From Syntrophaceae bacterium CG2_30_58_14 (GTDB lineage: Bacteria > Desulfobacterota > Syntrophia > Syntrophales > UBA5619): a stretch of DNA of 32,403 nucleotides. Each line of letters starts with the position of its first letter. Position 1 is the first letter of the stretch. The notes beneath the pieces were generated by a model, which was not told the DNA's origin, did no database searches, and saw nothing but the letters and a program-made list of their open reading frames with translations. The stretch is taken from contig MNZQ01000046.1 in assembly GCA_001873745.1 (NCBI GenBank), forward strand, positions 1 to 32,403, given 5' to 3'. The position numbers were made by a program, and so were the translations under genes. Below, in pieces: positions 1-32,403 of the stretch.

Positions 1-122
1 TGTTCCCCCGTCTCCAGACACACCCGAGCCGGCACATGCTCTACGATGTAGAATTTCCCATCCATTTCCAGTGTATACGTCACGTGCTGCTCGCTGTATG
101 TTTCCCTAATTGCGCTTCCCAT
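1..122 (-). CDS. YgiT/MqsA-type antitoxin, partial (C-terminus beyond window edge)
   Basis: The minus-strand frame opens at ATG 120-122, with AGGAGG about six bases upstream, and stays open to base 1 (40 codons). The visible part reads like the N-terminal half of YgiT-type zinc-finger antitoxins, with VTYTLEMDGKFYIVEHVPAR followed by VCLETGE. In that family this segment precedes the DNA-binding part and the protein neutralises a small toxin encoded just upstream. The usual first CxxC pair ahead of the VTY segment is absent, so this is a short variant or a member of the zinc-less branch. It starts directly after the toxin tail at 125-238, as expected for a toxin-antitoxin pair. The family call rests on motif recall over 40 residues. 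Confidence 0.55.
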   Translation of the reverse strand, partial: MGSAIRETYSEQHVTYTLEMDGKFYIVEHVPARVCLETGE

Positions 123-124
123 CG

Positions 125-238
125 TTACTTCCTCCTGATCTTATAGTCGATCAACAGGTCTTTATCAGGTTCATAAACCGTTATGATTTTAATCATGGAA
201 TCAATTTCCCTAATAAATTTATTCGTATCAGCAATCGG
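125..238 (-). pseudogene. C-terminal remnant of a DUF4258-like toxin gene
   Basis: A minus-strand frame bounded by a stop at 239-241 ends with TAA at 125-127. Its last residues, KIITVYEPDKDLLIDYKIRR, match the typical ending of DUF4258 proteins (an I-I-T-V-Y-x-P-D motif, then an aromatic residue and basic tail). DUF4258 genes are commonly paired with YgiT-type antitoxins in this order. Only about 37 codons remain; the only in-frame ATG (194-196) would leave 23 residues, so the catalytic part is missing. The antitoxin ribosome-binding site lies within the last codons. The toxin appears to have been cut when the metV end of the large operon was joined here. Confidence 0.5.
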
Positions 239-257
239 TTAATTTGTCAAACTTGCA

Positions 258-923
258 TCAAATTCTATGATCTTCCCGTATAACAACCCTGCTTCCCCCA
301 TGGATGCTTGTACCCCAGTTCTTGGGGGCCTTAATCGATTTCAGTCGATCGAGTTCACCGATATTCTTGAGCCTCTGATAGATGAGCTGCCAGGCGCAGG
401 GCCGATCGGCTCTCACCTCGCACCGGTCCTCCCGCGAGCCGCTGCACGGGCCGTTCAGCATGTGCTTCGCACACCGGGTGACGGGGCAGATGCCGCCGTA
501 CTCATGGAGAACGCATTTACCGCAGGCGATACATTTTTCCGTCCAGGTGGCCCGCTCTTCGAGGATACCAATGAACACCGTATCGAGTCCTGCATATACC
601 GGTTTGTCATACCGTTCGGCAATCGCCTGGACCCCGGCGCCACAGCCCAGCGAAAGGACGACATCGTTTCTTTTGATCGTATCTGCCGCCTTTTCTATAA
701 AAACGTTATCACACTGCCGTTCAATCGTCAGCTCTTCAACCTCGAACGCGAGGTTCTTCAGCCTCGAGGCGATGCGCAGCGCCGATGCATTGATGCTGAC
801 TTCGCGCTCCCCTCCGGCCAGGCAGACCGTGACGCATGTGCCGCAACCCAGCACGAGGATCTTCTTTTGGCCTTTCAGTATATCGATGAGTTCGGGGATG
901 CTTTTCCTTTGTGCTACTATCAT
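258..923 (-). CDS. metV: MetV-like methylenetetrahydrofolate reductase C-terminal domain protein
   Basis: This 221-residue protein matches the MTHFR_C/MetV family, the small iron-sulfur or zinc partner of MetF in acetogens and related anaerobes. The N-terminal half carries the LGCGTCVTVCLAGG motif and later SLGCGAG. The C-terminal third is cysteine-rich (CIACGKC, GGICPVTRCAKHMLNGPCSGS, then DRCEV and RPCAW), the family signature. MetV passes electrons to the flavin of MetF for reduction of methylene-tetrahydrofolate to methyl-tetrahydrofolate in the cytoplasmic methyl branch of the Wood-Ljungdahl pathway. It is the last gene of the operon; its start overlaps the upstream mvhD-like gene by four bases. 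metF lies about 12 kb upstream in the same transcription unit rather than adjacent. Confidence 0.9.
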   Translation of the reverse strand: MIVAQRKSIPELIDILKGQKKILVLGCGTCVTVCLAGGEREVSINASALRIASRLKNLAFEVEELTIERQCDNVFIEKAADTIKRNDVVLSLGCGAGVQAIAERYDKPVYAGLDTVFIGILEERATWTEKCIACGKCVLHEYGGICPVTRCAKHMLNGPCSGSREDRCEVRADRPCAWQLIYQRLKNIGELDRLKSIKAPKNWGTSIHGGSRVVIREDHRI

Positions 924-1369
924 ATCCTAATCTCCGCATTTTTTGATGGGTTCATGCTCTTTAACGGGCTTGGCCCGAGGTTTTTCAGGGTGGCCAGCAT
1001 CTCATTGATGTAATCGACAAGCGGTCTGGCCTGTGCCGCCGATATGTTGATCATGCGGATGCGCTCCTCCTCCAGCCCGCTCTCGGAAAGGAATTTCCGC
1101 GTATAGCCGACCCTGCCCCTGGCCAGAAGATTGCCCTCCGTAAAATGGCAGCCGCCTTCCAGGCATCCCGCGACGAGAATTCCATCGGCGCCCTTTTCGA
1201 AGGCCTTCATAAAAAACTCCACTTCCAGCCTTCCCGTACAGGGTGTTCGGATGATGCGCACATTCGGGGGATATTGCAGTCTCATGGAACCTGCCAGATC
1301 TGCGGCGGAATAGGAGCAGTACTGGCAGCAGAATGCAATAAGCAGTGGTTCAGAATTCTCGTTACTCAT
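920..1369 (-). CDS. MvhD/FlpD-like hydrogenase iron-sulfur subunit
   Basis: A 149-residue protein of the MvhD (hydrogenase delta subunit) family, which carries a [2Fe-2S] cluster and links an electron donor to HdrA. Visible family motifs are FCCQYCSYSAADLAG near residue 13, RTPCTGR near residue 41, and AGCLEGGCHFTEGN near residue 67 followed by a conserved arginine region. Its start overlaps the end of the giant HdrA gene by four bases and its end overlaps metV by four bases, so the three are probably translationally coupled. In Moorella thermoacetica MvhD is part of a MetFV-HdrABC-MvhD complex; the same composition is seen here. A second, more divergent family member lies at 14031-14450. Confidence 0.9.
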   Translation of the reverse strand: MSNENSEPLLIAFCCQYCSYSAADLAGSMRLQYPPNVRIIRTPCTGRLEVEFFMKAFEKGADGILVAGCLEGGCHFTEGNLLARGRVGYTRKFLSESGLEEERIRMINISAAQARPLVDYINEMLATLKNLGPSPLKSMNPSKNAEIRI

Positions 1370-4300
1370 AGAATGCCTCTGTCTTCATTACAGTCGACAG
1401 TCAAATGGTGCTCCAACAGATTTTCCAGCATCGCATTGAACTGCATAGACTCAAAATGGTTGAGCTGAATCGCACAGGCGGGACATTCGGAAGCGCAAAT
1501 GCCGCAGCCCATGCATTTCGCCGCCGTAATCTCCCCCTTGTTGTCAACGTTCGCAAAGGGTGCGCCGTAGGGGCAAACATGAACACAAGTCATGCAGGAG
1601 ATACACTTGTCCTGATTAACCTCCGCGACTTGGGCGCCGACATCCAGATGCGTTTTGGAGAGGACGGTCGCCGCCCGCGAAGCGGCCGCACGGGCCTGGG
1701 AAATATTTTCATCGATCATCTTCGGCGAATGGGCCAAACCACAGAGATAGATGCCTTCGGTGGCGAAATCCACAGGGCGCAGCTTAACATGCGCTTCCAG
1801 GAAGAACCCGTCGGCATTAAGCTGCAATTTGAGCATGTCCGATAGTTGTCTGTTACCGGCCGGCGCACTGATTCCGGTGCTCAGGATGACATGATCGGCT
1901 TCAATTTCCACCCTGTCGTTGACATCGGGGCTGTCAACCTGAACCAGAAGCCCGTTGTCCCGTGAGACCACCGGCGGCTTCCCTTCATCATACCGGACAA
2001 AGACGATTCCGGCGTCGCGGGCCATCCGGTAATACTTCTCTCTGAAACCATAGGTCCTGATATCGCGGTAAAGGATATAAATATTGGCATCCGGATTTTT
2101 CTTCTTGATGCTCAGGGCATTCTTAACCGCCATGGAACAGCAGATGCGGCTGCAATAGGGATGTTTATCATTGCGGGAACCGACACATTGGATCATGATG
2201 ATATTTTTGCCATGACCTTTAAACTTGTCCGCGTGGAGGAGCTGTTCCAGTTCTATTTGGGTGAGGATATTTTCAGACTCCCCGTAAAGGAATTCTCCGG
2301 TTTTCGCCGGTTCCGCTCCTGTCGCCACAATAATGGCGCCACAGGATATTTCAGTCCTTGCGATATCGCCCTGACCGTTGCCCTTTCCTTTTTCCGCTAT
2401 CGTCACTAAAAATTTACCGATATGTCCGTTAACTTTAGTCACTTCACTATGGAGATAAACTTTGATGTTTCGGTGATTTTGCGTCTGGTATAAAATATTT
2501 GCCGTAAAGAAATATGGATCATCGTTTTCCAGTACAGAATGGATGTTTAAGATCTGACCGCCCAAGGTTCCTGATTTTTCGATGAGAGATACTTTGAATC
2601 CCTGATTCGCCAGAGAAAGGGCTGCGGTCATGCCGCTCAATCCTCCCCCAATGACCAGACCGTCCTGGTTGATGGCCAGGGATTCTCCGACAAGCGGCTT
2701 CAGGAACCTTGCGCGTGCGATGGACATTCTCACGAGTTCAATGGCCTTCAAGGTGGCGACATCCGGTTCGGATGAATGCACCCAGGAACATTGATCCCTG
2801 ATGTTGGCCAGTTCGAAAAGGTAGGGATTTAATCCGGCCTCACGCAAGGTTTCGCGGAAAAGGGGTTCATGGGTCCGGGGCATGCAGGACGCGACCACCA
2901 CCCGGTTAAGCTGGAATTCTTCGATCCGCTTCTTGATTTCGGAAAGGCTCGCGTCCGAACAGGTGTACATGGTATGTGAGGCAACAACCACATGGGGGTC
3001 CTTGGAAATGGCCTCGGTCACCTTTTCCACATCCACCGTGGCCGCGATATTGATCCCGCAATGACAGACAAACACGCCGATCCTCGGTTCGTCGTCGCCG
3101 ACATCATGCTCGGGTGGATAGGTCTTTTTCGTGATGAGGGTATTGCGCGCCGAAGCCAAAAGCTCCATGGCCATGGAGGCGGCAGCGCTGGCCTGGGTTA
3201 CGGTCTCCGGGATGTCCTTGGGTTCCTGGAAGGCGCCGGCCACGAAAACGCCGGGGCTGGATGTCTCCAGGGGAAGAAACCGGCTCGTTTTGCAGAAACC
3301 GAACTCGTTGAGTTCGATGCCCAACTGCGCCATGCTCGCCGAAACGTTAGGCTTGGGATCCAGGCCGACGGCCAGGACGACCAGGTCAAAATCGCGCTCC
3401 ACCTGTTTGAAGTTCCCGTCCACATAGCGAAGCCTGATGTCCATTGATCCCGGAACCTGGATGGCCCTGGAGGGAATACTCTTGATATATTCTATATTTT
3501 CCTTGCTTCTGGCGCGTTCGTAATACTGGTCGAAGTCTTTCCCAAAAGCCCTGATATCCATATAAAAGATAGTCGCTTGGAGACCGGCGCTATGTTCACT
3601 GGCGACCAGCGCCTGTTTTGTCGTGGCCATGCAGCAGATGGAAGAACAATATTCATTCCCGCATTTGGCGTCGCGGGAACCGACGCACTGTATCCATGCG
3701 ATTCTTTTGGCTTCCTTTCCGTCATCCCGGCGGACGACGTGTCCGGCAAAAGGACCGGCGGCCGACAGCATCCGCTCGAACTGCACGCTGGTCAAAACGT
3801 TCCGGTACCGGTTGAAACCGTATTCCCCTTTGCGTTTGGCGTCGAATTCTTCAAAGCCCGGTGTCAGGATGACGGAGCCGACATTTAGCGTGATGGTTTC
3901 TTCCGCCATGGCATGGTCGACGGCTTTCTTGTCGCAGGCGGAAACGCACGCCATGCATTCGGAACAGAGGGCGCAGTTCAGGCAGCGCTCGGCCTCCGCC
4001 ACGGCTTCCTCCACGGAAAATCCGGCTTCGATCTCCCGGAAATCAGCCGTCCGCTCGCATGCCGGAAGCATTGCCGCATCGGCCCGCTTTTTCTTTTCGA
4101 CGTCGTCCGTGGAAGGCAGGAGCTCGTCTGCCAAGGGTTTCAAGGTATCTGAAAAACGGGCCGCCCGGAGCTCCTTTCCGTTCAGGTAGCGTTCGATCGA
4201 TTCGGCGGCCCGCTTCCCCGCTGCCACGGCCTGGATGACACTCCCCGGTCCGGTCGCGTTTTCGCCGCCGGCAAAGATTCCCTGGACCGATGTTTCCAGC

Positions 4301-5868
4301 GTCACGGGATCGGCCACGAAGCAGCCCCGCTCGGTCCCCACACCGCAGTGCTTGAGCAGATCGGGGCTGACCGCTTGGCCGATCGCCACGATGATCTGAT
4401 CGGCGTTGATGGTTTTCAAATTCTCTTGATTGTAGAGGGGGCTGAAGCGGCCATTTTCATCGAAGACGCGGGTGCATTGCCGAAGCTCGATGGCGGTGAC
4501 GGAGCCGTCGCCGATGATGCGGTTCGGCCCACAGCCGTTGTTGATCGTAATGCCCTCGGCGAGCGTGGCCTCGATCTCCTCCTTATAAGCGGGCATCTCG
4601 TCGCGCTTCTCCAGGGCCACCATCTCGACCTGCTTTGCCCCGAGCCTGAGCGTCGTCCGCGCCACATCCACGGCCACGTTGCCGCCCCCGATGACCAGGA
4701 CATGCCTGCCGACGCAGGGCTTATCATCCTTGCTTCCGGCCTGTCTCAGGAATTCCACGCCGAAATCGACGCCGGACTTCTCTTCGCCGGGAACCCCCAG
4801 TTTCCTGCTCACGTGCGCGCCGGCGCTGATGAAGACGGCTGCGTTTTCCTTCTGCAACTCCTCGATCGTTTTATCCTTGCCGATGCGGCAGTTCAAGACG
4901 ATGGTGACGCCTTTTCGCCGGATGAGTTGCACCTCGTACGCGAGAATGTCCTTGGGGAGGCGGTAGGGCGGGATCCCCCAGAGGAGCATACCGCCTGCGC
5001 TGCTGGAGGCTTCATAGACGGTCACGGCAAACCCGCTGTTCGCCAGATCCCCGGCCGCCGTGAGTCCCGCCGGTCCCGCACCGATAATGGCAATTTTCGG
5101 GGCATCCGCCGGGGGGGATTTCTCCTCCGGCAAGGCCAGTTCGCCCGCTTTCACCATCCTGATTTCCTGGTCCACGGCGAACCGCTTGAGCTGCCGTATG
5201 GCGAGCGGCGCATCCACGTTGGAACGGGTGCAGGCGCTCTCGCAGGGGGCGGGACAAACCCGGCCGCAGATCGCAGCGAGGGGATTTCTCTCCCGGATCA
5301 GGTCCGCCGCCTTGACGTACTCCTTCTTCTTGATCAACTGGATATACCCCTGGACGTTGATGTTGGCCGGACAATTCATCTTGCATGGGGAATGGCCTAA
5401 CTTGAGGATCCTGGGCTTGTTGGGTATCGCCTGTGGGGAATATTTCTGGATGACTTTCCTTTTCCCCAGATCGCGGTTGTAGCTGTCGTCGATTTCGACC
5501 GGGCAGGCTTTGGTGCAGTCCCCGCAATCGTTGCAGATCTTTTCGTCGATGTAGCGGGGAGACCTTTTTACATAGGCCTTGAAATTACCCGGCGTGCCTT
5601 CCAGCTTCTCGAGTTTGGAGAGCGTGAGGATTTCTATATTGAGATTGCGGGCGCACTCGACCAGCTTGGGGGAGACGATACAGGTCGCGCAATCGCCGGT
5701 CGGAAAGGTTTTATCCAGATGGGCCATCATCCCGCCGATGGCGGCCGAATTCTCGACCAGATAGACCTTGAACCCGGAATTGGCCAGATCGAGGGAAGCC
5801 TGGACGCCGGCTATGCCCCCTCCCTGCACCAGTACGGCGCCAATTTTTTTCTTCTTACTCTTTTCCAT
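1366..5868 (-). CDS. Giant HdrA-GltD-HdrA fusion flavoprotein (HdrL-like)
   Basis: This 1500-residue protein combines three flavin/nucleotide modules. Residues 10-125 begin a HdrA module (GGGIAG; CATC at 60-63; ferredoxin motif CNDCGDC...CP at 112-122). Residues about 155-565 are a GltD/NfnB-like insertion with the cysteine segments CKMNCP, CGRVCP and CESAC, then FAD motif GAGPAG (263-268) and NAD(P)H motif GGGNVA (394-399). HdrA 1 resumes at about 629 with further cysteine clusters and IQCVGSRDAKCG (727-737). A second HdrA runs from about 928 to the end (CHCG 935; GGGLSG 1074; IQCVGSRNDK 1226) and closes with two ferredoxin motifs at 1422-1432 and 1452-1462. HdrA carries the bifurcating FAD in known Hdr complexes. 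Large HdrA-type proteins (HdrL) are known in sulfate reducers. It starts four bases after hdrB. Function here is inferred: NAD(P)H oxidation and electron distribution to HdrBC, MvhD and possibly the glutamate-synthase-like proteins. Confidence 0.92.
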   Translation of the reverse strand: MEKSKKKKIGAVLVQGGGIAGVQASLDLANSGFKVYLVENSAAIGGMMAHLDKTFPTGDCATCIVSPKLVECARNLNIEILTLSKLEKLEGTPGNFKAYVKRSPRYIDEKICNDCGDCTKACPVEIDDSYNRDLGKRKVIQKYSPQAIPNKPRILKLGHSPCKMNCPANINVQGYIQLIKKKEYVKAADLIRERNPLAAICGRVCPAPCESACTRSNVDAPLAIRQLKRFAVDQEIRMVKAGELALPEEKSPPADAPKIAIIGAGPAGLTAAGDLANSGFAVTVYEASSSAGGMLLWGIPPYRLPKDILAYEVQLIRRKGVTIVLNCRIGKDKTIEELQKENAAVFISAGAHVSRKLGVPGEEKSGVDFGVEFLRQAGSKDDKPCVGRHVLVIGGGNVAVDVARTTLRLGAKQVEMVALEKRDEMPAYKEEIEATLAEGITINNGCGPNRIIGDGSVTAIELRQCTRVFDENGRFSPLYNQENLKTINADQIIVAIGQAVSPDLLKHCGVGTERGCFVADPVTLETSVQGIFAGGENATGPGSVIQAVAAGKRAAESIERYLNGKELRAARFSDTLKPLADELLPSTDDVEKKKRADAAMLPACERTADFREIEAGFSVEEAVAEAERCLNCALCSECMACVSACDKKAVDHAMAEETITLNVGSVILTPGFEEFDAKRKGEYGFNRYRNVLTSVQFERMLSAAGPFAGHVVRRDDGKEAKRIAWIQCVGSRDAKCGNEYCSSICCMATTKQALVASEHSAGLQATIFYMDIRAFGKDFDQYYERARSKENIEYIKSIPSRAIQVPGSMDIRLRYVDGNFKQVERDFDLVVLAVGLDPKPNVSASMAQLGIELNEFGFCKTSRFLPLETSSPGVFVAGAFQEPKDIPETVTQASAAASMAMELLASARNTLITKKTYPPEHDVGDDEPRIGVFVCHCGINIAATVDVEKVTEAISKDPHVVVASHTMYTCSDASLSEIKKRIEEFQLNRVVVASCMPRTHEPLFRETLREAGLNPYLFELANIRDQCSWVHSSEPDVATLKAIELVRMSIARARFLKPLVGESLAINQDGLVIGGGLSGMTAALSLANQGFKVSLIEKSGTLGGQILNIHSVLENDDPYFFTANILYQTQNHRNIKVYLHSEVTKVNGHIGKFLVTIAEKGKGNGQGDIARTEISCGAIIVATGAEPAKTGEFLYGESENILTQIELEQLLHADKFKGHGKNIIMIQCVGSRNDKHPYCSRICCSMAVKNALSIKKKNPDANIYILYRDIRTYGFREKYYRMARDAGIVFVRYDEGKPPVVSRDNGLLVQVDSPDVNDRVEIEADHVILSTGISAPAGNRQLSDMLKLQLNADGFFLEAHVKLRPVDFATEGIYLCGLAHSPKMIDENISQARAAASRAATVLSKTHLDVGAQVAEVNQDKCISCMTCVHVCPYGAPFANVDNKGEITAAKCMGCGICASECPACAIQLNHFESMQFNAMLENLLEHHLTVDCNEDRGIL

Positions 5869-5871
5869 GAT

Positions 5872-6750
5872 TCACGACCTTACCGATGACCGAACATGAT
5901 TCATCGCCTCTTTGGGCGAAACGATCAGCTTGTTGAGTCCAAGCGCATCCTCCGATATGCCCAGACACGATCCCATGAGCTGCGAAATGTAAATGATCGG
6001 CATGTCGTAACGTCTGCCGGCGGCCTTGAAGATATCGTCCTGCCGCATATCCAGGTTGATCTGGCACATGGGACACGCCACGGCCATGCATTCGGCTCCG
6101 GAATCTTTGGCCATGGCAATGATCGATTCGGAAAGTTTGACGACGAGATCCGACCGGGTCAGCGTGAGCGAGCCGCCGCAACATTCAACCTTGTGCGGCC
6201 AGTCCAGCCCTACGCCGCCCATGGCGTTGATGAGCCTGTCCATGTAAACGGGATTCTCCGGGTCATCGAACCCCGCGACCTCCGGAGGGCGCACCATGAG
6301 GCATCCGTAGTACGAAGCCACCTTCAACCCCCCGAGGGAGTGGGTCAGCGCTTTTTTGAAGGCGTCCAGCCCGATATCCTCGATCAGGATTTCCACGAAA
6401 TGCCGCACCTTGACGGCGCCGTCATAATCCCTCCCCAGGGCGGCTGAAACGATCTCCCGTTTTTTCGGATTCGTGGATATTTCATGGTTGGCGATCTTCA
6501 TTCGGCTGTAGCAGGAGGCGCAACTGACCACCATGTCGAGCCCCATATCCTTCACCTTCAAAAGATTGACGGCGGCAAGCGACAGGGAGAGATCGTGATC
6601 GACCTGGTGGGCCATGGTGGTGCCACAGCATGACCAGGCCTCGGGTTCCGTAAACTCGATCCCCAGCGCGCGGGCCACGGCCATCGTGGACAGGTACAGG
6701 TCGCGGGCCGTCGATTCCGCCGAACACCCCGGGAAATAGGCGTATTTCAT
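5872..6750 (-). CDS. hdrB: CoB-CoM heterodisulfide reductase subunit B-like protein (HdrB)
   Basis: This 292-residue protein has two copies of the CCG cysteine-rich domain that binds noncubane [4Fe-4S] clusters in HdrB. In the first, Cys9, Cys41-Cys42 and Cys77/Cys80 (SCASCY) are visible. In the second, Cys150 (YYGCL), Cys190-Cys191 (ECCGG) and Cys226/Cys229 (ACPMC) are visible. Length and motif spacing fit the family. In non-methanogens HdrB does not necessarily reduce a heterodisulfide; with HdrA and HdrC it forms an electron-transfer module, here next to MetVF. Its start overlaps the hdrC stop (ATGA), and the HdrA fusion begins three bases downstream. No key cysteine of the set appears to be missing. 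Confidence 0.93.
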   Translation of the reverse strand: MKYAYFPGCSAESTARDLYLSTMAVARALGIEFTEPEAWSCCGTTMAHQVDHDLSLSLAAVNLLKVKDMGLDMVVSCASCYSRMKIANHEISTNPKKREIVSAALGRDYDGAVKVRHFVEILIEDIGLDAFKKALTHSLGGLKVASYYGCLMVRPPEVAGFDDPENPVYMDRLINAMGGVGLDWPHKVECCGGSLTLTRSDLVVKLSESIIAMAKDSGAECMAVACPMCQINLDMRQDDIFKAAGRRYDMPIIYISQLMGSCLGISEDALGLNKLIVSPKEAMNHVRSSVRS

Positions 6751-7304
6751 GTTGACTTTTTCCTTGTTTTTTCTAAGTTGTTGAATATCCGCTTCACCAT
6801 TTTCTTATCGGCGCCGTGGGGGGGCAAGAGGGCGATCTTTCCTTTTTTCAGGATCATGGGGAGTTTATCCAGATCCTTTGCGTAAGAGGCCGTGCCGGCT
6901 TTATACAGGACCATGGCCCCCAGGTCGTAGGTCCGTCCGAAGGTCTTGATGGTCCCCAAAAGCAGCTTGTTCATCAGGGGCATGTTCCCCTGCGGCTTCG
7001 CGGCGCCCCTCGCGCGCAGGGCATCCATGACTTCGGCCATGTTGATTTCCATGGGGCAGCGGCTGAAACAGGTGGCGCAGGAGGAGCAGACCCAGATGAT
7101 TTCACTGTCCAGCAGTTCCTCCCCGGCTCCCAGTTGCAGCTTTTTGATGATTTCCGAAGGGGACGACGATGTAAAGCCCGACACGGGACATCCATTCGTG
7201 CACTTTTTACATTGAAGACAGGCATTGACGTCGATTCCCGATAGGGCTTTAACCTGATCGATGATTCCTTGGCCGGCGGCTTCTCTTTTAATTTTTATTG
7301 GCAT
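6747..7304 (-). CDS. hdrC: Heterodisulfide reductase subunit C-like ferredoxin (HdrC)
   Basis: A 185-residue iron-sulfur protein with two [4Fe-4S] motifs: CLQCKKCTNGCP at residues 29-40 and CSSCATCFSRCP at 73-84. This is the arrangement of HdrC, which carries electrons between HdrA and HdrB. The rest is mostly helical and ends in a lysine-rich tail that overlaps the HdrB start by four bases. ATG at 7304 is preceded only by a distant purine stretch (GGAAGAG), so translation may be modest. It follows the gltB-like gene after a 66-base gap holding a short hairpin, the longest gap inside this part of the operon. Confidence 0.92.
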   Translation of the reverse strand: MPIKIKREAAGQGIIDQVKALSGIDVNACLQCKKCTNGCPVSGFTSSSPSEIIKKLQLGAGEELLDSEIIWVCSSCATCFSRCPMEINMAEVMDALRARGAAKPQGNMPLMNKLLLGTIKTFGRTYDLGAMVLYKAGTASYAKDLDKLPMILKKGKIALLPPHGADKKMVKRIFNNLEKTRKKST

Positions 7305-7340
7305 ATTGATATCTACTCTTCCGGGTAGTTGGAATAATCC

Positions 7341-7363
7341 GGGCTTCAGGATGGCTGAGGCCC
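7341..7363. other. Intra-operon hairpin between the gltB-like gene and hdrC
   Basis: GGGCTTCAG and CTGAGGCCC can pair over nine positions with one mismatch or wobble and a five-base loop. No T-run follows on either strand, so it is not a clear intrinsic terminator. Being in the only sizeable gap between the glutamate-synthase-like genes and the Hdr genes, it may be an RNA processing or stability element. Seen in the sequence; function inferred. Confidence 0.35.
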
Positions 7364-7370
7364 TTGTCTA

Positions 7371-10052
7371 TCAGCCGACGACGGCGCCGGCTTCGTATAA
7401 CGCCTCTTCTTCCAGAAATTCTTCATCGAGCAAGTCATCTTCGAGCTCTTCGGCAACTTTCCCGGCAACGAACGGCACGACCTTGCGGTAGACCTGCCGC
7501 GGGTCTCGCCTCTCGCCGTTCACGTTCAGGAGGTCTTCGATTTGGATATGGAAGAGCCGCTCATTCTCTTCCAGATAGGGGAGGATGAGCTCCCAGTCTT
7601 TTTTTGTGAGCGGGGCAATCATCCCGCCGTTGAGCTGCTGGTCCACCAGGGTCTTGCCGGGGTCGCGGACATAGATGGCCCCTCCCGACGCCAGGGAAAA
7701 GATGTTGCTGCCCGGGTAGGGCTCATTCATCAGGATAAGGCCGCCGTCGTCGCCGAATCTCACGCCGTTCAGGACGACGAAACCACCGCCGTTGTGGGGA
7801 TCGCCCGCCATGAAGGACTCGCCCAGAAAGTCGAGGCAGGCGCCGTTGATGACCACCCGGGGCTTCCCGACGGAGTTGATCAACGGCCGCCCCGCGGCGT
7901 TCCCCATGACATAGATCTCCCCGCCCTTGGCGCCGTAGAGGAAGGTCTGGCCGACGTCGCCGTAGATGACCAGTTTCCCTTGCTTGGTGATCTGCCCCAC
8001 CTGGTCCTGGGCATTACCGTGGACCGCAATCGTCATCCCATCGATTCCGGAAGCCAGATAGTCGCCCGAACTGCCGTAAACGTCGATGGTCACATCATCG
8101 GTCTCGGGCCCGAGGCCGTTGCCGATGTAGCGCTGGCCGATGCAGCCGAAGGAGATGAAACGCCGCCATCCCTTCATGTAGGCGTCCATCAGGAGGGAGG
8201 CATCGCTTTGCTCCCCTTCCGGGGGGAAGCCGAAAGCGTCGATCGCCAAAGTCGTTTCATTCTGCATCGGGGTGCGCAGGGCGTTGCGGGTGGCAAAGTC
8301 AATCAGTCGGTACTCGTTGCCCGGAGCATCCTGGCTCCGGTCAAGGCGCGGTAATCCTTTTAAAAGCCTGGAGAGCTCGCCTCTCAGGATATGGAGGAGA
8401 TGGCTTCGCTTCTTCGCTCCCGTCGGGTAGCGGAGATCGTTGAGCATGGTCAATGCTTTGATCGCTATCCCGATCGTGTTCGTATTCTTGGCGTTATCGG
8501 TCATCAGTCGGCAGATGGCGCGTATATCGTCATAACCCCAAGCGGATATATGGTCGCGAAGATACCGGTACAGCGCCGCGGCGTCGCTTTCTACAAATCC
8601 CCTGATCTTTTGTTCGATATCACGCCCGACTTCATACTGCAGATAGGTTTCCGATGCAAAATCATATGGCTCAGCGCCCTTCGGCAGCGAAACCGGTTTG
8701 CCGAATTTGTCAGTGCACGTCATCCGCAACCGGCCGGATTCCCGCGTGAGGTTGAAAATAAAAGCGCCTCCGTCGGTATGGCTTCCTCCGCGGGCGTTCC
8801 AGTAGCGGTCGGCCACGGGACATATGCGAAGGTCATCTTTGGAGAGACTGAGCAGCGTTGCATCGATGGCTTGCTTCTCCGAGGCAATGAGCCCGACCTG
8901 CACCTCTCCGTCGCAGAAGGCGAAAACCTGGGGACGCAACATGGCCGTATCCGTTATGCCCAGAAGCTGGAATTGTTTCTGGGCCACATTGTTCCGGGCG
9001 ATAATAAAAAACCAGGGCCCATCCGGGGAGCCATGGATATGGGTGGCCTGTATGGCCCGGTAGAGTTTCTTCTTCGCTTCCGGAAGGCGATCAAAGTCCA
9101 ACTCGGAGGTTGGCGCCAGGGCTTCGATGATATGTTCCAGGGAATAATGGTATGTCCGACTTAATAGATCGAATAGCAGAACGGAGACCTCGGTGTCCGT
9201 AAGAAATTGCGGCCAAATGTGGCGTTGCAGGAGATGTTCGCATACAGAATGATAATTGGCGAAATCCCCGTTGTGAACAAGGGCGATGTTGATGCCCGTA
9301 AAGGGGTGGGCGCCGGCGGGATGCCATACGCGCCCCTTGGTTGGGAAACGCTGGTGAGCGATCCAAACATGGGCGCAGAGGTCCTGGACTTTATAATAAT
9401 CCACAATGGCTTCGGCGAATCCGACCACTTTAAGAATCATAATATTTCGGCCATGAGAGAGAACAAAGGCTCTCTTGTCACCCATGGCAGAGTAAAACAT
9501 CTGGTTGAGCTTGAAGCTATTCTGATTGACATACTCGTCTTCCGCTTCCCGGCGGTCGAGCTCCCGAAGCTGATGGTCAAGGATAAAACGGTCGAGGACA
9601 TCCGCCTTGACCCGCACGAAATAACGGCACACATCGGGAGGTTTCACCTCCAGGCCGGGGATCGTTTTCCAGTCTGCAACCGTATCGAGCATCTGCGATA
9701 CGGCGACATCAAAAAGGGGCGTGATAAAACTGCTTTCTACGTCATCCTTGACGTCCGGCTCAAGGAAGGCGATATGCAGCATGTAATGATCTTCCAGGAG
9801 ATCCCGGCTGACACCCAACTGTTCCGGAACAAATCCGACCGCAGCGATCCCGCCGCCCTTCCCGTTTCCACGGTTGTGCATCTGCTTTGAAGGCTCGTAG
9901 ATATGTTTTCCGGGAACAGGTTCGGTACAACAGAAACCGACAACACCGCACCCTCCCTCTTCTTCGCTCTTTCGGACGGTCACCGGCAGATCGAATTCTT
10001 CGATCAATTTCTTCTTTGAGTCTATAAGCCGTCGTATCAGTTCGTTATTCAC
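7371..10052 (-). CDS. Glutamate synthase-like protein: class II glutaminase plus GXGXG domain
   Basis: An 893-residue protein with an N-terminal class II glutamine amidotransferase domain and a C-terminal GXGXG beta-helix domain, the first and last parts of GltB. Cys35 sits in GGCGVVGF after a 34-residue leader, matching the cleaved propeptide of GltB. HQRFPTKGRVWHPAGAHPF near 230 and VHNGDFANY near 258 are glutaminase substrate and oxyanion motifs; TDTEV is further on. The C-terminal part, about residues 640-850, has the repeating glycine pattern (GDVGQTFLYGAKGG, GGFVVLNG). The central FMN/glutamate synthase domain is absent and is supplied by neighbouring genes. Probable role: release of ammonia from glutamine for a multi-subunit enzyme. 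The start is GTG, in a GTGA overlap with the upstream gene. The acidic C-terminal tail (EELEDDLLDEE) is unusual. Confidence 0.88.
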   Translation of the reverse strand: MNNELIRRLIDSKKKLIEEFDLPVTVRKSEEEGGCGVVGFCCTEPVPGKHIYEPSKQMHNRGNGKGGGIAAVGFVPEQLGVSRDLLEDHYMLHIAFLEPDVKDDVESSFITPLFDVAVSQMLDTVADWKTIPGLEVKPPDVCRYFVRVKADVLDRFILDHQLRELDRREAEDEYVNQNSFKLNQMFYSAMGDKRAFVLSHGRNIMILKVVGFAEAIVDYYKVQDLCAHVWIAHQRFPTKGRVWHPAGAHPFTGINIALVHNGDFANYHSVCEHLLQRHIWPQFLTDTEVSVLLFDLLSRTYHYSLEHIIEALAPTSELDFDRLPEAKKKLYRAIQATHIHGSPDGPWFFIIARNNVAQKQFQLLGITDTAMLRPQVFAFCDGEVQVGLIASEKQAIDATLLSLSKDDLRICPVADRYWNARGGSHTDGGAFIFNLTRESGRLRMTCTDKFGKPVSLPKGAEPYDFASETYLQYEVGRDIEQKIRGFVESDAAALYRYLRDHISAWGYDDIRAICRLMTDNAKNTNTIGIAIKALTMLNDLRYPTGAKKRSHLLHILRGELSRLLKGLPRLDRSQDAPGNEYRLIDFATRNALRTPMQNETTLAIDAFGFPPEGEQSDASLLMDAYMKGWRRFISFGCIGQRYIGNGLGPETDDVTIDVYGSSGDYLASGIDGMTIAVHGNAQDQVGQITKQGKLVIYGDVGQTFLYGAKGGEIYVMGNAAGRPLINSVGKPRVVINGACLDFLGESFMAGDPHNGGGFVVLNGVRFGDDGGLILMNEPYPGSNIFSLASGGAIYVRDPGKTLVDQQLNGGMIAPLTKKDWELILPYLEENERLFHIQIEDLLNVNGERRDPRQVYRKVVPFVAGKVAEELEDDLLDEEFLEEEALYEAGAVVG

Positions 10053-11635
10053 GATTTATGCTCCACAACATCATTGGTATAATCAAGATGCATCAGGAGA
10101 TCGGAACGTCCCCTGAGCTCGGATACGCTTCTCAGGCCCAAACGCTGGAGAATGCTGACGAGTTCGTTTCGCCAGGCGTTGTACATATTAATAATCCTCT
10201 GGGCTCCCCATTCGAGATTAATCTTGGGCACAAGCATTTTGTCGGTCGTCGCTATGGAACGGGGACAGCCGCGACCCGTTGAACAGCGTCCGCATCGGAC
10301 GCATCCCAGGGCCACCAGTTCCGCTGTGCCGATGACCACGCCATCGGCGCCGAGGGCGATGGCCTTGGCGACATCGCAAGGGTTGCGGATACCGCCGCTG
10401 GCCATCAGGGTCACTTGATCCCGGGCGCCTTCATCCGTAAGAAAGTTATGCACCTTGGAAATGGCGTATTCGATCGGCATGGCGATATTTTTCTTGGCGA
10501 TGTCCGGCGCGGCGCCCGTGCCGCCATAGCCGCCGTCCAGATGGATGATATGCGTTCCTGCCGAGTAGCTTCCCACGGCAACCATGTCCACGTCGTTGGG
10601 AGTCGATACTTTCGTCGAGATCAGCGCCCGCCGGTTGATGTGCTTGACCCAATCGATATGCTTCATGTGGTCTTCGATGGAGTAGACGCTGTGGAACGGA
10701 AAGGGGGAGAAGAGGGATATCCCGATGACCGTCTCGCGCATCTTGGCGACGGCTTCGGTATTCTTATCCCCCAGCAGATGCCCCCCCAAGCCCGGTTTTG
10801 CCCCCTGGGCGTATTTGAATTCCACGATGCGAACGCGCTGGATGGTTTCTTCGCGGACACCAAAAAGGCCTGTGGCAACCTGCGTGATCATGTGATCATC
10901 GTAAGGCCGCATCCGTTCCATAAAACCGCCTTCACCCGTACAGGAGAAGGTATTCCAGGCCACGGCCGCCCGGGCCTTCGAAAGCTGAGTCGTATTGCTG
11001 ACGGAGCCGAAGGACATGCCGCCGCCATACCACGGCACATCGATTCGGATTCTGGGACGGCCGTCATGGCGGCGATTCAGTTCAAGGCTCGTATCGATCT
11101 CATCTTTTCCCAGTTCGATGGGCGGTTTTCCCGGAAACTTGAACCGGATGCGATCGAAGCCTCCGCCCGAGTCACCCGTCTCGAATTCATAGCCGTAATC
11201 TGCGGAGGGAACCTCGCCTCTTTCCGCCATTTTCCAGGTGGCGAGGATCATTGCGGCGGGCCATCGGTAATCGCCGAGGGCTTTCATCATCGGGTTTTCC
11301 TGTATGCGCAGGGCGCCCCGGGGACATGCCGTGATGCAATAGCATCCTTTTGCTTCGCATTTTGGCCCGAAACAGAGGTGACTCTTGGGGAGGGCAAAGT
11401 ATTTATAACCGGGCTTTTTGACATGCACGCCCTGGGGGCACATGGCCATGCATTGACCGCAGGCCGCACATTTCTCCTCGTCCCGCAGGATAATATATTT
11501 GGAGATCTCATTCCGGTATCTGGGCAAAGCGGGCCGGATGGTACGCGCCTGCTGGAATTGAGGCGTACGGGTCTTCCGTGTTTTCTCCGGAAGGATCTCT
11601 TCAAGCTTGCAATCTGTTTCCAAAAATTCTGCCAA
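10049..11635 (-). CDS. Glutamate synthase-like FMN domain protein with N-terminal ferredoxin domain
   Basis: A 528-residue protein of the archaeal-type glutamate synthase (GltB central domain) family. The N-terminal part has ferredoxin cysteines CAACGQCMAMCP (56-67) and a second set from Cys88 to Cys104. The FMN-binding barrel follows with SCTGEGG, KPGLGGHLLG and HLDGGYGGTGAAP, then ASGGIRNPCDVAKAIALGAD. A terminal iron-sulfur motif CVRCGRC...CP starts at about residue 445. In glutamate synthase this domain reduces 2-iminoglutarate formed from 2-oxoglutarate and ammonia. The likely start is TTG at 11635, overlapping the upstream gene by 35 bases, with GAGGAA a few bases before it; there is no ATG before the first cysteine cluster. 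It is followed by the glutaminase/GXGXG gene in a 4-base overlap. Confidence 0.88.
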   Translation of the reverse strand: MAEFLETDCKLEEILPEKTRKTRTPQFQQARTIRPALPRYRNEISKYIILRDEEKCAACGQCMAMCPQGVHVKKPGYKYFALPKSHLCFGPKCEAKGCYCITACPRGALRIQENPMMKALGDYRWPAAMILATWKMAERGEVPSADYGYEFETGDSGGGFDRIRFKFPGKPPIELGKDEIDTSLELNRRHDGRPRIRIDVPWYGGGMSFGSVSNTTQLSKARAAVAWNTFSCTGEGGFMERMRPYDDHMITQVATGLFGVREETIQRVRIVEFKYAQGAKPGLGGHLLGDKNTEAVAKMRETVIGISLFSPFPFHSVYSIEDHMKHIDWVKHINRRALISTKVSTPNDVDMVAVGSYSAGTHIIHLDGGYGGTGAAPDIAKKNIAMPIEYAISKVHNFLTDEGARDQVTLMASGGIRNPCDVAKAIALGADGVVIGTAELVALGCVRCGRCSTGRGCPRSIATTDKMLVPKINLEWGAQRIINMYNAWRNELVSILQRLGLRSVSELRGRSDLLMHLDYTNDVVEHKS

Positions 11636-13007
11636 AAGCTTCCTCCTCGAGCTGCTCGAAAAACATGGCCCGTCCTACGTCTCCCCGCAGGCGCCGGGCG
11701 TCTCGCATCCCCATGGCGCCCATCAGCTCGATCAACTGGTCGTGCCAGGCGCCGATTAAATTCGTCATCCTGCCCACGCCGTAGTCAAAGCTGATCTCTT
11801 GAATTCTGGCGGGACAGGCCGAGCCCTCTTCGCAGCGCTGGCACAGGTGGCATTCAAGCCCCACCAGCAGGGGCAATTCGATCGAAACCAGATCGGCGCC
11901 GCAAAGAACCCCCTTGGCCAGATGCTCCGGGAGGGCGATCCCGCCGCCGGCGATAAGGGTGACATTGTCTCTTTTACCTTTTTCGATCAGGGCCTTGTGA
12001 ACCTTGCGGGTCATGTCCTTGATGAACAGGGGGCTTTCCGCTCCGATCTGACGGCCGTTCATGTCGGCGACGATGTGAATGACCTCCACGTCCCCATCCG
12101 CAAGCTCGATGGCCCGCTGCATGCCGTCGGCCGTCAGTTCAACCCTCACAGATACGATGATCCCCGGATGGATTTGCTTCAGTTCCCGGATCCGGCTCTT
12201 CACGTCCTGATCATCCTGTATTTCCGCAAGCCGCGTCTCTTTTAAGATGTCCCCAGGAGGCATCCCGGCGCCGGATGCGAAATAAAAGGCGATGTGGGGC
12301 AGGACTTTTTCGGCATCCTTCTCGAAGAGGGGCCATTTTTGCGAATCCATGATGGCAATGAGATCGGTCTTCACCGCCGTCTCTGCGATCACGGCATCGA
12401 GCTTCGGGAGGGAATACTTCTCCGGAATCCGGTCGATGATCAGGGGCATCGGAATGGACAGGATCGGAGGCAGGGAAGAAACCACTTCATCCCCGCTCGT
12501 GGCGAGGAAAGCAGGTTTTTGCCCGATGTCGACGGCGGAGCTGATATATTCGCGCCCATGGATGCCATCCCGGGTCGGCCGCACGATTTCCGACATATCG
12601 GTCCACATGGAATCAAAGCCTTCGCCGGAAAATTTCCCGCCGTAACCAGCTCCGGAAACGGGAATTTTAGCCGTCTCCGCCTGGGCCCATGTTGTTTGAA
12701 TAATCTCCGGTGTCCAATAGCTGTTGCCCAGCTTTTCGTATTCGGGATTAATGGAGAGGCATAAAAGATTCTTGGTACAATCCTGGACGCAGGAAAAGCA
12801 GCCCATGCAGTCGAAGAAGAGGGCGTCCACACTCTCGATATTGCGTATATATTTTATCTCATCCCGGTACCGGTCATAAACACAGGCCTTCTTGACGCAG
12901 TTGTGGCACCGGGCGCAGTCTTCCCGCTAGTCCACGATGCCGTACTTGCCGATGCGGGGACGTCTGGGGGGAACGGGTTTTGTCGTGATGTGATATTTCT
13001 CTGGCAT
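11601..13007 (-). CDS. Second glutamate synthase-like FMN/ferredoxin protein, interrupted by an in-frame TAG
   Basis: The frame starts at ATG 13007 (purine-rich GGAGAG upstream), 23 bases after the metF stop, and ends at TGA 11601: 468 codons if the TAG at codon 27 is ignored. Codons 1-26 end in GKYGIVD; after the TAG comes REDCARCHNCVKKAC, a [4Fe-4S] motif (C31, C34, C37, C42). A second motif, CMGCFSCVQDC, follows near residue 69, then an FMN-binding domain and CHLCQRCEEGSACP near the C-terminus. The longest uninterrupted frame, from GTG at 12830 (409 residues), would lack the first cluster. TGG to TAG is a single transition, so tryptophan is the likely ancestral residue. It may be a real nonsense mutation, a sequencing error, or read through. 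The protein is a paralogue of the next gene in the operon. Confidence 0.75.
12927..12929 (-). other. In-frame amber codon within the ferredoxin-like N-terminus
   Basis: CTA on the plus strand gives TAG on the coding strand, between GTG GAC and CGG GAA. The frame on both sides reads as conserved protein. TAG is used as an ordinary stop elsewhere in this window (metF, the distal mvhD-like gene, the nifU-like gene and the DJ-1 gene), so general reassignment of TAG is not supported. Confidence 0.85.
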
Positions 13008-13030
13008 ACGATCAGCTCTCCATCGTCGTG

Positions 13031-14014
13031 CTATCGTTTAACGGACCATCCGGAGGCTGATAGAATCGCCGGCAATGTCTCCTCTTTCCCGCCCGTAAGA
13101 AGGTGTATCCCGCGCAAGCCATTCATGCTCTTAAGTTTATCGATCGTCTCGACACAAATCGCCAGCCCTTCTTTCTTCTGGGCCTCTCGATCTCCGGCGG
13201 ACTTCAATCTTTCAATGACGGGAGCGGGTATCTGGAACTCCGTATACTTCTTCGCGAGTGTTTCCGCTTCCTCGGCGCTTTCCAGGGGGAAAACACCTGC
13301 TAAAATCGCCGCCTTGCCGGTTATGCCGGCCTGCTTGGCCGCTTCAAGCCAGAGCCTGAATCCCTCGACGTCAAACACGGCATGGGTCTGGATAAAATCC
13401 GCTCCGGCTTCGACCTTCTGCATCAGCCTGATGATGCCCAAATCCATGGGTTTCAGGCAGGGGTTGGCGCCGGCGCCGGCGATCACCGGAAAGGGGCCGT
13501 TGATCCTCTCGCCGTTCAGGAGTTCTCCTTGGTCGCGCATCTTCTTGACGAGGCCAACCAACTGCGTGGAATCGAGATCGTACACGTTCGCCGACTCGGG
13601 ATTGTCCGTTAAAGTCTGATGATAACCAGAAAGGCAAAGGATGTTCCTGATTCCCAGGGCTGCCGCACCCAACAAGTCGGATTGGATGGCGATCCGGTTT
13701 CTGTCACGGGTGACGACCTGGCAGATCGGTTCAATTCCCGATCGGGCAAGGATAACCGATGCCGCCAAGCTGGACATGGAAACGCCGAAAGGGTTATCCG
13801 CGACATTGACCGCCGACGGGACTTCCGCCAGTGCCTGCAGGGCCGCCTCGATCGCCGTCCCTGCAGTTTCCGCCTTGGGGAGGTATTCAGCCGTAACGAT
13901 GAAATCTCCACTCTTCAACTGGTCATGAAATGGTTTTTCGTTTTTCACTATGCTCACCGATCCGTTATGTTTTACCCGTATCAGGGCAGGGATACACTCA
14001 CTGACATCGTTCAT
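13031..14014 (-). CDS. metF: 5,10-methylenetetrahydrofolate reductase (MetF)
   Basis: A 327-residue FAD-dependent TIM-barrel enzyme of the MTHFR family that makes 5-methyl-tetrahydrofolate. Visible family features are the substrate/flavin region FIVTAEYLPK, NVADNPFGVSMSS, QVVTRDRNRIAIQSDLLGAAALGIRN in segments, LCLSGYH, GADFIQTHAVFD and AILAGVFPL. The C-terminus IHLLTGGKE resembles the family ending. ATG at 14014 gives an N-terminal extension of about 22 residues; GTG at 13948 (VKNEKPF), with GGTGAG upstream, is an alternative start closer to family length. The cognate MetV is the last gene of the operon and MvhD/Hdr genes lie between, which supports an Hdr-linked, non-NADPH type of MTHFR. 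It ends in TAG. Confidence 0.9.
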   Translation of the reverse strand: MNDVSECIPALIRVKHNGSVSIVKNEKPFHDQLKSGDFIVTAEYLPKAETAGTAIEAALQALAEVPSAVNVADNPFGVSMSSLAASVILARSGIEPICQVVTRDRNRIAIQSDLLGAAALGIRNILCLSGYHQTLTDNPESANVYDLDSTQLVGLVKKMRDQGELLNGERINGPFPVIAGAGANPCLKPMDLGIIRLMQKVEAGADFIQTHAVFDVEGFRLWLEAAKQAGITGKAAILAGVFPLESAEEAETLAKKYTEFQIPAPVIERLKSAGDREAQKKEGLAICVETIDKLKSMNGLRGIHLLTGGKEETLPAILSASGWSVKR

Positions 14015-14030
14015 TCACATGGCCTGCAGC

Positions 14031-14450
14031 CTACGCCGGCAAGCTGCGGATTTTTTCACGAAACGCCGCCAACTTTGCGACGATTTCTCCGCTTCCCTTG
14101 CCGTTCATGGGCAGGACTGTGATGCGATTAGGGCCCATTCCCGCCTCTTCGAGAAGGCGATTCGCCTCTTCCGCTCTTTTAGGCGCCCGTAAGTTGCCTT
14201 CCAGGTAATGGCATTCATTTTTCGGGCAAGTGACCAAGGCAAGACCGTCCGCCCCTGTCTCAAATGCCTTCAATAGATAGAGGAGGTCCGCTTTGCCGGA
14301 ACAGGGAAGGCTGATGATGGTGTACTTGACGCCTTCCTCTTCGCGGGACATTGGGTCAAATTCGGTTCCGTCAAGACAGTTCGAACAATAAAAAATATGC
14401 AATTTTATTTTCTTATGATCGGTAACGGTCATTTTCTCCGCCCTTTCCAT
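14031..14450 (-). CDS. Second MvhD/FlpD-like iron-sulfur subunit
   Basis: A 139-residue relative of the MvhD family, more divergent than the copy at 920-1369. Recognisable elements are FYCSNC, LPCSGKADLLYLLKAFETGADG in segments, and TCPKNECHYLEGN followed by KRAEEANRLL. The second half of the first cysteine motif (the alanine-alanine-aspartate part) is not conserved, so cluster binding may differ. ATG at 14450 overlaps the out-of-frame end of a truncated regulator; ATG at 14432 has GGAG closely upstream and is an alternative start. It is the first complete gene of the long operon, 16 bases before the metF ATG. The role is probably electron transfer to or from MetF or the HdrA fusion, but nothing in the sequence identifies the partner. 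Confidence 0.8.
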   Translation of the reverse strand: MERAEKMTVTDHKKIKLHIFYCSNCLDGTEFDPMSREEEGVKYTIISLPCSGKADLLYLLKAFETGADGLALVTCPKNECHYLEGNLRAPKRAEEANRLLEEAGMGPNRITVLPMNGKGSGEIVAKLAAFREKIRSLPA

Positions 14451-14583
14451 TCTTCTTCAGGGAAAGATTTTGTAATTGATTGGCGATCTGACGGGCGCCG
14501 ACGGGTTCCGAATTACCACATAGAATTCTCAGAATGATGCCCGCTTTTCTCTCAATATTATCAACCAAATAAGTAGTTTTCAC
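14413..14583 (-). pseudogene. Truncated NrpR-like winged-helix regulator (N-terminal fragment)
   Basis: A 56-codon minus-strand frame from GTG 14583 to TAA 14413. Codons 7-39 read like the start of the NrpR/RNase R-type winged-helix domain: AGIILRIL then EPVGARQIANQL, where family members have a leucine-rich first helix and E-P-[LV]-G-[SA]-R-x-I-A. After QLQNL the similarity stops, and the remaining residues are the out-of-frame start of the mvhD-like gene. The second half of the DNA-binding domain and the effector domain are missing. NrpR-type proteins control nitrogen assimilation genes in archaea; the neighbouring amt-glnK and glutamate-synthase-like genes fit that theme. The family call rests on a short motif. 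Confidence 0.5.
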
Positions 14584-14611
14584 GCGGCAATCGGCAACTC
14601 ATCGCAGGTAT

Positions 14612-14640
14612 GGCTATCATGAGCGATTCGGTATTGTCAA
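14612..14640 (-). promoter_or_regulatory. Possible promoter for the Hdr/MetF operon
   Basis: A consensus -35 TTGACA lies on the minus strand at 14635-14640, about 50 bases upstream of the GTG of the regulator fragment. The -10 region 17-18 bases on (ATAGCC or TAGCCA) is poor. The -35 lies inside one arm of an inverted repeat (14634-14674), so it may be regulated. Confidence 0.3.
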
Positions 14641-14674
14641 CAACAAATAAAAACCGTTTAGTGTTGTTGTACAA
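14634..14674. repeat. Inverted repeat, possible operator
   Basis: TTGTCAACAACA at 14634-14645 and TGTTGTTGTACAA at 14662-14674 are inverted copies, apart from one inserted base. The left arm overlaps a minus-strand -35 hexamer, as expected for a repressor operator or a hairpin in a leader. It lies between a PAS-domain remnant and the head of the operon. Confidence 0.4.
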
Positions 14675-14693
14675 ATTTGTCCGGTATGCTGTT

Positions 14694-14954
14694 TCATTCG
14701 AAGGACATCTCCCATATCTCGTTTTCTATCCGCTTGCGTTCGGTGATGTCCTCAACCACGACGATACTTCGCCCAGGTTCTTCCGCCGGTTTCCGGATCG
14801 GCGATACTGTGAGATTCACCCAGATAATCGCCCCGTCCTTCGAAATGTATCTTTTCTCCAGGGTGTAGTGCTCGATCTTCCCGGCCAACAGCAGCGCCGT
14901 TTTTTCCTCATGCAAATGAAGATCATCCGGATGTGTCTCTGTCCTTATTACACA
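14694..14954 (-). pseudogene. PAS/PAC domain fragment of a lost sensor protein
   Basis: The minus-strand frame encodes most of one PAS fold: THPDDLHLHEEK, then LLLAGKIEHYTLEKRYI, KDGAIIWVNLTVSPIRK and VVVEDITERKRIE, which are hallmark motifs of PAS-PAC modules in sensor kinases and diguanylate cyclases. The frame is closed by TAA at 14955-14957 just before the motif begins and by TGA at 14694 just after it ends. There is no good start codon and no output domain. It is therefore a relic of a multidomain signalling gene. Nothing shows it is expressed. Confidence 0.7.
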
Positions 14955-14989
14955 TTATTTTCCCGTTGCGCCAGGGCGCCCGGACGCTT

Positions 14990-15022
14990 TTGTACCGCTT
15001 TTGAAAGCCGGTACAATATTGT
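14990..15022. repeat. Overlapping palindromes upstream of a sigma-54 promoter
   Basis: TTGTACCG (14990-14997) and CGGTACAA (15009-15016) are perfect inverted arms; the inner CTTT/AAAG also pairs. A second perfect palindrome, ACAATATTGT, occupies 15013-15022. No T-run follows. The centre is about 110 bases upstream of the -24/-12 element at 15111, within the usual range for enhancer-type activator sites. It does not resemble the NtrC consensus. Function inferred only. Confidence 0.4.
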
Positions 15023-15110
15023 GCGTTTTCTTGAAAAGTCCCGCCAGGCCCGACACACCACAACCATAATAACTATATCCATTTGCATCAATCGTTCCGG
15101 CATGGCCTGA

Positions 15111-15125
15111 TGGCACCGTTCTTGC
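15111..15125 (+). promoter_or_regulatory. Sigma-54 (-24/-12) promoter
   Basis: TGGCAC, five bases, then TTGC: an exact match to the core sigma-54 consensus with correct GG-GC spacing. Transcription would start near 15137 and run into the small ORF at 15195. Sigma-54 promoters need an enhancer-binding activator, commonly NtrC for nitrogen genes, and amt-glnK lies downstream on the same strand. Confidence 0.6.
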
Positions 15126-15194
15126 GGTGCATGATGTAAAGTCGATTCTTTTTTAGGATCGCTTTAAGCTAAACGGTTGATGGAGATTCAGGCC

Positions 15195-15404
15195 ATGGAG
15201 ATGATTTCGCAACGGATGATCTTTGGAAGCGAAGCGTTCAATATCGCCGCCCGTGCCACCGACAGATGCCACGTACAACCTGTTGGCGGGGTTTCGGGGC
15301 CGGGAAAGCAATCTGTTCCGCAGCCGGATGATCTATTGATGGATCTCGAATCGACCCGGTTGATGGAGGAGCGCTACTGCATCAAGGAAGAAGGTCTCTT
15401 CTGA
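15195..15404 (+). CDS. Small ORF of unknown function behind a sigma-54 promoter
   Basis: A frame of 69 codons from ATG 15195 (GGAG nine bases upstream), or 74 from ATG 15180, ends in TGA at 15404. I do not recognise a family. The protein is soluble-looking, has two cysteines (in DRCHVQPVGG and RYCIKEEGLF), a glycine/proline-rich middle (GGVSGPGKQSVPQPDD), and an acidic C-terminal half. No signal peptide or membrane segment is visible. The reason to consider it real is the placement of an exact -24/-12 element about 85 bases upstream on the same strand. A 73-codon frame is also open antisense, so coding status is uncertain. Confidence 0.4.
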   Translation: MEMISQRMIFGSEAFNIAARATDRCHVQPVGGVSGPGKQSVPQPDDLLMDLESTRLMEERYCIKEEGLF

Positions 15405-15587
15405 ATCCCTGCCCGCCCTCATCCACGTGCCTCCTCCACCCCCGTGCCATGCATGATGTCGGCCGTGGCAGTTAAGGTACTCCGGGGTGACGTGAATATT
15501 TTGGCCGCACCGTCCTCGATCTGATCCAGGCCAAGAGGTACGCGGCGATGACAACTCTTTGAGAAAAAGGCAGCGGTTCTTAATACT

Positions 15588-15602
15588 TGGCGGGATAAAT
15601 GC
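15588..15602 (+). promoter_or_regulatory. Sigma-54-like promoter of amt-glnK
   Basis: TGGCGGG and, with correct spacing, ATGC match the -24/-12 consensus at 11 of the 15 positions informally scored, including the invariant GG and GC. Predicted start is near 15614, leaving a leader of about 40 bases to the amt ATG. Ammonium transporter/PII operons are classically sigma-54/NtrC controlled. Confidence 0.5.
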
Positions 15603-15653
15603 CCATCATCCCCCGAACCGGGCTGATTTCATCAAGAAGGATGGGGAGGAAGA

Positions 15654-16880
15654 ATGCTGAATCCAATCAATGCGGGCGACACCGCCTGGGTGTTGGTTTG
15701 CTGCTCGCTGGTTCTGTTGATGACGCCTGCCCTCGCGCTGTTTTACGGGGGGATGGTCCGCCGGAAAAACGTCCTTTCCACGCTGACCCTGAGTTATACC
15801 TTTATGGCCCTGATCGGGGTGCAGTGGTTGCTCTACGGCTATTCTCTCGCCTTCGGCGAGGACATCCAGGGAATCATTGGCGGGTTGAATTTCCTGGGCT
15901 TCAACGGTGTCGGCGCGCTGCCCAATCCGGACTACAGCAAGACTATTCCGCATGGACTTTTCGCCGCCTTTCAGATGATGTTTGCGGTCATCACCCCGGC
16001 GCTGATCACCGGCGCCTTCGTCGAACGTGTGAAATTCAAAAGCTTTCTCCTGTTCAGCCTGCTCTGGGCCACGCTGGTCTATGATCCCCTTTGCCACTGG
16101 GTCTGGGGGCAGGGAGGATGGCTGAAGGCGCTGGGCGTTCTGGATTTCGCCGGGGGAACGGTGGTGCACATCGCGGCCGGTTTTTCGGCCTTGGCCTTTG
16201 CGCTGGTGATCGGGCCGCGCAAGGGGTTCGGCAAGTCTCCGATGGAGCCAAACAATATACCGTTCACAGTCCTGGGGGCCGGATTGCTGTGGGTGGGCTG
16301 GTTCGGTTTCAACGCCGGCAGCGCCCTCGCCGCGAACGGCGTGGCGGTGAACGCCCTGCTGACCACCAACACCTCGGCCGCGACGGCCGGTCTGGTCTGG
16401 ATGATGCTCTCCTGGCTGGATGGCCGGCCCAGCCCCCTGGGGATCGCCACCGGCATGGTCGTCGGTCTGGCAGCGGTTACCCCCGCTTCCGGCTATGTGA
16501 CGCCGATGGCAGCTATGGTGATCGGGGCGGTCGCCGCACCCCTGTCCTATTACACCATGCGTTTTCGGGACCGGCACAGACTGGACGAGTCCCTCGATGT
16601 ATGGGCCTGTCATGGCATGACGAGCACCTGGGGCATGATCGCCGCCGGTCTTTTCGCCACGACGGCCGTCAACGCTGACGGCGCCAACGGCCTGTTTTTC
16701 GGCAATCCCGGACAGATCGGCGTTCAGCTTCTGGCTGTTGTTGTCACGGTGGCCTTCAGTTTCGGGATGACCTATGTGCTGGCCAGGCTGCTCCGCGCGA
16801 GCATCGGGCTGCGGGTCACCGTCATGGAGGAGGAGGTCGGTCTGGATATCAGCTCCCACGGAGAGCGGTCCTACTCGTAA
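15654..16880 (+). CDS. amt: Ammonium transporter Amt
   Basis: A 408-residue Amt/MEP/Rh family channel. It begins without a cleavable leader (GDTAWVLVCCSLVLLMTPALA in part as the first membrane segment) and has the family motif ALFYGGMVRRKN. The pore twin histidines appear in GGTVVHIAAGFSAL and in WACHGMTSTWG. About eleven hydrophobic segments are evident, as in other Amt proteins. GGGAGGAAG directly precedes the ATG. It conducts ammonium or ammonia across the inner membrane and is normally blocked by a PII protein such as the one encoded 33 bases downstream. The C-terminal cytoplasmic tail is short (EEEVGLDISSHGE). Confidence 0.96.
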   Translation: MLNPINAGDTAWVLVCCSLVLLMTPALALFYGGMVRRKNVLSTLTLSYTFMALIGVQWLLYGYSLAFGEDIQGIIGGLNFLGFNGVGALPNPDYSKTIPHGLFAAFQMMFAVITPALITGAFVERVKFKSFLLFSLLWATLVYDPLCHWVWGQGGWLKALGVLDFAGGTVVHIAAGFSALAFALVIGPRKGFGKSPMEPNNIPFTVLGAGLLWVGWFGFNAGSALAANGVAVNALLTTNTSAATAGLVWMMLSWLDGRPSPLGIATGMVVGLAAVTPASGYVTPMAAMVIGAVAAPLSYYTMRFRDRHRLDESLDVWACHGMTSTWGMIAAGLFATTAVNADGANGLFFGNPGQIGVQLLAVVVTVAFSFGMTYVLARLLRASIGLRVTVMEEEVGLDISSHGERSYS

Positions 16881-16913
16881 ACCTGCCGCATTGGATACCC
16901 CGGAGATTGTATC

Positions 16914-17330
16914 ATGCTGAAGAAGATTGAAGCCATCATTCGTGAAGACAAGGTCAACGATGTCAAGGACGCGCTGAGCGAAATCGGCATCGTGGGTCTA
17001 AACATATTTGAAATCCGGGGGCATGGACGCCAGGGCGGCATCAAGCTGGCGGGTCGTTCAGGAACCTACATGGTGGACATGCTTCCCAAGATCCAGGTCA
17101 ACATCGTCCTGAGCGATCGCAATCTGGAGGCAACGATCGAGGCAATCCTCCGCTCCGCCTATACCGGCGAACAGGGGGACGGACTGATCTTTGTCTATCC
17201 CGTGGAGGAGGTGATCCGCATCCGCACCCGGGAACGGAGCCAGGAAGCGATGATTTATCCCGGCGACATCGATGAAAGAAAAGGCGGTGTGCGTCTTCCT
17301 TCCCCCGCGGAATCATCCCCCGGAAAATGA
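16914..17330 (+). CDS. glnK: PII nitrogen regulatory protein, GlnK-like
   Basis: A 138-residue PII family protein, the expected partner of Amt. It senses 2-oxoglutarate and ATP/ADP and plugs the ammonium channel. The T-loop region GHGRQGGIKLAGRSGTYMVD retains Gln39 and the uridylylation-site Tyr51 equivalents but differs at several positions usually conserved. The second signature is GDGLIFVYPVEEVIRIRTRE: the ATP-contacting lysine of GDGKIFV is leucine here, while the two later arginines are kept. The protein runs about 25 residues past the usual 112 (tail from SQEAMIYPGD on), ending in a proline/serine-rich stretch. It is cotranscribed with amt. Confidence 0.94.
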   Translation: MLKKIEAIIREDKVNDVKDALSEIGIVGLNIFEIRGHGRQGGIKLAGRSGTYMVDMLPKIQVNIVLSDRNLEATIEAILRSAYTGEQGDGLIFVYPVEEVIRIRTRERSQEAMIYPGDIDERKGGVRLPSPAESSPGK

Positions 17331-17640
17331 CCGGGAAATATCGCGATGGCTTTGGGGTGCATCCGGAGATTCGCCGGCAGACTGTCAATTCAAGGCATAT
17401 TTGAGCCTGTTCCGGACAAGCCCGTCTCATCGCCTCTTGTTCATGATTCGTTATTCCTAAATATATTCATCCCAGGAGTATTCAGGGTCCCGATAAAGGT
17501 GATCGTCATTCATTTCCGCTTGAAATGATGTAAGCCTATCAAAATCACCGGATGCTACCTTACAGGAAGATATACTTTTTTCACAAGTACGCTTAAACCG
17601 GACGGACCGGTTTTCAAGAAGATCGCCAACTGAAATGCGT
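17331..17640. other. Intergenic region between glnK and the cupin gene
   Basis: No confident gene is seen. CCCGG and CCGGG at the glnK 3' end could form a weak hairpin with no T-run. On the minus strand one frame is open from inside the cupin gene to TAG at 17457 and ends in a protein-like stretch, MNDDHLYRDPEYSWDEYI, which could be the tail of a lost small gene. There is no ribosome-binding site to support it. Confidence 0.3.
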
Positions 17641-17973
17641 TTATGATCCGCGGGTCCAATGGACGGCAAGCCAGACCGTTTCCTGTTCCGGATCCGTCCG
17701 CTCCACCCGGTGGCGGACACGCCGGGGAATGAAGAGATGATCGCCGGGCTTGAGATCGATCGTCCGGCCGTCATCGAAACCCAGCGTGGCGCTTCCCGAA
17801 ACGAGTAGGACCCACTCCTCCGTCTGCTGATCGTACCAGAAACCCTCGGGCGAGGTATAGCCCCGGGAGATGATCCGCTCGATCCGGAAGGTCTCTGTCC
17901 GCAGGATCTCCTGAAAAAACTCCTCCGGCATCTCCGAGGGAATGCCGGCAAACAGGTTGTGGACTGCAATCAT
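17641..17973 (-). CDS. Small cupin-domain protein
   Basis: A 110-residue single-domain cupin. The start ATG at 17973 has AAGGAG nine bases upstream; the frame is open further, to 18054, but that stretch overlaps a transposase remnant. The cupin motifs are visible: GFWYDQQTEEWVLLVSG in part (first box, with the glutamate of the metal-binding set) and PGDHLFIPRRVRHRVE (second box, with its histidines). The first-box histidine pair seen in many cupins is replaced by tyrosine/glutamine. Proteins of this length are usually small metal- or sugar-binding barrels without a defined substrate. The neighbours give no clue. Function unknown. Confidence 0.8.
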   Translation of the reverse strand: MIAVHNLFAGIPSEMPEEFFQEILRTETFRIERIISRGYTSPEGFWYDQQTEEWVLLVSGSATLGFDDGRTIDLKPGDHLFIPRRVRHRVERTDPEQETVWLAVHWTRGS

Positions 17974-18022
17974 CGCGCAAATCTCCTTACACGATTGGCT
18001 GCTTTCATAATTTGAGAAGGCA

Positions 18023-18151
18023 TTATATTTCCACAGGGTGGCCCTCTCCCTCATGATCCTGGCAGGTCATCCGCTCCTGGGAGAAGGAGGCCTGGATGAT
18101 GTATCGGGCCAGGGTTTCCACTGCTGTTTCATCATTCGGCCAGACTCGCAG
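18023..18151 (-). mobile_element. Remnant of an IS91-type transposase
   Basis: A minus-strand frame between a stop at 18152-18154 and TAA at 18023 encodes VWPNDETAVETLARYII followed by QASFSQERMT. This matches a well-conserved stretch of IS91-family (Y2/Transposase_32) transposases, which typically read E-x-L-A-R-Y-I-x-R-A-x-x-S-x-E-R. Only about 30 recognisable residues remain and the frame diverges afterwards. No terminal sequences were identified. It marks a past insertion between the amt and sulfur gene blocks. Confidence 0.6.
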
Positions 18152-18169
18152 TCACGGTAGAGTGTTGGC

Positions 18170-18976
18170 CTACTCGAGTATCACAACCGCGTCGATGTAC
18201 AGCTCGTAATCCTCGTTTTCATTGAGATCGTGCACGCGGACCTTCTCAACCTCGCCCTCGCCCAAAACGGCGATGAGTTCGGCCTCGTAGATGACCTTCA
18301 CGTCCGACCGCTTGAGCGGAGTGCGCGGGTCGTCCTTGGAAGAAGGCTCTTTGGTCGAGGACATGAAGATGACCCTGCCCGTATGCTTGGTCAGATCGAG
18401 CGCAACGTCAACGGAGGGTTTGCCCCTGTCAACGATCAGGACCCTCTTGTCAACAAACGCCTTGGGGTCCTCGACCCTGCGGTAAACGCCCTTGCCGAGC
18501 AGCGCTTCTGCGCCCTCGATGGCGGGTGGTTTGGCAGCGGGCAGCCCGCAGGAGGAGCGAACTTCGCCGGCCTTGGGGGGCTCCGGCGTCTCCCCACGGC
18601 GGCCCGCACGCCACGACTTGATGGCGTCGTGGAGCGCATCCGCGGCCAGGTTGGAGCAGTGCATCTTGATCGGCGGCAGCCCATCGAGAGCGTCTGCGAC
18701 GTCATTGCGGGTGACCTTCATGGCCTCGTCGAGGGTCATGCCCTTGACGAGTTCGGTCGTCATGCTCGACGTGGCGACGGCCGAACCGCAGCCAAACGTC
18801 TGGAACTTGATGTCCACGATGCGGTCATCGCTGACGCGGATGTACATGTACATCAGGTCGCCGCAGACGGGGTTGCCTACCTTGCCCACGGCCACGTCAG
18901 GGCCATCAAGGGCGCCCACATTGCGGGGGTTGCGGAAGTGGTCAAGCGTCTTCTCGCTGTAGCTGGTCGATTTCAT
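18170..18976 (-). CDS. NifU/IscU-like Fe-S scaffold fused to a thioredoxin-reductase-like segment
   Basis: Residues 1-130 form an IscU-type scaffold with all three cluster ligands: Cys38 in NPVCGD, Cys63 in TFGCGSA and Cys107 in KMHCSNLA; Asp40 is also present. After a linker with one further cysteine (EVRSSCGLP), residues about 170-268 resemble the pyridine-nucleotide half of thioredoxin reductase (KRVLIVDRGKPSVDVALDL, VIYEAELIAVLGEG, ELYIDAVVILE in parts), without an obvious complete FAD domain or CxxC. The scaffold receives sulfur from a desulfurase to build Fe-S clusters. It overlaps the upstream nifS-like gene by four bases. The C-terminal domain call is by motif only; a redox or regulatory role is a guess. 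It ends in TAG. Confidence 0.82.
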   Translation of the reverse strand: MKSTSYSEKTLDHFRNPRNVGALDGPDVAVGKVGNPVCGDLMYMYIRVSDDRIVDIKFQTFGCGSAVATSSMTTELVKGMTLDEAMKVTRNDVADALDGLPPIKMHCSNLAADALHDAIKSWRAGRRGETPEPPKAGEVRSSCGLPAAKPPAIEGAEALLGKGVYRRVEDPKAFVDKRVLIVDRGKPSVDVALDLTKHTGRVIFMSSTKEPSSKDDPRTPLKRSDVKVIYEAELIAVLGEGEVEKVRVHDLNENEDYELYIDAVVILE

Positions 18977-20148
18977 GCCATTGCCTCTTTCTCATAGAGT
19001 GGCGATAGACTGCGCAACCTCTCGACGATGCCCGGCAGGACCTCAAGCACGCGGTCCGCGTCGCTGGGCCTGCTCCACCTGCCGAAGGTGAACTCCAGCG
19101 AGCCGTGCGCCTCCTCGTGGAGCAGCCCGCAGGAGATAAGCGTGTGTGAGGGCTCGAGCGTCTTCGACGAGCACGCGGAGCCTGTTGAGACCGCGATGCC
19201 CTTGTCCTTCAGAGACAGCAGCAACGACTCGCCCTCGATGGCATCGAACCGAAAATGCGCGTTGTTGGGGAGCCTCTCCCTGGGGTGGCCGTTTAGATGC
19301 GACTTGGGAATCCGGCCGAGAACGCCCTCGATGAGCCGGTCGCGGTAGTGCGCGAGCCTGAGAACCTCCGCCGGCATCTCGGAGGCCATGATATCCGCTG
19401 CGGCCGCCATGCCCACGATGCCGGGCATGTCTTCGGAGCCGGACCGCAATCCCCTCTCCTGGCCGCCACCCGGCATGATGGGCGCGATGTTCACGTTCCT
19501 TCGGATGTAGAGTGCGCCCAGGCCTTTGGGGCCATAGATGTCGTTGGCGGAGAGTGTCAGCAGATCGACAGGGACTTTGCGCACGTCGATCGGCACGAGG
19601 CCCTCGGCCGCAACCGCGTCGCTATGCAGCGCGATGCCCTTGCCATGCAGCACATCGGCGATCTCCTGCATGGGCTGGACGGTGCCGATCTCGCTGCTCG
19701 CCCAGCCGATGCTCACGAGGATTGTCGTGTCGATGATCTTCTTGCGGAGCTTCTCGACGCTCACCCGGCCGTACTGGTCGACCCCCACCTTGCTGACCTT
19801 GAAGCCCTGCTTTTCTATTGCCTTGGCGATGTTGTGGACCGAGATGTGCTCGCTTTCCGCGATGACGATGTGGTCGCCCCGCTTGCGGTTGCGGGTGACG
19901 TATCCGATAATGGCAAGGTTATTCGATTCGGTCGCACCCGATGTGAAGATGAGTTCGTCCTTGTTCGCGCCGATGAACTGCGCAACCCTTTCACGGGACC
20001 TCTCGAGGGCGTCCGTGGCCTCGTCGCCGTCGAGGTGCAGCGAACTGGGATTGCCGAAGCGTTCGGTGAACCAGGGGCGCATCGCGTCGACTACCCGGGG
20101 GTCGACAGGCTTCGACGACTGGTAGTCCAGGTAGACCTGCGCGGGCAT
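18973..20148 (-). CDS. NifS/IscS-like protein lacking the PLP lysine
   Basis: A 391-residue class V aminotransferase-fold protein. ATG at 20148 has GGGAGG seven bases upstream; a 10-codon longer frame lacks that support. It matches cysteine desulfurases: VYLDYQSSKPVD, NPSSLH, TSGATESNNLAI, AESEHISVHN, and the active cysteine in STGSACSSKT (Cys326). At the PLP site the sequence is LSANDIYGPKG: the usual His-Lys pair is Asn202-Asp203. The Asn of NNEIG is Ser (SSEIG), and the Gln of DAAQ is Ala. Archaeoglobus fulgidus IscS is a known case with Asp replacing this lysine. The Cys loop is intact, so it may still deliver or ligate sulfur or a cluster with the adjacent NifU-like scaffold, but ordinary desulfurase activity is doubtful. 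Confidence 0.85.
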   Translation of the reverse strand: MPAQVYLDYQSSKPVDPRVVDAMRPWFTERFGNPSSLHLDGDEATDALERSRERVAQFIGANKDELIFTSGATESNNLAIIGYVTRNRKRGDHIVIAESEHISVHNIAKAIEKQGFKVSKVGVDQYGRVSVEKLRKKIIDTTILVSIGWASSEIGTVQPMQEIADVLHGKGIALHSDAVAAEGLVPIDVRKVPVDLLTLSANDIYGPKGLGALYIRRNVNIAPIMPGGGQERGLRSGSEDMPGIVGMAAAADIMASEMPAEVLRLAHYRDRLIEGVLGRIPKSHLNGHPRERLPNNAHFRFDAIEGESLLLSLKDKGIAVSTGSACSSKTLEPSHTLISCGLLHEEAHGSLEFTFGRWSRPSDADRVLEVLPGIVERLRSLSPLYEKEAMA

Positions 20149-20168
20149 TCCAAACCTCCCTATCCCTC

Positions 20169-20531
20169 TTAGAACCACATCGCGGCGCCCGCGTCAAGCG
20201 CGAGGTCATTGAGCGTACCCGCGCCGACAATCTTGACGCCGGGGATGAGCGCGACCTTGTCCCAGCCCAGCATCTGCTTGGATGCCTCGCAAACGTAGAA
20301 CTCAACGCCCATCTTCATGGCCTTGTCCATCATCTCCTTCACGGTCGGGAACGACCCCATCTTGATAGCCTCGGCTGCGCCGGGCAGCAGGATTTTGAGT
20401 CCCATGCCCAGGTAGTAGACCTTGGCATTGAGCCCCATGGCCGTGGCCGTCTGCGCCAGCACAAGCGGCGAATACTGCCTCTCGGGCGCGTCACTCGTCT
20501 GAACATACAGGATAAACTTCTTCTCAGGCAT
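20169..20531 (-). CDS. DsrE-family sulfur-relay protein
   Basis: A 120-residue protein of the DsrE/DsrF-like fold. ATG at 20531 has AAGGAG upstream. Features are a beta-strand start (KKFILYVQTSD), the segment LAQTATAMGLNAKVYYLGMG in part, and a likely sulfur-carrying cysteine, Cys81, in FYVCEASKQMLGW, near the position used in this family. Such proteins accept and pass persulfide sulfur in the cytoplasm, often with TusA. It lies between a tusA-like gene and the nifS-like gene, with gaps of 45 and 20 bases, so a role in sulfur transfer toward Fe-S cluster assembly is a fair inference. The C-terminus ends in hydrophobic AAMWF. Confidence 0.85.
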   Translation of the reverse strand: MPEKKFILYVQTSDAPERQYSPLVLAQTATAMGLNAKVYYLGMGLKILLPGAAEAIKMGSFPTVKEMMDKAMKMGVEFYVCEASKQMLGWDKVALIPGVKIVGAGTLNDLALDAGAAMWF

Positions 20532-20576
20532 GCCTATCATCTCCTTTTCCGGTCGATCGCGACCCCCCACGAAAGG

Positions 20577-20819
20577 TCACTCGTTCCTCTTGATCAAGAA
20601 TCGCATGCGGTCGTCGTCCTTTTCGTAGGATACGACCTCGTGGCCCGCACGCTTGGCGAATCTCTTGAGATCCTCCTCCGCCGCCGGGTCGTCCGTGATG
20701 ACCTCCAGAATCTCGCCCGGCTTGATCTGGTCAATATTCTCCCGTGTCTGAAACAGTGGCTCGGGGCAATACAGTCCCAGACAGTCGAGCGTCCTGGCGG
20801 CTTTGACAGCCTCTTTCAT
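20577..20819 (-). CDS. TusA/SirA-like sulfur carrier
   Basis: An 80-residue TusA-family protein. The first ATG is at 20819; a TTG two codons earlier is also open. The defining Cys-Pro-x-Pro motif is present (LDCLGLYCPEPLF, with Cys18 as the persulfide-forming residue), followed by the typical KPGEILEVITDDPAAEEDL segment and the RAGHEVV region. TusA proteins carry sulfane sulfur between donors such as cysteine desulfurases and DsrE-type acceptors. An extra Cys13 sits five residues before the catalytic one. It stands directly upstream of the dsrE-like gene in the same operon. Confidence 0.9.
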   Translation of the reverse strand: MKEAVKAARTLDCLGLYCPEPLFQTRENIDQIKPGEILEVITDDPAAEEDLKRFAKRAGHEVVSYEKDDDRMRFLIKRNE

Positions 20820-20850
20820 ACCCAACGCCTCTGCATACGTTTAGAGTAAA

Positions 20851-21225
20851 TCAGGCCTTCCACAGTGCGTGCAGGTTGCAGTATGCCCGCGCTGTCATTG
20901 CAGCAGCTTTCACGGGAAAGACGGCTTCCGGCGCCTGACCAGGTTTGAGAAACTGACGACAGACTTTGCCGTCGGCAATCATCTCGATCCACTCGATATA
21001 GTGTTTCTCCTCCATAGGATGGGCTACGCTTCCCACTTTCACCTTCACTCCGTCCGGCATTTTCTCGATAACGGGAACATGCTTCTCACGCGAGGCATCG
21101 GTGGTATTTTCCGTTAATAATTGCATCGGTTGGCCGCAACATAATAGATCCCCGTCACCGGCGTGAAGGACCTCCACGATATTCCCACAAACCGCGCATT
21201 TATAAATTCCTGACTGTTTGGTCAT
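20851..21225 (-). CDS. dfx: Desulfoferrodoxin (superoxide reductase)
   Basis: A 124-residue two-domain superoxide reductase that reduces superoxide to hydrogen peroxide using rubredoxin-derived electrons in the cytoplasm of anaerobes. The N-terminal desulforedoxin domain has the four Fe ligands Cys10, Cys13, Cys29 and Cys30. The neelaredoxin domain has His49, His69, His75, Cys116 and His119 for the catalytic centre ([28 protein letters not shown]). ATG at 21225 is preceded by GGAG. It is the first gene of a five-gene operon with TusA, DsrE, NifS-like and NifU-like proteins, linking oxygen stress to sulfur/Fe-S repair. A long leader separates it from its promoter. Confidence 0.95.
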
Positions 21226-21453
21226 TGTCTTCTCCTTTCCAAGTGCATAAGATAAAAGATCTCTCGTTGGGGTCATGCCAAACCATACGCTATACAGACC
21301 CTGTTCCCTTGTGTCGCCGGGTTGCTTGTCGTTTCCCCGATCATAGAGCGGGTAATCCCTGAGAGGGATCAGCTATTGCCTGTCCTTCGACGCCCCCACC
21401 CGCGCTTTTTTAAAACAGATTGAATTGATAACGCATAGCTTTTTCACGGTGGG
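21226..21453 (-). other. Long 5' leader of the dfx operon
   Basis: About 220 bases separate the predicted transcription start from the dfx ATG. It contains a perfect six-base stem with a three-base loop (ATCCCT/AGGGAT, 21355-21369). I do not recognise a riboswitch class or an ORF with a ribosome-binding site in it. The length suggests post-transcriptional control or a second, unseen promoter. Confidence 0.35.
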
Positions 21454-21482
21454 AGTATATGAAGAAGTATTTTGTGTGTCAA
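21454..21482 (-). promoter_or_regulatory. Sigma-70 promoter of the dfx operon
   Basis: On the minus strand TTGACA (21477-21482), a 17-base spacer, and TATACT (21454-21459) give a near-perfect housekeeping promoter, with a start near 21447. A six-base inverted repeat (AGCATC/GATGCT, 21493-21514) lies just upstream of the -35 and could be a regulator site. Confidence 0.75.
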
Positions 21483-21575
21483 GAGGAGTTTGAGCATCAA
21501 AATCAGCGGATGCTTGACCGGAATAAACAAGGTCTCTGAACCTGTTCTTCGGAGTCCCCAAAAGGACCGTCGGCG

Positions 21576-22757
21576 TCACCCGACCAGGGTCTGCTCCCGA
21601 AGGCGCTTCTCCGGGAAGAACCAGACAAGGCCGATACTGAAGAGCGGGATCAGGGCCAGGCCGCAGAGGACCGTCCGGATCGAGAAAAGGTCGGCCATGC
21701 TGCCCACGAGGGGCGCCATCATCCCCCCCAGCCCCTGCCCGAGCCCCATCATCAGGCTGGAGACCATCGACTTGCCCTGCGGCGCCAGCTTCTGCGCCAT
21801 GACAAGCCCCAGGGGCAGTGTCGCGAAAATCAGGAACCCCGCCAGCGCGGCGCTCGGATAAACCCATTTCCCCGGCAGGAGGAGCATCAGAAAAAGGGCC
21901 GGGGTAACCAGGACGAAGGTGACATAGAAAATCGGTTTGTAACCGATCCGGTCGGAGAGGTGGCCGGAGAGGAGGCCACTCACGGCCCCCGCCACCGTGA
22001 AGAGGGAGATCACCAGACCGATGGACATGAGAGAGTGGCCCTCCCGGACGTAGAGAATAGGGACGAAGGTCAGGAAGGACTGGGCCACGAAGGTGCGCAG
22101 AACCATGACCACCCAGATCAATAGAACCGGCTTCCACGCTTCTCCGAAGGCCTCCCGAACCGCGCCGAAAAATCCCTGCCCCCGGAGCCCCTCCGCGAGC
22201 GGCCGGGGGGTGATCTTGAACAATAGGGCCATCACGGCGAGCCCCGGAATCGCCGTCCAGGGGGTGGCCTCCAAACCCCAGCGGCTGACGAGCCAGGCGA
22301 TGCAGAGCGGTCCGACGCCGAAGGCGAAGGTCCCTCCCATGTTGAAAATCGACATGGAAAGGCCAAAACGGCGGCCGGCGTAGTTTGCGATCATCCCCGC
22401 CATGGAGGGATGGAACATCGAGGACCCGATCGATCCGATTGCGACAAAGAGCAGAAGCTCCCAGAAGGAGTGCGCCCAGCCGACCAGGGCGATGAAGATG
22501 ATGGAAAGAAGCGGTCCGCCGATGATAAAGATCCGCGACGGATAGCGGTCGGCAAAATAACCCACGCCCGGCTGGACGATAAAGGCGAGCATCCGCATCA
22601 TCCCGGTGATCAGACCGACCTGAGCCAGCGACAGCGCAAATTTGTCCACGAAGACCGGAAGGAGCGGGCTTATGAAAGAGCCATAGAAATCACCCGTGAA
22701 GTGGATCAGGGTGAGGGCGAAGATCACTTTGACGTCGGTCTGGTTTCGCTCGGTCAT
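21576..22757 (-). CDS. MFS transporter, Fsr-like
   Basis: A 393-residue major facilitator with about twelve membrane segments, resembling the fosmidomycin-resistance (Fsr) branch: an N-terminal LIHFTGDFYGSFISPLLP segment with an early charged residue in the membrane, GYFADRYPSR between helices 2 and 3, and GHLSDRIGYKP in the second half. The long central loop (ITPRPLAEGLRGQGFF) is typical. It starts 18 bases after the aldolase gene and ends the operon, so its substrate may be an acid handled by the upstream enzymes. The substrate cannot be read from sequence; export of a drug-like compound is the family precedent, uptake of a hydroxy- or keto-acid is the context-based alternative. Confidence 0.88.
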   Translation of the reverse strand: MTERNQTDVKVIFALTLIHFTGDFYGSFISPLLPVFVDKFALSLAQVGLITGMMRMLAFIVQPGVGYFADRYPSRIFIIGGPLLSIIFIALVGWAHSFWELLLFVAIGSIGSSMFHPSMAGMIANYAGRRFGLSMSIFNMGGTFAFGVGPLCIAWLVSRWGLEATPWTAIPGLAVMALLFKITPRPLAEGLRGQGFFGAVREAFGEAWKPVLLIWVVMVLRTFVAQSFLTFVPILYVREGHSLMSIGLVISLFTVAGAVSGLLSGHLSDRIGYKPIFYVTFVLVTPALFLMLLLPGKWVYPSAALAGFLIFATLPLGLVMAQKLAPQGKSMVSSLMMGLGQGLGGMMAPLVGSMADLFSIRTVLCGLALIPLFSIGLVWFFPEKRLREQTLVG

Positions 22758-22775
22758 TTCAAAATGATCACGCCT

Positions 22776-23558
22776 TCAGCTTTTACGGGCCGTGCGGATC
22801 GCATCCGCAAAATTCTTTCTGAGGATGGTGACATCATGTCCCAATGTAATGACTTGAGCCCTTTTTTTCCACGACGCCACGGTTTCGGCGAAGTCCGGAG
22901 CGGTCGGATCCAGGTTGACCGATATCCATTTTCCCCGACTTCTGGCGGTATCAAAGATCTTCTCCTCCAGAGCCAGAACCGACGGGTGATTTTTTTGCCC
23001 GGTCAGCCCCAGCGCATTCGCCAGATCTCCTCTTCCACTGCCGATCATATCAATCCCGTCCACACTCAATGTCTTTTCGAGATGATCGGCCGCCTCTTTG
23101 CTTTCGATCTGGACGCCCAGCAGGATCTCCTCGTTCGACCATTTTGCATAATCCCCGCTGCTGATCGCCCCATAGCGGGTAACCCTTGAAGCGGCGAATG
23201 TGCCCCGCTCCCCAACCGGGGCAAAGTGGACGGCATCCACCACCGACCGGGCCATCTCTGGCGTGGACACGTCGGGCACGAAGAGGCCCATGGCGCCCGC
23301 TTCCAGGATTTTCGCGATCAGGTGCGGATCGTTGTCCACGCGGACCATCGGGATGACGCCGCTGGCTTCCGCCGCCCGGATCATATGGGCGATGGTCGGC
23401 AAATCAACGGCGCTGTGGCAGACGTCGATGCGGACGAAATCAAAACCGGCATACCCCGCCAACTCCACCATCATGGGTGAAGGGACCGCGATGTACAACC
23501 CGAATACGGTCTCTCCATTCCGGATTGCCTGCTTTACCGGATTTATTTTCAGCGTCAT
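22776..23558 (-). CDS. HpcH/HpaI-family aldolase
   Basis: A 260-residue class II pyruvate aldolase of the HpcH/HpaI family, which cleaves 2-keto-3-deoxy or 4-hydroxy-2-keto acids to pyruvate plus an aldehyde. ATG at 23558 has AAGGAG eight bases upstream. Motifs are FGLYIAVPSPMMVEL, FDFVRIDVCHS (base His48; the family's D-x-E-H is D-V-C-H here), RVDNDP, GAMGLFVPDV, VQIESKEA (metal Glu) and IGSGRGDLANALG (metal Asp). The Glu to Cys change next to the catalytic histidine is unusual and may alter substrate range. It lies downstream of two hydroxyacid dehydrogenases that could make or use its keto-acid. Confidence 0.88.
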   Translation of the reverse strand: MTLKINPVKQAIRNGETVFGLYIAVPSPMMVELAGYAGFDFVRIDVCHSAVDLPTIAHMIRAAEASGVIPMVRVDNDPHLIAKILEAGAMGLFVPDVSTPEMARSVVDAVHFAPVGERGTFAASRVTRYGAISSGDYAKWSNEEILLGVQIESKEAADHLEKTLSVDGIDMIGSGRGDLANALGLTGQKNHPSVLALEEKIFDTARSRGKWISVNLDPTAPDFAETVASWKKRAQVITLGHDVTILRKNFADAIRTARKS

Positions 23559-23629
23559 CGTCAATGCTCCTTATTATCATTTTAAATTCACGATAAGGAA
23601 TCGACCACTCTATCGGTCTTTCGGCAGCC

Positions 23630-24562
23630 TCATGCGACGCGGTTGAGGGGTTGACCGCCGCCCAGAACATGGACCAATTGCTGAGCAGTGACCAGAGAAC
23701 TCTTCTCCTGGGTCTCGCGGGTTCCACCCCCGGCATGAGGGGTGGCGACAACGTTCGGTAAACTTACCAACGGGTTATCCGTCGTCGGCGGCTCCTTCTT
23801 GAATACGTCGAGTCCGGCTCCCAAAAGACGGCCGGACTTCAGCGCGTCATAAAGCGCTTCCTCATCAACAATCTCGCCGCGCGATACGTTCACCAGGACA
23901 GCGGTTTCTTTCATGAGCCCCAGTTCACGGCGCCCGATCAAATGCCTTGTTTCCGGTGTCAAAGGCGTGTGGATGGTCAATAAATCGACTCGCGGCAGGA
24001 GTTCATCCAGAGACGAAACGCGCTCATGGGGGATATCCGGCCAACGGCCGGCGGGTATGTACGGGTCATAGGCAAGGATCTTCGCGTTGAAGGCGCCGTG
24101 ATATTTGCGCGCGATCCGGGTGCCGATATTGCCCATTCCGATCACGCCGACGGTCTTTTCCCAAAGCTCGATACCGAGAAAGTCTATCCTTTTCACAACC
24201 TTCCCGGCGCGGATGAGGCGATCGAATTCCGCCACGCGCCTCGTCACGGCAAGGGCAAGGGCAAGTCCCAGTTCGGCAACCGCCTCGCTGTTCACGCCGG
24301 GTGTGTTGCAGACGATAACGCCGTGCGCCTTGGCCGCGACCAGATCGATGAGATTGACGCCGACACCCTGTTTCGCAACGACTTTCAATTTTTTCGCCTT
24401 GGCAAAATCTTCCGCCGTGAGCGGCGTTACACGCACCATAAGACCATCGGCGTCTTCATGCCAGTTTTTGACGCGAGGGTCGTCCCATCGCACCACATCC
24501 GCATGTTGGGTTAAAAACTCAACGCCGGACGAAACAAAATGATCAAGAATGTAGATTTTCAT
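23630..24562 (-). CDS. D-2-hydroxyacid dehydrogenase (phosphoglycerate dehydrogenase-like)
   Basis: A 310-residue NAD-dependent dehydrogenase of the D-isomer-specific 2-hydroxyacid family. ATG at 24562 follows GGAGAGAGGA. The nucleotide-binding motif is GVIGMGNIGTRIA; the catalytic triad is visible as Arg in VNVSRGEIVDEEAL, Glu in DVFKKEPP and His in TPHAGGGT. There is no ACT domain, so it is not a full biosynthetic SerA. It interconverts a 2-hydroxyacid and a 2-ketoacid. The neighbour is an LDH2-type dehydrogenase, which usually acts on the opposite stereoisomer, so the pair could invert a hydroxyacid. Sulfolactate dehydrogenase SlcC belongs to this family, but the sequence alone cannot fix the substrate. 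Confidence 0.9.
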   Translation of the reverse strand: MKIYILDHFVSSGVEFLTQHADVVRWDDPRVKNWHEDADGLMVRVTPLTAEDFAKAKKLKVVAKQGVGVNLIDLVAAKAHGVIVCNTPGVNSEAVAELGLALALAVTRRVAEFDRLIRAGKVVKRIDFLGIELWEKTVGVIGMGNIGTRIARKYHGAFNAKILAYDPYIPAGRWPDIPHERVSSLDELLPRVDLLTIHTPLTPETRHLIGRRELGLMKETAVLVNVSRGEIVDEEALYDALKSGRLLGAGLDVFKKEPPTTDNPLVSLPNVVATPHAGGGTRETQEKSSLVTAQQLVHVLGGGQPLNRVA

Positions 24563-24628
24563 GCTGATCCTCTCTCCTTTCATCGAAGAACCGGCAGCGA
24601 TTGGGAATCATCTTGGCGACAATGCCCG

Positions 24629-25696
24629 TCAGAGATCGATCGGGATACCCAGATCCTTCCCGAGGGCGCGCAGTTCTGCGGCTACTTTGGCCTGCAAAAG
24701 AATCCCTTTCCCCTTGCGTTCTTGCACCCTGATGTGCTCCGGCTCGCCCGGCACATAGATCACTTCGGTTCCCCTGGATTTTTTCGAGGACTTGATCTCA
24801 TCGATATAGGCGTCCATCCGGGCTTTGAAGGCGGCCACATCGGTGAAGGCGGAAAGGGCGATGGCCATGAAGCTGTGGGCGGTCCCGGCCGGATCGACAT
24901 CCTGGTCGAGACCCTTGACCCGTGGGCCGTAGTTGGAATCCGTGAGTACACCGGTCAGGAGATCCACCATCAAGGTGATGCCATAACCCTTGTAGCCGCC
25001 AATAGCCAGTAGGATCCCTTTGAGGGCCGCTGTTGGATCCGTGGTCGGCTCGCCGTGCTCATTGAGCGCCCACCCTTCGGGGACCGGTCTTCCCTCCTTT
25101 TGGAGGATGCGGATCTTTCCGGCTGCCACGATGCTGTTGGCCATGTCCAGCACAACGGGGGGCCGCTTTCCGGCAGGCACAGCCACGCACCAGGGGTTGT
25201 TCCCCAAGAGCTTTTCGACGCCGCCGGTGGGGGCGAGACGGGGAGAGGCGTTGGTGAACGCAAGGCCGATCATATCATGGTCCAGGGCCATCATGGGGTA
25301 GTAGGCGGCGGCGCCAAAATGGTTGCTGTGACTGACGGCCACATAGGAAACCCCAGCCTCCCTGGCCTTGCGGATGGCGATCTCCATGGCCCGGTAACTG
25401 ATCACCTGGCCGATGCCGTCGTGCCCGTTCAGCAGGGCGGTGGCAACCGTCTCTTTCTCCGTTGTGAGGTTCACGGAGGGCGACATCGCGCCTCCCTTCA
25501 GCCTGGCGGCGTAGAGGGGCAGACGAAGAACGCCGTGGGTATCGACGTCCCGAAGATTCGCCGTCACGAGGGTATTGGCCGTGATCTCGGCCTCCTCGCG
25601 GGGGACACCCAGTTTTTGGAGAACCTGGGTGCAGAAGGTCTCGAGTTGATCATGTCTTGCCATCACCTTTGGGCTTGCCGTTACTTCTTCGACCAT
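24629..25696 (-). CDS. LDH2-family malate/L-lactate (or sulfolactate) dehydrogenase
   Basis: A 355-residue member of the Ldh2/MdhG family of NAD(P)-dependent 2-hydroxyacid dehydrogenases with a non-Rossmann fold. ATG at 25696 has GGAGGAGGA upstream; an ATG 20 codons earlier overlaps the stop of a short upstream ORF. Conserved segments are RDVDTHGVLRLPLY (catalytic His region), VSHSNHFGAAAYYPM, FTNASPRLAPTGG, LGNNPWCVAVPA, LDMANSIVAAGKI, and GYKGYGITLMVDLLTGVLT. It is the first full gene of a four-gene operon. Relatives include L-lactate, malate, ureidoglycolate and (R)-sulfolactate (ComC) dehydrogenases. Confidence 0.9.
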   Translation of the reverse strand: MVEEVTASPKVMARHDQLETFCTQVLQKLGVPREEAEITANTLVTANLRDVDTHGVLRLPLYAARLKGGAMSPSVNLTTEKETVATALLNGHDGIGQVISYRAMEIAIRKAREAGVSYVAVSHSNHFGAAAYYPMMALDHDMIGLAFTNASPRLAPTGGVEKLLGNNPWCVAVPAGKRPPVVLDMANSIVAAGKIRILQKEGRPVPEGWALNEHGEPTTDPTAALKGILLAIGGYKGYGITLMVDLLTGVLTDSNYGPRVKGLDQDVDPAGTAHSFMAIALSAFTDVAAFKARMDAYIDEIKSSKKSRGTEVIYVPGEPEHIRVQERKGKGILLQAKVAAELRALGKDLGIPIDL

Positions 25697-25752
25697 GGGA
25701 AAATCCTCCTCCAATTTGTGCTCAGCAGACAAAAAAATATCTTGGCTCCCGA

Positions 25753-25818
25753 TCATCCGGACTGCCAGAAGCCGGACCCAAGCATACCCGTTGCAGACAA
25801 CACTCTGACTTCCGTCAT
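25753..25818 (-). pseudogene. 21-codon leader ORF, probable 5' stub of an AtuA/DUF1446-like gene
   Basis: A short frame from ATG 25818 (GAGGAGAGG just upstream) to TGA 25753 encodes MTEVRVLSATGMLGSGFWQS plus a glycine. The first 17 residues look like the N-terminus of AtuA-like (DUF1446) proteins, which begin with V-R-V-L-S-x-T-G-x-L-G. The TGA overlaps an ATG in frame with the LDH2 gene (ATGA), so ribosomes could be handed on. It is either a deletion stub still providing the operon's first initiation site or a small leader peptide. The family match is short. Confidence 0.4.
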
Positions 25819-25868
25819 GGTCTATACCTCTCCTCTGATGATGACATGCCCTTATGGCACGCGCGCAG

Positions 25869-25895
25869 ATTATAGCGACGCATCATGTCTGTCAA
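25869..25895 (-). promoter_or_regulatory. Sigma-70 promoter of the dehydrogenase/aldolase operon
   Basis: Perfect TTGACA (25890-25895) and TATAAT (25869-25874) on the minus strand, but with a 15-base spacer, shorter than optimal. The start would be near 25861, about 43 bases before the ATG of the short leader ORF. A short spacer often means activator dependence. Confidence 0.6.
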
Positions 25896-25936
25896 GTGCT
25901 TTCCTTCTTTTGCTCCTCACAGGGGATTGATTTTTC

Positions 25937-25965
25937 TTGACAAACAACTCCCAATGAGATAGACA
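25937..25965 (+). promoter_or_regulatory. Possible promoter upstream of prfC
   Basis: TTGACA (25937-25942), a 17-base spacer and TAGACA (25960-25965). The -35 is consensus, the -10 weak. It points toward prfC and lies about 25 bases before an intrinsic terminator, so transcripts from it would meet that terminator first. Confidence 0.45.
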
Positions 25966-25990
25966 ACCCACAGTTTAGGCAGGATCATGT

Positions 25991-26023
25991 CCCCGGAGCC
26001 CGAAGGCTGTTGGGGTTTTTTTT
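25991..26023 (+). terminator. Intrinsic terminator or attenuator ahead of prfC
   Basis: CCCC-GG-AGCC, a CGAA loop, GGCT-GTT-GGGG, then eight T residues: a strong plus-strand hairpin-plus-U-run. No plus-strand gene lies upstream within reach, since everything to the left is transcribed leftward. Its only obvious clients are transcripts from the promoter at 25937, so it may be an attenuator controlling prfC. Confidence 0.7.
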
Positions 26024-26086
26024 AACGCACGCATCGCCGTCACCTTCAGGATAAAAGGCGGGCAACGGGCGCAAGGATGTATGGGA

Positions 26087-27748
26087 ATGGAAAATGGTAT
26101 GGCTATTCAATCTGTCGGCCTCTTGGAGAAGCCGGCCGAAGTTCAAACACAGATCCTAAAGGCGGATCGACGACGGAAGCAGGAGATCGATCAGCGCCGG
26201 ACCTTCGGCATCATCAGCCACCCCGACGCGGGGAAGACGACGCTCACCGAAAAACTCCTCCTCTTCGGCGGGGCGATCCAGCTTGCCGGCGCGGTCAAGG
26301 CAAGAAAGGCCGGCCGGCACGCCATGAGCGACTGGATGGCGATCGAAAAGGAGCGGGGGATCTCCGTTACGACGTCGGTCATGAAGTTCCACTACGACGC
26401 CTTCGAGATCAACCTCCTCGACACCCCCGGCCACCAAGACTTCTCCGAGGACACCTACCGGGTCCTCACCGCCGTGGACAGCGCGCTGATGGTGATCGAC
26501 AGCGGCAAGGGGGTCGAGCCGCAGACGGAGAAGCTCATGGAGGTGTGCCGGATGCGCAACACCCCGATCATGACCTTCATCAACAAGCTCGACCGGGACG
26601 GCATGGCGCCGATGGAGATCCTCGCCAACATCGAGGACAAGCTCCAGATCGAGTGCGCGCCGCTCTCCTGGCCGATCGGCATGGGAAAGGATTTCAAAGG
26701 GGTTTACAACCTCTATCGGAAGTCGCTCCACCTCTTCACGCCGGGGAAGGACAGCCGGAAGGAGACGGGGATCACGATCAACGATCTCGAAGATCCCAAG
26801 CTGGACGAACTCCTGGGAAGCCAGGCGGAACGGCTTCGGGAGGAGATCGCGCTCATCGAGGGGGCGGCCAATCCTTTTTCGCATGCGGAGTACCTGAAAG
26901 GCAACCAGACCCCTGTCTTTTTCGGTAGTGCAATCAACAACTTCGGGGTCCGGGAGCTCCTCGACGCCTTCGTGGAGATGGCCCCCGCCCCCGGCCCGCG
27001 GCCGACGACCACCCGGATGGTCTCGCCGCTGGAGGAGCCGTTCTCCGGCTTCGTCTTCAAGATCCAGGCGAACATGGATCTGGCCCACCGCGACCGGATC
27101 GCCTTCTTCCGGATCTGCTCGGGGAAGTTCATCCGCGGGATGAAGGTGTTCCACCACCGGATCGGCCGCGAGATCGTTATCTCCAATGCAACGATTTTCA
27201 TGGCCCAGGACCGGACCAACGTCGAAGAGGCCTGGCCGGGCGACATCATCGGCATCCACAACCACGGGACGATCCAGATCGGCGACACGTTCACCGAGGG
27301 AGAAACCTTGCAGTTCACCGGGATCCCCAATTTCGCCCCGGAGCACTTCCGGCGGGTCCGGGTCAAGAACTCGCTCAAGATCAAGCAGCTCCAGAAGGGG
27401 CTCGCCCAGCTCTCTGAAGAGGGGGCGGTCCAGGTCTTCCGGCCGCTCTTCGGCAACGACTACATTTTGGGCGCGGTCGGCGTCCTTCAGTTCGACGTGA
27501 CGATGGCCCGCCTCAAGAGCGAATACGGCGTGGACGCCTCCTACGAGACGATCGACTACGCCGCGGCCCGCTGGATTGCCTGTGATGACCCCAAGCGCCT
27601 TTCCGAGTTCGAGAAGAAGTGCCAGGCGAACCTCGCCCGGGACGCCGACGGCCACCTGACCTACCTCGCCACAAGCGAGTGGCGCCTCGGCTTCATCATG
27701 GAGGAGTGGCCCGACATCGCGTTCCGCAAGACCCGCGAACACACATGA
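26087..27748 (+). CDS. prfC: Peptide chain release factor 3 (RF3)
   Basis: A 553-residue translational GTPase that removes RF1/RF2 from ribosomes after termination. ATG at 26087 has AAGGA nine bases upstream; ATG at 26081 is too close to it. GTPase motifs are SHPDAGKTT (G1), [14 protein letters not shown] (G3) and NKLDRDG (G4), with ERGISVTTS as switch I. The C-terminal domains show RF3-specific features ([30 protein letters not shown], ending [13 protein letters not shown]). Before the G1 region it has about 20 residues more than the compact E. coli protein. It is preceded by a terminator-like hairpin. A decayed second copy of residues around MVSPLEE lies at 28907-28990. Confidence 0.96.
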
Positions 27749-27907
27749 ACGCATGAAGATGGCATCGCGCAAAACGCGTTGCACATTACGAATGATGACC
27801 ATCTGCCCAGGAACGCCGCCGAGCCTTCCATGCGTCGCGAAAAACTGCCGGTAAATTTTCTTGAATTTCAAATGATTCCAGGGTAGCATCACCAAACGTC
27901 CACAGGC

Positions 27908-28168
27908 ATGGAAAATGTGCTTCCGATCCACAATGCGGAAGCATACCGATTTCTTTTCGAGGCTTCGGCAGTCATGACGATCAAAGAACTTTCCAAACGG
28001 GAAAGGGCAGCTCTGCTGGCGTTCCACTCCCTTCTTCAAAAACCTGGAACGGGAAGGGCTCCCGATATGAATGAAGACCTCCCGGAACTCGGGAGGGTCG
28101 AGGAACTGCGCGAGGCGGCCGTGCAGTTTATCGGTGCGATTGAAACAGGATTAAGAACCGAGCAGTAG
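27908..28168 (+). CDS. Small hypothetical protein
   Basis: An 86-codon frame ending in TAG at 28168, 26 bases before the frame that contains the DJ-1 gene. I do not recognise it. It is predicted to be soluble and helical ([20 protein letters not shown], then an acidic stretch and [17 protein letters not shown]). ATG at 27974 is an alternative start giving 64 residues. No convincing ribosome-binding site is seen for either. An antisense frame is also open, so the coding claim is modest. Confidence 0.4.
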
Positions 28169-28235
28169 AATCAGACAGAATTGCCCAAAGACGTTGACAG
28201 TTCGCAAAACGCAAGACAACAGAAAGGAGTTCATT

Positions 28236-28817
28236 ATGAGTGCAAAGAAAATATTGATGCTCGTCGGCGACTACGTGGAAGACTACGAGGTAATGGTGCC
28301 CTTCCAGGCACTCTTGATGGTGGGGCATACCGTTCATGCGGTCTGTCCCGACAAGAAGGCAGGCGAGAAGGTGCGCACCGCGGTACACGATTTTGAGGGA
28401 GACCAGACCTACAGCGAAAAGCCCGGTCACAACTTTGTGCTGAATGCTACTTTTGCAGAGGTCAAGGCCGAAGACTACGACGCGCTGGTCATCCCCGGTG
28501 GGCGCGCACCGGAATACATTCGCATGAACGAGACAGTGCTGAAGATGGTGCGGCACTTTTCGCAAGCAAACAAGCCCATTGCATCCATCTGCCACGGCGC
28601 ACAGGTGCTGGCCGCAGCCGGAGTCATTAAGGGCAAAGCCTGCGCCGCTTATCCGGCGGTGGGGCCAGATGTAACTTGCGCGGGCGGCAAGTATGTAGAT
28701 ATTCCAGTGGACAAGGCCCACGTGGACGGCAAGTTGGTGACCGCGCCGGCCTGGCCTGCTCATCCTGATTGGCTCGCCAAATTCCTGCAAGTGCTGGGAA
28801 CGAAGATTGAACCATAG
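28236..28817 (+). CDS. DJ-1/PfpI family protein
   Basis: A 193-residue protein of the DJ-1/PfpI/YajL class I glutamine-amidotransferase-like fold. ATG at 28236 follows AAAGGAG. The nucleophile cysteine is in [13 protein letters not shown], the conserved acidic residue in DYVEDYEV, and the fold signature [14 protein letters not shown] precedes them. Members act as chaperones, deglycase-like or glyoxalase-like stress proteins, or cysteine peptidases; the exact activity cannot be told. A short GC hairpin (AACGCC/GGCGTT, 28843-28861) follows the stop. TAG is the stop codon. Confidence 0.93.
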
Positions 28818-28842
28818 TGCGAAGATGTGAACTGCGTAAAAC

Positions 28843-28906
28843 AACGCCGAATGCTGGCGTTATAAGATGCCCAATCGGGTAGCCGGGGGGTTATTCTCCC
28901 CCCGGC
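28843..28906. other. Two GC-rich hairpins downstream of the DJ-1 gene
   Basis: AACGCC/GGCGTT with a seven-base loop (28843-28861) and a perfect nine-base stem, GCCGGGGGG/CCCCCCGGC (28882-28906). Neither is followed by a good T-run on the plus strand. They may stabilise the mRNA end or mark the boundary of a rearranged segment. Confidence 0.4.
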
Positions 28907-28990
28907 CCCCGCTTAGGACGAGACCCCGGTCCGCAGCCGACGACTCCCCCGGATGGTCTCCCCGCTGGAGGAGACCCCTTCTGGTTTCGT
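28907..28990 (+). pseudogene. Decayed internal fragment of a second prfC (RF3) gene
   Basis: Around 28931-28978 the sequence repeats part of prfC (about 26996-27045): CGGATGGTCTC-x-CCGCTGGAGGAG is shared with one mismatch, flanked by further matches such as GCCGACGAC and CCGG-x-CCGC. In the prfC frame it reads MVSPLEE then a changed SGFV segment; an extra base and an insertion with TAG disrupt the part before it. Only about 25-30 codons remain. The divergence from the resident gene suggests an older or foreign copy rather than a recent duplication. Confidence 0.6.
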
Positions 28991-29023
28991 ACTTGACATT
29001 TACTACGATAATATGATAAGTAC
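28989..29023 (+). promoter_or_regulatory. Promoter/operator-like region of the ATPase gene
   Basis: A short AT-rich island directly before the ATG: TTGACA at 28993-28998 and GTACTT/AAGTAC inverted arms at 28989-28994 and 29018-29023. A clear -10 at ideal spacing is not seen (TATGAT is 13 bases away). The base composition differs sharply from both sides. Confidence 0.35.
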
Positions 29024-29029
29024 GCTTCC

Positions 29030-30163
29030 ATGATATCAAGACCCTTCTGGCTCAACCGCATCGAAAACGCCTGGCGGGAAGCGCCGATCTGCTGGCTCGC
29101 CGGGGTGCGGCGCGCGGGGAAAACCACATTGGCAAAGAGTCTCGGCGAGGAGCGGATGGACTATGTCAACTGCGATCTTCCGGTCACACGCGACAGGGTT
29201 GTCGATCCCGAGCTTTTCTACCGCAATTGCACCCGCCCCGTGGTCGTCTTCGACGAGGTGCATCAGTTGCCAGACCCGAGCATGGTTCTGAAAATCGGGG
29301 CCGATCTGTTTCCCCATTTGAAAATCATGGCCACGGGTTCGTCCACCCTTGCCGCAAGTCGAAAATTCCAGGATACGCTGACGGGAAGAAAGCGTCTCGT
29401 CCGTCTTCCCCCGATCCTCTGGGACGAGCTCGACGCCTTCGACAAAACACCGCTTCTCAAGAGACTCTACCACGGCGGCCTTCCCCAGACCATGCTATCC
29501 GAAACCAAGGAACCCGGCTTCTACCGGGAATGGATCGACTCGTTTTTCGCCCGCGACATCCAGAGGCTTTTCGCCTTCCGCAATCCGGACAAGTTTACCC
29601 TGTTTTTCGAGTACCTCATGCGACAGAGCGGCGGCCAGATGGAGACGACCAAGGCTGCGAGTTCCCTCGGGATCAGCCGGCCGACCGTGGAAAGCCATTT
29701 GCGGGCGCTGGAGATCACCCACGCCGTGACGCTGGTTCGCCCTTTTTTTGGCGGCGGCAGCAAGGAGATCGTCCGAATGCCCAAGGTTTATGGGTTCGAC
29801 ACGGGCTTTGTCGGTTTCTGCCGGGGATGGGAACCGCTGAGACCGGATGATTACGGGATCCTCTGGGAACACCTCGTCCTGGAATATCTGCAGGCGCATC
29901 TTCCCGACCGGACCATTCAGTATTGGCGAGACGCCGACGGCCGGGAGATCGATTTCATCCTGGTGCGGAACCGCGATGAAGTGGACGCCATCGAATGCAA
30001 ATGGAGCCCGGATCATTTCAATGCCGATGCCCTGAAAATATTCCGGGGCTTCTACGGCCGGGGCGTAAACTATCTCGTCTGCCCCGTTCCGGCGCCCGGT
30101 TACCGGAAACGAATTTCAGAGATGGAGATTCAAGTCTGCAATCCGGATGGGTTGTTGGGCTGA
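29030..30163 (+). CDS. AAA ATPase with DUF4143 C-terminal domain
   Basis: A 377-residue protein of the AAA_14-DUF4143 family, widespread accessory ATPases of unclear function. Walker A is GVRRAGKTT (25-33), Walker B VVVFDEVHQLP (71-81), with sensor-like ATGSST at about 101. The middle has a winged-helix-like segment (SLGISRPTVESHLRALE). The DUF4143 part ends in a PD-(D/E)xK-like pattern: Glu280 in LWEHLVLEYL, Asp308 in REIDFIL and Glu322-x-Lys324 in IECKW. No Shine-Dalgarno is obvious before the ATG. It sits right after an AT-rich promoter-like island and a broken prfC fragment, the kind of place where mobile accessory genes land. Confidence 0.88.
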   Translation: MISRPFWLNRIENAWREAPICWLAGVRRAGKTTLAKSLGEERMDYVNCDLPVTRDRVVDPELFYRNCTRPVVVFDEVHQLPDPSMVLKIGADLFPHLKIMATGSSTLAASRKFQDTLTGRKRLVRLPPILWDELDAFDKTPLLKRLYHGGLPQTMLSETKEPGFYREWIDSFFARDIQRLFAFRNPDKFTLFFEYLMRQSGGQMETTKAASSLGISRPTVESHLRALEITHAVTLVRPFFGGGSKEIVRMPKVYGFDTGFVGFCRGWEPLRPDDYGILWEHLVLEYLQAHLPDRTIQYWRDADGREIDFILVRNRDEVDAIECKWSPDHFNADALKIFRGFYGRGVNYLVCPVPAPGYRKRISEMEIQVCNPDGLLG

Positions 30164-30169
30164 AGAAAA

Positions 30170-30559
30170 ATGATATCATCCGGTTCATGGAAAGATCGCG
30201 TCAAGGCCCTGAAGCGGGAGACTTTCACCCTCTACCTGGCCTGCCGCCACCCCCGCGTCCCCTGGTACGCGAAGCTCCTCGCCCTGATCGTCGTCGCCTA
30301 CGCATTGAGTCCGATCGATCTGATCCCGGACTTCATCCCCGTGCTGGGATACATAGACGACCTGGTTCTGATCCCGCTCGGGCTCATGCTCGTGATCCGT
30401 CTCATCCCTGCGGATGTCCTCGCGGAATGCCGTCAGAAATCGGAGGAAATCGTCGGAAGAGCGACCCGGGCGGGGAAGATCGCGGCCGTCGTGATCGTCG
30501 CGATCTGGCTTATCACCGCGGCGCTCGTCGTTTGGCTGCTCCTCCGGGCGGCGGATTGA
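30170..30559 (+). CDS. YkvA-like DUF1232 membrane protein
   Basis: A 129-residue protein with the DUF1232 core [20 protein letters not shown] in the middle, the hallmark of the YkvA family. One or two hydrophobic segments surround that core and a second one forms the C-terminus ([19 protein letters not shown]), so it is an inner-membrane protein. Family function is not established. It begins six bases after the ATPase stop and is probably cotranscribed. It ends 69 bases before a convergent gene. Confidence 0.88.
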
Positions 30560-30593
30560 TGCGGCTCGTAACCTCTGCGAAGCATTCGGTTTT

Positions 30594-30618
30594 CACCTTG
30601 TCTCCCAAGGGGAGGGTG
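30594..30618. terminator. Possible weak terminator between convergent genes
   Basis: CACC and CTCC pair with GGAG and GGTG around a short loop, with an unpaired TTGT on one side. An alternative CCTTG/CAAGG stem is also possible. There is no T-run, so any terminator function is uncertain. Confidence 0.25.
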
Positions 30619-30627
30619 AGCAAAGGG

Positions 30628-31938
30628 TCATTCCTCTTTGATCAGATCGTACAGCAGACGGTCCATGGGTTCGATGAGGCGCTTGAAATGTCCCCCATGA
30701 CTCATCGCCGATGCGAAGAGCTCATGCCTCAGACGACTGATCTCCACATCTGCGCACTCCACGGGGGAAAGAGAAGCGTTCATCATGTACAATCGCTCCT
30801 TGATCAGAAGGCGCTTTGCCTTTTCGCAAAAGGGGATGAGTTGCCCCCAGATCTCCTTCAGGTCCTCTTCCCAGCGCGATGGATCGATCGCTTCCGGAAG
30901 CGCCGGCCAGCCGTCAGGACCGGAAGCGCTGGGGTTGTTGAGAATTCTTTTAATCTCCCCGACCATTGCAGCCAGCGTGGAGTACTCCAGACCCCGGACG
31001 CCCCGTCGCCATTGGAGAAGCAGGGGATTCCGCCAATACCACAGGAAGTTTCTCGCACCTGTAGCGATCAGCTCGGTGATGGCCGCGTGGATTTCTTCGA
31101 CCGAGTCAAGAATGTTCTTCGGAACACCCTTAAAGGACCGTCCCTGCTCACACTCCGCTTCCATCGGAGGATCAGAAGGACGGCATGAAGCCAAATGGCT
31201 CCAGAGATTTCGCAGAACGGCGGCGCCGTTCCGGTCTCCGGGCGTATCGAAATGGACCAGTGACAGGATCACCTTCCCGCGGCCGAACCGTCCCTCCAGA
31301 ACCCCGGGCTCACCGCGCAAACGCGACGGGTCCAAAAGAATACCATAGCGCTGCTCCAACTTGGACCAGCCGATGATCTCTCCGTCCACGACATTGATAT
31401 CCGCGCTGAAAGCGTCGGCTTGCGCCTCTTCATAGCTCGCAAGTACCTTAATATTCTGATCCTCGACCTGAAACTGGGAAGGCCACCAGACGAAGAATAC
31501 GGGGGTATCGATCTCTTGCCACATCGCGTGCCCGGCGCAGGAGAAACGGATAGGGCCGCTGAAGCTGGGGACCCTGTCTCTCGGGGGCTTCCTTTTGATC
31601 GGCAGGAGACCAAGCCCGTTTTCCGTGGCCATTCCTGCACCACCGCAGATCCCCAAGTAATTGCCTCCTCCCGCTACAAAACGCCGGATCTCCTCCATCC
31701 CCTGATCTCCAAGGGCGTTGATCTTGTTCGACGCCCATCCGCCCGGAACAAAGATCATCCGGTAATGGGAGAGCCCCCCTGCCCGTATATCCTCCGACCG
31801 GAGAAGGTCGAAAGGCAGTCCCGCCTCCTTGAGCGCCCGCCAGGCCATCAGTCCCCAGAGGAGCGATTCGTCCCAGAACAGAGCGCAGGATCTATTCGGA
31901 AGTTTTTCTGCCTCGTGAAGGGTATGATCGATGTTCAC
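30628..31938 (-). CDS. BPL_N-like glutamine amidotransferase-fold protein
   Basis: A 436-residue protein from GTG 31938, which has AAAGGAG about ten bases upstream; an ATG 17 codons earlier lacks such a site. The first 200 residues resemble the biotin-protein-ligase N-terminal (BPL_N) domain, a class I amidotransferase-like fold: MIFVPGGWASNKINALG, IRRFVAGGGNYLGICGGAGMA (nucleophile-elbow cysteine) and a later VVDGEIIGWSKLEQRYG. There is no biotin ligase catalytic domain. The C-terminal half is mainly helical and I do not recognise it. Stand-alone BPL_N proteins have no firm function. It is transcribed toward the ykvA gene. Confidence 0.75.
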   Translation of the reverse strand: MNIDHTLHEAEKLPNRSCALFWDESLLWGLMAWRALKEAGLPFDLLRSEDIRAGGLSHYRMIFVPGGWASNKINALGDQGMEEIRRFVAGGGNYLGICGGAGMATENGLGLLPIKRKPPRDRVPSFSGPIRFSCAGHAMWQEIDTPVFFVWWPSQFQVEDQNIKVLASYEEAQADAFSADINVVDGEIIGWSKLEQRYGILLDPSRLRGEPGVLEGRFGRGKVILSLVHFDTPGDRNGAAVLRNLWSHLASCRPSDPPMEAECEQGRSFKGVPKNILDSVEEIHAAITELIATGARNFLWYWRNPLLLQWRRGVRGLEYSTLAAMVGEIKRILNNPSASGPDGWPALPEAIDPSRWEEDLKEIWGQLIPFCEKAKRLLIKERLYMMNASLSPVECADVEISRLRHELFASAMSHGGHFKRLIEPMDRLLYDLIKEE

Positions 31939-32055
31939 GGCCGCCCTATCTCCTTTATCTCGATATTCATGACACAGTGATATCCACAAAGTGATTTATA
32001 TCTATTTTCGCTCTTTTATTCCAAGCAAAAATCGCATAACCTCAAAAGGAAAGTG

Positions 32056-32113
32056 AATGAATGACAAGCCCCAGCAGAAAATCCGTCCTGCAGGCAAAGT
32101 CATTCATTTTTTT
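32056..32113 (+). terminator. Terminator-like inverted repeat with T-run, no clear client gene
   Basis: AATGAATGAC (32056-32065) and GTCATTCATT (32099-32108) are a perfect ten-base inverted repeat separated by 33 bases, followed by a seven-T run overlapping its end. No plus-strand gene lies immediately upstream. It might end a small RNA. An ATG at 32057 with AAAGGAAAG upstream opens a 46-codon frame over it (MNDKPQQKIRPAGK and on), which I do not recognise. Confidence 0.35.
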
Positions 32114-32136
32114 CTTGCAAACAAGCAATTGCTCTG

Positions 32137-32256
32137 CTATACATGTCTCTGCAATTCAGACAGTAGCGATCTCCCACCATCCGGATTTCCCAGATAGCTC
32201 GTAAGCCCGCCGTAGGTCTTGATTCCAGCAATCAAGAGATCATTGCTCCTCTGCAT
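32137..32256 (-). pseudogene. Possible C-terminal remnant of an unrecognised gene
   Basis: A 39-codon minus-strand frame (ATG 32256 to TAG 32137) reads like ordinary folded protein: NDLLIAGIKTYGGLTSYLGN, then PDGGRSLLSELQRHV. There is no ribosome-binding site and the upstream sequence is AT-rich and non-coding in appearance. A perfect seven-base hairpin (CTTGATT/AATCAAG, 32218-32236) lies within it. I cannot name the family. Confidence 0.3.
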
Positions 32257-32289
32257 TAAAAATATTTTTTGAGGGGGTTCATTTTTTTG

Positions 32290-32317
32290 TTGACTTTTAT
32301 TCCAAAATCTGTATGTT
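32290..32317 (+). promoter_or_regulatory. Promoter of the right-end gene
   Basis: TTGACT (32290-32295), a 16-base spacer and TATGTT (32312-32317) on the plus strand. The start would fall near 32324, almost at the ATG at 32326. Confidence 0.45.
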
Positions 32318-32325
32318 GTTTAATT

Positions 32326-32403
32326 ATGGGCATACAGAAGAAAGCAGAGCGAGAAAAATTCAGTCAGCTTCGGCAGACTCTTCTTCACTTGGCCGGCGAG
32401 ATC
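32326..32403 (+). CDS. Possible TetR-type regulator, N-terminal part only
   Basis: A frame of 26 codons from ATG 32326 stays open to the window edge. The visible residues (MGIQKKAEREKF, then LRQTLLHLAGEI) resemble the start of TetR-family DNA-binding domains: a basic lead-in followed by the first helix. There is no Shine-Dalgarno before the ATG and the predicted transcription start is only about two bases upstream, so the mRNA may be leaderless or the true start may lie further right. Too little is present for a firm family call. Confidence 0.4.
   Translation, partial: MGIQKKAEREKFSQLRQTLLHLAGEI

Follow-up and report, generated by a model that had tools for sequence, protein, structure and literature searches.

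A single in-frame TAG at a conserved tryptophan position in a ferredoxin/glutamate-synthase-like gene of a Syntrophaceae bacterium

In the genome of Syntrophaceae bacterium CG2_30_58_14, an otherwise conserved ferredoxin/glutamate-synthase-like gene carries a single in-frame TAG at codon 27, where its close homologues have a tryptophan codon. This TAG is an ordinary one-base nonsense change. We favour a real change, either a recent nonsense mutation or a strain variant (rough probability 0.53), which we judged slightly more likely than an assembly error; these weights are our judgement and were not computed. The assembled genome showed no machinery that would decode TAG as an amino acid; the codon is therefore attributed to an ordinary new mutation or to an error of assembly, and not to an expanded genetic code.

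The window (the whole stretch of 32,403 nucleotides that was analysed) holds on its minus strand, from 13007 to 11601, one frame of 468 codons that begins with ATG and ends with TGA when the TAG is read through. The plus strand reads CTA at 12927-12929, hence TAG on the minus strand, and this is the only stop inside the frame; neither a frameshift nor a second stop was found across the rest of it. The original prediction of an in-frame TAG in a glutamate-synthase-like gene was thus confirmed. The interrupted gene sits between metF and a second glutamate-synthase-like gene, and the features concerned are as follows.

11601 to 13007, minus strand: ferredoxin/glutamate-synthase-like gene with one TAG inside, delimited by its read-through translation, Pfam and full-length homologues (82-95% identity) from the same genus and order
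12927 to 12929, minus strand: in-frame TAG, codon 27
12882 to 12917, minus strand: first four-cysteine motif, CARCHNCVKKAC, residues 31-42, downstream of the TAG, read from the sequence
12828 to 12830, minus strand: GTG codon 60, the start of the mechanically called 409-residue open reading frame, read from the sequence
12777 to 12809, minus strand: second four-cysteine motif, CMGCFSCVQDC, residues 67-77, read from the sequence
13031 to 14014, minus strand: metF (methylene-THF reductase), ending in TAG at a codon that is TAA or TAG in close homologues
10049 to 11635, minus strand: second, longer glutamate-synthase-like paralogue, intact in the sequence

The part of the frame before the TAG is genuinely coding, because the homologues share the start and length of the frame and align with it from its first residue, metF ends 23 bases before the ATG, and a GGAG lies approximately 10 bases before the same ATG. 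Extension of the 409-residue frame upstream through the TAG had been proposed to restore a start codon, a ribosome-binding region, the spacing to metF and a four-cysteine motif, and all of these were recovered: the extended frame regains C31/C34/C37/C42 beside C67/C70/C73/C77, that is, both 4Fe-4S motifs, with the TAG shortly before the first. The GTG at codon 60 was rejected as the true start, since coverage by the homologues begins at residue 1 and a protein started at codon 60 would lack the first Fe-S motif. A third cysteine group occurs at residues 386-398 of the read-through protein, which matches the Pfam family PF01645 (Glu_synthase) over residues 232-434 with 58.5 bits against a gathering score of 20.4; a match to Fer4 (4Fe-4S) at the N-terminus, residues 25-80, remained below threshold. 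With a PF01645 match above the cut-off and two CxxCxxC-type motifs, the read-through protein resembles FMN/ferredoxin glutamate-synthase-like proteins, but the gene is short and divergent, and it is paired with a longer paralogue in a metF-hdr cluster.

Among 100 related genomes, six others from this order, including two from its own genus, have full-length homologues with 82-95% identity, and none of these homologues has an internal stop. A scan of a species-level genome collection yielded 80 loci, including the same six, whereas a protein search of a plasmid collection gave only weak partial matches. The tryptophan that had been expected at codon 27 in the homologues was borne out, as the codon is TGG in 42 of 42 distinct homologues that cover the position with at least 55% identity. 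More distant homologues have W, F, R, G or other residues there, and TAG occurs in this column in no homologue, close or distant. In the closest homologue, from the same genus and 95% identical, the 39 bases around the codon are the same except for TGG in place of TAG. Given the TGG of the homologues, including the closest one, this genome has therefore departed from the ancestral codon by a single G-to-A transition (C-to-T on the plus strand).

The rest of the gene is under purifying selection: in comparison with the closest homologue, the remaining codons gave a dS of 0.22, a dN of 0.024 and a dN/dS of 0.11, and codons 28-80 alone contain one nonsynonymous and seven synonymous differences. 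When the amino-acid changes were polarised with four other homologues, four besides the stop fell on the gene's own branch and two on the sister branch. The dN/dS together with the four own-branch and two sister-branch changes is compatible with a lesion that is very recent. The state of the remaining gene is matched equally well by a very recent mutation and by an error, and on its own it is no argument for read-through.

A sequencing or assembly (consensus) error, in which case the codon in the cells would be TGG and a normal full-length protein would be produced, is a serious candidate to which we give rather less than an even chance. An isolated difference of one base, strong purifying selection with no other lesion, and a draft assembly of 204 contigs all speak for such an error, as does the fact that every other gene of the conserved cluster is open; nothing specific speaks against it. 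The cluster also bears on the favoured reading, a genuine recent mutation, and counts against it, in that the loss of one central subunit is less expected where the rest of a ten-gene cluster is intact and conserved across phyla.

Pyrrolysine, encoded by in-frame UAG, has been documented in some marine Deltaproteobacteria (PMC8318568), and the original prediction listed it among its options. The part of that list naming a TGG-to-TAG mutation or an error stands, but the pyrrolysine part does not. In the assembly (3.04 Mb, 96.7% complete, with approximately 3% of the genome possibly missing), the PylS N-terminal model TIGR03912 had no match, and the best matches to the PylS C-terminal model TIGR02367 (29.1 bits against a cut-off of 178), PylD (21.4 of 150 bits) and PylB (81 of 348 bits) were of the sub-cut-off kind that most control genomes likewise give. 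Among these controls, which included no split-PylS bacterium, only the archaeon Methanosarcina acetivorans exceeded the Pyl cut-offs. No pyrrolysine-type trimethylamine methyltransferase reached its family cut-off in the genome, and PylS exceeded its cut-off in 0 of 297 related genomes, ten of the same genus included. The gene shares with known pyrrolysine-containing genes, such as the trimethylamine methyltransferase genes of Methanosarcina and marine Deltaproteobacteria (PMC8318568), an in-frame UAG flanked on either side by coding sequence; it differs from them in that pyl machinery is absent at cut-off, the product is not a methylamine methyltransferase, and the UAG is not conserved, its column holding the expected Trp and, among the homologues, never Lys. 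Pyrrolysine was therefore rejected; it is effectively refuted as far as a 96.7%-complete assembly permits, and we consider this reading extremely improbable.

The tRNA complement and the use of TAG elsewhere in the genome bear on any other form of decoding. All 41 tRNAs above the Rfam cut-off were typed by ARAGORN; the sole tRNA-Trp has a CCA anticodon, and no CUA anticodon, as expected of pylT or an amber suppressor, occurs among these 41 standard tRNAs, although the tRNA model could miss a pylT that is very divergent. Two weaker matches proved to be a tRNA-Sec and a tmRNA fragment. The tRNA-Sec gene, with a UCA anticodon, lies on another contig (G000 C188:22620-22717; locus L180, 61-158), so that selenocysteine is probably encoded by some UGA codons of the genome, whose in-frame TGA codons merit care in annotation. 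TAG ends 31 of the 159 long open reading frames that have a stop in approximately 381 kb sampled from the genome, the window included, and it ends metF, which belongs to the same operon as the interrupted gene, at a conserved position; it is thus used as a terminator, and a genome-wide reassignment of UAG was rejected on the same count of 31 in 159. Scans of coding potential turned up just one further TAG that looks interior, and it lies in a decaying gene, but these scans are a rough check of low sensitivity, the target itself falling below their threshold.

Against this background, useful read-through of a real TAG, through a suppressor tRNA missing from the assembly or through natural leakiness, with some full-length protein as the result, is unlikely. 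The strong purifying selection after the TAG and the approximately 3% of the genome that may be missing are in line with such read-through, but a mutation so recent that it has left no trace would account for the selection equally well, and both the tRNA set and the regular use of TAG as a terminator, including in metF just upstream, weigh against it. As for the suppression that had been offered as an option, the 41 standard tRNAs include no dedicated amber suppressor, and useful read-through keeps the small chance given above. A mixed arrangement, in which some UAG codons are read as an amino acid (probably Trp) by a suppressor tRNA absent from the assembly while UAG otherwise terminates, appears very improbable.

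Under the favoured reading, that of a real change, the amber stop TAG would have arisen from the conserved Trp-27 codon TGG by a single G-to-A transition, as a recent nonsense mutation or a strain variant, and translation from the true ATG would end after 26 residues, such that the full-length protein would be lost apart from low natural read-through. A restart at GTG-60 or ATG-68 would yield a protein without the first 4Fe-4S motif, and on inspection neither codon has a convincing ribosome-binding sequence upstream. If the TAG is real, the protein product is probably lost; we infer both the presence of the TAG in the cells and the inactivation of the protein. The gene resembles a recent pseudogene with a single nonsense change, known here from assembled sequence: it has one in-frame stop and is otherwise intact, its relatives are uninterrupted, the ancestral sense codon lies one substitution away (TGG to TAG), and nothing distinguishes it from that class. 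Broken genes do occur in this genome, as locus L161 holds at approximately 10850-11130 (minus strand) a lipoprotein-like alpha/beta-hydrolase remnant that is truncated at the C-terminus, carries an in-frame TAG after GCS and looks like a decaying pseudogene. Near 17519 of the same locus (minus strand), a frame of 1154 codons follows directly after the TAA that ends a frame of 826 codons; it begins with coding-like sequence that has no common start codon for 27 codons, and a displaced start or an in-frame stop is possible there.

The ten-gene cluster around the interrupted gene spans 258-14450 of the window on the minus strand and comprises flpD, metF, the two glutamate-synthase-like genes, a GXGXG/GATase-like gene, hdrC, hdrB, an HdrA fusion, mvhD and metV. 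HdrA is fused to a GltD/NAD(P)H-oxidoreductase-like region in a protein of 1500 residues. Apart from the gene with the TAG, all genes of the cluster are open and intact and are conserved across phyla, and the order metF-glt-glt-gxgxg-hdr recurs in loci of Syntrophaceae, Phycisphaerales, Chloroflexi and Bacteroidia. A brief literature search found no description of this combination of genes.

The main value of these results lies in annotation. A record of this gene should describe a full-length glutamate-synthase-like subunit that is interrupted by an internal stop, instead of a protein of 409 residues that lacks its N-terminus, and pyrrolysine use should not be listed for the genome. If the mutation is real, it would have hit one subunit in an otherwise intact and widely conserved metF-hdr cluster.
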